Source: a virus. From it: a stretch of DNA of 64,000 nt. A program made the position numbers and the translations under genes. The stretch covers positions 1-64,000 of IMG/VR virus record IMGVR_UViG_3300046809_000507; one strand, given 5' to 3'. The notes under the pieces are model-generated. The model ran no database searches and was not told the origin of the DNA. It saw nothing but the letters and a program-made list of their open reading frames with translations. Shown here piece by piece: positions 1 through 64,000 of the stretch (its first letter is position 1; the number at the start of each line of letters is the position of its first letter).

Positions 1-69
1 GTCCCGCCGCCCGCGGCTTCCACCCCGCACCACCCATCCATTCCGTTGATCCACGTGAAAGGCACCCCC

Positions 70-354
70 ATGTCTCCGTTTGTTTTCGATGCCGACCTTC
101 GTACCGTCTCCGCCACTGTCCGGGAGATCTCCGCCGGTATCCGCGCCGCCCAGATCGATGACTCGTGGGAGTCGGTGCGTGGTGACGAGGGCGCCGAGCT
201 GCTGCTCCGTGCACTCGCCGCCGACAAGGCCGACGACACCCCGACCCTGGTGGCGATCTTCGACCGGGCCGAGGAGATCGACGCGGCGCAGCCGTTCGGG
301 CCCCGCATCGTCGACCAGCTCCGGGCGCTCACCGCCTGGACCGAAGCCGCCTGA
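70..354 (+). CDS. hypothetical protein, 94 aa, head of transfer-module operon
   Basis: I do not recognise a family. The product is acidic and mostly helical, with no membrane segment or cysteine motif. The ATG at 70 is preferred over an in-frame start at 46 because a GAAAGG ribosome site lies just before it. The gene opens a tightly spaced rightward series that leads to the SpdB-like and TraB-like genes. Just upstream (about 41-58) is a TTGATCCA...GTGAA sequence that recurs before the gene at 5259, so a shared promoter or operator is possible. Real by codon use and position; function unknown. Confidence 0.6.
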   Translation: MSPFVFDADLRTVSATVREISAGIRAAQIDDSWESVRGDEGAELLLRALAADKADDTPTLVAIFDRAEEIDAAQPFGPRIVDQLRALTAWTEAA

Positions 355-434
355 CCGGCTGCCCGATCCGCCCGTCTCGCACGGGCGGTGAGGGGAACCG
401 CTCAGCGTTCCACCCCGAACCGGAAGGACCCCGC

Positions 435-572
435 ATGCCGCAGCAGCCCGAGCACACCGACCTGACCACCCCCGAGGCCGTTGCCGCCGGCGAGCAGGTC
501 TACGCCCAGCTCACCCCCGGCCAGGACGTCACCGCCGAACTCAACGCCGCCTACGGGCGCGACACCAAGTAG
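435..572 (+). CDS. hypothetical small protein, 45 aa
   Basis: A short acidic, soluble protein (starts MPQQPEHTDL, ends YGRDTK) with a good CGGAAGGACC ribosome site 5-6 bases before the ATG. It lies between the first gene and a small membrane-protein gene in the same direction, with the same style of ribosome site used along this operon. No family recognised. Short acidic proteins of this sort are common next to Streptomyces spread (spd) genes, but that link is positional only. Confidence 0.55.
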   Translation: MPQQPEHTDLTTPEAVAAGEQVYAQLTPGQDVTAELNAAYGRDTK

Positions 573-596
573 CCCCCACCCCGGAAGGAGCCCACC

Positions 597-893
597 GTGC
601 ACGCCTATCTGATCACCGCGAAGCCTGGCCGGCCGACCCGTGCCGCCCGGTTCGCTGGCCGGTGGACGGTGCGGCTTCTCGCCCTGCTGGTGATGGTCGG
701 GCTCGGCGCCGTGGTTCTTCCGCTGCGCTGCGCCCGCCCGGTCCTCAACTACGTGGCCCTCCGGGCCGCGTGGCTGGAGCTGTGGGCCGCGTCGGTGACC
801 GGGATCGGCCCGGTCGGTGCGGCGATCGGCTCGGGCCTGACCGATGAGTTCATCCGCGAATTCCACAAGGCGCGCACCAGCGCGCCCGCCTGA
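597..893 (+). CDS. small membrane protein, 98 aa, Spd-like position
   Basis: GTG start with GGAAGGAG six bases upstream. A basic N-terminus (about residues 1-23) is followed by one strong membrane segment (about 24-45) and a soluble C-terminal half. The arrangement suggests a single-pass protein with its N-terminus inside. It stands in a run of three small membrane proteins ahead of a large SpdB-like protein and a TraB-like translocase. In Streptomyces plasmids such proteins (Spd) help DNA spread between hyphal compartments. The role here is inferred from context, as no sequence family was recognised. Confidence 0.6.
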   Translation: MHAYLITAKPGRPTRAARFAGRWTVRLLALLVMVGLGAVVLPLRCARPVLNYVALRAAWLELWAASVTGIGPVGAAIGSGLTDEFIREFHKARTSAPA

Positions 894-902
894 GAGGACC
901 CC

Positions 903-1214
903 ATGAAGAAGCCGAGCTCCGTCGACGTGATCGGCGGCATCGTCACCGCCGTCGTTGTCGGCACCGTTGCCGCGAACCTCGCCGATCACGAGGTCAGTGT
1001 GCTGCTCCTGATGTCCGTCGTCCTGTCGATGCTGTCGGCCGGACTCACCCTCACCGACAAGGTCGCGAAGGCCGCAACGACCGAGGTGTACCGGTGTTCC
1101 GTGCAGGGTTGTTCGGTGGAGATCCGAGCCACCCGCAACGACGCGCCTGAGCGGCTGACCGTTCTGCGGGAGATGGCTACCGACCACGCCCGCCACGGAT
1201 CGGCGGCCGTCTGA
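903..1214 (+). CDS. two-pass membrane protein with cytosolic Cys motif, 103 aa
   Basis: Two hydrophobic segments (about residues 6-27 and 31-50) form a short hairpin, followed by a soluble tail of about 50 residues that carries a C-x4-C pair (YRCSVQGC). The ATG is preceded by GAGAGGA. Its stop codon overlaps the start of the DUF4236 gene, which indicates translational coupling. It probably belongs to the same membrane-protein set as its neighbours; a Spd-type role is an inference from context. Confidence 0.6.
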   Translation: MKKPSSVDVIGGIVTAVVVGTVAANLADHEVSVLLLMSVVLSMLSAGLTLTDKVAKAATTEVYRCSVQGCSVEIRATRNDAPERLTVLREMATDHARHGSAAV

Positions 1215-1411
1215 TGCCGCTCACGTTCCGCAAGAGCTTCCGGATCTTCCCCGGCATCCGCCTCAACATCAACCGGCGCAGCTGGTCCGTGACGGTCGGC
1301 GCACGCAATGGCCCTCGGTTCACGCGCAGTTCGACCGGACGCGACACAACGTCGATGAACCTGCCCGGCGGGTTCGGCTGGCGTCGCACGACCAGGCGGG
1401 GGAGGGGCTGA
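1214..1411 (+). CDS. DUF4236 family small basic protein
   Basis: The 65-residue product matches the short beta-rich DUF4236 pattern: a RKSFRIFPGIRLNI opening, a serine-valine-glycine stretch around residues 24-30 and a glycine-arginine-rich end. DUF4236 proteins have no known biochemical function and are often encoded near mobile or phage genes. The ATG overlaps the preceding stop (TGATG), so it is translated with the membrane protein before it. A membrane-associated structural role is possible but not shown. Confidence 0.65.
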   Translation: MPLTFRKSFRIFPGIRLNINRRSWSVTVGARNGPRFTRSSTGRDTTSMNLPGGFGWRRTTRRGRG

Positions 1412-1412
1412 C

Positions 1413-1622
1413 ATGCGCTTCCTCGACTACCTCAACCGCCACTACACAGCGCGCGAGTCGCTGACCCTCTTGGCCCTCGCCATGGCCGTGATCCTCGGCG
1501 CGCCGCTGGGTCTCACCGCCCTCGGCATCAACCAGCCGGCCGCGGGCGTGCTCTCCCTGATCCTCGCCCTCGGCACGTACTTCGTCACCGCCGCCCTCAT
1601 CGACCGCCGCACCCGCGGCTGA
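1413..1622 (+). CDS. two-pass membrane protein, 69 aa
   Basis: Two membrane helices (about residues 16-37 and 43-63) with a short polar loop and a basic RRTRG end. A GGAGGGG ribosome site lies upstream of the ATG. It directly precedes the SpdB-like gene. Size and topology resemble the small Spd proteins of Streptomyces conjugative plasmids, but the sequence alone does not prove this. Confidence 0.6.
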   Translation: MRFLDYLNRHYTARESLTLLALAMAVILGAPLGLTALGINQPAAGVLSLILALGTYFVTAALIDRRTRG

Positions 1623-1641
1623 CCCGAAAGGAACCGAACCC

Positions 1642-3060
1642 ATGACCGCCAGCCCGCCCCAGGTCAACGGCCACACCAGGCCGACCATGCCCGCCGCCGG
1701 GGACTGGCGGCCCGTCGAGGAGCAGCGCATCCCCAGCCGCCGCGAAGAGAAGCGCGAAGACCGCCGCGCCGACCGCCTCGACGCCCGCGATGACCGCGCC
1801 CAGGACCGCGAAGAGGCGCGCCGGGACGCCGAGCATCAGCGCCAACTCAAGGAGCAGGAGCGAAAAGCCAAGCTGGAGCTGAAGCAGCAGGAGCGCGCCG
1901 ACAAGGACAAGGCGCGGGCTCGCCGCCGCAAGGAACGGCGCCTGGCCTGGCTCAACGCGAAGACCCGCCTCGCCCACCACATGCCGCTGTGGGGGCTGCC
2001 TGTCGTCGCCGTCTCCCTGATCATGGGTTGGTCCGGGCAGGCCGGAGCCGCGGCGCGCCTTGGCATGGGCCTCTTCGCCGTAGGCGTCCCGGTCCTCACC
2101 GAGGGCATGGTGCTGACGTTCGCCGGGCTCACCGGGCAGGCGATCGAGCAGGGCCGCCCCTACCGGGGGCTGATGCGAACCACATGGATCACCACAATCG
2201 TCGCGGCCACCATCAACGGCGCCGGCCACCTGATCGAGGACAGCTCCGGAGCCGGTGCCTACCGGGCAGGCGCCTATGCGCTTGCCTCGCTCGCCGCGAT
2301 GATCCTCTGGTGGGTCGTGATGCGGTCGAAGCGTGCCGCGATCTCCGGCAAGACCGCCGACGAGATCGCCCGCTGGAAGCGCCTCGCCCGCCGGCACCCG
2401 ATCCTGATCCGCCGCGCCCGCCGGGTTGCCGACAACACCGGCAAGTCGATGGCGGACGCCTACACCACGGTGTGGCAGCGGGCGAACGGGGCCGCGCCGG
2501 GGGAGCCGTCGATCCGTGAGATCCGTGCCTCCCGGCGGGCTGGCTTCCGTCGGCGCCAGGCGGAGTCCTGGACTGGGGAGCGCGGTTGGCGGAAGCGTTC
2601 GGATGCGCCGAAGGTAGCGGTTCCCGTCGCCAACTCGGCTGCCACCAAGGCCTCGACCGAGGCCGCGCCCGACGACCCGCGTACCCCCGTACAGGCCCCC
2701 TTCCTCCCGGTCGCTCTGCTGGTTCCCGGGCCGCAAGGAGAGTGGGTGCAGCACCCCGTGCCGGTGCTTCCGATGTCGCCCACGACGCGCCCTCGGACGC
2801 GGGGTGACCGGACGGCTACAACCCGCTTCCCGCAAGGGAAGGACGCGATTTCGAAGCGTGTCCGCGAGGACGTCACCGACGACCGCCTTGCTGTCGTCCG
2901 CGACCTCGTAACGGAAGCCGCCGCCAAGAGCCAAGACCTCAGGAAGCACCCGTCCAACCGGGCCGTTGCCCGCGCCGTCGGATGCCGCCCCGCCACCGCC
3001 CGTGAACTCTTGGCGACCGCGCTCGCCGACCGCGGAATCACCCGCGAGAAGGACCAGTGA
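1642..3060 (+). CDS. SpdB/DUF2637-like membrane protein of the transfer module
   Basis: A 472-residue protein in three parts. Residues 1-105 are extremely charged and likely coiled-coil. About 113-225 hold four membrane segments, the region resembling DUF2637/SpdB proteins of Streptomyces plasmids and integrative elements. The remainder is basic and ends in a helix-turn-helix-like stretch (about 430-470, NRAVARAVGCRPATARELL). In known systems Spd proteins help the TraB translocase distribute incoming DNA through septa of the recipient mycelium. Its last codons overlap the TraB-like gene (TGA at 3058-3060, ATG at 3060), so the two are made together. The family assignment rests on topology, the membrane core and the TraB neighbour. 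Confidence 0.7.
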   Translation: MTASPPQVNGHTRPTMPAAGDWRPVEEQRIPSRREEKREDRRADRLDARDDRAQDREEARRDAEHQRQLKEQERKAKLELKQQERADKDKARARRRKERRLAWLNAKTRLAHHMPLWGLPVVAVSLIMGWSGQAGAAARLGMGLFAVGVPVLTEGMVLTFAGLTGQAIEQGRPYRGLMRTTWITTIVAATINGAGHLIEDSSGAGAYRAGAYALASLAAMILWWVVMRSKRAAISGKTADEIARWKRLARRHPILIRRARRVADNTGKSMADAYTTVWQRANGAAPGEPSIREIRASRRAGFRRRQAESWTGERGWRKRSDAPKVAVPVANSAATKASTEAAPDDPRTPVQAPFLPVALLVPGPQGEWVQHPVPVLPMSPTTRPRTRGDRTATTRFPQGKDAISKRVREDVTDDRLAVVRDLVTEAAAKSQDLRKHPSNRAVARAVGCRPATARELLATALADRGITREKDQ

Positions 3061-5123
3061 TGACGACCGAAGCCAACCACCAACTGCCCGCCGGCTGGGA
3101 CACGTCGAAGGTGATCCCCGGCAGCCTCGTCGTGCCCGACGACCTGTCCGGTGAGGACATCGCGCCCGGCATCGTCGCCACCTACGAGCCCCGCACACCC
3201 GTCCTCGCCAGGACCGGGTCGGCCGCGATGGTCGTCGCCTCGGTCACCGGCCGGGCATGCGGCCTGTCCGCCCGCTGGTTCTTCACCGGGGCCCGCTCCG
3301 TCGGCTTCCTCGGCTGGCGCTACGTCCGCGCCCACGACCTCCAGGAGGTCATCGGCGGGATGTCGAAGTCGGGGGACTGGAACAAGGTCAAGCAGGAGCG
3401 GCACTCCCGGTGGCGGTTCCTCGGCTGGGCATCGGGTGCTGTCGCCGGGCTGAACCTGGCCGGCTGGTGGGCGCTCGTGAAGTTCGGCGGGATGACCGCG
3501 ACCGACTGGTCATGGAAGATCCCGCCCACGCTTACGGCTGCTGTCGCCGTCGCCGCGGTCACCCTCTACGGCCGCTACCGTGCCAACTCGCCCGGGATCG
3601 CGCCGATGCAGGCCATCGCCGAGCAGGACCACCCCGACGGCGAGGAGCCGTACCCGCTCGCCTGGGTGCAGTCCGGTGGCCAGGCCGCGGACTGCCTCGG
3701 CCGCGCCCTGTACGCGGAAGGCGCCGACTACCGAGACATCCAGACCTTGAACCGTCACGCCTGGGGATGGGAGCTGGAGGTCGTCCTCAAGGGCTCCACC
3801 CCGGGCGGCGTGCAGGCGAAGGCCGACCAGTTGGAGTCGCAGATGGGGCTGCCCGACGGCGGGTTCATGATCGAGCCGGACTCGCGGGACAAATCCCGGA
3901 TCACCGTGCGCCTCGTCCAGTCCAACCCGTTCGCAGACATGCCCCGGCCGGCCGTCCACGCCCCGCGGTCCCTGTCCGTCCACGACACCGTCGCGATGGG
4001 CCGAGCCATGGACGGCAGCGTCTTCGAGCTGACCCTCGACGGGTTCTGCGCCCTCATCATCGGCGCCATGGGCGCCGGCAAGACCCTCGGCGCGCTCCGC
4101 ACGATCAACGAGGCGCTCACCGCCTGCCGCGATGCCGTCGTCTGGGACCTGGACCCGATCAAGGGCGGGCTCGCCGAGTTCGGCGACCTCATGGCCCGCC
4201 GCGCCCGCACCCCCGAGGAGTGCGAAGAGGCACTCGAAGAGGCCCTGTCCTACGTCACCGCGCGCGGCCAGCTCCTGCCCGCGCTCAAGATGGGGGACCG
4301 GTGGTACGCCACCGAGAAGCACCCCAACCTGTACATCAACATCGACGAGTTCATCCAGCTCAGCCCCCGCGGCAAGGAACTCGCCATCAAGATCCTGCGC
4401 ACCGGCCGCCAGTACGGCATCTACCTGCTGATGGCAGGCCAGGAGGCCACCGCCGACGCTCTCGGCGACGCCATCGCCATGATCGTCGCCTACCGGATCC
4501 TCATGGCCTGCCGCTTCGAAGACATCAAGATCGCATTCGGGCCCGGCGCCGGCGCACAAGGCTGGCGGGCCGACCGCATGAAGCCCGCCGTCGGACCCGT
4601 CGCCAACGACGCCGGCCAAGCCATGGTCATGGGCGGCCTGTTCAACCGGGCCATCCGCTACCAGTTCAACAGCTACACCCGCGACCAGATCGCCGCCGCC
4701 GTACCCGACCGCATCACCGCCGGCGCCAACCGCATGGACAGCGACACCGTCCTCAAGGCCGGCGCCACCCTCACCACGGCCGGACAGCGCGACAACCTCG
4801 CCGAACGCCTCGACGCCGTCGCCCACACCGACGCCCCGCTCATCGCCGCCCTGCTCCGCGCCTTCCACGCCAAGGCCCGGACCTTCCTCCCCACCGGCGA
4901 GGTGCTGCTGCCGGTCCTTGAGGCAGCAGGCGTGGAAGGCGTCGACGCGACCACCCTGTCCAACCGGCTCCGCAAGCACGCGCCCGGCGCGAAGTCCGAT
5001 CGCACTGACTGCCCTGAAGGGACCTACCTGCGGGGCTGGCGGCGAGACGACGTCGAGCGTGCCGCGGCGGGCCTCCTGGACCCGGCGCAGACCCGGCAAG
5101 ACCCCGGCACAAGGGCGGCGTAG
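3060..5123 (+). CDS. TraB/FtsK-SpoIIIE type DNA translocase
   Basis: A 687-residue ATPase of the FtsK/SpoIIIE class. Membrane segments occur near residues 120-175. The motor domain has Walker A GAMGAGKT at residues 335-342 and Walker B IDEF with D429 and E430. A C-terminal winged-helix-like region (about 600-670) could read a clt-type recognition repeat. Streptomyces TraB proteins move double-stranded plasmid DNA between hyphae without relaxase or a type IV pilus. I use the ATG at 3060, which has AAGGA at a suitable distance; a GTG at 3057 is the alternative. The neighbours (SpdB-like, small membrane proteins) favour conjugation over cell division. Confidence 0.8.
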   Translation: MTTEANHQLPAGWDTSKVIPGSLVVPDDLSGEDIAPGIVATYEPRTPVLARTGSAAMVVASVTGRACGLSARWFFTGARSVGFLGWRYVRAHDLQEVIGGMSKSGDWNKVKQERHSRWRFLGWASGAVAGLNLAGWWALVKFGGMTATDWSWKIPPTLTAAVAVAAVTLYGRYRANSPGIAPMQAIAEQDHPDGEEPYPLAWVQSGGQAADCLGRALYAEGADYRDIQTLNRHAWGWELEVVLKGSTPGGVQAKADQLESQMGLPDGGFMIEPDSRDKSRITVRLVQSNPFADMPRPAVHAPRSLSVHDTVAMGRAMDGSVFELTLDGFCALIIGAMGAGKTLGALRTINEALTACRDAVVWDLDPIKGGLAEFGDLMARRARTPEECEEALEEALSYVTARGQLLPALKMGDRWYATEKHPNLYINIDEFIQLSPRGKELAIKILRTGRQYGIYLLMAGQEATADALGDAIAMIVAYRILMACRFEDIKIAFGPGAGAQGWRADRMKPAVGPVANDAGQAMVMGGLFNRAIRYQFNSYTRDQIAAAVPDRITAGANRMDSDTVLKAGATLTTAGQRDNLAERLDAVAHTDAPLIAALLRAFHAKARTFLPTGEVLLPVLEAAGVEGVDATTLSNRLRKHAPGAKSDRTDCPEGTYLRGWRRDDVERAAAGLLDPAQTRQDPGTRAA

Positions 5124-5258
5124 CCCCGGCGCCGACCCGGCGGACGCTCAACCCATCGGCGCAGGTCGCCGGGTGTCCGCCGGGTCCGCGCCGGGCTCCC
5201 GCCGGGTCACCACCACCCTATTGATCCATATATGTGAAGTTCTTGAAGAGGAGTCCTC

Positions 5259-6032
5259 ATGCCGCCCGCGAAGCGCAAGCCGGCCCGCCGGACCACCGCC
5301 GCGAAGGGCCGGAAGCCCACCGCCCGCAAGCACCCGGCCAGCCGCGTGAAAGTCCCCCGCACCGGCCCGCTCCACGCCCAGATCGGGTCGCGCATGGTCC
5401 TGTTCGCCGTCTCCCGCCTAGACACCCACGGCGACACCGTCCTGTCCCGCAAGAACGCCGCGATCCTCCGCGCCACCCACAAGGGCTGCCCCACCTGCAA
5501 GGGCAACGGGCAGATCTTCACCAAGGGCAAGGACGGCTCCTTCACCGGCTCCAAGCCCTGCCCCGCTAAGCCCACCAAGCAGAAGGCCTCCCGCTGGGAG
5601 GTGTACAAGGCCAGCCGGTTCGGCGCCGACAAGAACACCGGACTGATCGGCTGGGCCTGCCCCTGCGGCAAGAAGGAGAAGCCCCGCTTCCGAGACGCCC
5701 GCGCCGCCACCAAAGCCCTGCGCACCCACGAGCGGCAGAAGCACGGCGGCAACACCGTCGGCGGCGCCTGGTACGCCCAGACCGCCCAGGCCGCCACCGA
5801 ACAGCCCGCCCAGGCCGAGCCGACGCCGTCGAAGGTTGTCACCAACTCCGGCATGACCGACGGCAAGTGGGTCGGCCAGAACAAGGGCATGCCCGTCGGC
5901 AAGGCCATCGCCGCAGGCAAGTGCTGGAAGTGCTCTGGTGACGGAAAGATCCACGCCGTATGCGGCAACGAACAGCTCCTCGTCGTCTGCCCGGAATGCC
6001 GGGGCAGCGGCGCGGCGGCGAAGGCCGCCTGA
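5259..6032 (+). CDS. zinc-finger protein with DnaJ-like CxxC repeats, 257 aa
   Basis: A very basic N-terminus (residues 1-35) is followed by several probable zinc sites: CPTCKGNG at about 77-84, a CPCG...H-x4-H finger at about 133-160, CWKCSGDG near 223 and CPECRGSG near 245. The CxxCxGxG units resemble the DnaJ zinc domain. The basic tail suggests nucleic-acid binding. It follows the translocase after a 135-base gap that contains TTGATCCATATATGTGAAG, similar to the sequence near base 41, and a GAAGAGGAG ribosome site. Its stop overlaps the next ATG. Function unknown; an accessory DNA-binding role in transfer is a guess. Confidence 0.65.
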   Translation: MPPAKRKPARRTTAAKGRKPTARKHPASRVKVPRTGPLHAQIGSRMVLFAVSRLDTHGDTVLSRKNAAILRATHKGCPTCKGNGQIFTKGKDGSFTGSKPCPAKPTKQKASRWEVYKASRFGADKNTGLIGWACPCGKKEKPRFRDARAATKALRTHERQKHGGNTVGGAWYAQTAQAATEQPAQAEPTPSKVVTNSGMTDGKWVGQNKGMPVGKAIAAGKCWKCSGDGKIHAVCGNEQLLVVCPECRGSGAAAKAA

Positions 6033-6541
6033 TGTCCGCGCCCGCCACGACCATGAAGGTCGCCGCCCCGGTCGTTCTCGACCTGGAGGCGCGGCTGGTC
6101 GAGGTGGGCCTGGTCATGGACGGACGCCTCGCCCTCGCCAACCTGTCCTTTGAGGTCGACACCGCCCACATCCCGGCAGCCGACCCCATCCCGGAGATCA
6201 CCGCCCCGTTGCCGCTCACCCCCACCGCGGTCCCATGCCCGTACCCGACCCCGATCGCCGCCACCCTCCACCGGGCCCGCCTGCGCCTCGATGCGGCCGG
6301 CTGGTGCACCGGGCAGCTGCGAGATGAGCAGGGCGCCCGATGCCTCATCGGTGTCATCCAGGCCGCAGCCTCGACCCGCGGCCAAGCCGACGACGCCTGC
6401 GTGCTGCTGCTGGAGGCGATCCGCCGCGACTTCCCGACCGCCGAGACCGTCCCCTCCTGGAACGACAACCAACGCGACCCCCGACTCCCCGCCCGCTACC
6501 TCGACCGCGCCGCCGAACTCGCCCACGCCCGCGGGCTATAG
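6032..6541 (+). CDS. DUF6197-like protein, 169 aa
   Basis: The central part (about residues 78-140) has the pattern seen in DUF6197 proteins of actinomycetes: LDAAGWCTGQLRDEQGARCLIG, here split by a proline-rich N-terminal extension, then a helical C-terminus with WNDNQRDP. DUF6197 proteins are common in Streptomyces chromosomes and phages and have no known function. The ATG at 6032 overlaps the previous stop and is chosen over an earlier in-frame start inside that gene. Confidence 0.6.
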   Translation: MSAPATTMKVAAPVVLDLEARLVEVGLVMDGRLALANLSFEVDTAHIPAADPIPEITAPLPLTPTAVPCPYPTPIAATLHRARLRLDAAGWCTGQLRDEQGARCLIGVIQAAASTRGQADDACVLLLEAIRRDFPTAETVPSWNDNQRDPRLPARYLDRAAELAHARGL

Positions 6542-6635
6542 GCGCCGGCCCCGATCCGATGAACCTCGCCCAGACCCGCCCGTAACCGCCGTCACCAGCG
6601 CTAACATCCCGACCCTGACCAGTCCTGGGGGGACC

Positions 6636-6992
6636 ATGACGAACAACCAGCCGCAGCCCACCATCCCGCCCATGCCCGGCCACGCGCCCAAGCCGACAAC
6701 GAAGAGACGCACCGGCAGGATCATCGCCGCCATCACCGCCGGAGCCCTCGCCACCGGAGGCGGCATCTACTGGCTCACCCGGCCGTCCTACAACGACATC
6801 GTCAAGGACTGCCAGCAGGCCCTCGTCGCCCAGTACAAGGCCGACGGGAAGGGCAAGCCGTCCGCCTGTAATGACGTGCACGACGACGACTACGACGCGC
6901 TCGTCCTCAACGCGGCCATGGGCAACCTCGGCTGGCTCGACGGCGACGGCAACTTCGACAAGAACAAGATGCTCAACTCGACCCAGCCGTAG
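6636..6992 (+). CDS. membrane-anchored extracytoplasmic protein, 118 aa
   Basis: A proline-rich cytosolic N-terminus and a KRR charge cluster precede one membrane segment (about residues 32-50). The outer part carries two cysteines (in DCQQAL and SACNDV) that could form a disulphide. The start has GGGGGGACC immediately upstream. No family recognised. It is the last gene of the left block and is followed by a strong terminator, so the transfer module appears to end here. Confidence 0.65.
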   Translation: MTNNQPQPTIPPMPGHAPKPTTKRRTGRIIAAITAGALATGGGIYWLTRPSYNDIVKDCQQALVAQYKADGKGKPSACNDVHDDDYDALVLNAAMGNLGWLDGDGNFDKNKMLNSTQP

Positions 6993-6995
6993 CAG

Positions 6996-7193
6996 TCACC
7001 CGGAAACGCCAGGGCCCCGGTCATCGACCGGGGCCTTCGTCTTGCGTGGGACTGCGCGAGCGACCCAGTGCCGGCCGGCCGCGTCCGTGGGATCCGTTAC
7101 CACTTCGGCATCCAGTTGCGCGCAGAGCCGGTCCAACTCCCGCTGACATGACGCCCTGCTCTTCGTGCGGACCATGTACACCACGTCACCCAT
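6996..7193 (-). CDS. possible small leftward gene, 65 aa
   Basis: An open frame starting ATGGGTGAC at 7193 with a plausible soluble product containing a TDAAGRHWVARAV stretch. It converges on the preceding rightward gene, and its last codons read through the terminator hairpin, which is unusual but occurs in actinomycetes. No family recognised. It could be a shadow in a 350-base region that otherwise holds no gene. Confidence 0.35.
   Translation of the reverse strand: MGDVVYMVRTKSRASCQRELDRLCAQLDAEVVTDPTDAAGRHWVARAVPRKTKAPVDDRGPGVSG
7013..7037. terminator. GC-rich hairpin terminator between converging genes
   Basis: A 9-bp perfect stem (GGCCCCGGT / ACCGGGGCC) with a 5-base loop, followed by TT. 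It lies 20 bases after the stop at 6992 and is placed to end transcription from the transfer block. Confidence 0.7.
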
Positions 7194-7349
7194 GACGGCA
7201 GTGTGGCGCGCGTTCCGGGGTCGGGGGCGGGTTCACGGGAAGTGACCGCGCACGTCGACTCCTGTGCCATTGGCCTGCCTTGTCAACCCTCGGGTGCACA
7301 ATTGGCTCAAGCGTCACTGCTTCCCCGTACCACCGCCGAGGAGCCTGCC

Positions 7350-8054
7350 GTGCACGACCACCCCGCCTTTGACGAATACGCCTGGCCGACCTGCGTGACT
7401 CCGAACTGTGGACGCCAACTCTGGGTCTCCGAGACCGGCCGGCAGTCGTGCCGACCCTGCGAAGACAAGACAGCCACTCGCATCGCCGAACTCCCGGCCC
7501 TGTTCCGGCGGATGGACACGACTGCCTCGCTGATGCGGGGCGCCCGGCGTCCTGGCGGCGCCAGTTCCGGCAGTAAGACCCCGCCGATCCCGCCCCGGCT
7601 CGAAGTCCTTTCCCTCGTCGGGCCGGGCGGTGTCGCTGCCCGGCTGCGGGACATCGAAGACTCGTGGCGGAAGGCGCTCGGTTGGACCGTCGCCCCGTGG
7701 CGCGGCTCCCCGGCTCAAGCGGTGCCGGACCACGCCCGATTCCTGGCGAACAACTTGCCGTGGGCGTGCGACGCCTACGACTCTGTCGGGCAGGACATCG
7801 ACGACCTGCGGCGGTTGCACGCCGAGTGCGTGGCCCTCGTCAACGACGAACGCAGGCCGGGCCGCATCCAGGTCGGCAACTGCCCCGTCGACTCCGGCGA
7901 CGGCCCGTGCTGGACTCCGCTGACCGCCACGGCCGCCACTCACCGCATCCGATGCGGCAGTTGCGGAACCCGATGGGAGACGCTGGGGGAGTGGCGGGAA
8001 CTCCGGGCCGCACAAGAAGCCGTACTCGCCGCAGCGACAGGAGTCGCAGCATGA
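7350..8054 (+). CDS. zinc-ribbon protein, 234 aa, phage-type
   Basis: Two probable zinc-binding clusters: an N-terminal CVTPNCGRQ...CRPC (about residues 13-36) and a C-terminal ribbon with CPVDSGDGPC and RCGSCG (about 175-212). The middle is helical. Proteins of this build occur in many Streptomyces phages as hypothetical proteins. The GTG at 7350 follows GCCGAGGAG at good spacing; an upstream frame-open stretch to 7203 lacks such a site. The stop overlaps the next start (ATGA), so it is coupled to the following gene. Confidence 0.65.
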   Translation: MHDHPAFDEYAWPTCVTPNCGRQLWVSETGRQSCRPCEDKTATRIAELPALFRRMDTTASLMRGARRPGGASSGSKTPPIPPRLEVLSLVGPGGVAARLRDIEDSWRKALGWTVAPWRGSPAQAVPDHARFLANNLPWACDAYDSVGQDIDDLRRLHAECVALVNDERRPGRIQVGNCPVDSGDGPCWTPLTATAATHRIRCGSCGTRWETLGEWRELRAAQEAVLAAATGVAA

Positions 8055-8494
8055 GCGAGCAACCCGAGGACGAGCCTGAGCCGGTGACGGTCGAGATCAC
8101 CGTCGACGCAAGCCGAGCGATCAACGCCCTGCAGAAGACGCAGGCGTCCCTCATGTTCGCCTTCCACCCCGACCTGCGCGAGGGCCCGGTGTGCCCCGCC
8201 GGGATCCGTCTCGTCAACGGCCGCCGAATGCAGTGCAAGGACATCCCCGACGCGACGTTCCTAGATGCCGTGCGACGAGCCCCCGGCACCTCGTCCGCGA
8301 ACTGGCGCATGCGCTGGAATGTTCACGCCATCCTGGAAGCCCAGCTCGGTCCCATCCCTGGGAATTTGTTCCTCGCCAAGGCCCGCAAACTCATCGCGGC
8401 TGGAAAGCTCGGAGGGTGCCCCTGTGGATGTCGAGGGGACTGGCATCTGCCCGAGGAATGCATCGGTGGGTCGACCTGCTGCCGGATCCCTTGA
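8051..8494 (+). CDS. Cys-rich small protein, 147 aa
   Basis: It starts with an acidic stretch, then a helical region, and ends in a dense cysteine cluster (CPCGCRGDWH followed by ECIGG and TCC, about residues 122-144) that would bind metal. Translationally coupled to the zinc-ribbon gene by an ATGA overlap. The pair may act together on nucleic acid, but no family was recognised. Confidence 0.6.
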   Translation: MSEQPEDEPEPVTVEITVDASRAINALQKTQASLMFAFHPDLREGPVCPAGIRLVNGRRMQCKDIPDATFLDAVRRAPGTSSANWRMRWNVHAILEAQLGPIPGNLFLAKARKLIAAGKLGGCPCGCRGDWHLPEECIGGSTCCRIP

Positions 8495-8573
8495 TGCCGT
8501 TTCGGCAACGCCACTTGCCGTTTGATCAGCGCTGAGCGTATGGTGTGCTCCAATCGATCTCGCTGTGTCTGGA

Positions 8574-8598
8574 GGGCCACCCCCGCAGGTGGCCCTTT
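8574..8598 (+). terminator. hairpin with T-run
   Basis: Perfect 8-bp stem GGGCCACC / GGTGGCCC with a 6-base loop, followed by TTT. It ends the two-gene zinc-protein unit. Confidence 0.65.
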
Positions 8599-8619
8599 CG
8601 CATGTTCGGGGGTGACCTG

Positions 8620-8862
8620 ATGCCCGAGCAGCTCATCACCGAAGACCTCGCGGCCTACTGGACCGGGCGACCCGCCACCACCATCCGCCGATGGGCAGCC
8701 GAAGGCCGACTCACCCGCCATCAAGACCGGGCCCGACGGCGCAACGGCGTCCTCTACGACCTCGCCGAACTCCCCGAAGCCCAACGGGACCCCGACACCC
8801 GAGCGCTGATCACACCCGGGCCGATGCCCGTCATCATCGAGACGGCCCTACTTGCCGCATAG
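8620..8862 (+). CDS. helix-turn-helix DNA-binding protein, 80 aa
   Basis: Residues 5-45 (ITEDLAAYWTGRPATTIRRWAAEGRLTRH) match the MerR/excisionase-like winged helix-turn-helix used by many phage regulators and terminase-adjacent proteins. The ATG at 8620 follows GGGGGTG and is preferred over an in-frame start at 8545 that would lie before the terminator hairpin. It may be a late-gene regulator because it stands upstream of the packaging genes; this is inferred. Confidence 0.65.
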   Translation: MPEQLITEDLAAYWTGRPATTIRRWAAEGRLTRHQDRARRRNGVLYDLAELPEAQRDPDTRALITPGPMPVIIETALLAA

Positions 8863-8917
8863 ACCCCTGCGCGGCGGTGGCGCAGGCGGGCCTTGAGCGC
8901 CACGCGTTCGGCCCCAC

Positions 8918-8951
8918 CGTCCGCCCGGTCCTAGCGGGGGCCGGGCGGACG
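8918..8951. terminator. long GC hairpin
   Basis: An 11-bp perfect inverted repeat (CGTCCGCCCGG / CCGGGCGGACG) with a 12-base loop in the gap between two small genes. Likely a terminator without a T-run, as is frequent in high-GC actinomycetes. Confidence 0.5.
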
Positions 8952-8975
8952 CACAACGCAAGGGAGGCGGTCCAC

Positions 8976-9305
8976 ATGGCGACAGTCGGCACCAGCACTC
9001 TTCGCTGCCCCGTCTGCGGCACCGACCTCGACGTGGCAATCTCGGCCAGCCCGTTTGAGCGCCGATCAGGCACGACGATGTACCTGTCGTTCGATCTGGC
9101 CCAGGTGCGTGACCATGTTGCCGAGCACGACCTTGGATCAGCCGTCGCCGTAGACCTGCCGCTGCCAACCTCGTCCGCCCTGGATGATCCGCCGGTGCAG
9201 TGCTGGCACATCGAGGCTGACAGCCCGTGCGACTGGGACATCTGCCGCCAGCCCGAGCGCCTTGTCGCTGGAGACTGCGGAACCGACCCTGCCCGTGGGA
9301 TGTAG
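8976..9305 (+). CDS. small zinc-finger-like protein, 109 aa
   Basis: An N-terminal CPVCGTDLDV followed by an H-x3-H (about residues 8-50) suggests a C2H2-type finger; two more cysteines occur in the C-terminal part (CWHIE, CDWDIC). The ATG has AGGGAGG upstream. No family recognised. It sits just before the late operon and may be an accessory DNA-binding protein. Confidence 0.55.
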   Translation: MATVGTSTLRCPVCGTDLDVAISASPFERRSGTTMYLSFDLAQVRDHVAEHDLGSAVAVDLPLPTSSALDDPPVQCWHIEADSPCDWDICRQPERLVAGDCGTDPARGM

Positions 9306-9330
9306 AAGGCGATGCGAGAGGGGGTGCGGC

Positions 9331-9558
9331 ATGCGACGTGCCATGGTCACCGCAGCCCTGACCGTGGGCCTGCTGCTGGGAAGTGCAGGGTGCACCAAGG
9401 ACTGCCCCACCCCGGCACCCACCACCCCCAGCAGGAGCCCCAGTACGGCACCGACCGCCACCAGCAGGCCGCCCTCACCAGCCCCCAGTAGGCAGCCTTC
9501 CCCTAGCCCTACAGCAGTGCCCACAGTGGAGCCCAGTAGCGCACTGAGCACGGCCTGA
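9331..9558 (+). CDS. lipoprotein with Pro/Ser/Thr-rich tail
   Basis: A 75-residue product with a basic start, a hydrophobic core and the lipobox GSAGC, so it should be exported, cleaved before the cysteine (about residue 21) and lipid-anchored outside the cell. The mature part is almost entirely Pro, Ser, Thr and Ala, a flexible cell-wall-spanning stalk. Some temperate phages encode small lipoproteins that block superinfection (for example phage TP-J34 Ltp or T5 Llp); that role fits the location but is not shown. Confidence 0.65.
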   Translation: MRRAMVTAALTVGLLLGSAGCTKDCPTPAPTTPSRSPSTAPTATSRPPSPAPSRQPSPSPTAVPTVEPSSALSTA

Positions 9559-9596
9559 GTGGACAGCAGGACCACGGCCCAGTCAGGGGGGTGGCC

Positions 9597-9893
9597 ATGG
9601 CCTACAGCAGGGGACGCTCGGGCACAGCGTGGCTGCGGGTGCAGGCACGGGTGTTCGCCGAGGAGACAGACTGCTGGCTCTGCGGTAGGTACGTCGACCA
9701 GTCCCTCGATGGACGGACGCATCCGATGGGCAAGACGGCCGATCACGTGCGCGAGCTGTGGGAGGGCGGAGACCCGCTCGACCGGTCGAACCTGCGGCTG
9801 GCCCACAGGCGCTGCAACACGGCGAAGTCGAACCGGAGGCGCGCCCGGTCGCGGCCTAGGCCGGCGATGTCGGTGGATGCGACAAGCCTCTGA
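9597..9893 (+). CDS. HNH endonuclease, packaging-associated
   Basis: A 98-residue HNH protein: a CWLCG pair, ADHV as the first histidine motif, then LRLAHRRCNTAKSNR as the closing motif with zinc cysteine. HNH proteins directly before terminase genes assist cos cleavage in HK97-like phages (HK97 gp74). The ATG at 9597 has a GGGGGG ribosome site; a GTG at 9591 is too close to it. It is followed by a 190-base non-coding stretch with short repeats and then the small terminase. Confidence 0.85.
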   Translation: MAYSRGRSGTAWLRVQARVFAEETDCWLCGRYVDQSLDGRTHPMGKTADHVRELWEGGDPLDRSNLRLAHRRCNTAKSNRRRARSRPRPAMSVDATSL

Positions 9894-10084
9894 CCTGCGG
9901 ACATGGCTCTGACCTGTGGCGATGCGGGATTCAATCTGGCCGTGATCATCGCGAGAGTGCAGGCCTGTAGTGCTCTGACCTGCGAAAACGTCAGAATGTC
10001 CGATTTTTTGATCACGCCCGTCCTGACCCCGCCCTCACCTAAAAGTCCTCTCCCCCCGCGAAAAAATCACAGGGGGCGGTGATC
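9887..10084. other. candidate cos/packaging region
   Basis: The 190-base gap between HNH and terminase genes carries three copies of CTCTGACCTGYG (starting about 9888, 9907 and 9973), a T-run/A-run pair and a C5/G5 inverted pair around 10052-10076. Phages with an HNH-TerS-TerL gene order usually have their cos site here, and terminase binds short repeats beside it. The actual cut position cannot be read from the sequence. Confidence 0.5.
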
Positions 10085-10468
10085 ATGGAAGACCCGCTCG
10101 ATCTCGGTTCCCGAGGTTCTCGGCTCTGGCGGGAGATGACGGCCTCTGGCTCTCTGACTCCGGCGCACTTGGTGCTTCTGGAGGAGGCCTGCCGTCTCGC
10201 TGACCGGCTCGATTGGCTCAACTCCATTCTCCAGCGGGTCTGTTCGCCGGTCAAGGCGGATGACGAAGACGGCGAGGGTGAATCTCCGGCTATCGGGCCT
10301 CTTCTCGCGGAAGCTCGGCAGCAGCAGACGGCTCTTCGGGGACTTGTGGCGGAGATTCGGCAGGCTCAGAAGGGTTCGGTGCCGGATTCGGTTCCGAGGG
10401 CGGGGGGTTCTGGTGTCTCGGACCTCTCGGCGCGGATCGCTGCAAGGAAGCGCGAAGCCCAGGGTTGA
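10085..10468 (+). CDS. terminase small subunit
   Basis: A 127-residue, mainly helical protein with the small-terminase pattern of phage genomes of this class: GSRGSRLWREMTASGSLTP at the start, LVLLEEACRLADRLDWLN in the middle, and a flexible C-terminus. It binds the packaging site and recruits the large subunit. The ATG at 10085 has AGGGGGCG seven bases upstream; a GTG at 10079 is the alternative. It overlaps the start of the large terminase, as expected for partners. Confidence 0.85.
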   Translation: MEDPLDLGSRGSRLWREMTASGSLTPAHLVLLEEACRLADRLDWLNSILQRVCSPVKADDEDGEGESPAIGPLLAEARQQQTALRGLVAEIRQAQKGSVPDSVPRAGGSGVSDLSARIAARKREAQG

Positions 10469-11942
10469 GTGCGTCCCGCCGGCCGACTTCTCGCTGGGCG
10501 AGGAGGCGGTGGAGCTCGCGCGGCGGGCCGGCCTGGTCTTGGACCCGTGGCAGGCGGATTCGATCGAGCTGATGCTGTCGGTGCGCGGTGACGGCAAATG
10601 GAGCTGCTTCGAGTACGGCGAGATCGTCGCCCGGCAGAACGGCAAGGGCGCAATCCTCGAAGCTCGCGCGCTGGCGGGCTTGTTCCTGCTGGACGAGCGG
10701 CTGATCATGTGGTCGGCGCACGAGTACAAGACGGCGATGGAAGGGTTCCGCCGGTTCAAGGCGCTGCTGAAGCAGCTGGGCGAGCCGCTGTCGGAAAACA
10801 TGATCGACGTCGATGGGGTGCTCATCAAGGTCATCAACACGAACGGCGAAGAGAGCTTCGAACGCCTCGACACCGGCGCCCGCGTGAAGTTCATCGCGAG
10901 GAGCAAGGGGAGTGGCCGCGGGTTCTCCGGCGACTGCAACATCATCGACGAGGCGTTCGCGTACACGCTGCTCCAGCAGGACGCGCTGATGCCGACCATG
11001 TCGGCCCGCCCGAACCCGCAGATCGTGTACACGAGTTCTCCGCCGCTGGACGGTGATGACGGCTCGGGCGAGGTGATGTTCGCGCTGCACGCGCGAGCGG
11101 AAGCCGGCGGTGACGACAGCTTCGGCTGGCGGGACTGGGGTGTCGCGGGCGACCTCGACCACCTCGACGACATCGACCTCGACGACCGGCGTCTGTGGGC
11201 GGCTTCGAATCCGGCGCTCGGCTATCGGCTGTCGGAGGAGGCGGTCCTGCGGGAGCGCCGCTCGATGGGCGACGCCGGTTTCGCGCGGGAGCGGCTCGGG
11301 GTGTGGCCGCGCAAGAGCCAGGGCAATGCGGTCATCGATACGGCGGCCTGGCTGGCGCTGGTGGACGCGTCCTCGGAGCGGGACCGCGAGCACGGTGTGG
11401 CGATCGGCTTGGACATCAGTCCGCTGCGGGACTACGCGGCGGTGCAGGTGTACGGGCTGCGGTCGGACGGGCTCGGGCATACGCAGCTGGCGGACTATCG
11501 GCCGGGCACGAAGTGGCTGATCCCGCGATTGGTCGAGCTGCGGGAGGCGCTGGGCCCGATCTCGATCGCTATGGGTCGCGGGACGTTCGCGTTCCTGGAG
11601 ACGGCACTCGATGCGGCCGACTTCCACCGGCCGGAGGATCCGGACGCTCCGGAGCCCGGTGATCTGGCAGTGACGAACGCGGTCGACATGGCCGCGGCTG
11701 CCGGGCAGTTGCTGGAGGCGGTCCGCGAGGAGTCGTTCCGGGTGCTGCCGAACCGGCACCTCGATGTGGCGGTCGCCTCGGCGAAGACGAAACAGACGGG
11801 CGAGACGATCGCCTGGACGGTGAAGGGCGTGGACAGTGACATCAGCCCGCTTGTGGCGATGACGCTGGCCCGCTGGTCCTACATGTCCCGCTCCCATCTG
11901 CTCCAGGGCAGCCAGTACGACGTTCTGCAATCGGTGTTCTGA
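10413..11942 (+). CDS. terminase large subunit (ATPase-nuclease)
   Basis: A 509-residue packaging motor. The ATPase domain has an atypical Walker A loop ARQNGKG (about residues 73-79) and Walker B with IIDEAF (D179, E180), both typical of the HK97/phage-terminase-like group. The C-terminal nuclease has an acidic residue in GLDISPLRD (about 333). It cuts concatemeric DNA and pumps it into the prohead through the portal. The GTG at 10413 is chosen because GGGCGGGGGG lies before it and the conserved region begins soon after; it overlaps the small terminase by 56 bases. Confidence 0.92.
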   Translation: MSRTSRRGSLQGSAKPRVECVPPADFSLGEEAVELARRAGLVLDPWQADSIELMLSVRGDGKWSCFEYGEIVARQNGKGAILEARALAGLFLLDERLIMWSAHEYKTAMEGFRRFKALLKQLGEPLSENMIDVDGVLIKVINTNGEESFERLDTGARVKFIARSKGSGRGFSGDCNIIDEAFAYTLLQQDALMPTMSARPNPQIVYTSSPPLDGDDGSGEVMFALHARAEAGGDDSFGWRDWGVAGDLDHLDDIDLDDRRLWAASNPALGYRLSEEAVLRERRSMGDAGFARERLGVWPRKSQGNAVIDTAAWLALVDASSERDREHGVAIGLDISPLRDYAAVQVYGLRSDGLGHTQLADYRPGTKWLIPRLVELREALGPISIAMGRGTFAFLETALDAADFHRPEDPDAPEPGDLAVTNAVDMAAAAGQLLEAVREESFRVLPNRHLDVAVASAKTKQTGETIAWTVKGVDSDISPLVAMTLARWSYMSRSHLLQGSQYDVLQSVF

Positions 11943-11957
11943 CGGAGGGAGTGCGTC

Positions 11958-13202
11958 ATGCGCAATCCCTTTCGCGGGATGCGGAAGCGTGACAGCGAGA
12001 GGCGGGCGCTCGATTCGTCGTCCGTGTCGTGGCCCTCTGATCCGCTGGCCTCACCGGCGGCCCTGAACGAAGACGGCGCGCTGCGCCTGGGGCCGGTGCT
12101 CGCGGCGGGCCGGCTGCTGGCGGCGACAATCTCCGGGATGCCGCTGTGTGTGTACCGGCAGGCGGGGGATACGAAGCAGTCGCTTCCGTTGCCGAGTCTG
12201 TTCACGCAGCCGTGCGCTCAAGGCACCCTGCACGACTGGGTGTTCCGGGCGGTGACGTCGCTCGCGTACCGCGGCAACGCGGTCGGGGTGGTGACGTCCC
12301 GGGACTATCTGGAGTATCCGACCGAGATCGAGTGGCTGGACCCGGCATTCGTGCTGTGCGAGGACCGGATGGCGTCGATCGGGGAGCCAGGCTCGTTCAC
12401 GAACCCCAAGTTCTCGTACCTGGGGGAGCGGCTGCCCAACGAGGACGTCGTGCACATCCCCTGGTTCCAGCTTCCGGGCCGGGTGTGGGGGCTCAGTCCG
12501 ATCGGCGCCTACGCGGTGACTGTGTCGACAGGGCTGGCGGCGCAGCAGTTCTCTGACGACTGGTTCCGCAGCGGCGGGGTACCGCCGGGCCGTTTCAAGA
12601 ACAACACGCAGACGCTGGACCAGAAGGACGCCAACATCATCAAGCGGCGTCTGGTGCAGGCGATTCGGTCGCACGAGCCGATCGTGTACGGCAAGGACTG
12701 GGACTACGAGCCGACCACTGTGTCGCCGAACGAGGCCCAGTTCGTGCAGACGATGCGCCTGACCGCATCGCAGATCGCGGCGATCTACGGAATTCCGCCG
12801 GAGATGATCGGCGGCGAGACTGGCGGGTCGATGTCGTACAGCTCGCCCGAGCAGCGGCAGATCGAACTCGTGCAGTTCAGCCTGCTGCCGTGGCTGGCCC
12901 TTCTGGAGTCGCACCTGTCGACGCTGCTTCCCCGCGGCCAGTACGTGAAGTTCGACCCCGACGTCCTTATCCGTGCCGACTTGGCGACCCGGTTCGAAGT
13001 CCACGAGAAGAAGCGCCTCATCGGCTGGGACAACATCGATGGGCTGCGCGCCCTGGAGGACGAGCCGCCGCTTCCGAACGGCGCCGGATCCGACTACACG
13101 CCGCTGCCGATCGCTGCCGGCGCCACGATCTCGCCTCCTGCTATTCGCAGTGATGACCCGGGGCCGTTGCGCCTCATCCGAAAGGACGGCACCGATGGTT
13201 GA
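11958..13202 (+). CDS. portal protein, HK97 family
   Basis: A 414-residue protein with landmarks of HK97-type portals: an N-terminal ALRLGPVLAAGRLLAATIS helix region, the SLAYRGNAVG segment, the DVVHIPWF strand, GLSPIGAY, and the conserved ASQIAAIYGIPPEMIG near the crown. Twelve copies form the DNA channel at one capsid vertex and the docking site for terminase. GGAGGG lies before the ATG. Its last 8 bases overlap the protease gene. Confidence 0.93.
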   Translation: MRNPFRGMRKRDSERRALDSSSVSWPSDPLASPAALNEDGALRLGPVLAAGRLLAATISGMPLCVYRQAGDTKQSLPLPSLFTQPCAQGTLHDWVFRAVTSLAYRGNAVGVVTSRDYLEYPTEIEWLDPAFVLCEDRMASIGEPGSFTNPKFSYLGERLPNEDVVHIPWFQLPGRVWGLSPIGAYAVTVSTGLAAQQFSDDWFRSGGVPPGRFKNNTQTLDQKDANIIKRRLVQAIRSHEPIVYGKDWDYEPTTVSPNEAQFVQTMRLTASQIAAIYGIPPEMIGGETGGSMSYSSPEQRQIELVQFSLLPWLALLESHLSTLLPRGQYVKFDPDVLIRADLATRFEVHEKKRLIGWDNIDGLRALEDEPPLPNGAGSDYTPLPIAAGATISPPAIRSDDPGPLRLIRKDGTDG

Positions 13203-14241
13203 CCGGCACCAGCTGCGTGATTCGCCGGAGCGGCGTTCGATCGCAGCGGACGGTTTTGAGATCCGCAGCACGGGCGACGGCCTGGCTCTCACCGGCTACG
13301 CGAGCGTGTTCGACAACGGCTACCAAGTGCTTGGCGGGCCGCCTTACGGCTGGACCGAGCGTGTCGACAGGCGGGCGTTCGATGTGACGCTCGGCGCCAA
13401 GCCCGACCTGCACCTGCTCATCAACCACGAGGGCATGCCTCTCGCGCGAACGAAGAGCGGCACGTTGCGCCTGTCCACTGACTCCAAGGGCCTCCTCGTC
13501 GAGGCCGACCTGGACCGCCGCGACCCGGACGTGCAGCGCCTGGAAACCAAGATGGAACGCGGCGACATGGACGAGATGTCCTTCGCGTTCCGCGTGAAGG
13601 CCGACCAGTGGTCCGACGACGACACCGAACGCACCCTGACCGAGGTCTCCCTCCACAAGGGCGACGTCAGCGTCGTCAATTTCGGCGCCAACCCGGCAAC
13701 TTCGGCTCAGCTGAACAGTATGAGCGAGGCGCTGGACCTGCTCACGAGCATCGACCCCGACCAGGCCATGGCCGAGCTCCGCTCCGGCGATACTCGGGCG
13801 ATCGAGCGGCTTGCCGCAGCCCGCGAGAGCCTTGCCGTGCTACACCGCGGACTGACCCCGTCTGTCAAGCGCACCGGCATGTCGGTAGCCGAGGCGCTGG
13901 CCGCACAAGGAGGCGAGCCCCGCAGCGTCACCCTTGCTGCCGGGATCCCGGCCCACTCGACGACCGTCACGGACATGCCCCTCGACCGGCGGGCGGCGTT
14001 GTCCGCGGCCCCCGGCGATCAGGTGGTGCTGCGCTACATGCACGCCTGGGTCGACCCGAGCGGCAACGCGGACGACAAGGCCAGCTACTGGGGCGCCCAC
14101 CACGAGGGCCGCATTGGCGCGCCCGCCCACCTGGCGGCGGTGCGCTACCACCTGTCGATGCTGGAGCACTCCGACGTCCCCGAGGACCAGCGGGCCGCCA
14201 TCGAGCGGCATCTGCGCCGACACCTCGACGAAGCCGAATAG
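13195..14241 (+). CDS. prohead protease with C-terminal extension
   Basis: The first 190 residues form an HK97-type (herpesvirus-assemblin fold) protease: the GYASVFDN opening, NHEG with catalytic H78 and EMSFAF with catalytic S129. It trims the capsid protein N-terminus during maturation. The remaining 150 residues are longer than in most relatives and contain a GDQVVLRYMHAWVD segment and a helical end that resembles a small separate domain, possibly a scaffold or structural fusion. ATG at 13195 follows AAAGGACGG and overlaps the portal stop. Confidence 0.9.
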   Translation: MVDRHQLRDSPERRSIAADGFEIRSTGDGLALTGYASVFDNGYQVLGGPPYGWTERVDRRAFDVTLGAKPDLHLLINHEGMPLARTKSGTLRLSTDSKGLLVEADLDRRDPDVQRLETKMERGDMDEMSFAFRVKADQWSDDDTERTLTEVSLHKGDVSVVNFGANPATSAQLNSMSEALDLLTSIDPDQAMAELRSGDTRAIERLAAARESLAVLHRGLTPSVKRTGMSVAEALAAQGGEPRSVTLAAGIPAHSTTVTDMPLDRRAALSAAPGDQVVLRYMHAWVDPSGNADDKASYWGAHHEGRIGAPAHLAAVRYHLSMLEHSDVPEDQRAAIERHLRRHLDEAE

Positions 14242-14262
14242 TTCGGGTTCCCCACCTACCTA

Positions 14263-14285
14263 GCGCGGTCTGGCACTGACCGCGC
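14263..14285. terminator. hairpin between protease and capsid genes
   Basis: Perfect 8-bp inverted repeat GCGCGGTC / GACCGCGC with a 7-base loop. It may act as a partial terminator or an mRNA stabiliser that sets higher capsid expression. Confidence 0.45.
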
Positions 14286-14380
14286 CGCTGTCGCATGCCT
14301 GGCACTGGCTGACCGACGGCACCACAGACCCGGCACGGGTCGCCGTCATGCCCATTTGCCAACGAAAGGCAGGCTCGCTC

Positions 14381-15772
14381 ATGGACGAGCGACTGAAGCG
14401 GCTCATTGTTCGACGCGAGCAGGCCGCGAAGGACCGCGAGACTCTGATCTCGAAGCGGAAGGCCATCACCGACCTCGCCGAGGAGGAGGCCCGTGATGAC
14501 CTCCTGCCCGAGGAGGACGCCGAGTTCCGCGAGCTGACCGCCCAGGTCAAGTCGAAGGACGAGGAGCTCCGCAGCTACGACGAGCGGATCGGCGAACTGT
14601 CGGAAGAGGGCGAGCGCGGCCGGCAGGTCACTGCCGGCGCCCTCGCGGTGAAGCGGGCTGCGGCCCGCGCCGAGTCCGTCACCGAGGCCCGCACCTACGA
14701 GCGCGGCAACGGCCGCTCGTACCTGCAGGACCTGGCCCGCGTCCAGCTCAACATGGACGCGGACGGCGGCGCCCGCGAACGGCTCCAGCGCCACGCACAG
14801 GACGTGTCGACGGGGCAGGAGTACCGCGACCTCAACCGCACGGACGGCAACGGCGGCTACGCCATTCCGCCGCTGTGGCTGATGAGCCAGTACGTCGAAC
14901 TGGCCCGCGCGGGACGCGCCTACGCGAACGTCGTCAACAACCAGCCGCTGCCCGGCGGCACCGACTCCATCAACATCCCGAAGGTCGCCACCGGCACCGC
15001 CGCCGCCATTCAGACGGCGGACAATGCGGCGGTGCAGGAGACAGATCTGACCGACACGTTCATCAACGCGCCGGTCCGCACCGTCGCCGGCCAGCAGGAT
15101 GTCGCCATCCAGCTCCTCGACCAGTCGCCGGTCTCCTTCGACGAGGTCATCTTCCGGGACCTGGTCGCCGACTACGCGACGAAGACCGACCTCCAGGTCA
15201 TCTCTGGCTCCGGATCGTCGGGCCAGGTGACGGGTGTCCGTGCCACTTCGGGTATCACCACGGTGACGTACACGGACGCCACGCCGACGATCGCGAAGCT
15301 CTACTCGAAGATCGCCGACGCGGTGCAGCGGGTCCACACCCTCCGCTTCATGGCCCCCACGGTCATCGTGATGCACCCGCGCCGGTGGGCGTACCTGCTC
15401 GCCGCCTCGGACTCCAACGGGCGCCCCCTGGTCGTCCCGGATGTGGGGAACCCGCAGAACGCGGTCGCCACGCTCGGCACGGTCGGTTCGCAGCAGGTCG
15501 TCGGCCAGATGCACGGCCTGCCCGTCGTCACCGACCCGTCGATGCCGACCACGCTGGGTGCGGGCACGAACGAGGACGTGATCCACGTCCTGAGGGCGTC
15601 GGACATCCTGCTGTACGAGTCGGGCATCCGCTCCCGCGTGCTGCCCGATGTCGGCTCCGGCAACCTCACGGTTCGCCTGCAGGTGTACGGCTACCTCGCG
15701 TTCACGGCCGCCCGCTACCCGGCGAGCGTCGTGGAGATCGGCGGCACCGGCCTGGTCAGCCCGACGTTCTGA
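14381..15772 (+). CDS. major capsid protein, HK97 fold
   Basis: A 463-residue protein. The first ~115 residues are charged, coiled-coil helices, the scaffolding (delta) domain removed by the protease in HK97. The rest has HK97-fold landmarks: the GGYAIPPLWL N-arm, the SINIPKV strand, a DLQVISGSG turn followed by GVRATSG, and the MHPRRWAYL and ILLYESGIRSRVLPD segments of the P and A domains. The ATG at 14381 begins the helical domain; an upstream in-frame ATG at 14348 is less likely. It is followed by a strong hairpin. Confidence 0.93.
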   Translation: MDERLKRLIVRREQAAKDRETLISKRKAITDLAEEEARDDLLPEEDAEFRELTAQVKSKDEELRSYDERIGELSEEGERGRQVTAGALAVKRAAARAESVTEARTYERGNGRSYLQDLARVQLNMDADGGARERLQRHAQDVSTGQEYRDLNRTDGNGGYAIPPLWLMSQYVELARAGRAYANVVNNQPLPGGTDSINIPKVATGTAAAIQTADNAAVQETDLTDTFINAPVRTVAGQQDVAIQLLDQSPVSFDEVIFRDLVADYATKTDLQVISGSGSSGQVTGVRATSGITTVTYTDATPTIAKLYSKIADAVQRVHTLRFMAPTVIVMHPRRWAYLLAASDSNGRPLVVPDVGNPQNAVATLGTVGSQQVVGQMHGLPVVTDPSMPTTLGAGTNEDVIHVLRASDILLYESGIRSRVLPDVGSGNLTVRLQVYGYLAFTAARYPASVVEIGGTGLVSPTF

Positions 15773-15781
15773 TCACGGAAA

Positions 15782-15805
15782 GGGGCCGGACTGCGGTCCG
15801 GCCCC
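15782..15805 (+). terminator. hairpin after capsid gene
   Basis: Perfect 9-bp stem GGGGCCGGA / TCCGGCCCC with a 6-base loop, ten bases after the capsid stop. It probably limits read-through so that capsid mRNA exceeds downstream genes. Confidence 0.65.
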
Positions 15806-15817
15806 CGCGGGGGTGTC

Positions 15818-16318
15818 ATGCAGGACGAGAAGCAGTTCACGCCGCACGCCGAACTCGGCTGGCTGTCGTGGGACGAATGGTCGCCGGAGCAGGACTTCTG
15901 CCGCTTCGTCGGCATGCTCCAGCGGATGCTGCAGCCTGCGGTCGTCGTCGAGACCGGCGTCGGCGTGGGCCGCATCACCGAGCACCTGGATCTCGACGCG
16001 TGCCAGTTCTTCGGGTTCGAGTCAGATCCCGCATGGCGTCGGCCGCCAGCCGACCCCGAGCTGGCGACGCCGAGTTGGCTGCACATGACGAGCGCCGACC
16101 TGGTGATCCTCGACTCGGAGCCGGACGTCAGGTTCGCCGAGCTCGAACTGTGGGCGGAGCACGGCAAGGCGGGCTCCGTCGTCGTGGTCCATGACGCAGG
16201 CAACGGCCACGATGCGGCGACACTGCATTCCCGGATCGGCTTCGCGTGCGCCAGCACCAGCCTGCCGGGTGTCTTCCTGAAGAATCCGCGCGGCGGTTGG
16301 ATGGGGGTGCATCCGTGA
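15818..16318 (+). CDS. SAM-dependent methyltransferase-like protein
   Basis: A 166-residue protein with the Rossmann pattern of class I methyltransferases, closest by eye to the Methyltransf_24/FkbM-like group: VVETGVGVGRITEHL as the SAM-binding loop (about residues 47-61), FFGFES as the acidic strand, DLVILDSE as motif IV and GSVVVVHD at the end of strand 5. It lacks an obvious DNA-binding part. It overlaps the glycosyltransferase-like gene by four bases, in the middle of virion genes. Known mycobacteriophages glycosylate virion proteins and carry sugar methyltransferases, so methylation of a capsid glycan is a reasonable inference. Confidence 0.7.
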   Translation: MQDEKQFTPHAELGWLSWDEWSPEQDFCRFVGMLQRMLQPAVVVETGVGVGRITEHLDLDACQFFGFESDPAWRRPPADPELATPSWLHMTSADLVILDSEPDVRFAELELWAEHGKAGSVVVVHDAGNGHDAATLHSRIGFACASTSLPGVFLKNPRGGWMGVHP

Positions 16319-17001
16319 GGATCATCGGTCTGCTGTCCTGGTATGAGGAGCCCGCCTCGTGGCTCGCCGAATGCGTGGCCAGCGCGGCACGCCTGTGTGA
16401 CCACCTGATCGCGGTGGATGGGCCCTACGCCCTCTTCCCGGGCGCCACCCGCAAGCCGGCCTCGGGTTCGGAGCAAGCGGAGACGATCACACACACTGCG
16501 GCCGGCGCCGGGATGGGCTGCACCATCCATACCCCGCGGCAGCCGTGGTGGGGCAACGAGGTGGAGAAGCGGGACTTCATGTTCCGTCTCGGTTCGACGG
16601 TGGCAGAGCCGGGGGACTGGTTCCTGCGGATCGACGCGGACGAGGTTCTCACGCAAGTCCCCACCGATACGCGGACGCTGCTCGCGGCGACGACGCTGGA
16701 CGTCGCCGAGGTCACCATGTGGGAGCGGGATGACCTCGACTCCCAGTTCCCGCTGCGTGCCCTGTTCCGTGCCCTCCCGGGTATCGGCATCCAGCAGGCC
16801 CACTACGTGGTGACCGTGCCCGGCGAATCGGGAACGCGCGTGCTGTGCGGCAACGACCTGAAGCACCGCGCCGAGCACGCCGAGGCGCTGTGGGACGTGC
16901 GCATGGAGCACCGGACGAAGCAGCGTTCGCCGCTGCGTAGGCGACTCAAAGACGACTACTACTCGAAGCTGCCCGAGATCGAGCAGGTGAGGGAGCTATG
17001 A
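16315..17001 (+). CDS. glycosyltransferase-like protein (GT2-type DxD)
   Basis: A 228-residue protein beginning RIIGLLSWYEEP and holding WFLRIDADEVL, the DxD metal/sugar-nucleotide motif of GT-A glycosyltransferases (about residues 102-112). WWGNEVEKRDFMFRLG just before it matches the GT2-like pattern in which a helix precedes the DxD strand. The GTG start overlaps the preceding stop. Its position between capsid and connector genes suggests that it decorates a virion protein. Acceptor and sugar are unknown. Confidence 0.72.
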   Translation: MRIIGLLSWYEEPASWLAECVASAARLCDHLIAVDGPYALFPGATRKPASGSEQAETITHTAAGAGMGCTIHTPRQPWWGNEVEKRDFMFRLGSTVAEPGDWFLRIDADEVLTQVPTDTRTLLAATTLDVAEVTMWERDDLDSQFPLRALFRALPGIGIQQAHYVVTVPGESGTRVLCGNDLKHRAEHAEALWDVRMEHRTKQRSPLRRRLKDDYYSKLPEIEQVREL

Positions 17002-17267
17002 CGAGCATCGACGAACGCTACAAGAACGCCCTGATCGAAGAGCACGCCTCCTACGCGGGAGCCGGTCGCGCCAAGGATGCTGCAGAGGTCGCCAGGGTCC
17101 TGAAGGCGCAGTACGGGCACGACGTCTCGGACACGAGCGACGACCCCGGGGGCGACAAGGCGCCCGAGAAGGCCGACGCCGAAAAAGCGCCGGAGAACAC
17201 GGCGGAGCCGAAGCCTCGCCGCACCGGACGCCCGAAGGCGGCCTCGGACGAGAAGCCCAACGGCTGA
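16998..17267 (+). CDS. small acidic/basic virion-operon protein, 89 aa
   Basis: An N-terminal helical part (about residues 1-40) is followed by a low-complexity Lys/Glu/Pro/Asp tail ending GRPKAASDEKPNG. Similar proteins follow capsid genes in many siphoviruses and are thought to act at the head-tail joint or as decoration. Coupled by overlap to the glycosyltransferase-like gene before and the 35-aa frame after. No family named. Confidence 0.6.
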   Translation: MTSIDERYKNALIEEHASYAGAGRAKDAAEVARVLKAQYGHDVSDTSDDPGGDKAPEKADAEKAPENTAEPKPRRTGRPKAASDEKPNG

Positions 17268-17374
17268 TGGATGCCCAGGTGTTCATCCTGACCGTAGAGG
17301 CGTCGGGCGAGGTCACCCCCGCATCCGACCGCGAGGCTGCCGAGGTCAACGAACCCGAGGAGGCCGAGCGATGA
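17267..17374 (+). CDS. 35-aa coupled small ORF
   Basis: ATG overlaps the previous stop (TGATG) and its own TGA overlaps the next ATG (ATGA), so ribosomes can pass through without a gap. The product is an acidic 35-mer beginning MDAQVFILTVEAS. Precise coupling on both sides supports that it is translated. It may serve mainly to pass ribosomes between neighbours. Confidence 0.5.
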   Translation: MDAQVFILTVEASGEVTPASDREAAEVNEPEEAER

Positions 17375-17778
17375 CCGCAGGACTCGCCCCCGGCCTCGTC
17401 TCCGGCTGGCTCAATACGCAGCGGACCACCGGCAACGGCGGCGCTGCATACTCGGCCGTCGCGGGCACGTTCGTGCAGCTCCACACCGGAGACCCGGGTG
17501 CGGCTGGTACCTCCAATGTGTCCGTTGGTTCCACCACCCGGAACTCCTTCATCTTCTCCAGTTCGTCATCGGGCTCGGCGTTGTCGCTGGGCACTCCACC
17601 GTCGGCATGGACGAACGGCGGCACCAGCGAAACGCTCACCCACATCTCCGTGTGGACAGCGTCGACGGCCGGGACCTTTCTGTTCTCAGTGGCGCTGACG
17701 GCGTCGAAAGCCTGGGCCTCGGGGGACACGTTCACCCAGAACACGCTCGGAATGTCGCTCGGGGTGCAGGCGGCGTAA
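17371..17778 (+). CDS. virion protein, phage gp80-like
   Basis: A 135-residue beta-rich, serine/threonine/glycine-rich protein. The segment FVQLHTGDPGAAGTSN and a closing WASGDTFTQNTLGMSL match the pattern of small actinophage tail-fibre/gp80-like proteins (LHTGDPG signature). These are structural proteins of uncertain location. It starts by ATGA overlap with the 35-aa frame. Confidence 0.65.
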   Translation: MTAGLAPGLVSGWLNTQRTTGNGGAAYSAVAGTFVQLHTGDPGAAGTSNVSVGSTTRNSFIFSSSSSGSALSLGTPPSAWTNGGTSETLTHISVWTASTAGTFLFSVALTASKAWASGDTFTQNTLGMSLGVQAA

Positions 17779-17798
17779 CGCCCTGACGGGGAGGGCTC

Positions 17799-18995
17799 AT
17801 GACGACCTTCACCGACGACTTCAACCGCTCCAACGGCGCCCCCGGAGCCAACTGGGCCGACGGGACCGGCCTCTGGGCCATCGTCTCCAACCAGCTCTCG
17901 TCGGGGGCCGCCGGCGGAACAATCGTCATCCGTGCCGTCACCGCGATGGCCACGAACGACAACTCGGCGCAGGTTACGATCGCCGCCACCGCAGCCGTCA
18001 GCCACGGCATCTGGTGCCGCGGAAATGCCGGTTTCACGCAGGGCTATCTCTGGCGCAACGACGGCGCCTCGTGGACTCTCTTCAGCGTCGTCGGCGGTAG
18101 CTTCACCTCGATCGGCTCCTTCGCCGCAGCAGCCGTCGCGGGCGACGTCATGAAAGTCCAGGCCGTCGGCAGCACCATCAAGGGCTTCGTCAACGGGGTC
18201 CAGCGCGTCTCCGTCACCGACACTGCAGTCGCGACCGGCACCAGCGTCGGCCTCCGCGCCGAATCCACCAACTCGCTCCGCTTCGACGACTTCACCGCGG
18301 CAGACGTCACCAGCGGCGTCACGGGTGACGCCACGCTCTCGGGTGCCGCCTCACTGTCCGCGAGCGGCGTGCGGGCCACCAGCGGCGCCTCCTCGCTGGC
18401 CGCGACAGCAAGTCTGACGGCCGCGGGCCAGCGCGCCGCGGCGGGCGATTCCGTTCTGGCGGCCACAGCCGGACTGACTGCGAGCGGCCAGCGAGCCACT
18501 AGCGGCAACGCGGGCCTGACCGCCACAGCAGGCCTGACGGCCGACGGCGTCCGAGGAACCTCCGGGGGTGTCAGCCTCGGCGTTACCGCAGGGCTGACGG
18601 CGGACGGTGTCCGAGGCGCGGCCGGATCGGCTGCCCTCGCCGTGGCGGCGTCTCTCACGGCGTCGGGAGTGGTGGTCACCAGCGGGACGGGTGACGCGAC
18701 GCTCACCGTCACCGCGACTCTCGCGGCAGCTGGCTCGGTCGGCCGCCGCCTTGACGCATCACTCACGGGCACGGCCGCTCTGGTGGCTGCCGGAGCGATC
18801 GGAACCGCATCCGGCGGCAGCTTGGCCGTCACCGCCAGCCTGCATGCCTCCGGGCAGGTCGCCGGCGCGATCGTCCGTGGCAGTGCGCGGCGAGGAGCAG
18901 GAGTCCAACCAGGGGCCCGCCGTGGAGAACCGGCCGGGCCTCGGGCGCGGCGCGCAGAGCCGGCCGTACCGACAGCGAGGGGAGGAGCCCAGTGA
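17799..18995 (+). CDS. virion surface protein with lectin-like domain and Ala/Gly repeats
   Basis: A 398-residue protein in three parts. Residues 1-170 have the feel of a concanavalin/laminin-G-like beta sandwich (DDFNRSNG opening, GVTVRAEST-like end, LRFDDFTA). Residues 176-358 are about nine degenerate repeats of ~20 residues with the core SLxATAxLTAxGxR. The last 40 residues are Arg/Pro/Gly-rich. The regular Ala/Gly/Thr repeats predict a slender beta structure. It may be a head or neck fibre that touches host carbohydrate. ATG follows GGGGAGGGCTC. Confidence 0.65.
   Translation: MTTFTDDFNRSNGAPGANWADGTGLWAIVSNQLSSGAAGGTIVIRAVTAMATNDNSAQVTIAATAAVSHGIWCRGNAGFTQGYLWRNDGASWTLFSVVGGSFTSIGSFAAAAVAGDVMKVQAVGSTIKGFVNGVQRVSVTDTAVATGTSVGLRAESTNSLRFDDFTAADVTSGVTGDATLSGAASLSASGVRATSGASSLAATASLTAAGQRAAAGDSVLAATAGLTASGQRATSGNAGLTATAGLTADGVRGTSGGVSLGVTAGLTADGVRGAAGSAALAVAASLTASGVVVTSGTGDATLTVTATLAAAGSVGRRLDASLTGTAALVAAGAIGTASGGSLAVTASLHASGQVAGAIVRGSARRGAGVQPGARRGEPAGPRARRAEPAVPTARGGAQ
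18324..18872 (+). repeat. nine degenerate ~60-bp coding repeats
   Basis: Codes for nine tandem units of about 20 residues in the virion surface protein. The unit core is SLxATAxLTAxGxRxxxG, best kept in the first six copies. Divergence rises toward the 3' end, as expected if the array grew by unequal crossing-over of older copies. Confidence 0.75.
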
Positions 18996-19798
18996 TCGAC
19001 CTCGGAGCCGTGTACCAGGTGGCCGTCGACGTCGCCGACGCGTCGGGTACTCCCACGAACCCGTCCTCCGCTGACCTCACGATCATCCTGCCGGACGGGA
19101 CGACGGTCAGCCCGGGTGTTCCGGCGCCGACGACCACGGGGCAGGTGCGCGTCGACTACGTGACGGCTCAGGCTGGCCAGCATGTGTGGCGGCTCGTCAC
19201 CAGCGGTCCGACGACTGCGTATGCGGACGTCTTCGACGTTCAGCCGGCCGCCCCGGACAGCATCGTCTCCCTCGCCGAGGCACGCGCCCACCTCAACATG
19301 GGGCCGACGGAGACGGCGGACGACGACGAGTTGCGCAGTTTCGTCGCTGCGGCGACGCGGGCTGTGGAGCGCGCGCTGGGCCGGAAGGTCGTCCGTAGGA
19401 CGGTGACGGACCGGTTCTTCTTCTCCGGCCCGGAGCAGCAACTGCTGCTCCGGAACGTGCCGGTGCTGTCACTCACGTCCGCGGTCTCGGCCGACGGCGC
19501 CACGACATGGAACGTCGCCGACCTGCGGCCCGATGTCGAGAGCGGCTACGTCACGGTCGTCTCCGGCCCCGCCCTTACCGGCATCGTCGACTTCACGTAC
19601 CAGGTCGGAATGGTCGTCGTCCCGGATGACTACCGCCTCGCCGCGAAGATCATCATTCAGCATCTATGGGAGACGCAGCGCGGCACCATGGGTGTCCAGC
19701 TCGGCGGCGATGACGAGCACTACATGGCGGGCCGCGGCTTCGCGATCCCCCGCCGTGCTCTGGAACTCCTGGATACGCAACTGCCGGGGGTGGCGTGA
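18992..19798 (+). CDS. head-tail connector protein with N-terminal beta domain
   Basis: A 268-residue protein. The N-terminal ~90 residues are a beta-rich, Ig-like segment (GAVYQVAVDVADASGTP ... HVWRLVTSG). From residue 90 it matches HK97 gp6-type connectors: SLAEARAHLNMGP followed by DELRSFVAAATRAVERALGR and a C-terminal DYRLAAKIIIQHLWE helix. Twelve or thirteen copies would close the portal. GTG at 18992 follows AGGGGAGGAG and overlaps the previous stop. Confidence 0.8.
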   Translation: MIDLGAVYQVAVDVADASGTPTNPSSADLTIILPDGTTVSPGVPAPTTTGQVRVDYVTAQAGQHVWRLVTSGPTTAYADVFDVQPAAPDSIVSLAEARAHLNMGPTETADDDELRSFVAAATRAVERALGRKVVRRTVTDRFFFSGPEQQLLLRNVPVLSLTSAVSADGATTWNVADLRPDVESGYVTVVSGPALTGIVDFTYQVGMVVVPDDYRLAAKIIIQHLWETQRGTMGVQLGGDDEHYMAGRGFAIPRRALELLDTQLPGVA

Positions 19799-20256
19799 TG
19801 GCGTGGACCTCGAAACTCCCGGTCGCGATGGACGCCCTGGTGGCCGCGCTTACGGACTGGCCCGGACTGTCCGGCGTGACAGTGCGGGACGGTCCGTCGA
19901 CGTCACAGGCGACTCTGCAGGAGATCGTGTCGGTCGGCTACACCGGCGAGGACGGGACAGACGCCGAGTCCACCCTGCTGACCGAAGGCATGGGCGGCTC
20001 GATCGACCGCGAGCAGTTCACCATCCGTTGCGCCACGGCGGTCCTGATCGGCGGGGACGGTGTTTCCGGCGCCCGGCGGCGCGCCTATGAGCTGCTCACC
20101 GAGGCCGGTGCAGCTATCGCAGCGAACCGGCAGCTCGGCGGCAGCGTCATGCGGGCCATGATCTCGTCACACAGTCTGGCGATGGATCAGACGCCCAAGG
20201 GCGCGCAGGCGGTCGTGATGTTCGAGGTGTCCTGCGACGCCTACAGCGGAGGCTGA
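19798..20256 (+). CDS. head-tail joining / tail terminator-like protein
   Basis: A 152-residue alpha/beta protein starting MAWTSKLPVAMDALVAAL, placed where siphoviruses encode the head closure or tail terminator protein, directly after the connector. The C-terminal strand pattern (AQAVVMFEVSCDAYSGG) fits a ring-forming terminator. ATG at 19798 overlaps the connector stop. The 3' end overlaps a leftward membrane gene by 16 bases. Confidence 0.65.
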   Translation: MAWTSKLPVAMDALVAALTDWPGLSGVTVRDGPSTSQATLQEIVSVGYTGEDGTDAESTLLTEGMGGSIDREQFTIRCATAVLIGGDGVSGARRRAYELLTEAGAAIAANRQLGGSVMRAMISSHSLAMDQTPKGAQAVVMFEVSCDAYSGG

Positions 20257-20480
20257 CCCGGCGCATTCTCGGGGCGCCGCTTGTAGGCGTTGGCGACGCC
20301 GACGATGGCCCACAGCGCCTGGAACCCGAACAGAGCGTGGAACCAGCTCGGGGCGCCGGAAAGCGTGCCCCAGACGGTGAACGCGATGACCGTCATCCCG
20401 CCACTGAAGATCAGCAGCCATGCCCACGCCTTGCCGACCCCAGCAGGTTCCGCCTGGTCCTTGGTGTCGTCGATATCCAC
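20241..20480 (-). CDS. leftward two-pass membrane protein inside the virion operon
   Basis: A 79-residue protein with membrane segments at about 18-40 and 47-67 and a proline-rich cytosolic tail. The GTG at 20480 is chosen because AGGGGGAC lies just upstream on this strand. It is the only gene on the opposite strand between the terminase and lysis genes, so it must have its own promoter. That is the usual sign of a moron, a gene expressed from the prophage. Superinfection exclusion is a common role for such membrane proteins, but this one is not recognised. Confidence 0.65.
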   Translation of the reverse strand: MDIDDTKDQAEPAGVGKAWAWLLIFSGGMTVIAFTVWGTLSGAPSWFHALFGFQALWAIVGVANAYKRRPENAPGQPPL

Positions 20481-20560
20481 GATCGTCCCCCTGTGCGCTC
20501 TAGGCGCGGATCGTCCCATTCCCCGCTAGCCGGGTCAACGAAATCGACAAGGAGAAGCGG

Positions 20561-20899
20561 ATGACCGCGCTCGTCACGCAAGTCGTGCCCAACGTCGGGC
20601 TCGACATTGCCACTCTGCCCGTCGCCGCCACGAACGGCGACACCGCCGCGTGTGGCAGCGGCACCTTCCTCTACGTCAAGAACGGCAACGCCGCAGCCTG
20701 CACGGTCACCCTGACCACGCCGGGGCAGGTCGACGGCCGACTCGCCATCGCCGACAGCACGTTCATCGTCGCCGCAACCACCGGGATCGGGGTCATCCCG
20801 CTCCCCGCCAGCCTGTACGCCGACCCGACGACCGGGCTGGCCACCATCACCTACTCGGTCACCTCCACCGTGACGGTCGCGGTGGTGAGGGTCCCGTGA
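20561..20899 (+). CDS. small beta-rich virion protein, 112 aa
   Basis: Nearly all beta strand and turn by composition (Thr, Val, Ala, Gly), beginning MTALVTQVVPNVGLDIA. Similar short beta proteins in siphoviruses are capsid decoration or tail-end proteins. ATG follows AAGGAGAAG. Coupled by overlap to the next gene. Family not named. Confidence 0.65.
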   Translation: MTALVTQVVPNVGLDIATLPVAATNGDTAACGSGTFLYVKNGNAAACTVTLTTPGQVDGRLAIADSTFIVAATTGIGVIPLPASLYADPTTGLATITYSVTSTVTVAVVRVP

Positions 20900-21189
20900 G
20901 CGACGTGATCGTCATGCGGCACCCGACGCTGCCGGACCGCCAGGAGATCGAAGTCCCCCGCGACGCCATGCCGCACTACACGTCGGCGGGCTGGCAGCTC
21001 GTACCGCAGAAGGAGCTCGACGAGCGAGCGGCCCTGAAGGCGCAGGCCGAAGCCGAGGCTGCCGCTGCGGCGTCGGGCGAGGTCACGGAAACCGCAGACG
21101 AGCCGGAGCAGTCGGAGCCGGCGGAACCCACAGAGAAGCCGGCGCGGTCGCGCGTCAAGGCGTCCGAGAAGAAGACCGAGGAGAGCTGA
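20896..21189 (+). CDS. virion-operon protein with charged low-complexity tail, 97 aa
   Basis: Residues 1-45 contain a beta segment and GWQLVPQKELDE, a motif seen in small head-tail proteins of actinophages. The rest is a Glu/Ala/Lys-rich tail ending KKTEES. GTG at 20896 overlaps the previous stop (GTGA). It resembles the 89-aa gene at 16998 in design, possibly a paralogous adaptor. Confidence 0.6.
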   Translation: MSDVIVMRHPTLPDRQEIEVPRDAMPHYTSAGWQLVPQKELDERAALKAQAEAEAAAAASGEVTETADEPEQSEPAEPTEKPARSRVKASEKKTEES

Positions 21190-21190
21190 C

Positions 21191-21670
21191 ATGGTCGCCA
21201 CGCCGATCGCCGCCACTTCCCGCTACATCCCGCCGGGCACGACCCGCTACTACTGGGTTGCGACCATCGCGAACAAGAACAGTCCGACACGTTCCGAGCT
21301 GAACGCCGGGTCCGACCTCACGGCGGAGATCGCCGCCGTGTCCGGGTTCGCGACCAACTCGGACCAGCAGGACACCCCGGACCTCGGCTCCCGGTTCGTG
21401 TCGAAGATCCCGGGGCGCATCACGGCGGACGACTCCAGCATCACGCTGTACCTGTCGTCGACGTCGTCGGACGTGCGGACGCTGCTCCCGCGCGACACGG
21501 CGGGCTTCGTCTGCATCTTCCCCGAGGGTGACACGGCGGGCCTGAAGTACGACGTCTTCCCCGTCAAGGTCACCGGGCAGCCGAAGGCCAGGGACGTCGA
21601 GAACCCGGCGCAGATCACCATCCAGTTCTCGGTGACCAGCATCCCGGTCGAGAACATCACGGTGCCGTAA
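21191..21670 (+). CDS. major tail tube protein
   Basis: A 159-residue beta-rich protein with tail-tube landmarks: RYYWVATIANKNSPTRSEL, GFATNSDQQDTPDLGSRF and a C-terminal AQITIQFSVTSIPVENI strand. Proteins of this type in Streptomyces siphoviruses stack in rings to form the tail tube. The location, a few genes before the frameshifted chaperones and tape measure, fits well. The stop overlaps the next ATG. Confidence 0.78.
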   Translation: MVATPIAATSRYIPPGTTRYYWVATIANKNSPTRSELNAGSDLTAEIAAVSGFATNSDQQDTPDLGSRFVSKIPGRITADDSSITLYLSSTSSDVRTLLPRDTAGFVCIFPEGDTAGLKYDVFPVKVTGQPKARDVENPAQITIQFSVTSIPVENITVP

Positions 21671-22149
21671 TGCGTGGCGAGTGGGGGTTGCGTCACGGGA
21701 ACGACCTGCGGCGCATCTCCCGCGAGCTGCGCGGCATCGACAACAAGGAGATCAAGAAGCGGTTCACCAAGGAACTCCGGGCAGCCGCCAAGCCGCTCGT
21801 CCCCGTGGTCCGCAACTCGATCCGGTCCATCCCGTCGAGCCGCGCCTACAGCCCGACCGGGCTGCGAGGGAACCTGGCCCGCGCCACGAAGCTCGAAGTC
21901 CGCACTGTCGGCAAGCAGGCGGGCATCGCGATCCGCGTCGACGGCCGCAAGATGCCCACCCACATGAAGGGTCTCCCGAAGGCCGTGGAGGGCACGAAGC
22001 GTTGGCGGCACCCCGTCTTCGGCCACCGCGAAGTGTGGGTCAACCAGCCGAAACAGCCCTACTTCTTCCACGTCGTGCGACCGCTGGGACCGGCCTCCCG
22101 CAAGGCCGTCAACCGCGTCCTCGACGGCATCTCACGAGACATCCGCTAG
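21670..22149 (+). CDS. minor head-tail / tail completion protein, HK97-gp10-like
   Basis: A 159-residue basic protein with DLRRISRELRGIDNKEIKKR followed by ELRAAAKPLVPVVRNSI, the helical opening of the HK97 gp10/minor capsid completion group, and a closing YFFHVVRPLGPASRKAVNRV. Starts by TAATG overlap with the tail tube gene. The unusual order (after rather than before the tail tube) is seen in some actinophages. Confidence 0.7.
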   Translation: MRGEWGLRHGNDLRRISRELRGIDNKEIKKRFTKELRAAAKPLVPVVRNSIRSIPSSRAYSPTGLRGNLARATKLEVRTVGKQAGIAIRVDGRKMPTHMKGLPKAVEGTKRWRHPVFGHREVWVNQPKQPYFFHVVRPLGPASRKAVNRVLDGISRDIR

Positions 22150-22156
22150 GAGAATC

Positions 22157-22621
22157 ATGGCCCTGTCCCGCGACGGCATCCTCGGAGCCGACGACATTCA
22201 GGTCGAGAAGGTCGACGTCCCCGAGTGGGACGGCACCGTCCTCATCCGCGGCCTGACCGGCGAAGAGCGCGACGCCTACGAGTCCTCGCTCCGCCAGATC
22301 CGCAACGCGGGTACGCCGCAACAGGAACTCGTCATCGTCCAGCTCAACGCCCGCGCCAACCTGCTGGTCAAGTGCCTCGTCGACGAGAGCGGCGAGCGCG
22401 TCTTCACCGACCGCGACGCTCCCGCCCTCGGCGCGAAGAACGGCCGCATCATCGACCGGCTGTACGACGTTGCGACCCGCCTGTCCGGCCTGAGCGACGA
22501 GGCGGCCCAGGAGATCGAGGGAAACTCCGACGGGGCGAGCGAAGGTTCTACTTCCTCCTCGCCCGAGAGCTCGGATGCACCGTCGCCGAGCTCCTACGAC
22601 GTATCAGCTCCCGCGAACTGA
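22157..22621 (+). CDS. tail assembly chaperone, short (G-type) product
   Basis: A 154-residue acidic protein that reads in frame to 22621. The first ~120 residues are the conserved chaperone domain (DDIQVEKVDVPEWDG, LTGEERDAYESSL, FTDRDAPALGAKNGRIIDRLYD). The last 30 are a serine-rich tail made only without frameshift. Like lambda gpG it coats the tape measure during tail assembly. GGAG precedes the ATG. A slippery heptamer at 22519 lets some ribosomes make the longer product. Confidence 0.85.
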   Translation: MALSRDGILGADDIQVEKVDVPEWDGTVLIRGLTGEERDAYESSLRQIRNAGTPQQELVIVQLNARANLLVKCLVDESGERVFTDRDAPALGAKNGRIIDRLYDVATRLSGLSDEAAQEIEGNSDGASEGSTSSSPESSDAPSPSSYDVSAPAN

Positions 22622-22707
22622 CCGAGTGGGAAGCGTTCTACCGCATCGAGGACGAGGAACGCGAAGCCGCCGAGAAAGAGGCTGCTGAGCCCCGCCATCG
22701 CAACTGA
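22157..22707 (+). CDS. tail assembly chaperone, frameshifted (GT-type) product
   Basis: Produced by a -1 shift at 22519-22525: 123 codons of the short chaperone, then 60 codons of the overlapping frame, for about 183 residues. The added part (FYFLLARELGCTVAELLRRI, ELTEWEAFYRIEDEERE) is the T domain found in tail chaperones, which contacts the tail tube protein while the G part holds the tape measure. The overlapping frame has no good start of its own, which supports frameshifting over independent translation. Confidence 0.82.
22519..22525 (+). promoter_or_regulatory. -1 programmed frameshift site GGGAAAC
   Basis: The heptamer G_GGA_AAC has X-XXY-YYZ form and lies exactly in the reading phase of the gene starting at 22157 (codons GGA at 22520, AAC at 22523). 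A -1 slip opens a frame that runs to the stop at 22705-22707. This is the classical location for the G/GT frameshift of siphoviruses. Confidence 0.85.
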
Positions 22708-22742
22708 CCGTGACCGACCACCCGTGAGTGAGGGGAGGCGTC

Positions 22743-25700
22743 ATGGCCAGCTCCAGCATCGTCTACCGGCTCATCGCCCACGATTCGGCGAGTCGCACGT
22801 TCAACTCCGTCGGACGTTCGGCGAGCGGCACGGAACGGACGCTCGCGAAGCTCGGCGCTACCGCTGTGAAGGCGGGGGCGGCGTTGGCTACGGGTCTCGC
22901 CGTGGGCCTGGCCAAGGGCGCCAAGGACGCGATGGCGTTCCAGGCGGAGATGACCCGCATCTCGACGCAGGCCGGCGGCACGGCGAAGGATGTGAAAGTC
23001 CTCAGTGACGCGGTCCTGAAGCTGGGCACGTCCACTCAGCAGGGTCCGCAGCATCTCGCCGAGTCGCTGTACCACCTCAAGTCGGTGGGCATGGACAACG
23101 TGCAGGCGATGAAGGCGCTGAAGCAGAGCGCCGACCTGGCTGCGGTCGGTCACGCCAACTTGGAGGAGACGACCAACGCGCTTGCGGGCGCCTGGCGTAC
23201 CGGCATCAAGGGCGCCACGAGTTTCCATGAGGCCGTGTCGACGGTGAACGCGATCATCGGCGCGGGCAACATGTCGATGGATCAGTTCAACGCGGCTATC
23301 GGCACCGGCATCCTGCCGTCGGCGAAGACGTTCGGTCTGTCGATGAAGCAGGTCGGTGCCGCGCTCGCGCTGATGACGGACGAAGGTATCGACTCCGCGT
23401 CCGCGGCGACGCGGCTGCGCATGTCCTTCAGCCTGCTGGGCGCCCCGTCCGCTGCGGCTGAGAAGCAGTTGAAGAAGATCCACCTGACCGGGCTTCAGAT
23501 GGCCGATGCGATGCGTGGCAAGGACGGCCTGATCGGCGCCCTGACGCTCCTGAAGGACCACCTCGACAAGAGCAGCCTGTCCGCGTCGAAGCAGTCCCAG
23601 CTGCTGTCGCACGCGTTCGGCGGCGGCCGGTCCTCCAGCGGCATCCTGATGATGCTCAACAACCTGGACGTCCTCAAGAAGAAGCAAGACCAGATCAACC
23701 GCAGCACCGGCAAATTCGACGACGCGGTCAAGCAGCAGCGGAAGACCGCCGAAGCCCAATGGCATCTGCTCACCTCGAATCTCGAAGTGATGAGCATCCG
23801 GGTCGGCACGAAAGTCCTGCCGCCCGTCACGAGCTTCGTGCACTTCCTCGCCACCACCGCCATGCCTGCGGCTGCGGGCTTCGGCAAGGTCATGCGCAAC
23901 CTGATCCCGGTCGATGCGATCAAGCGAGGTGTCGGCGAGGCCAAGTCGACGATCGGCGGATTCCTCTCCGGCCTCACGGGCGGCAAGTCGCCGACGAGCA
24001 TGCTCGGCGACTTCATGGACGGCCTCACAGGGGCCGGGTCGAAGAAGGCTCCGAGCGTGCCCACGTCCACGGGTCCGTCGCCGATGCTGACGGTGCCGCA
24101 GGCGCCGCGCCTGCTGGCGAAGCCGCAGAAGGCCACAACGCCGATGCTCAAGGCACCTTCGGTGCCTCGGCTGTTGGCGCGCCCGAAGTCCCTCGCGGCG
24201 CCTGCGCTGTTCAAGCAGCCCTCGTCACCCGGGCTGCTTGCGATGCCCAAGGCGGTCAAGCCGCCCAAGTCTGCTGCCGAGAAGATCGGCGCCCAGATCC
24301 ACGACGCCATCAGTGGCGGCTTCAAAGACATGGACTGGGGCAACCTCGGCAGCGTCCTGGGGAAGGGGCTCGGCGACGCGATCGGCTGGGTCGCAAAGCA
24401 CACCGCCGACTTCACCAAGAAGATCGCCAAAATCCTCGCAGGCATCGACTTTGTGCAGATCGGCAAGAGCTTCGGCGCGTCGGCGATCCCGCTCGCGATC
24501 GGCTTCATCGCCAGCCTGTTCGACCCGCTGTTCTCCCTGGACTTCTGGAAGAAGCACTGGCTCGACACGATCATCGCGGTCTTGTCGGTCATCCCGATCG
24601 GACGTGTCGCCGGAGTCCTCGGCAAGGTCTTCGAACACCTCCCGTTCCTGAAGATGTTCGAGCCGCTTCTCCGCGGCGTCGGCAAGCTCGGCGGCTGGCT
24701 GGAGAAGGCCGCCAGCAAGGCCATGAAGTTCTTCGGTGAAAGCCTGTGGAAGGGAATCGCCAAAGTCTTCCCCGAGGCGACCGCGACTCTGGAGCGCGAG
24801 GCCGGACTTTTCACCACGCGCATCGGCTCGTGGGGCCTGGACCTCATGGCGAAGGGCAAGGGCGCGATCCTCTGGCTCGGCCGGGGCATCCGCGACGGTG
24901 CCGGGTTCGTCATCTCGAAGATCGGAGAGGTCGCCGCCCTGATCGTGAAGCCCTTCGCGAAGGCCGGCGGCTGGCTGATCGGCAAGGGCCGTGTTCTGCT
25001 GACCGGCTTCAAGGACGGCATCGTCACCGGCGCCAAGGGGATCGGTTCCTTCCTGTGGCGCCGGGCGGGCAAACCGGCCGTGGACGCCTTCAAGGGCGCC
25101 GGGTCGTGGCTGCGGTCTAAGGGCAGCAGTCTGGTCTCCGGCTTCAAGTCGGGGTCGGTGTCGGCGGCGAAGGGGATCGCCGGGTTCACGAACCGGTGGG
25201 TCGTCCGGCCTGTTGTCGACACTTTCAAGGGCGCGGGCTCGTGGCTGTGGTCCAAGGGCAGCAGCCTCGTGTCGGGCTTCAAGTCCGGGTCCATCTCGGC
25301 CGCCAAGGGCATCGCAGGCTGGACCAACCGCACCGTCATCAAGCCCGTGACCGGCGCGTTCAAGAGTGCCGCTTCCTGGCTGAAGAGCGCAGGCGGGCAC
25401 CTCCTCTCCGGTCTGAAGGACGGCATTTGGAGCGCGATCAAGGGCATCGGATCGTGGATCAAAAAGAACATGATCGACCCGATCGTGAATTCGGTGAAGC
25501 ACTGGTTCGGGATCAAGAGCCCCTCCCGCGTCTTCATGAGCATCGGCGGTCACCTGGTCGGCGGCCTCATGAAGGGCATGGCCAAGACATCGGGCACGGC
25601 CATCGCGAAGAAGATCTTCGGGGATCTTCCGCACGCCCTCAGTCGGATTGTCCACAAGGGCTTGGTCTCGGTCTCCAAGCTCCCCGGCAAGGCTCTCAAG

Positions 25701-27431
25701 GCCCTCGGCAGCATCGGGGACTCGATCGGCCTCGGCGACAACTCCACGTCCGGTAATGCGCAGCAGTTCGCGCAGGCATCCCTCGCATCCTATGGCTGGG
25801 GGCCCTCTCAATGGCCTGCCCTGAAGGCCCTCTGGAACGGCGAATCGGGCTGGAACTACAAGGCGCTGAACGCCTCTAGCGGCGCCTACGGCATCCCGCA
25901 GGCGCTGCCCGCCTCCAAGATGGCCTCAGCCGGCTCCGACTGGAAGACGAACGCGTCGACGCAGATCAAGTGGGGTCTGGGCTACATCAAGTCGGTGTAC
26001 GGCAGCCCCGGAAACGCGTGGTCGCAGTGGCAGGCCCGCAGCCCGCACTGGTACGCGAAGGGCACCGGCGGCGCCGCGAAGGGCCTCGCCTGGGTCGGCG
26101 AACGCGGCCCGGAGCTGGTGAATTTCAGGGGCGGCGAGGACGTCCTCAGCAGCCCGCAGTCGATGGCGTTCGCCAAGACTCATGGGATCAAGCTGCCTGG
26201 CTACGCGTCCGGCACCATCACCAACGCGGCAGACCGTGTGCGCCGCGACCACCAGCGCATTCAGGATGCGAAGGACGATGTTGCGCGGGCCAAGCGGCGG
26301 CACAAGGGTGTGGCCGCGGCAGAGACCCGGCTCCGGGCCGCCCAGAAGGAGCTGCAGGCTGCCGAGATCGCCCTGAAGAACGCGAAGCGCTCCGCCAAGA
26401 CGTCGATCAGCAACACCATCGCCACGGGGCTATTGAAGAAGCTGGAGACGGGCACCAGCAGCGCTATCGCCTCGGCCATCAAGTCCGTGGCGACGAAGCT
26501 CCTGAACGCGGGCTACAACAAGACCGCCGCGAGCATCCAGAAGAAGGGCGGGCAGTTGGAGAAGCTCGCCGACAAGCGAGCCAGCGTCCAGAAGACGATC
26601 GCCGCGGCCAACCAGTACGCCTCGGACCAGGCCGGGAACATCAAGGACTTCCTGTCCATCAGCGGGACATCGGCGATGAACGTCGGTGACCTCATCTCGC
26701 AGGCTGGGGCCCAGCAGAAAACGGCGAGTTCGTTCGTCGCGCTGAGCAAGTCCCTGAAGGCCAGGGGCGCGTCGAAGGAACTGCTGCAGCAGCTTTCCGA
26801 CGCCGGGCCGGGTAGCCAGCTCGCGACGATCCTCAGCGCGAAGAACGTCACGACGACGGACATCGGGAAGCTGAACAAGCTGATGAGCAGCGGCGGCAAG
26901 TTGGCCACGTCCTTCGGCAAGGACATGGCCGACATGATGTACGACACCGGGAAGAACGCTGGAAAGGGCTTCCTCGCAGGTCTGAAGGCGACCGAGAAGG
27001 ATCTGCAGAAGCAGATCGACAAGCTCGCGAAGGGCCTCATCTCGGCGATCAAGAAGGCGCTGAAGATCAAGTCCCCGTCGGTCGTCATGCGCGACGAGGT
27101 CGGCAAGAACGTCGTCCTCGGCGTGGTCCACGGCATGGATATGCACGGCCACCTCGTCGGGGGAGCAGCGCAGCGCCTCGCGGACACCGCGACCGGCGTC
27201 AACCTGCGCCGCCGCTACGTCCCGACAGCGGCCGGGCAGAACGGTGCCCGCAACGAGGCGCTGTGGGACCGGCTCGCGACCGCTCTGGAAAGCCGCGATG
27301 CCACCGAGGTCCACGTCCACTTCAACGACGACCGGCTGCGCGACCTCATCGACGTCCAGGTGAAGCCGAAGATCAAGGCATCTGCGGATGCTCAGGCGCA
27401 CCGAGCGAAGGTTGGGCGGAGGAGCAGCTAA
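22743..27431 (+). CDS. tape measure protein with lytic transglycosylase domain
   Basis: The longest gene, 1562 residues. N-terminal helices with DAMAFQAEMTRISTQAGGT, a TP901-like phage tail region, hydrophobic segments (about 580-640), Pro/Leu/Lys repeats near 440-510 (PRLLAKP-type units), three ~45-residue repeats at about 780-915 (GSWLxSKGSSLVSGFKSG) and a soluble lytic transglycosylase domain at about 1005-1110 with NGESGWN, catalytic E1034. It sets tail length and opens peptidoglycan during DNA entry. At about 0.15 nm per residue a tail near 200 nm is expected. ATG at 22743 follows AGGGGAGG. Confidence 0.93.
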   Translation: MASSSIVYRLIAHDSASRTFNSVGRSASGTERTLAKLGATAVKAGAALATGLAVGLAKGAKDAMAFQAEMTRISTQAGGTAKDVKVLSDAVLKLGTSTQQGPQHLAESLYHLKSVGMDNVQAMKALKQSADLAAVGHANLEETTNALAGAWRTGIKGATSFHEAVSTVNAIIGAGNMSMDQFNAAIGTGILPSAKTFGLSMKQVGAALALMTDEGIDSASAATRLRMSFSLLGAPSAAAEKQLKKIHLTGLQMADAMRGKDGLIGALTLLKDHLDKSSLSASKQSQLLSHAFGGGRSSSGILMMLNNLDVLKKKQDQINRSTGKFDDAVKQQRKTAEAQWHLLTSNLEVMSIRVGTKVLPPVTSFVHFLATTAMPAAAGFGKVMRNLIPVDAIKRGVGEAKSTIGGFLSGLTGGKSPTSMLGDFMDGLTGAGSKKAPSVPTSTGPSPMLTVPQAPRLLAKPQKATTPMLKAPSVPRLLARPKSLAAPALFKQPSSPGLLAMPKAVKPPKSAAEKIGAQIHDAISGGFKDMDWGNLGSVLGKGLGDAIGWVAKHTADFTKKIAKILAGIDFVQIGKSFGASAIPLAIGFIASLFDPLFSLDFWKKHWLDTIIAVLSVIPIGRVAGVLGKVFEHLPFLKMFEPLLRGVGKLGGWLEKAASKAMKFFGESLWKGIAKVFPEATATLEREAGLFTTRIGSWGLDLMAKGKGAILWLGRGIRDGAGFVISKIGEVAALIVKPFAKAGGWLIGKGRVLLTGFKDGIVTGAKGIGSFLWRRAGKPAVDAFKGAGSWLRSKGSSLVSGFKSGSVSAAKGIAGFTNRWVVRPVVDTFKGAGSWLWSKGSSLVSGFKSGSISAAKGIAGWTNRTVIKPVTGAFKSAASWLKSAGGHLLSGLKDGIWSAIKGIGSWIKKNMIDPIVNSVKHWFGIKSPSRVFMSIGGHLVGGLMKGMAKTSGTAIAKKIFGDLPHALSRIVHKGLVSVSKLPGKALKALGSIGDSIGLGDNSTSGNAQQFAQASLASYGWGPSQWPALKALWNGESGWNYKALNASSGAYGIPQALPASKMASAGSDWKTNASTQIKWGLGYIKSVYGSPGNAWSQWQARSPHWYAKGTGGAAKGLAWVGERGPELVNFRGGEDVLSSPQSMAFAKTHGIKLPGYASGTITNAADRVRRDHQRIQDAKDDVARAKRRHKGVAAAETRLRAAQKELQAAEIALKNAKRSAKTSISNTIATGLLKKLETGTSSAIASAIKSVATKLLNAGYNKTAASIQKKGGQLEKLADKRASVQKTIAAANQYASDQAGNIKDFLSISGTSAMNVGDLISQAGAQQKTASSFVALSKSLKARGASKELLQQLSDAGPGSQLATILSAKNVTTTDIGKLNKLMSSGGKLATSFGKDMADMMYDTGKNAGKGFLAGLKATEKDLQKQIDKLAKGLISAIKKALKIKSPSVVMRDEVGKNVVLGVVHGMDMHGHLVGGAAQRLADTATGVNLRRRYVPTAAGQNGARNEALWDRLATALESRDATEVHVHFNDDRLRDLIDVQVKPKIKASADAQAHRAKVGRRSS

Positions 27432-28894
27432 TGACGATCTCCTTCGGTACGACGGGCACGCAGTCCACCCACACCGACACGATCACCCCTGTGGTGGTCG
27501 GGTCGGCCGGGAATCTCGCCGTCCTTCAGGTGGTCTCCGGGCACCCTCTCGACTCGGTGCCCTCCACACCGTCCGGCTGGACTCTGGTGGGCAGCGCATC
27601 GGGGGGCGGCGGCGCCTTCGGGGCGTCCGCCGGCCCCCGACGGCTGACGTACTTCGCCCGGGTCCTGCTGGGCAGTGACGCGAACCCGACGACGGCGATC
27701 CCATCGGGCTCGACCGGATCCCTCATCGTCGGCCGCATCGTCAGCCTGTCGAAGACCGCTGGCACCGGCTGGCGATGGGCCGCGAGCTTCGGTGACGACC
27801 AGACGAGCGGCACCGGCTTCTCGGCCACCGGCACGACCGCACTCACCTGGAAGGCGGGGGATTTCGCGCTGATCGGCTACGGCGTCGCGTCCGCCGCGGA
27901 CGCCTACTCGGCCGAGGCCATCGCAGCAGCCGGCGTGACGTTCGGTACGGTCACCGAACGCGCCGACGCTGCGGTCGCTACTGGCAACGGGACGACGGTC
28001 GCACTGGCGACGTCCACGGTGTCCTCCGGCACTGCCACGCTGGCGCCCACCGTTACGGCCACCCTGTCGAGCGCCTCGATCGGTATCTCTGGCGTCGTGC
28101 GCGTGCGCGAGGCCAGCTCCGACGTCAACGCCACCGCGCAGTCCGTGTTCCCGCCCCGCAACCTGGTCTCCGCGACCGGGCTGACGGGGGACGACATCGT
28201 CACGATCAGCCTGCTTAGGCAGGCCGGGAGTGACCTTGAGGCGGTGCGGGCCGCCAGCAGCGTCGACGTCACCGGGCAGGCCTCGTTCCTGCGGGTGGAT
28301 GCGGAGCAGCCGTTCGGGATCAGCGTCAACTATGCCGCGGTCTTGACCGACGTCAACGGGGTGCAGTGGACCGTGTACTCGGGCCCCATCACCTCGACCG
28401 TCACCTCGGACGTCATCTCCGACGCGATCCGTGGTGTCGGTGCCGCGGTGAAAATCGAATCACCACTGGAGTGGAAGCGAGACCGCGACGCCACCCAGTT
28501 CAACATCAACGGTCGGCTCGTCGTGGTGGGCAAACCCCGGTCTTCCCGGTCCGGCACACTCACCGTCCGCACGGAGACCGACGACGACGGCGACACGCTC
28601 AACGACCTGCTGGACGAGGCGACCGAGGGCACGTTCCTCGTGCGCAAGGCGACATCCCTGTCCCGTCTCGACGGCACGTATGCCCTGCTCGACGACACCG
28701 AGTCGCCCAACTGGTACGACGAATTCCGCTGGTTCGCGCTCAGTGTGGTCAAGGCCGACGACTGGCCCGCCGTAATGGAAGCCGCCGGTTTCACGCTGCA
28801 GGACATCGCCAACAACTTCTCGATCCTCAGCGACATCTCCGCGTTCTTCCCCACGAACCTGCTGGCCATCGCGCAATACGATTTCGGACCCTGA
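27431..28894 (+). CDS. distal tail / minor tail protein
   Basis: A 487-residue protein that starts by TAATG overlap with the tape measure gene. The N-terminal half is a Ser/Thr/Gly-rich beta domain (ISFGTTGTQSTHTDT) like adhesion modules. The C-terminal half has mixed alpha/beta segments (IESPLEWKRDRDATQFNING, SGTLTVRTETDDDGDTLNDLLDEAT) typical of the minor tail protein directly after the tape measure in actinophages, which forms the distal tail ring. Assignment is by position and pattern. Confidence 0.75.
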   Translation: MTISFGTTGTQSTHTDTITPVVVGSAGNLAVLQVVSGHPLDSVPSTPSGWTLVGSASGGGGAFGASAGPRRLTYFARVLLGSDANPTTAIPSGSTGSLIVGRIVSLSKTAGTGWRWAASFGDDQTSGTGFSATGTTALTWKAGDFALIGYGVASAADAYSAEAIAAAGVTFGTVTERADAAVATGNGTTVALATSTVSSGTATLAPTVTATLSSASIGISGVVRVREASSDVNATAQSVFPPRNLVSATGLTGDDIVTISLLRQAGSDLEAVRAASSVDVTGQASFLRVDAEQPFGISVNYAAVLTDVNGVQWTVYSGPITSTVTSDVISDAIRGVGAAVKIESPLEWKRDRDATQFNINGRLVVVGKPRSSRSGTLTVRTETDDDGDTLNDLLDEATEGTFLVRKATSLSRLDGTYALLDDTESPNWYDEFRWFALSVVKADDWPAVMEAAGFTLQDIANNFSILSDISAFFPTNLLAIAQYDFGP

Positions 28895-28895
28895 C

Positions 28896-29981
28896 ATGCT
28901 CGATATGTCGACTACCGCCCTCGCCGTCGTGCAGGGCAGCTACACGATGAATGTCCGCGCCGAGTCCTGGCTTGGCGGCACCCTCCTGGCAGATACCATC
29001 CCGATCTCCGATGGCGGCGAGAGCCGCGACCGCTCCCTCGCCATCCCGGAACAGATCAGCCTCACCGTCCCGCGGCGTGACCGCGGCTTCGACTGGGACC
29101 CCGGCACCAACCCTGCCCACCCTCTCGCCGCCTACGGACAGACGCTCCGCATCGACTACGGCGTCGACGTCGGCGGCCAGATGGAGTGGATCAATCGAGG
29201 CTGGTTCCTCATCACCGAGAGCTCGACCGAGGGCGACACGGTCTCCGTGAGCTGCCAGGGCCTGCTGACGCTCATCGACGAGGCGAACCTCATCGCCCCG
29301 TTCCAGCCGTCCAGCTCGGACACCCTCGGCTCCGTGGTCCGGGCGCTCGTCGAACCGGCCCTCACTGTCGGATTCGACGGGACCCTCGTCGACCGGGCGG
29401 TGCCGCTCGGCATGCAGTGGGACAGCGACAGGCTCGGCGCCGTCACTGAGGTACTCACCGCCTGGGGAGCGGCCGAGCGCGTCACCGAGGACGGCTACCT
29501 CCTCATCGAGCCCGTCAGCGACGCCGGTTCACCGGTCCTGTCCATCAGTGACGACCGCAACACCGGAACGGTCGTCCGCTGGCAGGGCTCCACCACCCGG
29601 GACGGCGCCTTCAACTGCGTCGTCGCCCAGGGCGAGGACGCATCCGGGAACCAGATCCAGGGCGTCGCCTACGACAGCGACGGCACCAGCCCCTATCAGT
29701 ACGGCGGGAACTTCAACCCGCTGCCTGTGCCGTACCCGTACCAGTCGAGTCTCCTGACCACCGTCGCCCAGTGCCGGACCGCGGCGGCGGCCCAGCTCAA
29801 GCTGCTGCGTCGGCAGGCGTTCCGGCGCCTCGGCGTGACGATGGTCCCGCACCCGGGCCTGGTGACCGGCGACATCGTGTCCGTCACCGGCGCAGGACTC
29901 ACGGCCGCCCGCTGCGCGATCGAGGCGCTCTCCCTGCCCTACTCGCCCGGCGAGCAGAGCCTCACCGTCCGCGTCCTGTAG
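28896..29981 (+). CDS. baseplate hub-like minor tail protein (DUF5047-like)
   Basis: A 361-residue beta-rich protein. Segments such as EQISLTVPRRDRGFDWDPG, GQTLRIDYGVD, GWFLITESSTEGDTVSVSCQGLL and a closing RRLGVTMVPHPGLVTGDIVSVTG match the DUF5047 group of Streptomyces phages, equivalent in order to the gp27/hub proteins of the tail tip. It would connect the distal ring to receptor-binding proteins. One base separates it from the preceding stop. Confidence 0.72.
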   Translation: MLDMSTTALAVVQGSYTMNVRAESWLGGTLLADTIPISDGGESRDRSLAIPEQISLTVPRRDRGFDWDPGTNPAHPLAAYGQTLRIDYGVDVGGQMEWINRGWFLITESSTEGDTVSVSCQGLLTLIDEANLIAPFQPSSSDTLGSVVRALVEPALTVGFDGTLVDRAVPLGMQWDSDRLGAVTEVLTAWGAAERVTEDGYLLIEPVSDAGSPVLSISDDRNTGTVVRWQGSTTRDGAFNCVVAQGEDASGNQIQGVAYDSDGTSPYQYGGNFNPLPVPYPYQSSLLTTVAQCRTAAAAQLKLLRRQAFRRLGVTMVPHPGLVTGDIVSVTGAGLTAARCAIEALSLPYSPGEQSLTVRVL

Positions 29982-29989
29982 GGGGTGCC

Positions 29990-30802
29990 GTGCCCGACTT
30001 CGCCGACACCCGCATCTCCCTCGCCGGGAAGGGAGTAGTGCGCGGAACCGCGCTCAGTACGGTCACCTCCGGGGCCTGCCTCGTCAGAGTGGGGGGCATC
30101 CAGGTCACGGCCCGGGTCGCGACTGGGCTCACCGTCACGGTCGGCAGCATTCTGCTGATGGCCAGGCTCGGCAGCCTGTACTACGTCATCACCGTGGTGC
30201 CCGCCGCGCCGACTTCGACGCCGGCGACACCGCCCCCGGCCGACAGTGCACCGCCTGACACCGGCGATGCACCACCCGCACCGAAGCCGGTGACCACGAC
30301 CGGCACCCTCACCTGCGTGCCGACAGCCACCGCCTGCTATCGCGACGGCAGTTGGCGCTCCGACGGCGACCCCACCAATAGCTTCGACCTCTTCCAGGGC
30401 CGGTACGGAGGCAGCAGCTACGGCCGCAACACCGGCGCCGCGTTCTACGGCTCCAAGCCGCACACGCTGAACGGTGCGACGTGCACCAAGGCCACGGTGA
30501 AGATCAAGCGACTGTCCGCCGGTGACTTCGCGGCACGGTCAGCCACTCTCCGGCTCGTCTCGCAGACCAGCCGACCGGGCGGATCGCTCACCCTCAACGA
30601 GACCACCAGCGGCCCCTCTCTGAAGGTCAACGACTCGACCACGTTCACGCTGCCCACCAGCTGGGGCCAGGCCCTCATCGACGGCACCCGCGGAGGCATC
30701 GCCATCAGCGTCAGCAGCGACGACCCGTACATCCAACTCGCAGGCCGGAACTCCTGGTCCGCCGCCATGACCCTCGCAATCTCCTGGAGGCGCACCTCAT
30801 GA
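29990..30802 (+). CDS. minor tail protein with proline linker
   Basis: A 270-residue protein. An N-terminal beta domain (about 1-70) is joined by a Pro/Ala/Thr linker (about 71-100) to a C-terminal beta-sandwich (from GTLTCVPTATACYRDGSWR to NSWSAAMTLAISW), which looks like a receptor or carbohydrate-binding module. GTG at 29990 follows AGGGGGTG. It overlaps the next start (ATGA). Likely a tail-tip fibre component. Confidence 0.65.
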   Translation: MPDFADTRISLAGKGVVRGTALSTVTSGACLVRVGGIQVTARVATGLTVTVGSILLMARLGSLYYVITVVPAAPTSTPATPPPADSAPPDTGDAPPAPKPVTTTGTLTCVPTATACYRDGSWRSDGDPTNSFDLFQGRYGGSSYGRNTGAAFYGSKPHTLNGATCTKATVKIKRLSAGDFAARSATLRLVSQTSRPGGSLTLNETTSGPSLKVNDSTTFTLPTSWGQALIDGTRGGIAISVSSDDPYIQLAGRNSWSAAMTLAISWRRTS

Positions 30803-31557
30803 CCGCCAACACCTCCAAGGGCATCACCTATCCACAGTCGACGGATCACACCCGACTGTGGGAACACATGCAGACCCTCGCCGCGACCGCCGACAGCATC
30901 ATCTTCGGCAACATCGACCGGCAGATTTTCACCGCCAACGGCACCTGGACACGGCCCTCCAACGCCATCAGGGTCTTCGTCCAGGTGCAGGCCGCAGGCG
31001 GGGGCTCTGGGGGAGTCGCCTCGACCAGCGCAGGCCAGGCATCGTGCGCGCCCGGTGCGTCCGGCGGCGAATACGCCGAAGGCTGGTTCACCCCAGCGAC
31101 GACGGGCGGCACCGTTGCCGTCACCGTCGGAGCGGGGGGAACGTCGGGCTCGTCCGGTGCCAACGCCGGCGGCGACGGCGGCGGCAGTAGCTTCGGGGCG
31201 CTCATCACCTGCATCGGCGGATCCGGTGGCGCGGGCGGAACCGCCTCGACTGCCACCTCGATCGGTGCACCCAACGGCGGCACCGGCGGCACCGGCGGCG
31301 ACTTCCGTGTTGCGGGCGGCGACGGGTCGAACGGCCAGGTCGTCGGCGGGGTTCCACTGAAGTACAACAGCGGCGGCTACGCCTACCTCGGCGGCGCCCG
31401 CCGCGCATCCGGTGTCGCCGCGACCACGACCACCGGCTTCAACGGATACCCCTACGGCGGCGGCGCATCCGGCCCCGCCAACGGCGCCACCCAGTCCGCG
31501 GTCGCTGGCAGCACCGGGGCCGGCGGCATTGTCATCGTCACCACCTACACCGCATAG
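30799..31557 (+). CDS. glycine-rich tail appendage protein
   Basis: A 252-residue protein. The first 55 residues include an FTANGTWTRPSNAIRVFVQV strand motif typical of the start of glycine-rich phage appendage domains. From residue 60 on the chain is Gly/Ser/Thr-rich with GGTGGTGGDF-type runs, the polyglycine-helix fold known from phage adhesins that bind surface receptors. It probably forms the tip of the tail fibre and helps set host range. Confidence 0.78.
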   Translation: MTANTSKGITYPQSTDHTRLWEHMQTLAATADSIIFGNIDRQIFTANGTWTRPSNAIRVFVQVQAAGGGSGGVASTSAGQASCAPGASGGEYAEGWFTPATTGGTVAVTVGAGGTSGSSGANAGGDGGGSSFGALITCIGGSGGAGGTASTATSIGAPNGGTGGTGGDFRVAGGDGSNGQVVGGVPLKYNSGGYAYLGGARRASGVAATTTTGFNGYPYGGGASGPANGATQSAVAGSTGAGGIVIVTTYTA

Positions 31558-31565
31558 GAGTTGCT

Positions 31566-31805
31566 ATGCCCCTCGCCCCGCCCGAGACATCGACCAGTGA
31601 CATCGCCTGGATCGTCAACGGCCGTTACAACGCCAACTCGGTCACGTCCTTCCAGCTCCACATCACCGTCGAGGGCCCGTCCGACGAGGCCGAGGGCGAC
31701 GCCTGCCTCCAGGCGCTGGTCGACCTGCTCGGCACCCGCTTCGCCGGAGTGGCCGGAACCAAGGGCTTTACGGCGTACACGACGAGGGCCATGACCCCCT
31801 CCTGA
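31566..31805 (+). CDS. small tail-region protein, 79 aa
   Basis: A soluble alpha/beta protein (DIAWIVNGRYNANSVTSFQLHI, then an acidic helix) placed between the appendage gene and a terminator. AGGAG precedes the ATG. No family recognised; possibly a fibre chaperone or minor virion protein. Confidence 0.6.
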   Translation: MPLAPPETSTSDIAWIVNGRYNANSVTSFQLHITVEGPSDEAEGDACLQALVDLLGTRFAGVAGTKGFTAYTTRAMTPS

Positions 31806-31828
31806 CCTCGCCGAACCCCAGACCACCC

Positions 31829-31849
31829 AGCCCCTGCCGGGGCTTTTTT
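31829..31849 (+). terminator. intrinsic terminator at the end of the tail genes
   Basis: Stem AGCCCC / GGGGCT with a four-base loop followed directly by a run of T, the most conventional intrinsic terminator of the window. It separates tail genes from the lysis genes. Confidence 0.8.
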
Positions 31850-31866
31850 CATGCCCGGGAGGGGCT

Positions 31867-32754
31867 TTGACTCTCACCTTTCGCGGCGGGAAGCTTCCCG
31901 CGCAACCGGCCCGCCCGCATCTGAAGCTGTCCGCTGTCCTCCGCGAGCGGCTTGCGGTACCGCCGGCCGCCATGGACTGGCAGGACGACCGGATCGTCTG
32001 GCCGATGTACGGGAATGCAGAGGTCGGAGACTGCACGTGTGCTGGTGTCGGGCACCTCGTCAACCAGCTCACCTACTACGGCACGGGCACGGAGGTGGAG
32101 CCCGCAGAGTCGTCGGTCCTCGGCATGTACTCGGCGATCACCGGCTACGACCCGACCAAGCCCGACAGCGACACTGGCGCCTACTGCCAGGACGTCCTCG
32201 CGTACTGGCGGAAGACCGGACTCGAAGGCCACAAGATCACGGCCTACGCGTCGCTGGACGTCTCCAACCTCACCGAGATCAAGCAGGCCATCGCCCTGTT
32301 CGGCACCGTCTACGTCGGCCTCAGCTTCCCCGACAGTGCGATGACGCAGTTCGACAACGACCAGCCCTGGGACGTCGTCCGCGGCGCCACGGTCGAGGGC
32401 GGCCACTGCGTCATCGTCGGCGCCTACGGGGCAGGGAAGTTCGGCCTCGTCACCTGGGGCGCCGAGACGGCGATGACCGAAGCGTTCTGGAAGCGCTACG
32501 TCGACGAAGCCTGGGTCGTTCTCGATGCCGACGGGCTGAAGAAGGCGGGCGTCTACTTCACCGGCGCGCCGTCCTACTACGCACTCGGAGAGCAATTCGC
32601 GGCGCTGACCGGCGAGAAGAACCCGATCCCGCAGCCCGGCCCGGTGCCGACCCCTCCTTCGCCGCCCGCGCCTTCTCCAGTGGATCCTCGCCTGGCTAAG
32701 GCGTTGGGTCTGATGCAGGCGTGGGCGAAAGACAACCACGTGACGGGAGTCTGA
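31867..32754 (+). CDS. papain-like cysteine peptidase-like protein
   Basis: A 295-residue protein with a possible papain-like catalytic set: Cys in GDCTCAG (C56 or C58), His in VEGGHCVIVGAYG (H180) and the following VTWGAE strand where such enzymes carry the third residue. A proline-rich linker (about 253-272) leads to a short helical end. It begins with a rare TTG preceded by GGGAGGGG. Placed directly before the amidase it could be a second peptidoglycan-cleaving lysin or a virion-associated peptidase. The fold call is by motif only. Confidence 0.55.
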   Translation: MTLTFRGGKLPAQPARPHLKLSAVLRERLAVPPAAMDWQDDRIVWPMYGNAEVGDCTCAGVGHLVNQLTYYGTGTEVEPAESSVLGMYSAITGYDPTKPDSDTGAYCQDVLAYWRKTGLEGHKITAYASLDVSNLTEIKQAIALFGTVYVGLSFPDSAMTQFDNDQPWDVVRGATVEGGHCVIVGAYGAGKFGLVTWGAETAMTEAFWKRYVDEAWVVLDADGLKKAGVYFTGAPSYYALGEQFAALTGEKNPIPQPGPVPTPPSPPAPSPVDPRLAKALGLMQAWAKDNHVTGV

Positions 32755-32756
32755 CC

Positions 32757-33650
32757 ATGGTCGACCTGTGGATGCCCGGCGCCGCCCGGCACTCGCTGGG
32801 CAACACCGGCGTGATGAACGGCGGCCCGGCGCGGGCCGTCTGGCACATCACCAGCAACGCGACTGACTGGACGTTCGCCCGCGAGCTGGGCTGGTTCACC
32901 GGCGGCGGTGCCGACGTCGCCCCCCACCTGCTCTGGGACCCGTTCACGGGTGAGCTGGCGCAGTTCTTCCCCGCGGACTCCCGCTCGCTGTCGCTGGAGA
33001 ACGCGGGCAGCGTCAGGACGAACCGGACCGGCACGTACTGCATCCAGATCGAGATCGTCTTCACCGAGGGCGAGACCGTCAACGGCAAGAAGTACGCCAC
33101 GGTCCGAGACACCCCGTGCAAGAACCTCGACAAGATCGTCGCCTGGCTGCGAAGCCTCGGCGTCGTCGACGCCTGGCCGGGCGGCACGCCCACCGGGTTC
33201 GTCCGCGACACCGTCTCCCTGGACAGCTGGCAGAAGCTCGGCGGGCACTACGGCCACAACCAGGTCCCCGGCAACAGCCACGTCGACCCGGGCCCGATGC
33301 CGTCCTTGTTCGCGCCGGCCCCTACTCCGGCCAAGCCGCCCACCCCGGCAAAGCCCAAGGTGTCGCTCGCGCACGTCGTCTACGCCGCGAAGCACGACCC
33401 GACCGCGGCGCAGGGCCACACCTCCTACAAGGCCGAGGTGTTGATCGTCGAGAAGGCGCTGAAGGCGGAAGGTTTCCTCTCCGCCCAGTATGTCGACGGC
33501 TCCTTCGGATCCCTCACCGTCGGCGCCTACGCCCGTTGGCAGCGCTCCCCGGCAGGCGGCGGCCACACAGGCAGCGCCGCCGACGGCATCCCCGGCAAGG
33601 CCTCCCTCAAGCTGCTTGCCGCCCGGCACGGCTTCACCGTCACCGACTGA
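32757..33650 (+). CDS. endolysin: N-acetylmuramoyl-L-alanine amidase with wall-binding domain
   Basis: A 297-residue lysin. The N-terminal catalytic domain has zinc-ligand candidates in AVWHITS (about H30) and SHVDPGP (H175), the pattern of amidase_2/PGRP enzymes. A Pro/Lys/Ala linker (about 185-205) joins a C-terminal peptidoglycan-binding-like domain (from VSLAHVVYAAKHD, with VDGSFGSLTVGAYARWQRS). No signal peptide, so it needs the holin genes that follow. It cleaves the glycan-peptide bond at the end of infection. Confidence 0.87.
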   Translation: MVDLWMPGAARHSLGNTGVMNGGPARAVWHITSNATDWTFARELGWFTGGGADVAPHLLWDPFTGELAQFFPADSRSLSLENAGSVRTNRTGTYCIQIEIVFTEGETVNGKKYATVRDTPCKNLDKIVAWLRSLGVVDAWPGGTPTGFVRDTVSLDSWQKLGGHYGHNQVPGNSHVDPGPMPSLFAPAPTPAKPPTPAKPKVSLAHVVYAAKHDPTAAQGHTSYKAEVLIVEKALKAEGFLSAQYVDGSFGSLTVGAYARWQRSPAGGGHTGSAADGIPGKASLKLLAARHGFTVTD

Positions 33651-33667
33651 CCTTCAAGGAGATCACC

Positions 33668-33991
33668 ATGCACCCCACCGACGCACAGCTGTGGGCTGCG
33701 GCCCTCGGCTACCTGCTGCCGCTCGCCATAGCGATCGTCGCGCAGCCCCGCTGGACCGGCGCCGTGAAGGGCCTCCTCATGCTCGCCGTCGCCAGCGGCG
33801 ACGGAGTCGGAACCGCGTACTTCAACGGTGAGTTCTCCAGCAAGTCCATCGTCACTTGCATGCTCGTCGCCGCCGTCGCCATCGGCGCCGCCTACCACCT
33901 CCTGTGGAAGCCCTCCGGGATCGCTCCCGGCATCGAGCGCGCCACGTCGACGGGCGGCACCGCTCCGGCGAGCACCCCCCAGGGCGTGTAG
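33668..33991 (+). CDS. holin-like membrane protein, 107 aa
   Basis: Three hydrophobic segments (about 10-25, 31-50 and 61-83) and a polar C-terminus, right after the endolysin, which is the usual place for a holin. It would form membrane lesions that release the amidase. AAGGAGATC precedes the ATG. Assignment by position and topology. Confidence 0.75.
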   Translation: MHPTDAQLWAAALGYLLPLAIAIVAQPRWTGAVKGLLMLAVASGDGVGTAYFNGEFSSKSIVTCMLVAAVAIGAAYHLLWKPSGIAPGIERATSTGGTAPASTPQGV

Positions 33992-34426
33992 GTGCGGCGC
34001 CGTATCGTCCGGCGGCTGGGCAGGCTGCTCGGCCGCCGCGGCGCGTTCCTCCTGGCGTTCGGCATGGTGTGGGGGCTGATCGGCTACGGCCAGATCTCCG
34101 CTCCACCGCCGGACCAGCGCGGCCTGCATCTGCTGCTGGACCGGGTGCCGTTGGTGGTGTGGGGCTGGTTGTGGATCACGGCCGGGGTGGTGGCGATCGT
34201 GTCGGCGTTCCTGCCGCAGGGCTCCGACCGGTTCGGGTTCCTCGCGCTGCCGTTGATCGTGACGCCGTGGATCATCTCGTATCTCGTCGCCTGGTGGCAG
34301 GGGACATTCCCCAGGGGGTGGATCGCGGCGGCTCTGTACGGCGGGCTCGCGATCGGAATCCTGGTCGTGGCCGGATGGGGGGAGCCTCCGCGGCCCAAGA
34401 GAGAAGAGCCTCCGTATGACTCCTGA
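33992..34426 (+). CDS. four-pass membrane protein of the lysis cassette
   Basis: A 144-residue protein with a strongly basic N-terminus (MRRRIVRRLGRLLGRR) and four membrane segments. It starts with GTG directly after the previous stop and overlaps the next gene. Many Streptomyces phages encode two or three membrane proteins after the lysin; this could be a second holin, antiholin or pinholin. Confidence 0.65.
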   Translation: MRRRIVRRLGRLLGRRGAFLLAFGMVWGLIGYGQISAPPPDQRGLHLLLDRVPLVVWGWLWITAGVVAIVSAFLPQGSDRFGFLALPLIVTPWIISYLVAWWQGTFPRGWIAAALYGGLAIGILVVAGWGEPPRPKREEPPYDS

Positions 34427-34775
34427 CGCGAACACCATTGCGTCGATCCTCGGCACGGTCGCCACCGGAGGCCTGGCGGCCTGGGCTGCACGCTCAGCGA
34501 AGCGAACCAAGCCGCAGGAGAAGCGAGACGACTTCCTCGCCGTCACCGACCAGCAGGGCAAGGCCATCGAGCGTCTGGAGACCCGCGTGCTGCGCCAGGA
34601 GACCGAGGCGGAGAAGCAGCGGCAGCGGATCGGCGACCAGGACGAAGCGATCGGCTGGCTCCTGTACCGAGTCCGCTCGCTCGTGTCCCACATCAAGAAG
34701 GCCGGGCTGGAGCCGCCGCCGGCCGAGCCGATGTCGGAGCCGGCGGCCCGGTACATCCGCAACATCGACGCGTGA
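34416..34775 (+). CDS. single-pass membrane protein with coiled coil
   Basis: A 119-residue protein: one N-terminal membrane helix (about 7-24), a basic patch, then a long coiled coil (about 45-75, AIERLETRVLRQETEAEKQRQRI) and a proline-rich end. The build recalls lysis-cassette or holin-regulating proteins of actinophages. It overlaps the preceding gene by 11 bases and is likely the last main gene of the late operon. Confidence 0.65.
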   Translation: MTPDANTIASILGTVATGGLAAWAARSAKRTKPQEKRDDFLAVTDQQGKAIERLETRVLRQETEAEKQRQRIGDQDEAIGWLLYRVRSLVSHIKKAGLEPPPAEPMSEPAARYIRNIDA

Positions 34776-34792
34776 AGACTGGAGTGCGGCCG

Positions 34793-34879
34793 ATGGACGA
34801 GCCCCCGCCGCCGTTCTGGTTGTCGCCGCGCCCGTTCCTCGAACCCGAACCCGACTGGCCGGACGACGACGAAGACTGA
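34793..34879 (+). CDS. possible 28-aa acidic peptide
   Basis: A short frame beginning MDEPPPPFW and ending DWPDDDED, with GGAG upstream and a stop placed just before the terminator hairpin. Very short Pro/Asp-rich peptides in this position occur in other actinophages. Translation is plausible but unproven. Confidence 0.4.
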   Translation: MDEPPPPFWLSPRPFLEPEPDWPDDDED

Positions 34880-34882
34880 CGA

Positions 34883-34915
34883 CGCCCCCTCCTGCTTCGG
34901 CGGGAGGGGGCGTTT
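34883..34915 (+). terminator. strong terminator ending the late operon
   Basis: Perfect 10-bp stem CGCCCCCTCC / GGAGGGGGCG with a 10-base loop, then TTT. It lies just after the last late-operon frame and separates it from the lysogeny segment. Confidence 0.82.
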
Positions 34916-34998
34916 CGCTGTGTCCATCTCTCGTTCGAGCTGTGCCACGGTCGGCTGATGACGGGTATCTCGACTGTGGCCTGGTCGGTATATAGGGC

Positions 34999-35184
34999 AT
35001 GAACCGTGAAGAGCGCCGCCGCATCCTGGGCGACGAAGTGATCGCCGCTATCCGTCAGCGAGTCGCCGAGGCTCCCGATCCGTCTCCGGAGCTAGTGGAG
35101 GAACTTCGGCGCATCATGACCAATCCAGGCGGCTCGGTTCCTCGGGAGCGCCCGGGAGGTCTCGACTCGGGACCTAGCGCATAG
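34999..35184 (+). CDS. small helical protein, 61 aa
   Basis: Charged helical protein (MNREERRRILGDEVIAAIR). No ribosome site is visible; instead TATATA lies at 34989-34994, only four bases before the ATG, so a leaderless transcript is possible. Short proteins of this form (NREERRRIL...) are frequent in actinomycete mobile elements. Function unknown. Confidence 0.55.
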   Translation: MNREERRRILGDEVIAAIRQRVAEAPDPSPELVEELRRIMTNPGGSVPRERPGGLDSGPSA

Positions 35185-35243
35185 CGTCCGCTGAAGCGCG
35201 CTCACTCCCTGAGGGCTTCGAGAATGCTCTAACCCTCGATAAC

Positions 35244-35274
35244 CTGACTTATGGAGGGTCAGAAACGGTACGAT
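35244..35274 (+). promoter_or_regulatory. candidate promoter for the integrase unit (leaderless)
   Basis: -35-like CTGACT at 35244-35249, 19-base spacer, -10-like TACGAT at 35269-35274, then seven bases to the ATG at 35282. Confidence 0.5.
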
Positions 35275-35281
35275 GGAGGGC

Positions 35282-35506
35282 ATGGAAACCCTAAGCGCCT
35301 TCCAGGATCTGATGACCGCACTCACCACCCGGCGCCCCAACCAATCGGCTGCCGCGGACGAACGAACTGTTGCGGCAGCCCTGGACAAGCACGCCCATGA
35401 GTTGGCGGCGCGCATCGCTGAGTACGCCGAGCGTCCCGGCATTGATGAGCCCCAGCGTCAGATCCTCCGAGGCGCCGCCCGAATCGTTCGCGGCGAGGAG
35501 TTGTGA
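35282..35506 (+). CDS. small helical protein ahead of the integrase, 74 aa
   Basis: I choose the ATG at 35282 rather than 35273: a promoter with CTGACT (35244-35249) and TACGAT (35269-35274) would start transcription at this ATG, giving a leaderless message. The product is helical and acidic (METLSAFQDLMTALTT). Its stop overlaps the integrase GTG (GTGA), so both are made from one transcript. It could be an integrase cofactor or regulator; this is inferred from coupling. Confidence 0.6.
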   Translation: METLSAFQDLMTALTTRRPNQSAAADERTVAAALDKHAHELAARIAEYAERPGIDEPQRQILRGAARIVRGEEL

Positions 35507-36501
35507 CCGACCTCGAACCCCGCGTCGCCGACGTCGTCCCGCACGACCCGAACACGGTCCTCTCCCCGGCCGCCCTCGACCGCCTCGACCGGTCCATCCC
35601 CGAGAACACGAAGACCGCCTACCGCCGCCAGGCCCGGGACTTCGTCGCCTGGTGCGAGGAACGCGGACGCGACACCCTACCCGCCAGCGCCCAGACCCTC
35701 GCCGACTACGTCTCCCACCTCTGCGACCAGGACAAGGCGCCGTCCACGATCGAGCAGGCTATCGCCACCATCCGCGTCGCCCACCGCGAAGCAGGCCACG
35801 ACGGACAACCCGACACCCGGGCCGCGTTGCGCATCCTCAAGACCCACAAGCGCGACCGGGCCGATCAGGGGAAGCGCAAGAAGAAGGCCCCCGCTGTCAC
35901 CCTCGACATCCTCCGCGCCATGATCGACGCCACCGACCCCGACACCCTCGCCGGACGCCGCGACCGCGCACTCATCGTCCTCGGCTTCGCCATGATGGCC
36001 CGCCGCTCCGAACTCGCCGCCCTCCACATCGGCGACGTCGCCTTCACCGACGACGGACTCGTCGTCCTCATCCGCACATCCAAGACCGATCAGGAAGCCG
36101 AAGGCGCCGAGGTCCACATCCCCAACGGTGTCCACCCAGACACCGACCCCGTCCGCGTCGTCCGGGCCTGGCTCGCCATCCTCACCGACCACGGCCACAC
36201 CGACGGTCCGCTGCTCCGCCAGATCAATCGCTGGGACCAGCTCCAGCCGGGCGGCATGTCCGGCGCCGCCATCAACGAACGCGTCCGCGCCCTGGCCGTC
36301 CGAGCCGGACTCCCCAAAGCGGCAGACTTCACCGCACACGGCCTCCGAGCAGGCGGACCCACAGAAGCCGCCAAAGCGGGCCACCCCGTCAGCTTCATCG
36401 CCGACCACGGCCGCTGGTCCAAGACCAGCCCCCAAGTGCTGGAGTACATCCGGTCCACCGAGAAGTGGCGCGACAACCCGATGCGCGGCATCGGACTCTG
36501 A
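35503..36501 (+). CDS. int: tyrosine recombinase (integrase 1)
   Basis: A 332-residue integrase. A SAM-like core-binding domain (about 30-115, SIPENTKTAYRRQARDFVAWC) precedes the catalytic domain with the first arginine in ARRSELAAL (R167/R168), HGLR (H279, R282), the HGRW histidine H302 and nucleophile Y315 in LEYIRS. All key residues are present. No arm-binding domain is apparent, so it is of the short type. GTG overlaps the 74-aa gene. It is unrelated in detail to the second integrase at 41650. Confidence 0.9.
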   Translation: MTDLEPRVADVVPHDPNTVLSPAALDRLDRSIPENTKTAYRRQARDFVAWCEERGRDTLPASAQTLADYVSHLCDQDKAPSTIEQAIATIRVAHREAGHDGQPDTRAALRILKTHKRDRADQGKRKKKAPAVTLDILRAMIDATDPDTLAGRRDRALIVLGFAMMARRSELAALHIGDVAFTDDGLVVLIRTSKTDQEAEGAEVHIPNGVHPDTDPVRVVRAWLAILTDHGHTDGPLLRQINRWDQLQPGGMSGAAINERVRALAVRAGLPKAADFTAHGLRAGGPTEAAKAGHPVSFIADHGRWSKTSPQVLEYIRSTEKWRDNPMRGIGL

Positions 36502-36623
36502 ACGCCAGCCGGGGGCATCACCGGGGAGCGGATATTTCCAGTCACGCATCTATCCCCGTGGCTGGTTCTGGTGCATCGTTGATCGCGCGGGCCCACCGAT
36601 CCCCCCAGGTGAGGCCCCACTCC

Positions 36624-36659
36624 GGGCCCCGCCGTGTAGCTGCGAGCTGGGCGGGGCCC
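36624..36659. terminator. 10-bp inverted repeat between integrase and Ku
   Basis: GGGCCCCGCC / GGCGGGGCCC with a 16-base loop in the 269-base gap between the integrase and Ku genes. Likely a terminator for the integrase. The gap also could hold an attachment site, but no core sequence can be told from this window alone. Confidence 0.55.
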
Positions 36660-36770
36660 GCCGCTCCTCCCGGCTCCCCACGGGAGGCATGCGGCTGCCC
36701 GGCGCCGGTGTGCGCCCAGCCGCCGCGCTTCATAGGCTGGCCTCACGGGGGCTGCTCACGGAGGTCTGCA

Positions 36771-37688
36771 ATGCCCCGAACCATTTGGAGCGGAGCGATC
36801 AGCTTCGGTCTAGTCACCGTGCCGATCCACGTCGTGTCGGCCACGGAAGATCACAGCATCCGCTTCCACCAGGTCCACCTGGAGGACATGGGCCGGGTCC
36901 GGAACCGGAAGATCTGCTCGATCGACGGGCAAGAGGTCTCCCAGTCGGAGATCGGCAAGGGCTACCAGCTGTCGAAGGACACGCTCATCCCCGTCCTCGA
37001 CGAGGAACTGCGGGAGATGCCCCTGCCGACAGCGAAGGCGATCGAATTGGTGGCGTTCATGCCGGCCGAGAGCATCGACCCGATCCGGATCGGCGAGGGC
37101 TACTACCTCCAGCCGGACGGCCAGGTCGCAGCCAAGCCCTACACCCTCCTCCGTCAGGCGCTGGAGCGGTCGTCGAAGGTGGCCGTCGCGAAGTACGCCT
37201 GGTCCGGCCGCGAGCGTCTCGGCCTGCTCCGGGTCCGCGACAACGTGATCGTGCTGCATGCGATGCGGTGGCCGGACGAGATCCGCAGCCCGGCCGAGCT
37301 GACACCGGAAGCCGTCGAGCTCACCGAAGACGAGATCGCCGAGGCGGAACACCTCATCGACCGGCTGACCATCGACGACCTGGAGGGCGAAGACTTCACC
37401 GACCGGTACACAGAGGCCGTGGAGCAGCTCATCGACGCCAAGCGCGAACACCGCGAACCGCCCACGGCCGAGGAACCGAAGGAGCCAGCACAGATCGTCG
37501 ACCTGATGGCCGCGCTGCAGGAGTCCGTCGCGAAGGCGCGAGAGTCCCGCGGCGAGGACGCCACCGTCCACGACCTGCCGAAGAAGAAGACCGCGGCCAA
37601 GAGGACGGCGAAGAAGCAGCCGACCAAGAAGACGACCACGAAGAAGACTTCCAAGAAGGTGACGGGGCGGAAGCCGCGGAGTGCCTAG
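36771..37688 (+). CDS. ku: Ku double-strand break end-binding protein
   Basis: A 305-residue bacterial-type Ku. The opening MPRTIWSGAISFGLVTVPI is diagnostic, followed by the bridge and pillar core (ICSIDGQEVSQSEIGKGYQL, ELVAFMPAESIDPIRIGEGYYL, LGLLRVRDNVIVLHAMRWPDEIR) and a Lys-rich C-terminal tail (about 270-303), as in Streptomyces Ku proteins. Ku rings thread onto DNA ends and recruit LigD. No LigD gene is in the window, so host ligase must be used. GGAGG precedes the ATG. Phage-encoded Ku is known from mycobacteriophages Omega and Corndog. Confidence 0.93.
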   Translation: MPRTIWSGAISFGLVTVPIHVVSATEDHSIRFHQVHLEDMGRVRNRKICSIDGQEVSQSEIGKGYQLSKDTLIPVLDEELREMPLPTAKAIELVAFMPAESIDPIRIGEGYYLQPDGQVAAKPYTLLRQALERSSKVAVAKYAWSGRERLGLLRVRDNVIVLHAMRWPDEIRSPAELTPEAVELTEDEIAEAEHLIDRLTIDDLEGEDFTDRYTEAVEQLIDAKREHREPPTAEEPKEPAQIVDLMAALQESVAKARESRGEDATVHDLPKKKTAAKRTAKKQPTKKTTTKKTSKKVTGRKPRSA

Positions 37689-37702
37689 GCGCCCTCCTTG
37701 CT

Positions 37703-38158
37703 CTACTGCGGATACCCCTGCTCGCCCATGCACTGCTGGAACGCCTTCTCGTGCATCGTGGCGCTGTACGAGTCAGTGAGCGAATCAAGCGTGTCGTCAC
37801 CGCTACTGCTGTTGCCCGGATAGGCCTGGTTGGCGACGGTCTCGCAGTGGGCGCGGGCCTCGGTCTCGGTGAGCTGCGTCTGAGTGTCGCTGTCCTGAAC
37901 AGGGACGACGGTGTCCTTGCCGTCCTTGCCGTCTTTGCCTGCAGGCCCGGGAAGGCCACGGAGACCGGGCAACCCCGCCGGTCCGGGCGCCCCGGATGGA
38001 CCGGCCGGGCCGGGTGTGCTGCGCTGGGTTTTCAGGTCGCTGATCTGCATCTGCTGGGCGATGAGCGCCGCCGACTGGGCAGCCAGTATGGCGACGAGGA
38101 CGCCGCCGACTATGAGGTGACGCCGCGGTCTTCGCGGCGGTTCGTTTTCGCTGTTCAC
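37703..38158 (-). CDS. collagen-like single-pass membrane protein
   Basis: A 151-residue protein: a basic N-terminus, one membrane segment (about 15-37), a short coiled region, then Gly-x-y triplets (about 49-82, PGPAGPSGAPG... ending GKDGKDGKD) and a C-terminal domain with two cysteines (AHCETV, QQCMGE). The triplets would form a trimeric collagen stalk outside the cell. GTG at 38158 follows AAGGGGGG on this strand. It converges on Ku with only 14 bases between stops. Possibly a surface protein expressed by the lysogen. Confidence 0.75.
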   Translation of the reverse strand: MNSENEPPRRPRRHLIVGGVLVAILAAQSAALIAQQMQISDLKTQRSTPGPAGPSGAPGPAGLPGLRGLPGPAGKDGKDGKDTVVPVQDSDTQTQLTETEARAHCETVANQAYPGNSSSGDDTLDSLTDSYSATMHEKAFQQCMGEQGYPQ

Positions 38159-38196
38159 GTGCCCCCCTTGGCCTGGACAGCCGAAGTGTAGGGCAG

Positions 38197-38532
38197 TCAG
38201 TCCAGGTACCCGAGCTCCGTGTCAGGCCGGCAGTGGGTGCAGGCGGCGACCCCTTCGGCGAGCGCCCGGCGCGCCTGGTCCTCGCTGACGCCCTTGGACC
38301 GCTTCCCCGTCATGTGGCAGTCGCCTGCGTGGACGTACACGGGATGCCCGCCGTTGAGTCCTTGCTCGATCATCCAGTCCGGCTGGGGTGGCCGGGCTTG
38401 CTCGCCGCGCTGCTGCTCGGCCTGCCGCTGCTCCTCGGCTGCGATCCACCTGCGGGTGCGGTCGAGGTCTTGCTCCTGGACGCGGGCGAGGAAGTGCAGG
38501 GAGTCGAGACGGGACGGGGCGGAGTCGTTCAC
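38197..38532 (-). CDS. DUF6233 family protein
   Basis: A 111-residue protein with the DUF6233 pattern: RLDSLHFLARVQEQDLDRTRRWIAAEE, PDWMIEQGLNGGHPVYVHAG and a closing ACTHCRPDTELGYLD. The family is confined to Streptomyces and relatives and has no known role. GTG at 38532 is chosen because TAATAT lies seven bases upstream with no ribosome site, so the message is probably leaderless. It is divergent from the gene at 38597. Confidence 0.78.
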   Translation of the reverse strand: MNDSAPSRLDSLHFLARVQEQDLDRTRRWIAAEEQRQAEQQRGEQARPPQPDWMIEQGLNGGHPVYVHAGDCHMTGKRSKGVSEDQARRALAEGVAACTHCRPDTELGYLD

Positions 38533-38596
38533 GTGTTCGATATTACGGCTGTACGCTGCCACCGGCACACCAGGGGTTCGACGAGAGGAGCAGGCC

Positions 38597-38926
38597 ATGA
38601 CCGACGCTGACCTGCTGCTCGCCCTCGGCATCGACCCGGCCACCCTCGACCCGGCGCCGGCTGCCGGCCGGGACGGCTTCGCCCGGGTGGGCCTGGACCC
38701 GGCGCCGTGCAGCTTGTGCGGGCGACCGGCCAGCGTCACGAAGGCCCTCGCCCTGGACGGCGGCCATCGGTGGCTGGACCGCTGTCTTGCCTGCTTCACC
38801 GCGACGGCCCGCTTCGACTCGAACCGGACGCCGTCGACCACGGCCGGGATCGTCGCCGACCTCCGGGCTGCGGCAGCCGAGGCGGGCGTGGCGCTGACCG
38901 TGGCCGTCGACGGCGAGGCAGGCTGA
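38597..38926 (+). CDS. small zinc-binding protein, 109 aa
   Basis: It opens with a short helix (MTDADLLLALGIDPATL), then CSLCGRPASVTK and RCLACF, a probable four-cysteine zinc site (about residues 38-75), and ends in a helix and strand. GAGAGGAGCAGG precedes the ATG. It is divergent from the DUF6233 gene and close to a 63-aa gene downstream. Such proteins are common in Streptomyces elements; function unknown. Confidence 0.6.
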   Translation: MTDADLLLALGIDPATLDPAPAAGRDGFARVGLDPAPCSLCGRPASVTKALALDGGHRWLDRCLACFTATARFDSNRTPSTTAGIVADLRAAAAEAGVALTVAVDGEAG

Positions 38927-38930
38927 CCGC

Positions 38931-39122
38931 GTGGACCGCTACCACCTGCTCCTCACCCTTGATGGCCGGCCCGCGATGCAGGGCTGGTGGACCTCCGAGG
39001 CGACCGCCCGCCGCCAGTTCACGTCGTGGGTCGGCGAGCGCGGCAGCATGCCCGGCGTGCGCATCACCCTCGTCGACGAGGAGACGGGCGAGACGCTGGA
39101 GACCTGGCCCGAGGAGCCGTAG
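38931..39122 (+). CDS. small protein, 63 aa
   Basis: GTG start five bases after the previous stop. The product (MDRYHLLLTLDGRPAMQGWW ...) has a beta-alpha-beta feel, and its acidic end TGETLETWPEEP recalls tails of small phage proteins. Probably co-transcribed with the zinc-binding gene. No family recognised. Confidence 0.6.
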   Translation: MDRYHLLLTLDGRPAMQGWWTSEATARRQFTSWVGERGSMPGVRITLVDEETGETLETWPEEP

Positions 39123-39199
39123 CGACGGCTGCCCCGTTGTCGGTGGCGACTCGTAGAATTGGGCTCATCAATCAGCCATGCTGGCTGCGTGAGCTGAAA

Positions 39200-39232
39200 C
39201 CGCCCCGCCCGCCGAGAGACCGGGCGGGGCGG
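39200..39232. terminator. bidirectional hairpin terminator
   Basis: Perfect 12-bp inverted repeat (CCGCCCCGCCCG / CGGGCGGGGCGG) with a 9-base loop between a rightward and a leftward gene that converge. Confidence 0.75.
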
Positions 39233-39240
39233 ACTGCTGT

Positions 39241-39444
39241 CTAGGCCGCCTCGACCTCCGCGTGCCGGACGGCCCGCTTGAGCCCCATCTCGACGTCGTA
39301 CCGCGGCACCCCGGCCTGCTTGGCGAACGCGGCGACCCCCTCGTGCACGGCGCGCGCCGTGTCCACGGTCAGCTCGCCGTCCTGGATCTGCTTCCAGGCG
39401 GAACGTTCCAGCTCCAGCAGGGGTTCGGGGAAGTCGATGGTCAC
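39241..39444 (-). CDS. small protein, 67 aa, leaderless-type start
   Basis: Product starts MTIDFPEPLLELERSAWKQI and is helical, possibly a small regulator or antitoxin-like protein. The GTG at 39444 has TAGGAT six bases before it and no ribosome site, so a leaderless message is likely. Divergent from the membrane peptide gene at 39484. Confidence 0.55.
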   Translation of the reverse strand: MTIDFPEPLLELERSAWKQIQDGELTVDTARAVHEGVAAFAKQAGVPRYDVEMGLKRAVRHAEVEAA

Positions 39445-39483
39445 CGGGGGATCCTACGCGGGGGCGTCTGTCATGCTGACCGC

Positions 39484-39615
39484 ATGCGAGTGTGGCGCGA
39501 GTACTGGCAGGCTTTCGGGATTCGCTACGGCCTCTTCCAGGCACTCATGGCGGTGCTGTGGGTGGCCAGCGGCATGGGTCTGTTCGGCGGCCTCGCATGG
39601 ATGGCGCTGACCTAG
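39484..39615 (+). CDS. single-pass membrane peptide, 43 aa
   Basis: MRVWREYWQAFGIRYGLFQ followed by one membrane helix (about 20-41). CATGCT stands six bases before the ATG without a ribosome site. Its stop overlaps the stop of the leftward gene at 39612. Small membrane peptides like this can be toxins or superinfection factors; no evidence decides. Confidence 0.45.
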   Translation: MRVWREYWQAFGIRYGLFQALMAVLWVASGMGLFGGLAWMALT

Positions 39616-39800
39616 GCCGCTTCGACGATGTCCCCACGCTCGGCCGCAGTCGCCACCGTCCACTCATCCCGCAGCACCTCGTACCGGCGCCGCGTGTCCC
39701 CGTACAGCCAGCCGCCAGCCCGCACCACCAGGGCGCGGATCTCCTCATTCACCACGGCAGACGGCCGCACGAGGCCCGAGGTCGGGGGAGTGGGAGGCAT
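39612..39800 (-). CDS. small protein, 62 aa, leaderless promoter
   Basis: Product MPPTPPTSGLVRPSAVVNEEIRALV... with a WLYGDTRRRYEVLRDEW stretch that resembles short Streptomyces mobile-element proteins. The promoter is well formed: CTGACC, an 18-base spacer and TAGGAT (on this strand), ending six bases before the ATG at 39800, which implies a leaderless message. Function unknown. Confidence 0.6.
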   Translation of the reverse strand: MPPTPPTSGLVRPSAVVNEEIRALVVRAGGWLYGDTRRRYEVLRDEWTVATAAERGDIVEAA

Positions 39801-39832
39801 GGTCAAATCCTAGAGCCAGCCTCGGACAGCGG

Positions 39833-40081
39833 TCAGCCCTCAGCCGGGGGCTGCTGGCGGGCGACGAACGACCCGAGGCCCGGCTCCGTGTAGATGAGCC
39901 CTTCCTCGCGCAGCCCGCCGTGGACCTTCTGCGCGGTCGCCTGGGCGATCCCGAACTCGGTCGCGAGCTGGATGACCGACGGGACCCGTGTGCGCGGCGG
40001 GTAGGTGCCGTCGGCGATCCGCTGCCGGATCACTTCGGCTACCTGCTTCCACCTGGGCACATCCGCCTCGAATTCGATCAC
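39833..40081 (-). CDS. GntR-family transcription regulator (short)
   Basis: An 82-residue protein that is only the GntR winged helix: VPRWKQVAEVIRQRIADGTYPP, RVPSVIQLATEFGIAQATAQKV and LIYTEPGLGSFVARQ. No effector-binding domain. Such short GntR proteins act as repressors in Streptomyces elements (KorSA of pSAM2 is a GntR repressor of transfer and spread genes). GTG at 40081 gives the compact domain; an ATG at 40102 would add seven residues. A perfect palindrome 57 bases upstream is a good operator candidate. Confidence 0.82.
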   Translation of the reverse strand: MIEFEADVPRWKQVAEVIRQRIADGTYPPRTRVPSVIQLATEFGIAQATAQKVHGGLREEGLIYTEPGLGSFVARQQPPAEG

Positions 40082-40137
40082 ACGGTCAACGTGACACGCC
40101 ATCCCATGCCACGCGAGCGGTAGCACACGTAGCAACC

Positions 40138-40151
40138 CATAGCATGCTATG
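40138..40151. promoter_or_regulatory. palindromic operator candidate for the GntR protein
   Basis: Perfect 14-bp palindrome CATAGCATGCTATG, flanked by a looser outer pair TAGCA ... TGCTA. GntR proteins bind short palindromes of this type. It lies between the regulator gene and the rightward gene at 40218, so it could control both. Confidence 0.6.
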
Positions 40152-40217
40152 TCTAAGCTGCTAATACAGCCCCGCCCACGCACGGCCGGGGAGTGCAGGC
40201 CGGTGAGCGGAGCGGAC

Positions 40218-40448
40218 ATGGACGAGCGTAGAGACCGACCCCCGCCCCACGGAACCGGCACGGCAGCCATACCTCCCGGCGCCCGACTCTCCCCGCTCCA
40301 GCAGGCCTACAGCCGGTACGTCACCCACACCACCGGATGCGACCACTGCCGGGACATCGACCGCGGCTGGTGCGAGAAGTCGGAGCGCCTGCACCGGGAG
40401 TGGAAGCGGCAGGAGGCTGCGGCCGTTCGCGGGCTGGCCGGCGCGTGA
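40218..40448 (+). CDS. small Cys-motif protein, 76 aa
   Basis: Contains GCDHCRDIDRGWCEKSERLHREWKR, with a C-x2-C ... C motif and a basic helix, seen in many short Streptomyces mobile-element proteins. I use the ATG at 40218, which has GGAGCGG upstream; starts at 40203 or 40149 are possible but would run closer to the operator. Likely under control of the GntR operator. Role unknown. Confidence 0.6.
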   Translation: MDERRDRPPPHGTGTAAIPPGARLSPLQQAYSRYVTHTTGCDHCRDIDRGWCEKSERLHREWKRQEAAAVRGLAGA

Positions 40449-40678
40449 CGATATCCACCGTGCGGATGGGGACACGAATCGTCCACGGTGGGACAAGGCG
40501 GCGCGCGACGGGGTCCGTCTGGTGGGGTTTGTGTGGATCGCGTGCCCGTGAAGGTTACGGGCGGGTGACGAGTTGTGTGCATCCCGTGCAGATATATGCA
40601 GAGAGTGGTCTTCCGTAACAGCCAGACGTGATGTTGACTGAATTTCTGTCAGCCGCTCGAAATGAACGTCGTGGCAGG

Positions 40679-40918
40679 TCAGCCGTGGAGGAGGTCGGTG
40701 ATGCGCACGCCAATGACGCGGGCGATCCGCAGCAGCGTGTTCAAGGACGGGTTAGCGACACCGCTCTCGATCTGCTGGTAGTAGGCCCGGTTGAGTGGGA
40801 CGGCGAGGAAGACCTGCTCCTGGGTGAGGTTGCGGTCTGTGCGGACGTTGCGGATGGACCTGCCGATGCGCTGCCGCTCCTCGCGGAGGGCGTCGCTGTC
40901 TGGCGGGTCGGAAGTCAC
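40679..40918 (-). CDS. Xre/Cro-type repressor, 79 aa
   Basis: A single helix-turn-helix domain: IGRSIRNVRTDRNLTQEQVFLAVPLNRAYYQQIESGVANPSLNTLLRIARVIGV, a complete five-helix Xre fold of Cro size without a dimerisation or cleavage domain. GTG at 40918 is used; a TTG at 40933 is also in frame. It faces the LexA box and a rightward gene and could act as the Cro-like arm of a switch. The 230 bases between 40448 and 40679 hold no gene. Confidence 0.8.
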   Translation of the reverse strand: MTSDPPDSDALREERQRIGRSIRNVRTDRNLTQEQVFLAVPLNRAYYQQIESGVANPSLNTLLRIARVIGVRITDLLHG

Positions 40919-40952
40919 TCGACAAACGCTCAACCCAAGACGATCATGAGTC

Positions 40953-40971
40953 AGCCTGGTGGTACCAGGCT
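40953..40971. promoter_or_regulatory. inverted repeat, operator candidate for the Xre protein
   Basis: Perfect 8-bp inverted repeat AGCCTGGT / ACCAGGCT with a three-base centre, 35 bases upstream of the Xre gene start. It overlaps where its promoter should be, which suggests autoregulation. Confidence 0.55.
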
Positions 40972-41040
40972 TTCTGTGATCTTGATCGCCTAGCCGTGCG
41001 GTATGGCAGACGCCGCAGGGCTAGAGGTAGTGTCCGAGAT

Positions 41041-41056
41041 TCGAACGGACGTTCGC
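41041..41056. promoter_or_regulatory. LexA (SOS) box
   Basis: TCGAAC-GGAC-GTTCGC matches the actinobacterial LexA consensus TCGAAC-N4-GTTCGA at all but the last base. It lies in the divergent region between the Xre gene and the gene at 41159. A -10-like TAGTGT at 41028-41033 would place a start point at the box, so LexA would block rightward transcription until DNA damage. Confidence 0.75.
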
Positions 41057-41158
41057 TCGAAAGAGTGAAGAACCCCTCCCACCTGCATCCGGTTGAACAG
41101 GTCGGGCACCAGCGAACAAACCACCACCCCCCGACAGAACGCGGCACTGGGAGACGGC

Positions 41159-41398
41159 ATGGACCGACAGCAGATCCTCGACCTCTACGAGTGGGCGGCA
41201 GGCATCTGCTTCCGGCACCCCGAACGGGGCGAGGTGCCCGCGGCGCGCCTCAAGACGCTCCACCCCCGGGTGGGCCACGAGGAACCCGTTCAAGCCTGCC
41301 GGGACTGCGTCATCGAGCTGGAGCAGGAACGCTGGGCCGAAGCCGGCCGTAACGGGCTCGACTACCAGCCCGGACATGCTGGTGAGACGCTCAATTAG
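41159..41398 (+). CDS. small Cys/His protein downstream of the LexA box
   Basis: A 79-residue protein (MDRQQILDLYEWAAGICFRHP ...) with C-x2-H early and CRDCVIELEQERWAEAGRNG later, a probable zinc site. Start at 41159 has GGGAG upstream. It is the first rightward gene after the LexA box, so it is predicted to be DNA-damage inducible. By position it may be an induction factor such as an antirepressor, but the sequence gives no direct evidence for this. Confidence 0.6.
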   Translation: MDRQQILDLYEWAAGICFRHPERGEVPAARLKTLHPRVGHEEPVQACRDCVIELEQERWAEAGRNGLDYQPGHAGETLN

Positions 41399-41649
41399 GC
41401 CAGGCCAAGGCGGCGGGACTGGGGGAGCGGCTGGGGAGTGAGGCTCCTCGGGGAGTGCCCGGGGAGCCTCGGAAAGCCTAGTCGGGTCAACTCGGCACCA
41501 CTGAGGTCTACTCAGTACCACCAGTTCAGAGGGGTAGTGGCGACCCGACAGGTCAAAGGCCGAGGACCGGCACTCCGTTATATAGGTTCATCGCCAACTG
41601 ATATGCCATCCCGCCCACCAGGCCCGGCAAGGCCACCGGCACCTCGGCC
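41399..41649. repeat. non-coding repeat region beside integrase 2
   Basis: This 251-base stretch holds GAGGCTCC / GGAGCCTC (41440-41447 and 41463-41470), CTGAGGTCTACTCAG (41501-41515, imperfect palindrome) and a 17-base direct repeat GGGGAGCGGCTGGGGAG at 41422-41438 that recurs at 41772-41788 inside the 3' end of the integrase gene. Regions next to integrase genes commonly hold attP and its arm sites; the core cannot be located without a host junction. Confidence 0.45.
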
Positions 41650-43068
41650 TCAGACGTTCGCGTCAACGGATTCTTGCAGCTCAAGTGCCGTATCCAGCAC
41701 CTCAGGTTGCCATAGCTCACCGGCCTGACGGGGGAGCAGGCCACCGCCCGAAACCCCTGAAACAGACACCTGGGGAGCGGCTGGGGAGGATGGCGCGGGA
41801 TCATCCGTCCTCGCGAACCAGGCGTCCAGAGCCTGCCGGCCACGGCCGTCCGCCTCGGGCATGAAGTGCCCGTACACCCGCAGCGTGATCGAAGCGTCAG
41901 CATGACCAAGCCACTTCGAGACTGCCACGGGATTCTCCCGCGAGTCCAGCTGCACGCTCGCATACGTGTGGCGCAGCGAGTGGAAGCCCATCTCGTGCGT
42001 AGGCCCGTACACGAGGCGGGTACCCACACCAGAACTCCGGGGGACGCGCTTCGGCTTCGGAATCACCCCGGCCTCGGCCAACGCCCACTTCCAATGATCC
42101 TCGTTCCACATGTTCGCCCGGACGGCATTGCCATTCCTGTTAACGACCAACAGTCTGTGCGTCTGCGGCGCCCGCTCCTTCGCCTCCACCTTGCTCGTCG
42201 GCGGCCGAGGATCCTTCCAGGGGAGCGTCACAGGCTTTGCCGGGAAGCGGTCCAGGTGCTGCGCCAGGCGCTGCGCGAGATGGTCCGGCATCGGGACGGT
42301 GCGCGTCTTGTTCCCCTTCGGGAGCGAGAACACGAGCTTCCCTTCGATGCTGCGGATCTGGCGCCGCACGTGGATGAAGCCGCCCTCCACGTCGATGTCG
42401 TCCTCCGACAGGGCGAGCACCTCCCCCTGCCGCAGTCCCGCCCCTGCCCCGATGTCGACGAGCACGCGGTAGTACTCGGGCAGTTGGGCCTGCACGGCGA
42501 GAACCCGGCTCCTGGTCCACGCGCGGGCCTTCGAGCGGGGCGCGGACGGCGGCTTGAGAGTGGGCGCCCGGCACGGGTTCTTGGAGATGCGCTCGTCGTC
42601 GACGGCGCACTCCAGGATGTTGTTGAGGTACCCCCACGCGACGACTGCGGTCCCCGGCGCGACCTCCCCCTCCAACTGCTTGAGCCAGACGCGCAGCGAG
42701 TCCACCTTGATGAGCCTGAGCGGGGTGCTCCCGAGGTGGGGGAGGATCTGGCCGCGGATCCGGTGCCCTACGGTCTGCAGGGTTGCGGGGTCACCGGTTT
42801 TGGACGGCCACCAGTGCTGGTCCACGTAGTCCCGCAGCAGCATGTTGCCGTCGCGCGGGTCGATGAACTCGCCCCTGTTGCTGTCGGAGATGGCCTTCGC
42901 GAGCCACGCGTTGGCGGCTTCCTTCTGCTTGTCGGGGAACGACCGGGCGCGCACTCCGGGGATGCCGGCGACCTTGTAGCGCTGGCCTTTGCCGTATCGC
43001 TCGGTACGGATGGTCCGCTTGCCGTCCGGCGCCTTCTTGAGCCAGCGGTCTTCGATGTACCCAGCCAT
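41650..43068 (-). CDS. int: tyrosine recombinase (integrase 2)
   Basis: A 472-residue phage/element integrase with a full set of catalytic residues: R213 in AGLRQGEVLAL, H363-x2-R366 in FHSLRHTYA, H389 in WLGHADASIT and nucleophile Y399 in RVYGHF. The N-terminus (1-65) looks like an arm-binding domain, 75-165 is the core-binding domain, and a 60-residue C-terminal tail follows. It resembles integrases of Streptomyces integrative elements and prophages that use tRNA genes. An excisionase-like gene lies at 44654. Confidence 0.92.
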   Translation of the reverse strand: MAGYIEDRWLKKAPDGKRTIRTERYGKGQRYKVAGIPGVRARSFPDKQKEAANAWLAKAISDSNRGEFIDPRDGNMLLRDYVDQHWWPSKTGDPATLQTVGHRIRGQILPHLGSTPLRLIKVDSLRVWLKQLEGEVAPGTAVVAWGYLNNILECAVDDERISKNPCRAPTLKPPSAPRSKARAWTRSRVLAVQAQLPEYYRVLVDIGAGAGLRQGEVLALSEDDIDVEGGFIHVRRQIRSIEGKLVFSLPKGNKTRTVPMPDHLAQRLAQHLDRFPAKPVTLPWKDPRPPTSKVEAKERAPQTHRLLVVNRNGNAVRANMWNEDHWKWALAEAGVIPKPKRVPRSSGVGTRLVYGPTHEMGFHSLRHTYASVQLDSRENPVAVSKWLGHADASITLRVYGHFMPEADGRGRQALDAWFARTDDPAPSSPAAPQVSVSGVSGGGLLPRQAGELWQPEVLDTALELQESVDANV

Positions 43069-43090
43069 GTTGCCCCCTCAGCCCTCGCGG

Positions 43091-43537
43091 TCAGGCCGCC
43101 ATGGAGTCGGGAGGAGAATCCATGGTGACGATCTCTCCGTGCCACAGCTGGAACCACTGTCCCCCGGCCAGGAACTCCTCGATGGAGGTATTGAGGAGCG
43201 GCGCGATTTTGTCGATCGTCGCGGTAGGGGAGACGTACAGGACGACGCGCCCCTTGTGCTCGCGGATGTCGATGTACGGCGCCGGCTGGAACGGAGAGAC
43301 CTCGAAGACAACGCAGATCGGGTTCTCGGGGTGATCGGCGGAGACGATCTCGCCGTCCCACAGCTGGTACCACTGGGCGTTCTTCACGAAGTCGCGCAGG
43401 GTCTCGTTGAGTGAGGGGAGGAACTGCTTGGCCCTGGTCCCCTTGGCTACGCGGATTTCGACGAGTCCGCGGCTTTCGCGCCAGTCGGACATCTTCCCGG
43501 GCTTGAGGTTGGCGGCTTGGTACACAACACGCAGCAT
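43091..43537 (-). CDS. protein with duplicated ~60-residue unit
   Basis: A 148-residue protein in which two halves match: QFLPSLNETLRDFVKNAQWY-QLWDGEIVSAD in the first and KIAPLLNTSIEEFLAGGQWF-QLWHGEIVTMD in the second. The shared WxQLWxGEIV strand and preceding amphipathic helix suggest two copies of a small alpha/beta fold. GGGAGGG precedes the ATG. It lies between integrase 2 and the repressor and has its own promoter candidate. I do not recognise the family. Confidence 0.7.
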   Translation of the reverse strand: MLRVVYQAANLKPGKMSDWRESRGLVEIRVAKGTRAKQFLPSLNETLRDFVKNAQWYQLWDGEIVSADHPENPICVVFEVSPFQPAPYIDIREHKGRVVLYVSPTATIDKIAPLLNTSIEEFLAGGQWFQLWHGEIVTMDSPPDSMAA

Positions 43538-43584
43538 GGCGCCCTCCCGTTGTGGCGGTGCGCCAGTGACGCAACGGCCACCAG

Positions 43585-43625
43585 TGCACGGTTGTGGAAG
43601 GGTACGACCTGTTAGCGGATGGCCA
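43585..43625 (-). promoter_or_regulatory. promoter candidate for the leftward duplicated-unit gene
   Basis: On the minus strand TTGTGG and TACCCT stand 18 bases apart within about 43596-43626, upstream of the gene starting at 43537. Position and spacing fit a sigma-70-type promoter; the exact start point is not known. Confidence 0.4.
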
Positions 43626-43694
43626 CAATCTGTTGTAAGAAATGTCTACTTAGGAACTTTCCGATCAGGCGCCATGCTGGTACCCGTGACCGTG

Positions 43695-44123
43695 CTAGTC
43701 CTCGCGCCGCGACCGCTCGTCCGCCTCGATCATGGCGAGCCAGCGCCTGCGCTGCTGCTCGGTCATTGCGCCGACGTGCCCGAGGATGATGCGCGCGGTG
43801 CCGCCGTAGCCGGCCAGTTCCGTGGCCCGGTAGTCGAGCCACTGCTCGGCTGCGGCCTCTTTGATGCGCAGCTCCGACTTGCCGAGCGCGGCTGCGATGG
43901 CGCCGATCTGGGTCGGGTTGGGGGCTGCGGCCGGCGGGTTCCTGACGAGCTTCTGGAAGTACTGCCAGGAGATCTTCGTGCCGGTCTTGGGGTCGATCGC
44001 GGCTTTGCCGAGGTCTCGAAGACTCTTGCCGCCGTCGAGGGCGTCCTGGATGAGCTGGGAGAGCGGGCCAACGGGGGATGGCTCGGCCGCGCTGGAGTCC
44101 GGCGCGGGGGACGCTGCCGTCAT
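43695..44123 (-). CDS. phage repressor-like helix-turn-helix protein
   Basis: A 142-residue protein with LSQLIQDALDGGKSLRDLGKAAIDPKTG followed by ISWQYFQKLVRNPPAAAPNPTQIGAIAAALG, a helix-turn-helix of the kind found in actinophage immunity repressors, and a helical C-terminus (AEQWLDYRATELAGYGGTARII). ATG at 44123 is used; a GTG at 44147 would add eight residues. It is divergent from the small HTH gene at 44370, and the region between has repeated GTAGAC/GTCTAC words, an arrangement like a lysogeny switch. Confidence 0.68.
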   Translation of the reverse strand: MTAASPAPDSSAAEPSPVGPLSQLIQDALDGGKSLRDLGKAAIDPKTGTKISWQYFQKLVRNPPAAAPNPTQIGAIAAALGKSELRIKEAAAEQWLDYRATELAGYGGTARIILGHVGAMTEQQRRRWLAMIEADERSRRED

Positions 44124-44147
44124 GTCCTGGTCGTCCTCTCGGTTCAC

Positions 44148-44369
44148 TCTTCCACCGGCTGTATCTAGGAGGCGTGGGGTGCGCTGGAAAAGTAGCAGGT
44201 CACTGCGTACAACCATCCTCGTTTGTAGACGGATCGTCCACAGGTCGATGCTACTTGGCCGGAACTCTTACCAACACTCGGGGTTGGGTGACCCAATCTG
44301 TAGACACAGCGACGCGGTTGGTGGTCTACTTAGGTCAAGCCGAAGCCAGTCCGCACCACTGGAGATCCA
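44148..44369. promoter_or_regulatory. divergent operator region with GTAGAC/GTCTAC repeats
   Basis: Non-coding 222 bases between divergent repressor-type genes. GTAGAC occurs at 44225 and 44300, GTCTACTTAGG at 44324, and CTACTT cores also near 44190 (minus) and 44250. GTCTACTTAGG is repeated exactly at 43644 beyond the other end of the repressor gene. Spaced copies of one word around a repressor are typical of phage operators. Confidence 0.55.
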
Positions 44370-44651
44370 TTGAGCCGACCGCGCTACACGCTCAAATCCG
44401 CCGAAATGTTCAGATGGTTCATGCAGAACCCCTGGACCGGTATCCCCTTCAGGGTTCGCACCTTGGCGGAAGCCGTGAACGTCAGCCCCGGCTTGATTCA
44501 GAAGCTCGCCAGCGGCGCCCAGGACAACGTCGACGTACTCGTCGCCCACGACCTCGTGAGGGCGTTCGGGTGCAGCATCCTCAACCTTTTCGCGCCCCCA
44601 GTGACGCCAAACTGCGTCACTTCGACTACGAATGACGATCAAAAGGAGTGA
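44370..44651 (+). CDS. small Xre-like phage regulator, 93 aa
   Basis: Residues 1-70 carry a helix-turn-helix (FRVRTLAEAVNVSPGLIQKLASG-type, then VAHDLVRAFGCSILNLF), common in Streptomyces elements as a short Cro-like protein. It starts with TTG at 44370; GGAG five bases upstream decides this start and no ATG or GTG fits. Divergent from the repressor gene and followed after two bases by the excisionase-like gene, so it probably begins the early operon. Confidence 0.72.
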   Translation: MSRPRYTLKSAEMFRWFMQNPWTGIPFRVRTLAEAVNVSPGLIQKLASGAQDNVDVLVAHDLVRAFGCSILNLFAPPVTPNCVTSTTNDDQKE

Positions 44652-44653
44652 CC

Positions 44654-44941
44654 GTGCCCCGCAACCCCCCGCAGTTCACGCAAGCGGCCCCACCCGGCCA
44701 CGTCTACATCGACGAGGCGTCCCGCCTCTCCGGTCGAACCATCGAGACCCTCTACAAGGACCGGAAGATCCAGCGCCGCACTGGCAGTTGCAACGGCCCC
44801 CGGTCCAAGACGATCAACCGCAAGGCCGTCTGGAGCGTCGCCGAGATCGACGCGTGGCTTGACGCGCAGATCGGCCCCGGCCCCGACGAGCAGATGCTCC
44901 ACAGCTCCCGGCCGTCCGAGCCGGCCCGCGCCGCCGCCTAG
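44654..44941 (+). CDS. excisionase-like winged helix protein, 95 aa
   Basis: HVYIDEASRLSGRTIETLYKDRKIQRR followed by RKAVWSVAEIDAWLDAQ is the AlpA/excisionase-type (MerR-like) DNA-binding pattern. GTG at 44654 is chosen because AAGGAG ends five bases before it; a GTG at 44648 would overlap the ribosome site. It may direct integrase 2 toward excision, although it sits 1.6 kb from that gene and in the opposite direction. Confidence 0.68.
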   Translation: MPRNPPQFTQAAPPGHVYIDEASRLSGRTIETLYKDRKIQRRTGSCNGPRSKTINRKAVWSVAEIDAWLDAQIGPGPDEQMLHSSRPSEPARAAA

Positions 44942-45030
44942 AGCGGCAAAGAGGCCGCCCCGTAACCGCCAAGCCCGGGACGACCTCGATCGCGAACAAC
45001 CCTCACGTCCTGACGAAAGGAGGGAGCCGC

Positions 45031-45837
45031 GTGGCTCCCATGTTCCCAGACCAGCCGAACGAGCTGGTGCTGACCGAGTCCCGGACACTCCGGGACGCGC
45101 ACGCCGAACGAACCGATGTCCTCGACCGCGTCAAAATGCTTCGGACGCTGGACGCCACTCACGTCACCGTCGAGGTGGCCGCAAGCTACTTCGGCACCGA
45201 AGTCGACGCGATCAAGTGGCACGTCAGGAACAACCGAGACGAGCTGCACGCCGACGGCATGCGGGTGCTCTCCGGTCCGGACCTCGCCATCTTCCGTGCG
45301 GAGCTTGCGGGGGAGTCGGACTCCCTCACAAACATCTCGTCCAAGGCGCGCTCGCTGATCCTGTTGCCCCGCCGTGCGGTGCTCCGGTTGGCGATGCTGC
45401 TGCGGGACTCCGAGACCGCAAAGCAGATCCGCACCCACCTGCTGGATGTCGAGCAGACCTATCACGCTGAGTTCTCCGCCTGGCAGGAGGCGCGTACCCG
45501 AGCCGCTGGCCGCGGTCTGGGTGAGCCGATCACGTGGACGCTCGATGAGGCAGTCGCAGTGATCCGGCAGAGGTACGGCATCGACTGGACGGCGGTTTCG
45601 TTCGCCCGGTTGCTGCGGCAGGCCGGCGTTCTGAAGCAGACCACCGCTCCGAAGAAGCCGTTCACGGATCTCTTCTGGTTCACGGGCTCGGCGTGGGAGG
45701 TCCACCCGCACGCACTGCCGGTGCTGGCGCGACGGGCGAACGCTGAGGCGGAGGAAGTGCGCGGCGCTCAGGGATTCCAGACGCATCTTTCGATCGAGGG
45801 CGCGTTCCGCGAGCTTCCCGAGGGCGGTGCGGCATGA
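45031..45837 (+). CDS. phage antirepressor-like DNA-binding protein
   Basis: A 268-residue protein. HVTVEVAASYFGTEVDAIKWH looks like an N-terminal DNA-binding unit; SLILLPRRAVLRLAMLLRDSETAKQIRTHLLDVEQ is the helix found in many phage antirepressors and Rha/BRO-type proteins. The C-terminal half (TWTLDEAVAVIRQRYG ...) ends with a second wing-like region. AAAGGAGG precedes the GTG at an ideal distance, so expression may be high. Its stop overlaps the DUF5131 gene. Role in prophage induction is inferred. Confidence 0.65.
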   Translation: MAPMFPDQPNELVLTESRTLRDAHAERTDVLDRVKMLRTLDATHVTVEVAASYFGTEVDAIKWHVRNNRDELHADGMRVLSGPDLAIFRAELAGESDSLTNISSKARSLILLPRRAVLRLAMLLRDSETAKQIRTHLLDVEQTYHAEFSAWQEARTRAAGRGLGEPITWTLDEAVAVIRQRYGIDWTAVSFARLLRQAGVLKQTTAPKKPFTDLFWFTGSAWEVHPHALPVLARRANAEAEEVRGAQGFQTHLSIEGAFRELPEGGAA

Positions 45838-47018
45838 CGAAGATCGAGTGGACCGACGAGGTCTGGAACCCGACGACCGGATGCGACCGCATCAGCCCCG
45901 GATGCGACAACTGCTACGCGCTGGGCATGGCCAAAAGGCTCAAGGCCATGGGGCAGACGAAGTACCAGACCGACGGGGACCCGCGCACCTCGGGACCGGG
46001 CTTCGGAATCGCCACCCACGAGGAGGCGCTCACTGAGCCGCTGCGTTGGAAGAAGCCGCGCCGCGTCTTCGTGAACAGCATGAGCGACCTGTTCCACGCT
46101 CGCGTCCCCCGTGAGTTCCTGGCTCGCGTCTTCGCGGTGATGGCGGCAACGCCTCAGCACACGTACCAGATCCTGACGAAGCGCCCGGAGCGAGCTGCCC
46201 GCATCCTCAACGAGCGCTGCAAGTGCGGGCATCCGAACGGTGAGCACTTCCGGGCATCGATGGAGTGGGCCGCGACTTCGCACAGCCCGACTTACGTCCC
46301 GGGTCTGGAGCACGGCATCTACCACCGCGCCGGCTGGCCGCTGCCGAACGTGTGGATCGGTACGAGCGTCGAGAATCAGAAGTACGCCGACCTCCGCATC
46401 CCTGCCTTGGTGAACGTCCCGGCCGCGGTCCGCTTCCTGTCCTGTGAGCCGCTCCTCGGCCCGGTCTGGATCGACGACTACGTCTGGCAGGCCTGCCCGT
46501 GCTGTGAGGGCGAAGGGCATGACGAGGCGTGCTTCCGCTGTGCTGACCGGCGCTGCGAGAACGGCCACATTCGCAAGCTGGACTGGGTGATCGTCGGAGG
46601 CGAGTCCGGTCACCGGGCACGGGCAATGCACCCGGACTGGGCCACCAGTCTCCGCGACCAGTGCAAACAGAACCACGTGCCGTTCTTCTTCAAGCAGTGG
46701 GGCGAGTGGGGACCCGCGCCGTTCCAGGTCCGCGTCTGCGACCCCGACACCGGCTGGCAAGGCACCGACGAGGAGCTGGCCGCCGCGAAGGCCAGCAGCG
46801 AGGCCTGCGGAGCCACTCACGTCCACACCGGCAACTGGTTCGAGGAAGACGGCGAGCGCCGGTACTGGCTACACGAGATCGGGCACAAACCCTGGTCGCT
46901 GGAGCGATGCGCCCTGCCGGACGGGACCGCCGCCATCCGCCGCTGGGGCAAGGGGCGAGCCGGCCGCGAACTCGACGGGCGCACCTGGGACGAGTTCCCG
47001 AAGGCGGTGGCGTCATGA
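45834..47018 (+). CDS. DUF5131 (phage Gp37/Gp68) three-Cys protein
   Basis: A 394-residue member of PF07505. The N-terminal TTGCDRISPGCDNCYA puts C17, C24 and C27 in a C-x6-C-x2-C arrangement that resembles a radical-SAM-type iron-sulphur site, followed by FVNSMSDLFH, YQILTKRPER and WIGTSVENQ, all conserved in the family. A zinc-like insert (ACPCCEGEG ... CFRCADRRC) lies at about 220-243, then WVIVGGESG. Many relatives are encoded beside a TcmP partner; none is visible here. Enzyme activity and substrate are unknown. Confidence 0.88.
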   Translation: MTKIEWTDEVWNPTTGCDRISPGCDNCYALGMAKRLKAMGQTKYQTDGDPRTSGPGFGIATHEEALTEPLRWKKPRRVFVNSMSDLFHARVPREFLARVFAVMAATPQHTYQILTKRPERAARILNERCKCGHPNGEHFRASMEWAATSHSPTYVPGLEHGIYHRAGWPLPNVWIGTSVENQKYADLRIPALVNVPAAVRFLSCEPLLGPVWIDDYVWQACPCCEGEGHDEACFRCADRRCENGHIRKLDWVIVGGESGHRARAMHPDWATSLRDQCKQNHVPFFFKQWGEWGPAPFQVRVCDPDTGWQGTDEELAAAKASSEACGATHVHTGNWFEEDGERRYWLHEIGHKPWSLERCALPDGTAAIRRWGKGRAGRELDGRTWDEFPKAVAS

Positions 47019-47401
47019 CGAGCACGATGGAATGGATCCGTCGCACCTACGACGTGCCGGCCCGACACCGGATGCGCATCGAGTACGACGGCAAGCCCGC
47101 CACGATCGTCGGCGCCAGCAACGGTGGCCTTGTCCTTCGGGTCGAAGGCGAGCGCTTCAAGGTCTACACGCACCCCTGCTACCGCATCGTCTACCCGGCC
47201 GTCCCCGAGCCCGTCCGCCCGCGCGGCTGGTGCAAGCACTGCGGCAAGGACCGGGCCATGACCGCGCGCAGGGTCATGGGCGCCCACGCATGGCGCTTCC
47301 GCGGGGGATCCGAGCTGTGCCCCGGCAGTTACAACCCGCCGTGGAAGCCCGTCCGCAACCAGACCCACCCGGGCGAGCAGCGACCGGAGGCGACCTCATG
47401 A
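47015..47401 (+). CDS. small zinc-finger protein, 128 aa
   Basis: A beta-rich N-terminus (RMRIEYDGKPATIVGASNGG, an SH3-like barrel look) is followed by GWCKHCGKDRAM and a histidine/cysteine pair (GAHAW, ELCPGS), a probable zinc site at about 73-107. Overlaps DUF5131 (ATGA) and the next gene. Could support DUF5131 as a nucleic-acid-binding partner; inferred from tight coupling. Confidence 0.6.
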   Translation: MTSTMEWIRRTYDVPARHRMRIEYDGKPATIVGASNGGLVLRVEGERFKVYTHPCYRIVYPAVPEPVRPRGWCKHCGKDRAMTARRVMGAHAWRFRGGSELCPGSYNPPWKPVRNQTHPGEQRPEATS

Positions 47402-47967
47402 CCGCCTACGACGAGAAGCTCGCTGCCGCGATCACCAAGGCCGGCGTCCCGCTGTCGGCCGACCTAGTGGCGCCGGAGGCCGAGCTGCGAGCCGAGGTCG
47501 AGCGGCTTCGCACCGAACTGGACGCGCACAAGGAGCACCTCGCCTTCCTGGAGCGTTCCACGCTGCCGGAGCTGCGCCGAACGATCCAGCACCACGAGGA
47601 CGGCAAGAAGCGCTGGCGCGACCGCGCCGTGAAGGCCGAGGGCGAGCGTGCCAGGTTCAAGCTCGCCTGGGCGTCGGCCCGCTTCCGGGCTGAGGCGCAT
47701 GGCGAGGGGATCCTCCGTGTCGTCAAGGACCGCGAGGCGTACCAGGGCTGGCTGAAGCAGGCCGAACAGAACTACCAGGCGTACCGCGTAGGAGCCGAGG
47801 GCGCGAAGCAGCTCCTCACCAACCGCATCAGCGCCGTGCTGGACATCTGCGACCGCGAGCAGCGGAACGCGATGCGCTGGGAGAACCCCATCCCTGTCCC
47901 CGACTGGGTCGCGCCGGTCCAGCGCGCCGCGCTTGGTGACGACAAGCGGACCGAGGCGGCGTCATGA
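47398..47967 (+). CDS. coiled-coil protein, 189 aa
   Basis: Two long helical regions: EAELRAEVERLRTELDAHKEHLAFLERS (about 27-60) and a second basic helix (about 65-110). The C-terminus ends in a VPDWVAPVQRAALGDD stretch. No catalytic motif. Coupled by overlaps on both sides. Helical early proteins of this type can be scaffold, DNA-binding or anti-host factors. Confidence 0.55.
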   Translation: MTAYDEKLAAAITKAGVPLSADLVAPEAELRAEVERLRTELDAHKEHLAFLERSTLPELRRTIQHHEDGKKRWRDRAVKAEGERARFKLAWASARFRAEAHGEGILRVVKDREAYQGWLKQAEQNYQAYRVGAEGAKQLLTNRISAVLDICDREQRNAMRWENPIPVPDWVAPVQRAALGDDKRTEAAS

Positions 47968-48236
47968 CCTTCACCCCGAAGCGTTTCCAGTCCCCGCCGC
48001 CGCACATCACCAGCGCGGACGTGCCGCTGTCGACGCTCCGCGACCGGATGGCCGCCCTGGTCGAACGGCAGAAGAAGGCCGCGGCAGCCGAGAGTCTGCG
48101 ACTCCTCCTCGCCGAGCAGCCCCACCAGCCGGCCAACGCCGGGGAGCTCGCCGAGCAACGCCACTGGCTGCACGACGCCGACCCCGACTCAACCGAGCCG
48201 CCCCTCCCGTACCCGACCACGCAGGAGATGTCGTGA
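47964..48236 (+). CDS. small helical protein, 90 aa
   Basis: Product MTFTPKRFQSPPPHITSADV with a central helix (LRDRMAALVERQKKAAAAES) and a proline-rich end. ATGA overlaps upstream, GTGA overlap downstream. No family recognised. Confidence 0.55.
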   Translation: MTFTPKRFQSPPPHITSADVPLSTLRDRMAALVERQKKAAAAESLRLLLAEQPHQPANAGELAEQRHWLHDADPDSTEPPLPYPTTQEMS

Positions 48237-48454
48237 CGCAGCCCCGCCTGTCCCAGGCCTCGATGAGCCTCGGCAACGAGCCCGACCTGGTCACCTTCGA
48301 GGTCTACGACGGCCACTCCATCATCGGCCTCGGCACCGCGCTCGCCATCAACCTGGACGGCTCCGACGAGGCCACCCTCGCCAAGCTCGTCGAGGTCGCC
48401 CAGCAGGCCCTGTCCATCGCGCGGCTGGAGAACAGTCTGGCGGCCGTCTCATGA
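48233..48454 (+). CDS. small beta-alpha protein, 73 aa
   Basis: Beta strands (PDLVTFEVYDGHSIIGLGTALAINLDG) followed by an amphipathic helix (EATLAKLVEVAQQALSIARLEN). Coupled by overlaps. Composition is like small phage anti-defence or regulator proteins, but nothing specific is recognised. Confidence 0.55.
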   Translation: MTQPRLSQASMSLGNEPDLVTFEVYDGHSIIGLGTALAINLDGSDEATLAKLVEVAQQALSIARLENSLAAVS

Positions 48455-48693
48455 CCATCCTCCTCGACGGCACGGAGATCGACCTCGACCGCGTACAGGC
48501 CGCACTGGACGGGTCCCGCTGGCTGTGGACGTGCGAGCACACCGAGTCCGGTGACCCGCTCATGCTCCGCGTCGACGAGGCCGGCGCCGGGATTGTGCCG
48601 CTGCCGGACGTGTACGCCGCCCACGGGCCGCTCGTGCCGGTGCCGCAGCCGACGACCGCCGCCATGTACCGGCAAGTCCTGGAGGCGGCGTGA
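48451..48693 (+). CDS. small protein, 80 aa
   Basis: MTILLDGTEIDLDRVQAALDGSRWLWTC... with one cysteine and a VPLPDVYAAHGPLVPVPQP middle. Overlaps both neighbours. It resembles short hypothetical proteins of Streptomyces prophages (phage tail-like strand, then helix). Function unknown. Confidence 0.55.
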   Translation: MTILLDGTEIDLDRVQAALDGSRWLWTCEHTESGDPLMLRVDEAGAGIVPLPDVYAAHGPLVPVPQPTTAAMYRQVLEAA

Positions 48694-48941
48694 GCGGCGC
48701 CGAGCTTCGCCAGGAGGGCCTCCTCGTCGGCCGGACCGACACGGACTACGAGGCCGACGAGCGGCGCCGGGCCGCGGTCCGGATCGCCGACCAGATCGCC
48801 GCCGAGCACCCGGACCCGCGTGACGACTTGATGCCGAAGCTCGTCGGCCGGGAGCTCGCCAAAGACCCGGAGATCGCGGCCGGAGTCCTCGAACTCCTCG
48901 ACCAGCTCGGCCTCCGGAAACAACCGAGGAGGGGCAAGTGA
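48690..48941 (+). CDS. small helical protein, 83 aa
   Basis: Charged, helical (TDTDYEADERRRAAVRIADQIAAEH, then LMPKLVGRELAKDPEIAAGVLELLDQLGL). GTG start overlaps the preceding stop. It may be a DNA- or protein-binding accessory factor. No family recognised. Confidence 0.5.
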   Translation: MSGAELRQEGLLVGRTDTDYEADERRRAAVRIADQIAAEHPDPRDDLMPKLVGRELAKDPEIAAGVLELLDQLGLRKQPRRGK

Positions 48942-49102
48942 CCGCCCCGCTCCCGTCGCCCCGGATGTCGCCGATCGCGGGCTTCACCAACGCCCTCTAC
49001 CGCCTGTACATCCGCACAGCCTCCGCCGTCATCACCGAACGGCAGGCCGAACTCGCCGCCCTCATCGACCAGCAGCAGCGCCTGAAAGGAGGCCAGTTGT
49101 GA
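48938..49102 (+). CDS. very small protein, 54 aa
   Basis: GTG overlaps the previous stop, and its TGA overlaps the next GTG. The product (MTAPLPSPRMSPIAGFTN ... RQAELAALIDQQQRLKGG) ends in an amphipathic helix. Coupling on both sides supports expression. Confidence 0.5.
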   Translation: MTAPLPSPRMSPIAGFTNALYRLYIRTASAVITERQAELAALIDQQQRLKGGQL

Positions 49103-49569
49103 GCCTCACCCACACGACCCGCGGCAAGCACACCGCCGCCCACCGCATCGCCCAACTGCAAGCCCAGCTCGACCAGGCCGACGCCGACAACCGGGCGCTG
49201 ATCGCAGCGAACGAAGACCTCACCTGCGACCTGACCCGGGCCATCATCCGGGCCTGCCAGGACGAGATGCGGATCGCGGTCGCCGAAGAGGAGAACGGCC
49301 GGCTGAAGGCCCGCGTGCGGAAGCTCAGCGACCGGGTGATCCGCGGAGCCGCCGAGCAGGAGCGTCTGCGCCGCGCGGTCGTCAACGCCCGGCCGCGCAT
49401 CACCGAGACCGTTCAGCGACTCGACCGGCCCTACGTCTCACACGTGCAGATCCCGTACCCGGTGCCCGTCGGCCGGTCCATGGCGAACGACGCAACGCAG
49501 CAGCTGCCGATCCTCGACCAGCCGCAGCCGGCCGTCTGGCCCGTGTACGCGATGCCCGCCGCCCCCTGA
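49099..49569 (+). CDS. coiled-coil protein, 156 aa
   Basis: A long coiled coil (about 15-105: AHRIAQLQAQLDQADADNRALI, then LKARVRKLSDRVIRGAAEQERLRR) and a proline-rich tail. Start GTG overlaps the preceding stop and has AAAGGAGG upstream. Ends before a strong hairpin. Possibly a DNA-associated structural protein; not recognised. Confidence 0.55.
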   Translation: MSLTHTTRGKHTAAHRIAQLQAQLDQADADNRALIAANEDLTCDLTRAIIRACQDEMRIAVAEEENGRLKARVRKLSDRVIRGAAEQERLRRAVVNARPRITETVQRLDRPYVSHVQIPYPVPVGRSMANDATQQLPILDQPQPAVWPVYAMPAAP

Positions 49570-49573
49570 TCGT

Positions 49574-49606
49574 CCGGCCGGGCGGTGCCCCGTCCCGCCC
49601 GGCCGG
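49574..49606 (+). terminator. hairpin ending the 45.0-49.6 kb gene run
   Basis: Perfect 12-bp inverted repeat CCGGCCGGGCGG / CCGCCCGGCCGG with a 9-base loop, five bases after a stop codon. Confidence 0.65.
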
Positions 49607-49678
49607 CGCCCAACGCAAGAACCCCGAGCGCTTGAGACGCCCGGGGATCCGACACCAGCATCCCATAGGAGATCAGCC

Positions 49679-50323
49679 GTGATCAGCATCGCCAACCTCA
49701 CGCTCAGCCGACTCGTCAACCAGGCCAAGCCCCACATGGGCGACCGCAACGACGTCGAAACCCTGCAGTCCATCACCTTCGACCACGACGGCAGCTACCT
49801 GTACGCCATGGCCACCAACCGGTTCACCCTCGGCGTCTCCCGCACCCAGCTCCTGAAGGCCGAAGACGAGCCGTGGAGTGCAGTCATCCACCGCACCCAG
49901 GTCCAGGAACTCGCCGCCGCCATCAAGCTGCTGGACACCAAGCCGGTCAACCTGGAGCGCACCGAGACCCAGCTGATCCTGTCCGGTGAGTCCGGCAGCC
50001 GTATCGCGATCAACCTGCTGCAGCCCAAGCAGGGGCCGCTGAACTGGCGCAAGTACCTGCTGCCCCAGCTCGACAAGGCCGCCGCCACTGCGCAGATGGC
50101 GATGACCCCGAAGTTCTTCGGCGCCTGGAAGGAACTGCCGGGCCCGGTGCAGATGTGGTCGGTCGGCGAGCACCAGCCGACGATCATCGTCGCCGCCGAC
50201 TTCATCGGAATGCAGATGCCGATCCGCACCAGCGACAGCCACGACCTCACCGTCCGTCGCGAGCTGGACGCCTGGAAGGCCACCAAGGTCGACGAGGCCT
50301 CCGTCGAGCCGGCCGCCGCCTGA
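49679..50323 (+). CDS. short beta-sliding-clamp-like protein
   Basis: A 214-residue protein. The stretch LQSITFDHDGSYLYAMATNRFTLGVSR resembles the ATDryrLa element of bacterial DnaN, and IHRTQVQELAAAIKLLD and LERTETQLILSGESGSRIAINLL repeat the helix-strand order of clamp domains. It is about half the size of DnaN, so it may be a two-domain phage clamp or a clamp mimic. GTG start with ATAGGAG upstream. Terminator hairpins on both sides make it a single-gene unit. Confidence 0.62.
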   Translation: MISIANLTLSRLVNQAKPHMGDRNDVETLQSITFDHDGSYLYAMATNRFTLGVSRTQLLKAEDEPWSAVIHRTQVQELAAAIKLLDTKPVNLERTETQLILSGESGSRIAINLLQPKQGPLNWRKYLLPQLDKAAATAQMAMTPKFFGAWKELPGPVQMWSVGEHQPTIIVAADFIGMQMPIRTSDSHDLTVRRELDAWKATKVDEASVEPAAA

Positions 50324-50378
50324 CCAACCCCCATACGCGGCGTCGAGCGCTTCCCCCAAGCCGCTCCGCCGCAGCCGA

Positions 50379-50416
50379 GGCCTCCGCCCCGACACCCCCC
50401 TGACGGGGCGGAGGCC
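50379..50416 (+). terminator. long hairpin after the clamp-like gene
   Basis: 13-bp perfect inverted repeat (GGCCTCCGCCCCG / CGGGGCGGAGGCC) with a 12-base loop. Confidence 0.72.
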
Positions 50417-50445
50417 CGGCACCCCACACCTATTTGGAGCACCTC

Positions 50446-50685
50446 ATGTATCTCACCCGCACCTTCGGTCGCTGGCAGTTGGAACTGCACCAGCGGGCGA
50501 TCCACCTGACCCGACAGCCGAAGCCCGACCCGCGTTGCGGTGCCTGTTACGGGCGCGGCGGCCACGGCTGGGTGACCGCATCCGGCGACCCGGACTGGGA
50601 GGACTGCCACTGCCTCGACCAACTCCGCACCTGGCGGCTCCCCCTCTGGCCCGGACGCACAACCACCGAGGAGTACCCCTTCTGA
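50446..50685 (+). CDS. small zinc-binding protein, 79 aa
   Basis: Basic N-terminus, then CGACYGRGGHGW and DCHCLDQ, a DnaJ/zinc-ribbon-like cluster at about residues 31-55. ATG at 50446 follows TTGGAG. Stop overlaps the next ATG. This and the next gene are likely accessory to the recombination genes that follow. Confidence 0.6.
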   Translation: MYLTRTFGRWQLELHQRAIHLTRQPKPDPRCGACYGRGGHGWVTASGDPDWEDCHCLDQLRTWRLPLWPGRTTTEEYPF

Positions 50686-50807
50686 TGACCAGCAACCAGC
50701 AGCCGCTGCGCTGCACACGCTGCGGCGACGAGGACGGCCCGTTCGTCCCCGAGGCCGGACTGTGCGAGGACTGCGAACGCCTCGTCCCCGGGGACGGTGC
50801 CGCATGA
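50685..50807 (+). CDS. mini zinc ribbon, 40 aa
   Basis: CTRCGDEDGPFVPEAGLCEDC gives two CxxC pairs about 15 residues apart, a complete zinc ribbon in a 40-residue protein. Starts by TGATG overlap and ends by ATGA overlap with the nuclease gene, so it is probably a partner or regulator of it. Confidence 0.6.
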   Translation: MTSNQQPLRCTRCGDEDGPFVPEAGLCEDCERLVPGDGAA

Positions 50808-51646
50808 CCGAGCCCCGACACGCCCACGACACCGACAACGGCAGGTACTACACCGACCCAGCCGGCGGACCGGATCTCGTCTCCGTGACCAACGTGCTCG
50901 GGACAAGCGTCCACAAGCACGCGCTGATGCCGTGGGCCGTCAAGGTCACCGTTGAGTGGATCCTCGACCACCGCATGGAAGTTGCCCGCCGGGCCATCAC
51001 GGACCGGGCCGCGCTGGTCAAGCAGCTCAAGCAGATCCACGTCGACGCACGGGACACCGCGTCCGATCTCGGCACGCTCATCCACCGGGCTGCGGAACTC
51101 CGTCTCCTCGGCGCCCCGTTCGCGGTCGAGGCGACGGTCGCCCCCTACCTCGCCCAGCTGGAGGCGTTCCTCGCCTTCTGGGGCGTCGACATCGACAAGC
51201 ACGTCGAAGCCGCCGAGATCACATGCCTGCACCGCCGCCTCGGCTACGCCGGTACTGCGGACCTCATGATCTGGCTGCCCACCGGCGAAGCGCGTGCCCT
51301 CGAACTCTGGCTGATCGACTTCAAGACGTCCGCCACGCGCTCCGCGAAGGCCGTCTATCCGGAGAACACCCAGCAGCTCGCCGCACTCCGGTACTGCGAG
51401 ACCGTCCTGCTCCCGGACGACACCGAGCAGCCGATGCCGGAGATCCAGAAGACCGGCGTCCTCAACCTGCGGGCCAAGTCCCACGCCCTCGTCGAGATGC
51501 CCGCCGGCCGCGACGCCCACAGGGCCTTCCGCGGCGCCCTCGTCAACGCCCTGTGGCACCACGCCGCCCCCTCCTCCTACCCGGCCCTTCTCGCCCCGGA
51601 CCAGCCCGTCCCGGCCCGGTGGCGCAACTTCCGAAAGGTGGCCTGA
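50804..51646 (+). CDS. PD-(D/E)XK nuclease, RecB/Cas4-like
   Basis: A 280-residue nuclease of the RecB/Cas4-like class: a leading RAAELR helix, GYAGTADLMIW with D153, LWLIDFKTS with D172 and K174, and ENTQQLAALRYCE as the QxxxY-like helix. The N-terminus (VSVTNVLGTSVHKHALMPWA) matches phage exonucleases of this group. No iron-sulphur cysteines are seen, so it is not a typical Cas4. It is followed by a Gp3-like protein, perhaps as an exonuclease-annealing/recombination pair. Confidence 0.82.
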   Translation: MTEPRHAHDTDNGRYYTDPAGGPDLVSVTNVLGTSVHKHALMPWAVKVTVEWILDHRMEVARRAITDRAALVKQLKQIHVDARDTASDLGTLIHRAAELRLLGAPFAVEATVAPYLAQLEAFLAFWGVDIDKHVEAAEITCLHRRLGYAGTADLMIWLPTGEARALELWLIDFKTSATRSAKAVYPENTQQLAALRYCETVLLPDDTEQPMPEIQKTGVLNLRAKSHALVEMPAGRDAHRAFRGALVNALWHHAAPSSYPALLAPDQPVPARWRNFRKVA

Positions 51647-51648
51647 CC

Positions 51649-52581
51649 GTGGGCTCCCGACTCCGCAACATCCAGGCCCGTGCCGCCGAGCACGGCCGAC
51701 TCCGCACCGGCTACACCCAGGGCAACCGGCCCATGCGGTCCGCGAACTGGGTCGTCACCTCCCACTCCGAAGAGCACGTTCGCGCAGCCGCCGAACTGTG
51801 GGGCGGCAAGCCCGAGCAGTGGGCGCCGCTCAACTCGACGACCCAGCAGTGGCGGGTCATCACGAAGGCGTCCTCGATCGAGGCTCTGATCACGCCCGGC
51901 GACCCGCTCAATCAGTACAACGAACTCTGGACGAAGGGCGGATGCCAGCGCCGATGCGACGGCGAGACCGAGCTCCTGTCGCGGCAGGCCTGCCTCTGCG
52001 CGGCCCGGTTCGGTGAGGACTGGCACCAGCAGAAGAAGGGCGTCGTCTGCTCCACCACGTCCCGCCTGAATGTGATGCTCCCGGACCTGTCAGGGATGGG
52101 TCTGTGGCGGGCCGAGACGCACTCCTTCTACGCCGCATCCGAGTGGGGCGGCATGGTCGACATGGTCCTCGCCGGGACTGACGGCCGCGGGTTCGTGCCG
52201 GTGACGCTGCGGATCGAACCGCGGCAGGTCGTCCGCGAGGGGGAGACGAAGAAGTTCCCGGTCGTCGTGGTCGAGCTGCGTGGGGTTACGCCGCGGCAGG
52301 CGCTCGCCGGGCCGCTGCCGACCGCGGTTGCCCTCAACCCCGCTGGCGGCGGGCAGGCGGTGGCCGCGATCGAGGCGCCCCGCCCGGACTACCTGGCCCT
52401 CGCCGAAGGCGCCCTCACCCCTGACGACGTCGGCGACGTATACCGCCAGGCCAACGCGGCCGGCCACCTGAACGACCAGTTGATCGCCGACCTCAAGGAG
52501 ATCGCCGACCGCAAGAAGTCGGAGAACTCCGGACCCGACGAGGACGGGGTGTACCCCGCCGAGCTCGTCGACAGCAAGTAG
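51649..52581 (+). CDS. phiC31 Gp3-like (recombination directionality factor family) protein
   Basis: A 310-residue protein that by eye matches the Gp3/RDF-like family: an opening GRLRTGYTQGNRP, then WVVTSHSEEHVRAAAELWGG, QWRVITKASSIEALI, a CQRRCDGE ... ACLC cysteine set, TSRLNVMLPDLSGMGLWRAETHSFYAASE. phiC31 Gp3 turns a serine integrase to excision. Both integrases here are tyrosine recombinases, so this copy may have another role, such as DNA binding with the nuclease before it. GTG start three bases after the nuclease stop. Confidence 0.75.
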   Translation: MGSRLRNIQARAAEHGRLRTGYTQGNRPMRSANWVVTSHSEEHVRAAAELWGGKPEQWAPLNSTTQQWRVITKASSIEALITPGDPLNQYNELWTKGGCQRRCDGETELLSRQACLCAARFGEDWHQQKKGVVCSTTSRLNVMLPDLSGMGLWRAETHSFYAASEWGGMVDMVLAGTDGRGFVPVTLRIEPRQVVREGETKKFPVVVVELRGVTPRQALAGPLPTAVALNPAGGGQAVAAIEAPRPDYLALAEGALTPDDVGDVYRQANAAGHLNDQLIADLKEIADRKKSENSGPDEDGVYPAELVDSK

Positions 52582-52594
52582 CCCGCACATCGGA

Positions 52595-52621
52595 GGCCGG
52601 CCCGCGGGAATCGGGCCGGCC
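52595..52621 (+). terminator. hairpin after the Gp3-like gene
   Basis: Perfect 10-bp inverted repeat GGCCGGCCCG / CGGGCCGGCC with a 7-base loop. Confidence 0.65.
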
Positions 52622-52641
52622 CCTCGACCCAAGGACATCAC

Positions 52642-53031
52642 ATGACCCGTCGTCTGTCTGTTGCCGAGCGGCTCGCGTCCACGGAGAAGGACGCCCTCCT
52701 CGACGACATCGCCCGCCATTCCGAATGGGACCTGTTCCTCGTCGAACGCGCGGTCCTCCACTTCGGCTCCGTCACCGCGGAGTTCTCCTGCAACGACTTC
52801 CGGGACGTCCTCCCCGACCTCGGTGAAGGCCTCCTCGGTGCGGCGATCAACTCGCTGCGGACCGCGGGGATCATCGCCCACACCGGACGGATGGTGCCGT
52901 CCACCTCGGCCGCCACCCACGGACACCGAATCGCGCTGTGGGAGCTCACCGCGAAGGGCCGCCACATCGCCGCCCGCCGCACCGCCGACCGCATCACAGC
53001 AGCCGCCCAGCAGCGGAAGGCGGCCGCGTGA
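52642..53031 (+). CDS. winged-helix-like protein, 129 aa
   Basis: WDLFLVERAVLHFGSVTAEFSCNDFRDVLPDLGEGLLGAAINSLRTAGIIAHTG fits a winged-helix fold with a basic HGHRIALWELTAKG wing and helical C-terminus. Similar proteins occur next to recombination genes in Streptomyces phages. AAGGACATC precedes the ATG. Stop overlaps the SLOG gene start. Confidence 0.6.
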   Translation: MTRRLSVAERLASTEKDALLDDIARHSEWDLFLVERAVLHFGSVTAEFSCNDFRDVLPDLGEGLLGAAINSLRTAGIIAHTGRMVPSTSAATHGHRIALWELTAKGRHIAARRTADRITAAAQQRKAAA

Positions 53032-53435
53032 TGACTGAGCCGTACCGCGTTCTCGTCACCGGCAGCCGTGACTGGCAGGGCATCGGCGTCGTTCGTCGCG
53101 CCCTCGACGAAGTTCTCGCCGTCCGCCCGCACGATCAGCCCCTGGTCGTCGTCCATGGGGACTGCCCGACCGGCGCCGACATCATGGCCAAGGCGTGGGC
53201 GTTGACGACCTTCACCCCGGCCTGCACGGACGACTTCGAGCGGGTCACCGAGGAACCGCATCCCGCCGCCTGGCACGTCCACGGCAACGCGGCCGGTCCA
53301 ATTCGCAACAAAGTCATGGTCGACAAAGGCGCCGACGTCTGCCTCGCCTTCATCCGCAACGGCAGCCGAGGCGCCAGCCACACCGCAGCCCTCGCCGAGC
53401 AGGCCGGGATCCCCACGAGGCGGTGGACCGCGTGA
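53031..53435 (+). CDS. SLOG/YAcAr domain protein (DUF2493-like)
   Basis: A 134-residue Rossmann-like protein: YRVLVTGSRDWQG at the start, VVVHGDCPTGADIMAKAWA with the GxxxGAD nucleotide-ligand loop, HPAAWHVHGNAAGPIRNKVMVD, and a CLAFIRNGSRGASHTAALAEQAGIP close. The family belongs to the SLOG superfamily, whose members bind or make nucleotide-derived ligands and occur in phages and defence systems. No partner effector gene is obvious beside it. Probable nucleotide-binding or DNA-processing role. Confidence 0.82.
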   Translation: MTEPYRVLVTGSRDWQGIGVVRRALDEVLAVRPHDQPLVVVHGDCPTGADIMAKAWALTTFTPACTDDFERVTEEPHPAAWHVHGNAAGPIRNKVMVDKGADVCLAFIRNGSRGASHTAALAEQAGIPTRRWTA

Positions 53436-53563
53436 TGGCCCGGCTGGAGGACCGCAGCCTCGGCCGCCTGTACCTGGCCCTCATCGCCGTAGGAGCCGTC
53501 GCGGGCGGACTGGTCGCGGCCGGGACGGTCGTCGCCGACTGGGCGCGCGGGAGGCGGACGTGA
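53435..53563 (+). CDS. single-pass membrane peptide, 42 aa
   Basis: MARLEDRSLGRLYLALIAVGAVAGGLVAAGTVVADWARG: one membrane helix with basic ends. Starts by TGATG overlap with the SLOG gene and overlaps the next GTG. The close coupling of an SLOG domain with a small membrane peptide is notable; function unknown. Confidence 0.5.
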   Translation: MARLEDRSLGRLYLALIAVGAVAGGLVAAGTVVADWARGRRT

Positions 53564-53802
53564 GGGACAACCATGCCGCCGCCAACCCGGTCGCCAACTG
53601 GCTGATCAACCTCGCCGCCGCCTACGGGGTGCTGATCCTGCTCGCCGCAGTCACCTTCAGCGCCGTCTGGGCCGGACTCAACGCGGCCAGTCGGCGGCTC
53701 GAACGGCGGCGCGCGATCCGCAGCATCCCCGACGGGATTCACCAGCTCGAACGCCACGCCAACAACCCCGACAACCGCCGGAAGGAGGGACCCCGTGGCT
53801 GA
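53560..53802 (+). CDS. single-pass membrane protein, 80 aa
   Basis: One membrane segment (about 16-40) followed by a basic helix (SRRLERRRAIRSIPDGIHQLERHA). GTG start overlaps the preceding stop. Together with the 42-aa gene it forms a pair of tiny membrane proteins, like those seen in many phage early operons. Confidence 0.55.
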   Translation: MRDNHAAANPVANWLINLAAAYGVLILLAAVTFSAVWAGLNAASRRLERRRAIRSIPDGIHQLERHANNPDNRRKEGPRG

Positions 53803-54205
53803 GATGCGAGAGCGTCCCTTCATCGCCGCCATCGCCCGCGGTCAAGGCCTCCGCTTCGTGCCGCCCGCGAAAGAGAGCGAGTTCAGCACCCGCCGCGTCG
53901 ACTGGTACGCCGTCGAGCGCGTCCTCAACAACGACCAGCCTCTCCCGCCGCTCAACCCCGACGAGCTTCGCGAAGCCGCACTCTGGCTGCGCCGCCACGA
54001 CGTCAAACGCGCCACCGTCTCGACCCGCCTCAGCGTCTACGAGCGGCAGATCAAAGAGTGGGAAGCCGACGCCGGCATGCTCCCCGCCGACCAGCTGTGC
54101 ACTCTCGACGACTGCAAGCGGGCCAGCTCCGGCCGCGGACTCTGCGCCAACCATCTGCAGCAGCAGCGGGCCGACAAGCAGGCGCAGCTGGAGGTGGCCG
54201 CGTGA
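53795..54205 (+). CDS. helix-turn-helix/zinc-site protein, 136 aa
   Basis: The central part (VDWYAVERVLNNDQPLPPLNPDELREAALWLRRHDVKRATVSTRLSV) is a probable helix-turn-helix. It ends with CTLDDCKRASSGRGLCANH, a zinc-binding knot of the C-x4-C-x8-C-x2-H type. Begins a chain of three coupled DNA-binding genes (53795, 54202, 54624). Its GTG has GGAAGGAGG upstream. Confidence 0.6.
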   Translation: MAEMRERPFIAAIARGQGLRFVPPAKESEFSTRRVDWYAVERVLNNDQPLPPLNPDELREAALWLRRHDVKRATVSTRLSVYERQIKEWEADAGMLPADQLCTLDDCKRASSGRGLCANHLQQQRADKQAQLEVAA

Positions 54206-54627
54206 GCACCCGTGCCGCCATCGAAGAACTCCTCCGCGCCGGCTACAGCGACAAGGCGATCGAGCGACAACTCCACGTCTCGCGCCGCCACGCCCGCGGC
54301 CTGCGCGCCCAACTCGGCCTGCCTCAGCACAAGCCCGGCGTAGCTGCCGCCGCCAGCCCCGAAGACCTGTTCTGGCGGCGCACCGTCCCCACCGTCGACG
54401 GCCACCTGATCTGGCCCGGCTACCGGCCTGAGCAGGCGCCCAGCGTCCGCCACGGCGGGCGCAAGCACTCCGTCCACCGCATCGCCTTCAGCCTCGCCCA
54501 CACCCGGGAGCCCGTCGGCTGGGTCCGCGGCGGCTGCGACGTCACCGGCTGCGTCCACCCGCGGCACGTCGACGACCAGCAGATCCGCGACAACTACCGG
54601 GCGATCTTCGGGGAGGTGGCGGCATGA
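54202..54627 (+). CDS. HTH-HNH homing-type endonuclease, 141 aa
   Basis: N-terminal helix-turn-helix (IEELLRAGYSDKAIERQLHVSRRHARGLRAQLGL) joined to a compact HNH-type C-terminus with SVHRIAFSLAHTREP, GCDVTGCVHPRHV: the order histidine, zinc cysteine, then CvxPxHv typical of phage free-standing HNH nucleases. It may be a homing endonuclease or a regulated nickase. Coupled by overlap to both neighbours. Confidence 0.68.
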   Translation: MSTRAAIEELLRAGYSDKAIERQLHVSRRHARGLRAQLGLPQHKPGVAAAASPEDLFWRRTVPTVDGHLIWPGYRPEQAPSVRHGGRKHSVHRIAFSLAHTREPVGWVRGGCDVTGCVHPRHVDDQQIRDNYRAIFGEVAA

Positions 54628-55100
54628 CTGGCCTCGCAAACGAAACGCGCCGCCAGGTCGAGGCACTGCTTCACGCCGGGCACAGCGACCGCAGCATCCA
54701 CCAGGCAACCGGCGTTGCCCGCACAACCATCGCCCGATACCGCAAGCGCCTCGACATCCCCAGCTACCTGGTCACCGCCGATAGCCCCGCCTGCAGGCAC
54801 GGCCACCCGTTCCCCGAAAACGTCGCCCACTACCCGACCGGCTGGCTGTACTGCCGAGCCTGCGCCCGACACCGCAGCCGGACCTGGTTCGCCGACAACT
54901 ACGTGCCCGCCGAACCCGACGAAGCAGCCATCGAACGGGCCGCCGCCGGGGATCCGCCCAAGCGGCTCACCCCGCGGGAACGCCGTGCCGCCATCCGCCA
55001 GCTCGACGCCTGGCAGCTGCCCGCCTCGGTCATCGCCGAACGCGTCAGCTGCAGCCCGCGGACCGTCCACCGCGCCCGCAGCCGACAGCAAGCCGCCTAG
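54624..55100 (+). CDS. double helix-turn-helix protein with zinc finger, 158 aa
   Basis: One HTH at about 8-42 (VEALLHAGHSDRSIHQATGVARTTIARYRKRL), a zinc site with ACRHGHPFPENVAHYPTGW and CRACAR in the middle, and a second HTH near the end (RAAIRQLDAWQLPASVIAERVSCSPRTVHRA). The first HTH is similar to that of the gene at 54202, so the two may be paralogues. Likely a regulator or DNA-structure protein. A terminator follows. Confidence 0.62.
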   Translation: MTGLANETRRQVEALLHAGHSDRSIHQATGVARTTIARYRKRLDIPSYLVTADSPACRHGHPFPENVAHYPTGWLYCRACARHRSRTWFADNYVPAEPDEAAIERAAAGDPPKRLTPRERRAAIRQLDAWQLPASVIAERVSCSPRTVHRARSRQQAA

Positions 55101-55115
55101 CCCGGACACGACGAA

Positions 55116-55135
55116 GCCCCGCCGGAAGGCGGGGC
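55116..55135 (+). terminator. hairpin terminator
   Basis: Perfect 8-bp stem GCCCCGCC / GGCGGGGC with GGAA loop, 15 bases after the stop of the double-HTH gene and before a leftward gene. Confidence 0.72.
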
Positions 55136-55161
55136 AGGGAGGAGGAGGGGACGTGAAGCAG

Positions 55162-55362
55162 CTACGACTTCGCGGCGGGCGCGATCTTCGCAACCCACTC
55201 ACGGGTGAAGCCGGTCAGCTTCGCCATGTGCGAGGGGCCCTTGTTGGCGGCGCGACCTTCCACAAGCAGTTCGCGCAGCTCGGTGTCGGCGTCGCTGAAG
55301 GCCTTCTCGGCGCGGGCCCGCTTCTTGGCCGCGGCCTGAATCCTCTCGTCCAGCTCATCCAT
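55162..55362 (-). CDS. small helical HTH-like protein, 66 aa
   Basis: MDELDERIQAAAKKRARAEKAFSDADTELRELL forms a helix, followed by GPSHMAKLTGFTREWVAKIAP, a short helix-turn-helix as in small regulator proteins of Streptomyces. ATG at 55362 has CACTAT seven bases upstream on this strand and no ribosome site, so it is probably leaderless; an ATG at 55371 is the alternative. It is divergent from the nuclease gene at 55448. Confidence 0.65.
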   Translation of the reverse strand: MDELDERIQAAAKKRARAEKAFSDADTELRELLVEGRAANKGPSHMAKLTGFTREWVAKIAPAAKS

Positions 55363-55411
55363 GTTGCACATAGTGACACACCGATCTGTGGTCGCGCTAC
55401 GCCACCGCGCA

Positions 55412-55440
55412 TTGTGAACGCGGACCGCGAACGCTATTCT
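55412..55440 (+). promoter_or_regulatory. promoter for the endonuclease VII-like gene (leaderless)
   Basis: TTGTGA at 55412-55417, 17-base spacer and TATTCT at 55435-55440, then seven bases to the ATG at 55448 with no ribosome site. One of the best-formed promoters in the window. Confidence 0.65.
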
Positions 55441-55447
55441 CATTCTC

Positions 55448-56014
55448 ATGACGAGGGAGCTTTCGATCGAGCCCAATCGGCGTACCGAGACACGTCACGC
55501 CATGCTCGGCAACACCTGCAATCACTTTCAGAAGTACGGCATGACCTGCAACAGCTTCGACCTGCTGCTAGCTCGGGCGGGCGGGCGATGCGAGCTCTGC
55601 GCGACGCCCGAGGGCGAGACTCCGCGCGGCGCTCTGGTCATCGATCACTTCGAGAGCGCTGGTCTGTTCTTCGTGCGCGGGCTGATCTGCGACCGCTGCA
55701 ACTCGGTCATGTCGAGGCACGACAGGACCGCCACTTGGGGGCCGGCGTCACTGCCGTGGGCGGACAAGGCCCGCGCCTACCACTTGGCTGCTTTCGAGCG
55801 GCCAACGCCAGAGGAATTCGACCTGGCCGACCAGCACATAGCTGGCCGGCGCCCGTACCGGGTCAAGGACCGGCCATCCGTCTTCGTGGTGCGTCCGCGG
55901 TCGCTCCAGCTCCGGTTGGACCGGTCCATGACGGATATCGCCGCGAAGTTGCGCCGCAATCTCACCGACAGGCAACGCGCCCGACTCGTCGAGCTCCTTT
56001 CGAAGCCCGAGTAA
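55448..56014 (+). CDS. endonuclease VII-like (His-Me) nuclease
   Basis: A 188-residue protein with the endonuclease VII/HNH-type core: RCELCATPEG (C48, C51), LVIDHFESAG holding the metal-site His near 67 and FFVRGLICDRCNSVM, the closing zinc pair. In phage T4, endonuclease VII resolves branched DNA before packaging. The remaining 100 residues are unusual and end in a basic helix (MTDIAAKLRRNLTDRQRARLVELL). It has its own leaderless-type promoter. Confidence 0.82.
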   Translation: MTRELSIEPNRRTETRHAMLGNTCNHFQKYGMTCNSFDLLLARAGGRCELCATPEGETPRGALVIDHFESAGLFFVRGLICDRCNSVMSRHDRTATWGPASLPWADKARAYHLAAFERPTPEEFDLADQHIAGRRPYRVKDRPSVFVVRPRSLQLRLDRSMTDIAAKLRRNLTDRQRARLVELLSKPE

Positions 56015-56093
56015 CGCGCCCAAGGCCGCCCTAGGGGGCTCGGCCACACAAACCCCAAGCCCCCAACCAGCACTCTCCGAAGGACAACTACTC

Positions 56094-57209
56094 ATGGCAC
56101 GTGGCCACGGACGGATCCTCACCAGTGCTTGGGAGGATGACGACTTCCTCGACCTGGACGAGAAAGAACAGCGGCTCTACCTGTTCTTCATCTCGCAGCC
56201 GAACCTCAACCACGCCGGCCTGCTCGACCTCACCCTCCGGCGCTGGGCACGCAAAGCCCGCGGGCTGACCGTCGCCGAGCTGGAGAAGCGCATCGGCCGG
56301 CTGGAGGACACCAACTTCGTCGTCGTCGACCACGACACCGAAGAACTCCTCATCCGCTCCTTCGTCCGCAACGACGGCGTCTGGCGCATGCCGAAGGTCA
56401 TGGGCGCCATGGTGTCCGGCGCGCTCGAAATCTCCTCCCGCAAGCTCCAGCAGGCCCTGCTCGCCGAGATGGACCGCATCCCGCTCCAGGAGCTCAGCGC
56501 CGAGCCGGCGAAGCTGCGCAACGGCGGCACCGGCCCGTCCATCCAGGAGCAAGTCGCCGAGCACATCGACACCTTGCGGAAGGCGTTCGGTACTCCCACC
56601 CCGGACCCATCCGAAGGGGGTAAGGGAACCCCCTCGGTAACCCCCTCCGATACCCCTTCGCAGCCCCCTGCCGAAGGGGGTCCGAAACCCTCTACGCACG
56701 GGCGCGCAGCCACGCACGTGCGCGCGGCCCCTGCCCCTGCCCCTACCCCTGCCCCTATCCCCAGCCCCATACAAGAGGGGGCGTGGGTTGAGGCAGACGA
56801 TGAATCCGAGCTCGTACTCGTCGAAGATTCCGACTTCGTCGGCGCGACAGAAGCCGCCCCCTCGGAGCCTGAGCCCATCACCGCGCAGACGATCGTCGGC
56901 GAGTGGATCGACCGGTGCAGCAAGCGCCCGCCCGGCCAGACCATCGGTCAGACCTCGAAGCAGATCAAGAAGCTGCTCGACGAAGGCATCGACGCCGACG
57001 ACATCCGACGCGGCCTGGCCAAGTGGATGGCCAAGGGCTCCGCGCCCACTGCCATCCCCAGCTTCGTCAACGAAGCCATGAACGCCGCAGCCCCTGCAGG
57101 CAACGTCTTCCAGCTGCCCACCGGTCAGCCCCTCACCGGCACTGACGCCAAGGTCGCCGGCTGGCTGGCCGTCGCCGAACAACTCCGCCAGGAAGGAGAT
57201 CCCGCATGA
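56094..57209 (+). CDS. phage replication initiator / replisome organiser, DnaD-like
   Basis: A 371-residue protein. The N-terminus (about 1-120, ILTSAWEDDDFLDLDEKEQRLYLFFIS ...) is a winged-helix region found in phage replisome organisers. A Pro/Thr/Gly-rich linker (about 160-260) follows. The C-terminal part (QTIVGEWIDRCSKRP, then a helical KKLLDEGIDADDIRRGLAKW) resembles DnaD-type domains that contact helicase. It contains an internal DNA repeat cluster (56611-56680), which may be the origin, as in lambda O. GAAGGACAAC precedes the ATG. Confidence 0.75.
   Translation: MARGHGRILTSAWEDDDFLDLDEKEQRLYLFFISQPNLNHAGLLDLTLRRWARKARGLTVAELEKRIGRLEDTNFVVVDHDTEELLIRSFVRNDGVWRMPKVMGAMVSGALEISSRKLQQALLAEMDRIPLQELSAEPAKLRNGGTGPSIQEQVAEHIDTLRKAFGTPTPDPSEGGKGTPSVTPSDTPSQPPAEGGPKPSTHGRAATHVRAAPAPAPTPAPIPSPIQEGAWVEADDESELVLVEDSDFVGATEAAPSEPEPITAQTIVGEWIDRCSKRPPGQTIGQTSKQIKKLLDEGIDADDIRRGLAKWMAKGSAPTAIPSFVNEAMNAAAPAGNVFQLPTGQPLTGTDAKVAGWLAVAEQLRQEGDPA
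56611..56680. other. repeat cluster inside the replication gene, candidate origin
   Basis: CCGAAGGGGG occurs at 56611-56620 and 56671-56680, with inverted relatives ACCCCCTCGG and CCCCTCCGA between them. CCCCTTCG (56653-56660) pairs with CGAAGGGG (56672-56679). About 40 bases further on, a run of CCCCTGC/CCCCTAC repeats (56731-56765) follows. Origins of several phages lie inside the initiator gene and consist of such repeats. Confidence 0.45.
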
Positions 57210-57964
57210 ACGCCACCGAAGCTGCCGCGCTCCTCGCGCACTGCTCCGGGTTCGATAACCGGCAGCCGTCCGTCGCTGCCGCCAAGTCGTGGGCTGCGGC
57301 CCTGTACGACGTGCCGTTCGACCAGGACGCCCGCGACGCCGTTGCCAGCTACTACACGACGCCGCCGCAGAATCCGAACGAGCGCCTGTGGATCCTGCCC
57401 CACCACGTCAAGACCCTCCGCACGAAGATCCGCAGCGCCCGGCTGGAGAACTTCCAGTACGAGCCCGTCGCCGGCGAGACCGTCCCCGAGTACCTCGCCC
57501 GCCTCCGCGGCCAGACTCAGGCCATCGCCTCCGGTTGCGTCCCCGCCCCGAAGGGTCAGTTGGCGCCAGGGAAGGGTGAGCCGCCTCGCGAGCTCATGGC
57601 CGGACTGTCCGAGCTCGGCTGGCAGGGCAACCGCACCGTCGACGGCGACGAGCACGTCGTCGAGGCCGAGGTCATCGACTCGGTGCGCCGGTCCGGCCCG
57701 CTCGGCATCGAGTGCCCCGCCTGCCACGCGGCGATCGGCAAGCCGTGCAAGGCGCCTGGGGCCTCCGAGAAGCAGCCGATGGGCAAGCCCCGCCTGAAGC
57801 CGCACACCGCCCGGCTACGGGCCGCCAGCGGCGAATCGGAACTCACCGCCGCCCAACTGGCCAGCCAGGAGCAGGCGATCAAAGCCCGGTCCGCGCAGTA
57901 CCTCGCCCGCGAAGCCGACGACATCCCCGACGCCGAAATCCTCGACGAGGAGGCCGCATCGTGA
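57206..57964 (+). CDS. helicase-loader-position protein with C-terminal zinc finger
   Basis: A 252-residue protein. N-terminal helices (EAAALLAHCSGFDNRQPSVAAAKSWAAAL) have the look of phage replication accessory proteins that follow an initiator. The C-terminal part holds IECPACHAAIGKPCKAPG ... HTARLRAA, an actinobacterial zinc finger with C-x2-C-x6-C and H. ATGA overlap with the initiator implies joint production. It may help load helicase. Confidence 0.65.
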   Translation: MNATEAAALLAHCSGFDNRQPSVAAAKSWAAALYDVPFDQDARDAVASYYTTPPQNPNERLWILPHHVKTLRTKIRSARLENFQYEPVAGETVPEYLARLRGQTQAIASGCVPAPKGQLAPGKGEPPRELMAGLSELGWQGNRTVDGDEHVVEAEVIDSVRRSGPLGIECPACHAAIGKPCKAPGASEKQPMGKPRLKPHTARLRAASGESELTAAQLASQEQAIKARSAQYLAREADDIPDAEILDEEAAS

Positions 57965-58368
57965 CCACCGCCGACTGGACACCCGCCCCGACCGACATCG
58001 CCGCGACCCGCGAAGCCCGCCGTAACGGCAGCCTCCGCGCCCAACTCCGCCAGCAGATCGGCGAAGGCCGCGCCCGCCTCGACGCCGCCCCCGCCCAGCG
58101 CTGGGCGAGCGGCATCCGCCGCGACCTGAACGGGGTCACCTGCCCGCACTGCCAGGCCGGCCCGAACCAGCGCTGCCACCTCCGCACCCGCGACCAGACG
58201 CTCCCCGCCCCGCACCAGCAGCGGATCGACCTGTGGGCGCAGACCGTCGCCTGCTGCACCACCTGCCAGGCCGCACCCGGGCAGCGCTGCCACCTCGACG
58301 GCATGCCGCTCCCCGCCGGAACCGTCCATCCCGCCCGCCACCAGGACGCCGAAAGGACCGCCGCATGA
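57961..58368 (+). CDS. protein with two zinc fingers, 135 aa
   Basis: Two copies of the same finger: TCPHCQAGPNQRCHLRTRD ... HQQR and CCTTCQAAPGQRCHLDG ... HPARHQ. The unit resembles the C-terminal finger of the preceding gene, so one gene likely supplied the others by duplication. Basic N-terminal segment. GTG overlaps the preceding stop. Probably binds DNA near the replication site. Confidence 0.68.
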   Translation: MTTADWTPAPTDIAATREARRNGSLRAQLRQQIGEGRARLDAAPAQRWASGIRRDLNGVTCPHCQAGPNQRCHLRTRDQTLPAPHQQRIDLWAQTVACCTTCQAAPGQRCHLDGMPLPAGTVHPARHQDAERTAA

Positions 58369-58580
58369 GCCCCTTCGACCGCCTGATGGCGGAGGCCCTG
58401 CCGACCGGCACCTTCGGCCACGCCGAACCCATCCAGCCCCGGCAGGCCGAGCGGGTCTCCCTGTGGACGCCCGCAGAGCAGGCCGATCACGTTGCCGCCC
58501 TTGAAGCCGAGCTGGACCGGCTCGAAGGCCGCGGCACTGGCAAGCCGAAGCTGCGGCTCATCGAAGGAGAAGCCGCATGA
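58365..58580 (+). CDS. small protein, 71 aa
   Basis: MSPFDRLMAEALPTGTFGHA ... ending in an amphipathic helix (ADHVAALEAELDRLEGRG) and a basic tail. Overlaps both neighbours. Possibly a partner of the methyltransferase that follows. No family recognised. Confidence 0.55.
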   Translation: MSPFDRLMAEALPTGTFGHAEPIQPRQAERVSLWTPAEQADHVAALEAELDRLEGRGTGKPKLRLIEGEAA

Positions 58581-59548
58581 CGAACCTCAGCCTCTGCTCC
58601 GGCGCCGGCACCCTCGACCTGGCCGTCGAGCAGATCACCGGCAACAAGACGTTGGTCTATGCCGAGAACGACCCGTTCGCCTCCCGCGTCATGGCCGCCC
58701 GCTTCCAGTGGGCCGTGAACCTCGGCGACATCACCAAGGCCGACTGGGCCGGCGCTGCCAGCCAGTGGCAGATCGAATCCCTCGCGGCCGGATTCCCGTG
58801 CCGCAACACCTCCAACGCAGGAAAGCGGGACGGCATCAATGGCCAGTGGTCGAGGGTCTGGAAGAACGTTGCTGAAGCTGTGGGCGTCATTCGACCGCGC
58901 ATCGTCTTCCTGGAAAACGTGGAAGCGCTCCGGTCGCGGGGCCTCGACGTCGTCGTCGAAGACCTGGCCGCGATCGGGTATGGCCTCTGGTGGACGTGCC
59001 TACCAGCTGCGGCCGTCGGCAACCCCAGCCTCCGCTGGCGCTGGTTCGGTATCGCCCGTCCCGACGGAGGCGACCACGACGTGACCGCCTGGCGGCAGCG
59101 GTGGGAGACCCTTCCGCCGGCCGCCACCTTCGCGGACGAGCTCGCCACACTGCCGCTCGTCGCATCCAGGGACTGGAAGTCCAGCGCCTCCAACAAGCTC
59201 GACGACAACGCCCGGCCGCTGAACGAGTACGTCGCCAACCTGTTCGACCGGCCGGGCGAGAGCTGGGTCACCACCCGCGGCGTCGACCACACCCCGGCCA
59301 TTCGCCGCTGGGAAGCCGTCACCGGCCGGGAGGCGCCCGCCCCGTGGACCCGCGGCCCTCGCGGAGGCCGGCCTCTGTCGCCCCTGTTCGCCGAATGGAT
59401 GCAGGGCAACGACCTCGGCTGGATCACCGACGTCGACATCCCCCGCGACAAGCAGATCCAGATCGCTGGCAACCAGGCCATCACCCGCCAGGCCGTCGAG
59501 GGCTATCGCCGGCTGCTTACTGCCGACCTCGACGCGATGGCCGCGTGA
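58577..59548 (+). CDS. C5-cytosine DNA methyltransferase
   Basis: A 323-residue Dcm-type enzyme. Motif I LSLCSGAGTLDLA, motif IV GFPCRNTSNAGKRDG with catalytic C75, motif VI FLENVEAL with E113, motif VIII-like SLRWRWFGIAR, a variable target region in the middle and the terminal GNQAITRQAV element of motif X. Motif IV has PCR in place of the usual PCQ. No restriction enzyme gene lies beside it, so it probably protects phage DNA from host restriction. ATGA overlap with the 71-aa gene. Confidence 0.9.
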   Translation: MTNLSLCSGAGTLDLAVEQITGNKTLVYAENDPFASRVMAARFQWAVNLGDITKADWAGAASQWQIESLAAGFPCRNTSNAGKRDGINGQWSRVWKNVAEAVGVIRPRIVFLENVEALRSRGLDVVVEDLAAIGYGLWWTCLPAAAVGNPSLRWRWFGIARPDGGDHDVTAWRQRWETLPPAATFADELATLPLVASRDWKSSASNKLDDNARPLNEYVANLFDRPGESWVTTRGVDHTPAIRRWEAVTGREAPAPWTRGPRGGRPLSPLFAEWMQGNDLGWITDVDIPRDKQIQIAGNQAITRQAVEGYRRLLTADLDAMAA

Positions 59549-59660
59549 CCTCGCCCGTTGTTCTCCGCCCGACCCCCAGCCCGGGGAAACGGCGTGCGCC
59601 TGCCCGACCGGGGCGGGATGCGAAACGTGGACAAACCAACCGACCGACAGGAGAAGCCCG

Positions 59661-60095
59661 ATGACCGACCCGAAGCCCCTCACCGTCCAGCAGCTCGACG
59701 ACATCGAGACCCGCGCCACCGCCGCCACCCCCGGACCGTGGGGCGTCTACACGTTCGGCGGCGACAGCCTCATCGAGATCGCCGCCGACCTGGAAGACAC
59801 CGGCTGCGGCTACCAGGCCCGCCGCACCATCGCCCGCTTCGAGGAGGAGCCCCTCGACAACGACCCGACGCACCGCGAGTGGACCGCGGAGGAGGACTGG
59901 GCGCAGGTCCAGGCGGACGCCGAGTTCGTCGCCCACGCGCCGGAGGACGTCGATGCGCTGCTCGCCGAGATCCGCCGACTCAGCGCCGAACTGGCCGCAG
60001 CCGCGGAGGACGTGTCGTGGCTGCGCTGCCTGGAAGCGGCCGGCGTCGACAACTGGGAGGGCATCGAGACCGCGATCGACATGCGCGGCGAGTAG
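59661..60095 (+). CDS. Ea22-like phage protein, 144 aa
   Basis: LDDIETRATAATPGPWGVYTFGGD at the start and ADAEFVAHAPEDVDALLAEIRRLSAEL in the middle are the marks of Ea22-like/short phage proteins found in many actinophages and enterophages. The fold and function are unknown. GGAGAAGCCCG precedes the ATG. A large hairpin lies 24 bases after the stop. Confidence 0.72.
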   Translation: MTDPKPLTVQQLDDIETRATAATPGPWGVYTFGGDSLIEIAADLEDTGCGYQARRTIARFEEEPLDNDPTHREWTAEEDWAQVQADAEFVAHAPEDVDALLAEIRRLSAELAAAAEDVSWLRCLEAAGVDNWEGIETAIDMRGE

Positions 60096-60118
60096 CCACC
60101 CCGTGATCTTCCGCGACA

Positions 60119-60155
60119 CGGGCCACCTGCCTGCCGGTAACAGGCGGGTGGCCCG
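60119..60155 (+). terminator. 15-bp hairpin terminator
   Basis: CGGGCCACCTGCCTG / CAGGCGGGTGGCCCG pair with one mismatch and a 7-base loop, between two rightward genes. Confidence 0.75.
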
Positions 60156-60192
60156 CACCCGACATCCTCTCGCAGCCCACCTGGAGCAGCCC

Positions 60193-60933
60193 ATGACCGA
60201 CACCACCAACCCGCAGCAGACCGACCGGCGCGACCGGTACGCCGCAGCGATCCGCGAGACCGACGGCTGGGTCCTCGACGGCGGACAGCACATGCTCGAC
60301 GCCGTCATGGCCGTCGCCGACGCCGAGCAGGCCGCACTCCGCCGCGAGCACGCCGACCGCCTGGAGCACCTCGAAGGCGCTCTCTCCCGCATCCGCGACC
60401 GGGCCGAGGTTGCCCAGGTCCGGGTCCGCCGGGTTGTCGCATGCACACCGTTCGCCGCAGCCGTCGAGGAGGCTTTCGCCGGGGGGCAGTTCGCCGCCGT
60501 CACGGTCCCGGCGTCCGCGCCCACCGACCGGGCCGCCCTCCGCGACCGCATCGTTGCCGCCATCAAGGCGTCCCCGTTCGACGAGCTGCGTGCCGTCAAC
60601 CACGCGCCGAACGGGCCGCTCCAGATCACCGTGACCGTCGACGACTTGGCCGACACCCTGCTGCGCCGCCTGGCCGACGCCGCGTTCGCCCCGGGGATGC
60701 CCTGCGAGCACGGATGCCGGGCCGCCGCTGACGAACTCACCCGCGAGGCGCAGCAGCCCGAGACGCAGGCGCGCCGGATGATGCGCTCCCGGTTCCCCAG
60801 CCGCCCCGGCACCGCGACCGTCGCCTCCGACATGTGCCCGCGCTGCAAGGGCGACAACAGCGAGGCATGGGCGCTGTGCGCCCGCTGCGCCGACGAGCCC
60901 GCTGCCGTGTCCCAGCCCGACGGGGAGGCCTGA
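60193..60933 (+). CDS. helical protein with C-terminal zinc ribbon, 246 aa
   Basis: The N-terminal 25 residues are charged, then TDGWVLDGGQHMLDAVMAVADAEQAALRR and a coiled-coil (about 55-85). Residues 110-190 form a mixed domain; the C-terminus has MCPRCKGDNSEAWALCARCADE, a four-cysteine zinc ribbon. A start at 60193 has GGAGCAG upstream. No catalytic motif seen. It may belong to the replication or DNA-modification group. Confidence 0.6.
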   Translation: MTDTTNPQQTDRRDRYAAAIRETDGWVLDGGQHMLDAVMAVADAEQAALRREHADRLEHLEGALSRIRDRAEVAQVRVRRVVACTPFAAAVEEAFAGGQFAAVTVPASAPTDRAALRDRIVAAIKASPFDELRAVNHAPNGPLQITVTVDDLADTLLRRLADAAFAPGMPCEHGCRAAADELTREAQQPETQARRMMRSRFPSRPGTATVASDMCPRCKGDNSEAWALCARCADEPAAVSQPDGEA

Positions 60934-60936
60934 CCC

Positions 60937-61203
60937 ATGGCTGCGCTGCTGCTGTTCGAGGCCCTCGACGCCGCGGCGGTCATGGCCGACGCGATCCTCG
61001 CCTGGATCGCCGTCCTCGCATTTGCCGTGACCGTCGGCCTGTACGCCGCGATCCTCACCGGGGCGTGGGCGTGGCGTGCCGTCAGAAAGGCCGTGACGGG
61101 GCCTCTCCCGGCCGAACAGGCGCCACAGGCCCCCGAGTCCACTCCGACCCCACAGAGGCACACAGCGCCCGCGTGGGCCCACGCAGACAAGGAAGCCGCA
61201 TGA
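60937..61203 (+). CDS. membrane protein, 88 aa
   Basis: One or two membrane segments (about 3-20 and 22-45), then a proline-rich tail (TPTPQRHTAPAW). It stands three bases after the preceding stop and overlaps the next gene. Unknown early-phage membrane protein. Confidence 0.55.
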   Translation: MAALLLFEALDAAAVMADAILAWIAVLAFAVTVGLYAAILTGAWAWRAVRKAVTGPLPAEQAPQAPESTPTPQRHTAPAWAHADKEAA

Positions 61204-61667
61204 CCAACCCCACCATCACCGACCTCCGCCGCGAACTGGAGAAGGCCCGCCTCGCCCTGATCGACACCCAATCCCACCTCGCCTCGCACGCCGAGATGAA
61301 CGCCGCACTCCACTGCGCCACGACCGTCATGTACTCCCCGCTCCACGCCAAGGTCACCAACACCATCGCGGGCATCGAGCACGCCCTCGCCCGCACCGAC
61401 CAGCCCAACGCGCCCACCCTCAACAGCGGGAGCAGCGACGGCGTATGGGCCGCGCTCGCCGCCGACCTCGACCGCTGCCACCACGGACGCCACATCGGCG
61501 ACGACTGCGGATCCTGCGGCGGCACATCCCGAGGCAACCCGCTCATGATCGTCGGCGACGCCATCGGCTACGACCGCCACGGCCACTACATCGTGCTGCC
61601 CGACCGCGACCACAAGCACGACCCGGCCGCCTGGCGTACCCGGCCAGAACGCGGCACGCCGTCGTGA
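61200..61667 (+). CDS. small protein with Cys/His cluster, 155 aa
   Basis: N-terminal helix (ITDLRRELEKARLALIDTQSHL), then a middle helix and RCHHGRHIGDDCGSCGG (about 92-108), a likely zinc site. The C-terminal part has beta strands and many histidines. ATGA overlap on both sides. Function unknown. Confidence 0.55.
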   Translation: MTNPTITDLRRELEKARLALIDTQSHLASHAEMNAALHCATTVMYSPLHAKVTNTIAGIEHALARTDQPNAPTLNSGSSDGVWAALAADLDRCHHGRHIGDDCGSCGGTSRGNPLMIVGDAIGYDRHGHYIVLPDRDHKHDPAAWRTRPERGTPS

Positions 61668-61798
61668 CCCGCGTCGACTGGGGCTGGGTCGCCACCCTCA
61701 CCCTCATCCTCTGGCCGCCCGCCTACTGCACCCTCTACGCCATCCGACAGGCCGGACGCGCCCTCACCCGAACCACCCGCAACCGGAGGCAGCCGTGA
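61664..61798 (+). CDS. single-pass membrane peptide, 44 aa
   Basis: MTRVDWGWVATLTLILWPPAYCTLYAIRQAG with a basic end. GTG overlaps the preceding stop and the next start. One of two consecutive tiny membrane proteins. Confidence 0.5.
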   Translation: MTRVDWGWVATLTLILWPPAYCTLYAIRQAGRALTRTTRNRRQP

Positions 61799-61983
61799 CC
61801 AGACTCGAAGCCGCCTACGTCCAAGGCGCGACGCTCATGACCGCGGCCGGGGTCGCCTCCGCCGCCTGCCACCTGTGGCCGGAGACCCTCGTGTTCGCGG
61901 GCGTCGCCGGCTGGCTGGGTGCGGGCGCCCGCCGGGAACGGAAACTCCTGCGGGCGACGCGGGCCGACAGGGGGCGGGCGTGA
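61795..61983 (+). CDS. membrane protein, 62 aa
   Basis: Two hydrophobic stretches (about 10-25 and 31-46) with a basic C-terminus (RRERKLLRATRADRGRA). GTG start overlaps the preceding stop. Coupled to the LuxR-type gene. No family recognised. Confidence 0.5.
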   Translation: MTRLEAAYVQGATLMTAAGVASAACHLWPETLVFAGVAGWLGAGARRERKLLRATRADRGRA

Positions 61984-62354
61984 GCTACCTGACCGACCGG
62001 CAGCGGGAGATCCTGCTGCTCGCCGCGAACGGCAACAGCAACGCCGACATCGCCCAGTGGGCTGGTACTCGGCGCGACACGATCGCCGAGATCCTCACGG
62101 CCGCGTACCGCCGGCTCGGGGCTGCCGACCGGGCGAATGCCGTCGCGATCGGCATCGCGGTGGGGGAGTTGGGGATCCACGAGATCCAGCTGCCCGAGCT
62201 TCAGTGGGTGGAGCTGGCAGTCGTGGAGCGGCGCCAGGGGCCCGCAGGCGGCCCTCAGAGCGCCCGGGAGGCCGCGGACGGCGCTCGGGACGGCCGGGAG
62301 GCTGCGAGGGCGGCAGGCGGGCGCGTAGCGGCGCGAGGGGAGGCGGCGGCTTGA
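61980..62354 (+). CDS. LuxR-type helix-turn-helix regulator, 124 aa
   Basis: Residues 1-60 are a LuxR/GerE DNA-binding domain: LTDRQREILLLAANGNSNADIAQWAGTRRDTIAEILTAAYRRLGAADRANAV. There is no receiver or ligand domain; the rest is Arg/Ala/Gly-rich and probably flexible. As the last gene of the early run it could switch on late genes. GTG start overlaps the previous stop. Confidence 0.78.
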   Translation: MSYLTDRQREILLLAANGNSNADIAQWAGTRRDTIAEILTAAYRRLGAADRANAVAIGIAVGELGIHEIQLPELQWVELAVVERRQGPAGGPQSAREAADGARDGREAARAAGGRVAARGEAAA

Positions 62355-62437
62355 GGACTGACCCGGTCGACAAGCTCGGCTGGTGCTCCCGTATGGGAGA
62401 TCTCGGATAGCCGATCGCGGACAGCCAAGCCGTAATG

Positions 62438-62476
62438 CCAAGGTGATATCACCTTGGGGTAGATATTTCGCTACCC
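62438..62476. promoter_or_regulatory. operator: 20-bp perfect palindrome plus second inverted repeat
   Basis: A 20-bp perfect palindrome at 62438-62457 (half site CCAAGGTGAT) is followed at once by GGGTAG ... CTACCC (62457-62476). It stands 53 bases before the ATG at 62510, in a 155-base gap with no gene. The perfect symmetry is much stronger than chance and points to binding by a dimeric regulator. Confidence 0.7.
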
Positions 62477-62509
62477 TCAAAACGGCAGCACTTTCAGCAG
62501 GAGGCAGCG

Positions 62510-62794
62510 ATGAGCGGCGAGCCGTGGACGATCGAATCGATCCGTGACGCGCTCGGCAATCCTGCTCTTGCCCAGCGGTTTCTTGGCGAGATCAACCGGG
62601 CACCTGCGCACCAGCTGCTCGCCGTCTTTGCCAAGTGGGAACGCGTAGCGAAGGACACCCTCGCGGCCGTCGAGCGGGGGCGTGAAGTCGCGGCAGCCGA
62701 AGCCCGCGGCGAGGAACCGCCCGGAGAGTGGGTCGACGTCACCGACCGAGTCCTCTCCGAGGCTGCCCGAATCCGTGCACAAGGCGCCGCCTGA
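62510..62794 (+). CDS. small protein, possible antitoxin, 94 aa
   Basis: Product MSGEPWTIESIRDALGNPAL..., helical with FLGEINRAPAHQLLAVFAKWERVAKDTL and an acidic C-terminal helix (EWVDVTDRVLSEAARIRAQ). CAGGAGGCAG precedes the ATG. It lies just downstream of a perfect palindrome and 17 bases before an RelE/ParE-like small gene. Antitoxin-type proteins are small, helical, encoded first and autoregulated, which fits; the sequence itself is not a recognised family. Confidence 0.55.
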   Translation: MSGEPWTIESIRDALGNPALAQRFLGEINRAPAHQLLAVFAKWERVAKDTLAAVERGREVAAAEARGEEPPGEWVDVTDRVLSEAARIRAQGAA

Positions 62795-62811
62795 GGTGAC
62801 AGAGTGGAGTC

Positions 62812-63054
62812 GTGTACCGGCTCCTCTGTGACGAGACCCTCCTCGCCGTCTGGGACTCCCTCCCCGCCGAGGCCAGCAGTCAGCTCACCCTCGCCTTCGC
62901 AGACATCTGCCATGACCCGGTCACGGCCACCGAACCCTGGGGCTTCGACGACGGCATCCACCGCCAGCTCATCCGGCCCCTCGTCACCGCGCTCATCGCC
63001 GTGAATCCGGAACGACAGACAGTACGGATCTACCAGATCCAACACCGGCAGTAG
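62812..63054 (+). CDS. small protein, possible RelE/ParE-type toxin, 80 aa
   Basis: Starts MYRLLCDETLLAVWDSLP and ends LVTALIAVNPERQTVRIYQIQHRQ. The opening strand, the leucine-rich helix, a DP turn and the closing pair of strands with basic end recall the RelE/ParE ribonuclease or gyrase-poison fold, but key residues cannot be confirmed. The GTG start has GGAG close upstream. It forms a two-gene unit with the gene at 62510 and ends at a strong terminator. Confidence 0.5.
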   Translation: MYRLLCDETLLAVWDSLPAEASSQLTLAFADICHDPVTATEPWGFDDGIHRQLIRPLVTALIAVNPERQTVRIYQIQHRQ

Positions 63055-63060
63055 ACACGA

Positions 63061-63097
63061 CGGCGCCCCCGCAGCGAACCCGGCTGCGGGGGCGCCG
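63061..63097. terminator. 15-bp perfect hairpin between converging genes
   Basis: CGGCGCCCCCGCAGC / GCTGCGGGGGCGCCG with a 7-base loop. Placed between the rightward pair and a leftward gene, so it ends both. Confidence 0.85.
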
Positions 63098-63107
63098 TGT
63101 CGCGCGG

Positions 63108-63353
63108 CTACCGGTACCAGTACTTGACGCCCCGGTGGTGCGAGCACGTCCCCCGGGCGTGGGCGCTGTACGAGTACGTGCCGTCCTTGCACTTCGCCGT
63201 CGCCCCACGCGGATGCGGGCTGTTGGCCTTGCAGACGCCCGTCGTGTGATGCGCACACGAGGCTGCCGCCGCCGGCGTCGCCGCAACCACCGGCACCAGC
63301 AACGCCCCCGCCACAGCGACCGCAGCCAGACCAACCCTCAGCTTGGTGAGCAT
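63108..63353 (-). CDS. secreted DUF3761 protein
   Basis: An 81-residue preprotein with a clear signal peptide (MLTKLRVGLAAVAVAGALLV ... ATPAAAA, cleavage near residue 30) and a mature part CAHHTTGVCKANSPHPRGATAKCKDGTYSYSAHARGTCSHH, the DUF3761 pattern with conserved Cys and His. DUF3761 proteins are small secreted proteins of unknown function, frequent in actinomycetes. ATG at 63353 has AGGAGGGGG upstream on this strand. It might be cargo rather than a phage core gene. Confidence 0.82.
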   Translation of the reverse strand: MLTKLRVGLAAVAVAGALLVPVVAATPAAAASCAHHTTGVCKANSPHPRGATAKCKDGTYSYSAHARGTCSHHRGVKYWYR

Positions 63354-63422
63354 GAAGTCCCCCTCCTGTTGAACGTTGATCATCACAGGCGGGGGAGGCG
63401 GTCGGGCCGGGGGCAGGGCGCC

Positions 63423-63441
63423 GTCCCCCGAAAGGGGGAAC
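63423..63441 (-). terminator. small hairpin downstream of the antirepressor gene
   Basis: CCCCC-GAAA-GGGGG at 63425-63438 (reads CCCCCTTTCGGGGG on the minus strand). It lies between the leftward antirepressor stop and the DUF3761 gene. Confidence 0.4.
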
Positions 63442-63528
63442 GGGGCGCGGGCCGGACCGAATTGGCGGGCCAGTGCGGTAAGCCAGACGCGGCCGAACGG
63501 AATGACGTTCCGCCCGGCCGCTCGTTCA

Positions 63529-64000
63529 TCAGCCTGCGATAGCCAGCGCTCCGTCACCGCCGAGCCGCTTGTGGAGCTCATGCAGCCCCTTCACGGTGAT
63601 CCGAACCTGCGGCGAGTCGAGAACCAGATCACCCGTCTCCGGATGGTTGTGCGACTGCGGCAGCTCCGACAACCAGCCCCGGGTCACCGCCGTCTGCATC
63701 GCCCGCGGCCGACCGTCCGCCTGCTGCCGGTATGTCCAGCGCATCTCCAGCAGCGCCGCGAACAGCCGGTTGCGGCCCACGTTGATCCCGCCGTCACGCG
63801 ACAGGATCTTCGCCGCATCCGCCACCGCGAAGTCACCCTCCGCCGCAGCCAGCGTCTGCCACGACTGCGCCGCCGGCTCCAACTCCTTCACCTTCGCCTC
63901 GGCCACGTCGGCGCGATCCGCCTCGGCGATGACCATCAGGGCCAGGTCGCGGTTCGACGGGAGGGCCGGGCGCTGACCGTAGCTGCCGGTCTTGCGGATG
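63529..64000 (-). CDS. BRO-N/KilAC-type antirepressor (5' part beyond window)
   Basis: The frame is open from the stop at 63529 to the window edge, so the N-terminus is missing. Visible residues begin IRKTGSYGQRPALPSNRDLAL, the end of a BRO-N domain, then a coiled linker and a KilAC domain: DFAVADAAKILSRDGGINVGRNRLFAALLEMRWTYRQ, GWLSELPQSHNHPETG, VRITVKGLHELHKRLG. Such proteins inactivate repressors or act as phage gene regulators. An internal ATG at 63936 would give a shorter protein but lacks the BRO-N domain. Confidence 0.85.
   Translation of the reverse strand, partial: IRKTGSYGQRPALPSNRDLALMVIAEADRADVAEAKVKELEPAAQSWQTLAAAEGDFAVADAAKILSRDGGINVGRNRLFAALLEMRWTYRQQADGRPRAMQTAVTRGWLSELPQSHNHPETGDLVLDSPQVRITVKGLHELHKRLGGDGALAIAG

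Follow-up and report, generated by a model that had tools for sequence, protein, structure and literature searches.

In coliphage 186, the protein Tum is the product of a LexA-controlled gene that lies far from the phage repressor. The Gifsy prophages likewise place antirepressors, GfoA and GfhA, under LexA control, and the corresponding genes are found outside the immunity region (PMC3121763). Bacillus phage GIL01 uses LexA as its lysogeny repressor and encodes a truncated LexA called gp6; it is a non-integrating phage without a dedicated repressor (PMC6182141). In Streptomyces venezuelae, the prophage genes vnz_21525, vnz_21545 and vnz_21550 are bound by LexA at boxes located 123-182 bp before the gene, and are induced 190- to 526-fold by mitomycin C (PMC9380542). 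Stress sensing by Streptomyces prophages is little known, and Samy, a phiC31-like prophage of S. ambofaciens with a serine integrase, is not induced by mitomycin C (PMC11302927).

The locus described here indicates that a virus of Streptomyces probably senses DNA damage in its host by a route other than a self-cleaving phage repressor. It lies in a window of 64,000 nucleotides, by which we mean the whole stretch of DNA that was analysed (bases 1-64000 of a 68.9-kb virus record). The candidate operator and its immediate surroundings comprise the following features.

40679-40918, minus strand: Cro-size Xre regulator, accessory and interchangeable (Pfam HTH_3, 4e-12).
40953-40971, unstranded: inverted repeat AGCCTGGT-GGT-ACCAGGCT, the likely Xre operator, which varies with Xre type.
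40990-41024, unstranded: inverted repeat around the -35 element, with 12-nt arms at 40990-41001 and 41013-41024 that are 92% complementary.
41004-41009, plus strand: predicted -35 element, TGGCAG here and TGGCAT in most relatives, with a conserved 18-nt distance to the -10 element.
41028-41033, plus strand: predicted -10 element TAGTGT, conserved in relatives, where it lies 7-8 nt ahead of the box.
41041-41056, unstranded: LexA/SOS box TCGAAC-GGAC-GTTCGC, assigned by consensus match, matrix score and position in relatives.
41051-41070, plus strand: second inverted repeat GTTCRC-N8-GTGAAC, which shares the right half of the box (alignment pairing).
41149-41158, plus strand: ribosome binding site GGGAGACGGC before the small gene, recognized by sequence and by a GGAG conserved in the upstream alignment.
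41159-41398, plus strand: gene for a 79-aa Cys/His protein under the box (coding score and 37-row alignment).

An earlier note on this DNA had described a near-perfect LexA box that departs from the SOS consensus at its last base alone and lies between a divergent Xre gene and a small Cys/His gene, and this description stands. The site reads TCGAACGGACGTTCGC, differs from TCGAACNNNNGTTCGA (TCGAACN4GTTCGA) by that single mismatch, and is the only site with one or no mismatch in the 68.9-kb record. Taken by itself, consensus counting makes the box only mildly unexpected and hence weak evidence: 0.11 matches to TCGAACNNNNGTTC are expected in the window, and a match is present in 9 of 100 shuffles. 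Counts in host genomes were uninformative, with one-mismatch consensus sites about as common as reversed controls, and we therefore used a symmetric LexA matrix derived from recA, lexA and dnaE2 promoters, each gene being sampled in about 30 Streptomyces genomes. In this matrix, which is built from three genes only and agrees with the motif tCGAAC-N4-GNNCGa established by ChIP-seq and SPR for S. venezuelae LexA (PMC9380542), the box scores 18.98 bits and is the top site of the window, where 0.05 sites of that strength would be expected per 64 kb of first-order random sequence. Host operators score 16-19 bits (recA), 19.5 bits (lexA) and 14.7-21.2 bits (dnaE2) by the same measure. Streptomyces LexA operators are themselves often imperfect, since recA has TCGAACATCCATTCTT or a near match, and lexA has TCGAACGTGTGTTTGG, in nearly all species. 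The box agrees with the S. venezuelae ChIP-seq consensus (PMC9380542) at all strongly conserved positions, and differs at the weak last base only.

The decisive evidence for the putative operator is the conservation of its position in relatives. Scans with the 41159 protein recovered relatives from viral contigs and, among cellular genomes, from Streptomyces only. A box is present in 37 of 39 non-redundant loci, including those whose proteins retain as little as ~45% identity, and in most loci it is the best or sole site above 12.5 bits within up to 10 kb. Its distance to the start codon is 108-124 nt in 36 of the 39 loci and 53 nt in locus L020. The two boxless loci, L018 (which is rearranged) and L026, both have unrelated upstream sequence. 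A search of 393 Streptomyces genomes added nine clear homologs, of which six carry the box (15-19 bits) and three distant ones (L156, L157 and L160) do not. Within the box, the left half TCGAAC is conserved among the loci, and the spacer almost invariably has the form R..Y seen in host boxes. It is probable from this pattern that evolution has kept the box as a putative landing site for host LexA.

The upstream alignment of relatives also reveals a conserved promoter-like element, TGGCat-N18-TAGTGT, directly upstream of the box. Transcription is predicted to start near 41040, at the box edge, and the box would therefore cover the predicted start. In its consensus match, a score within the host range, its promoter placement and its positional conservation, the site resembles a Streptomyces LexA operator. 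Given also its independence of the neighbouring Xre type (see below), the proposal of the earlier note that gene 41159 is under LexA is supported by sequence, and we regard such control as well supported. Host LexA is very probably able to bind the box, and induction of the gene upon DNA damage is predicted with nearly the same assurance.

The inverted repeat around the -35 element is present in most relatives, some of which carry matching changes in both arms. It has the form AGCCSTGCGG..CCGCAGGGCT, with TGGCATATGCC inside it in relatives. We considered CCGCAGGGCT as a phage-wide operator and rejected this idea on finding no excess of the sequence in the window.

The product of the boxed gene is most simply viewed as a small metal-binding protein. 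In the 37-row alignment, residues C17, F18, R19, C47 and C50 are invariant and H20 is nearly so, and the protein probably binds zinc, with C17, H20, C47 and C50 as the likely site. No Pfam or PHROG family matches it, and although its AlphaFold model has a pLDDT of 93.9, a fold search with this model returned no PDB or viral match at E<=0.001. A comparison with isolated phages gave no hit, either to the DNA of 39000-44000 or to the small gene at the protein level. Judged by these comparisons, the protein is a new family. Distant Streptomyces proteins (L161-L178) share a CFRC...CxxC pattern, with no strong box at the matching place, and are possible cellular cousins of the phage protein.

Beyond the small gene lie the following features.

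41399-41649, unstranded: region expected to hold attP, by the att positions of an S. coeruleorubidus prophage.
41650-43068, minus strand: tyrosine integrase (PHROG phrog_1, 1e-49; Pfam Phage_integrase, 6e-13).
43091-43537, minus strand: p147, a 148-aa protein encoded between repressor and integrase, and by co-variation a possible partner of the small protein.
43695-44147, minus strand: probable immunity repressor with an HTH only and no peptidase (phrog_12831 transcriptional repressor, 6.8e-6; conserved in relatives).
44421-44651, plus strand: divergent HTH gene at the start of the early genes (PHROG 5823, 6.5e-4; gene calls).
44648-44941, plus strand: likely excisionase with a MerR/AlpA-like HTH, predicted from a relative in the same place that weakly matches MerR/HTH_17/AlpA.

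The order along the phage is a GntR-type gene (39833-40102, minus strand), Xre, box, small gene, integrase, p147, repressor and the divergent early genes, and the same order is found in relatives having the region. The integrated state can be seen in a completely sequenced S. coeruleorubidus chromosome, where direct copies of a 34-bp sequence, TCAGCCGTTGGGACGCAGCGTCCACACGACGGTC, bound a prophage of ~62.7 kb. One end holds the integrase, p147 and the repressor, with the att repeat ~85 bp past int, and the other holds the box and small gene, with the att repeat ~226 bp past the small gene, such that the boxed gene is ~60 kb from the repressor. Host genes also follow directly after the small gene in loci L021 and L025. 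This att mapping places the box outside the immunity region. The earlier note had put the box inside the lysogeny switch, and this part of it is not supported: the likely repressor is the gene at 43695-44147, the boxed gene sits at the opposite prophage end beside att, and the Xre regulator has a likely operator of its own that varies independently of the box.

A TTCGAAC motif might in principle represent part of a tRNA or an attP core. Both readings were rejected, given that no tRNA is found in the window or the prophage loci and that the S. coeruleorubidus att repeat is located past the small gene. On the S. acidicola contig NZ_VMNX01000001.1, loci L020 and L021 are nearly identical 5-kb prophage ends that lie 89.9 kb apart, one followed by an integrase and the other by host genes, as in tandem prophages. 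The phage also carries a Ku gene at 36819-37688 of the window (Pfam Ku, 1e-40), and a Ku-like protein is encoded at L018:1789-2700, in a prophage remnant of Streptomyces sp. NBC_00568.

The repressor is 150 aa long and consists of an HTH alone. Genes for S24 (self-cleaving) or M78 peptidases were not found in the record, and the repressor is therefore probably non-cleavable. This agrees with the earlier suggestion that the phage senses damage without a cleavable repressor, in that no S24/M78-type repressor system is detectable in the record. A route from the small protein to such a repressor is suggested by co-variation among relatives, although Mantel correlations of this kind are weak evidence for protein contact: the small protein shows its strongest co-variation with p147 (r=0.50, or a partial Mantel value of 0.44, p=0.0003, after correction for integrase and repressor), p147 is in turn correlated with the repressor (partial Mantel 0.37, p=0.0003), and correction for p147 removes any relation between the small protein and the repressor (0.05, p=0.31). 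On the phage map the integrase gene is situated between the small gene and those for p147 and the repressor, and its product correlates less than the p147 pairs do. From these relationships we infer, with moderate confidence, a chain that runs from the small protein through p147 to the repressor, and hence antirepression. The p147 protein contains two similar segments, WYQLWDGEIV and WFQLWHGEIV, and the position of its gene between repressor and integrase is fixed in relatives having the region.

We therefore lean towards the interpretation that the box is a host-LexA operator whose gene, on damage, undoes phage repression. In a lysogen, LexA would sit over the transcription start of the TGGCat-N18-TAGTGT promoter and keep the gene for the 79-aa zinc-type protein silent. 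DNA damage would lead RecA to trigger LexA self-cleavage, and the small protein would then be made. It would undo repression, most likely by way of p147, of the HTH-only repressor at the opposite end of the prophage, or of both, and the lifting of repression would permit early gene expression, excision and lytic growth. Such a course of events does not require a cleavable phage repressor. What can be read directly from the sequences is the box with its conservation and its lack of dependence on Xre, the promoter-like element and the absence of S24/M78 peptidases. That the small protein acts as an antirepressor is a more tentative proposal, for which we would put the case at slightly short of even.

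A different role for the gene would leave the LexA operator intact. The small protein might act in excision, as a directionality factor timed by the SOS response, or might modulate the host, its gene happening to adjoin att; we regard this as unlikely but deserving of consideration. The phage gene that encodes it is the final one ahead of att, its co-variation with the integrase persists after correction (0.21, p=0.008), several phage genes belong to the S. venezuelae LexA regulon (PMC9380542), and the protein resembles no known antirepressor or fold. However, the MerR/AlpA-like gene at 44648 is a better candidate for the excisionase, and the co-variation of the small protein with p147 is stronger than that with the integrase.

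The second inverted repeat raises the question of whether the conserved sequence is read by LexA at all. Together, the box and this repeat form GAAC-N4-GTTCRC-N8-GTGAAC, whose three GAAC half-sites might constitute the operator of another phage or host regulator, with the likeness to LexA sites being incidental. Consistent with this, the second repeat is conserved with a fixed N8 spacing. Base 15 of the box is A in about half of the loci, and base 16 is nearly always C because the second repeat needs it, which suggests that the right half of the box is shaped partly by this repeat. However, the second repeat does not explain either the TCGAAC left half, which lies outside it, or the retention of the box in locus L020/L154, where the repeat is lost. 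Moreover, the box is uncorrelated with Xre type, its score equals those of the recA and lexA operators, and other genes of this phage family have TCGAAC boxes that lack a GTGAAC arm. We thus consider control by another regulator to be improbable.

The second repeat may itself form a hairpin in the leader or serve as a further operator. Its stem is paired in 93.6% of alignment cells, compared to 29-48% for slid controls, and one pair exhibits a G-U/A-U exchange. These features could be taken to mean that the conserved element is an RNA hairpin in the 5' UTR (41051-41070) and that the box is its by-product. However, the covariation test found no stem pair changed on both sides, TCGAAC is conserved outside the stem, and the stem is absent in L020, making this explanation very improbable.

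The neighbouring Xre gene provides a useful internal comparison, for its recognition helix is of several quite different types among relatives. The repeat at 40953-40971, which adjoins the Xre start, follows these types (Mantel r=0.61, p=0.0005, n=34) and is the likely operator of Xre. No such correlation exists for the box (Mantel r=-0.03, p=0.64). Thus, the box should be read by a factor that all of these hosts or phages have in common; host LexA is such a factor. The box does lie between the divergent Xre and 41159 genes, but these results, and the better candidacy of the repressor gene at 43695-44147 for the lysogeny switch, lead us to reject as most improbable the idea that it is a Cro/Xre operator of a local switch. 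The GntR-type HTH gene has no effector domain, and its type is interchangeable among relatives, like that of Xre.

Additional genes of this phage family appear to be linked to similar boxes. Two further features of the window are relevant.

38197-38532, minus strand: DUF6233-type gene under a second box (alignment to relatives matching Pfam DUF6233).
38525-38540, minus strand: second SOS-like box, TCGAACACGTGAACGA, over the DUF6233 start codon (14.8 bits, second best in the window).

The window and about a dozen relatives have TCGAAC before the DUF6233 start codon, and the site is partly coding, such that its upstream half alone constitutes independent evidence. The arrangement suggests that the DUF6233 gene is a candidate for a leaderless LexA-controlled transcript. 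Furthermore, 11 other relatives encode a LexA DNA-binding domain of ~74 aa without a peptidase (including L011:2540-2764, L012:1495-1719 and L017:2411-2629), and the three of these mini-LexA proteins that were tested match Pfam at 1e-16 to 1e-20. A TCGAAC box is found just before each mini-LexA gene, at 24 nt before the start codon in 10 of the 11. Several mini-LexA loci have a DUF6233 gene without its own box, and boxed DUF6233 and boxed mini-LexA genes may be alternatives. No mini-LexA gene scored over the cut-off in the record studied here. We speculate that the family has its own small SOS regulon, in which zinc-type induction proteins from the att end act via p147 and a non-cleavable repressor, and a second boxed gene is either DUF6233 or, in relatives, a mini-LexA that might retain LexA at these same boxes or take its place there. 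This broader scheme is possible, though doubtful in its entirety.

An entire family of phages thus seems to be coupled straight to the LexA of its hosts, in the absence of a cleavable repressor, by means of a protein family that lacks a fold match. The locus thereby offers a specific and testable example of lysogeny coupled to the SOS response in Streptomyces. The peptidase-less LexA proteins of relatives raise the additional question of whether phages set their own threshold at SOS boxes.

Among the described systems, GIL01 resembles this family in having host LexA boxes in a temperate phage, and the mini-LexA of the relatives resembles gp6. However, neither the absence of a dedicated repressor nor the phage-encoded truncated LexA that mark GIL01-type lysogeny is found in this phage, which has the phrog_12831 repressor and an integrase and lacks a mini-LexA. 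Samy is also a temperate Streptomyces phage, although its serine integrase differs from the tyrosine integrase here. The S. venezuelae prophage boxes, TCGAACACCGGCGC and TCGAACACAAGGCC, differ in sequence from the box of this locus, but both kinds are found before Streptomyces phage genes. Tum of coliphage 186, to which the earlier note had compared this gene, is similar in that the LexA-controlled gene (predicted in our case) is distant from the repressor, and differs in that the small protein matches no Pfam or PHROG family. That comparison is reasonable in principle, but the Gifsy antirepressors provide the closer parallel (PMC3121763). Differences from Gifsy are that the host phylum and the box are others, that the gene here is beside att, and that its action on the repressor is a proposal. 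Searches of Pfam and PHROG revealed no kinship of the small protein with known antirepressors, and sequence does not support its membership of such a family. What the two systems share is a small gene outside the immunity region, a box in its promoter, and a repressor that is not of the cleavable kind, judged here by its domain content; even the palindrome that precedes the box has a counterpart before the Gifsy LexA box (PMC3121763). The arrangement fits an SOS-controlled antirepressor of the Gifsy/Tum type, and by analogy we expect that the system described here works in the manner of these SOS connections.
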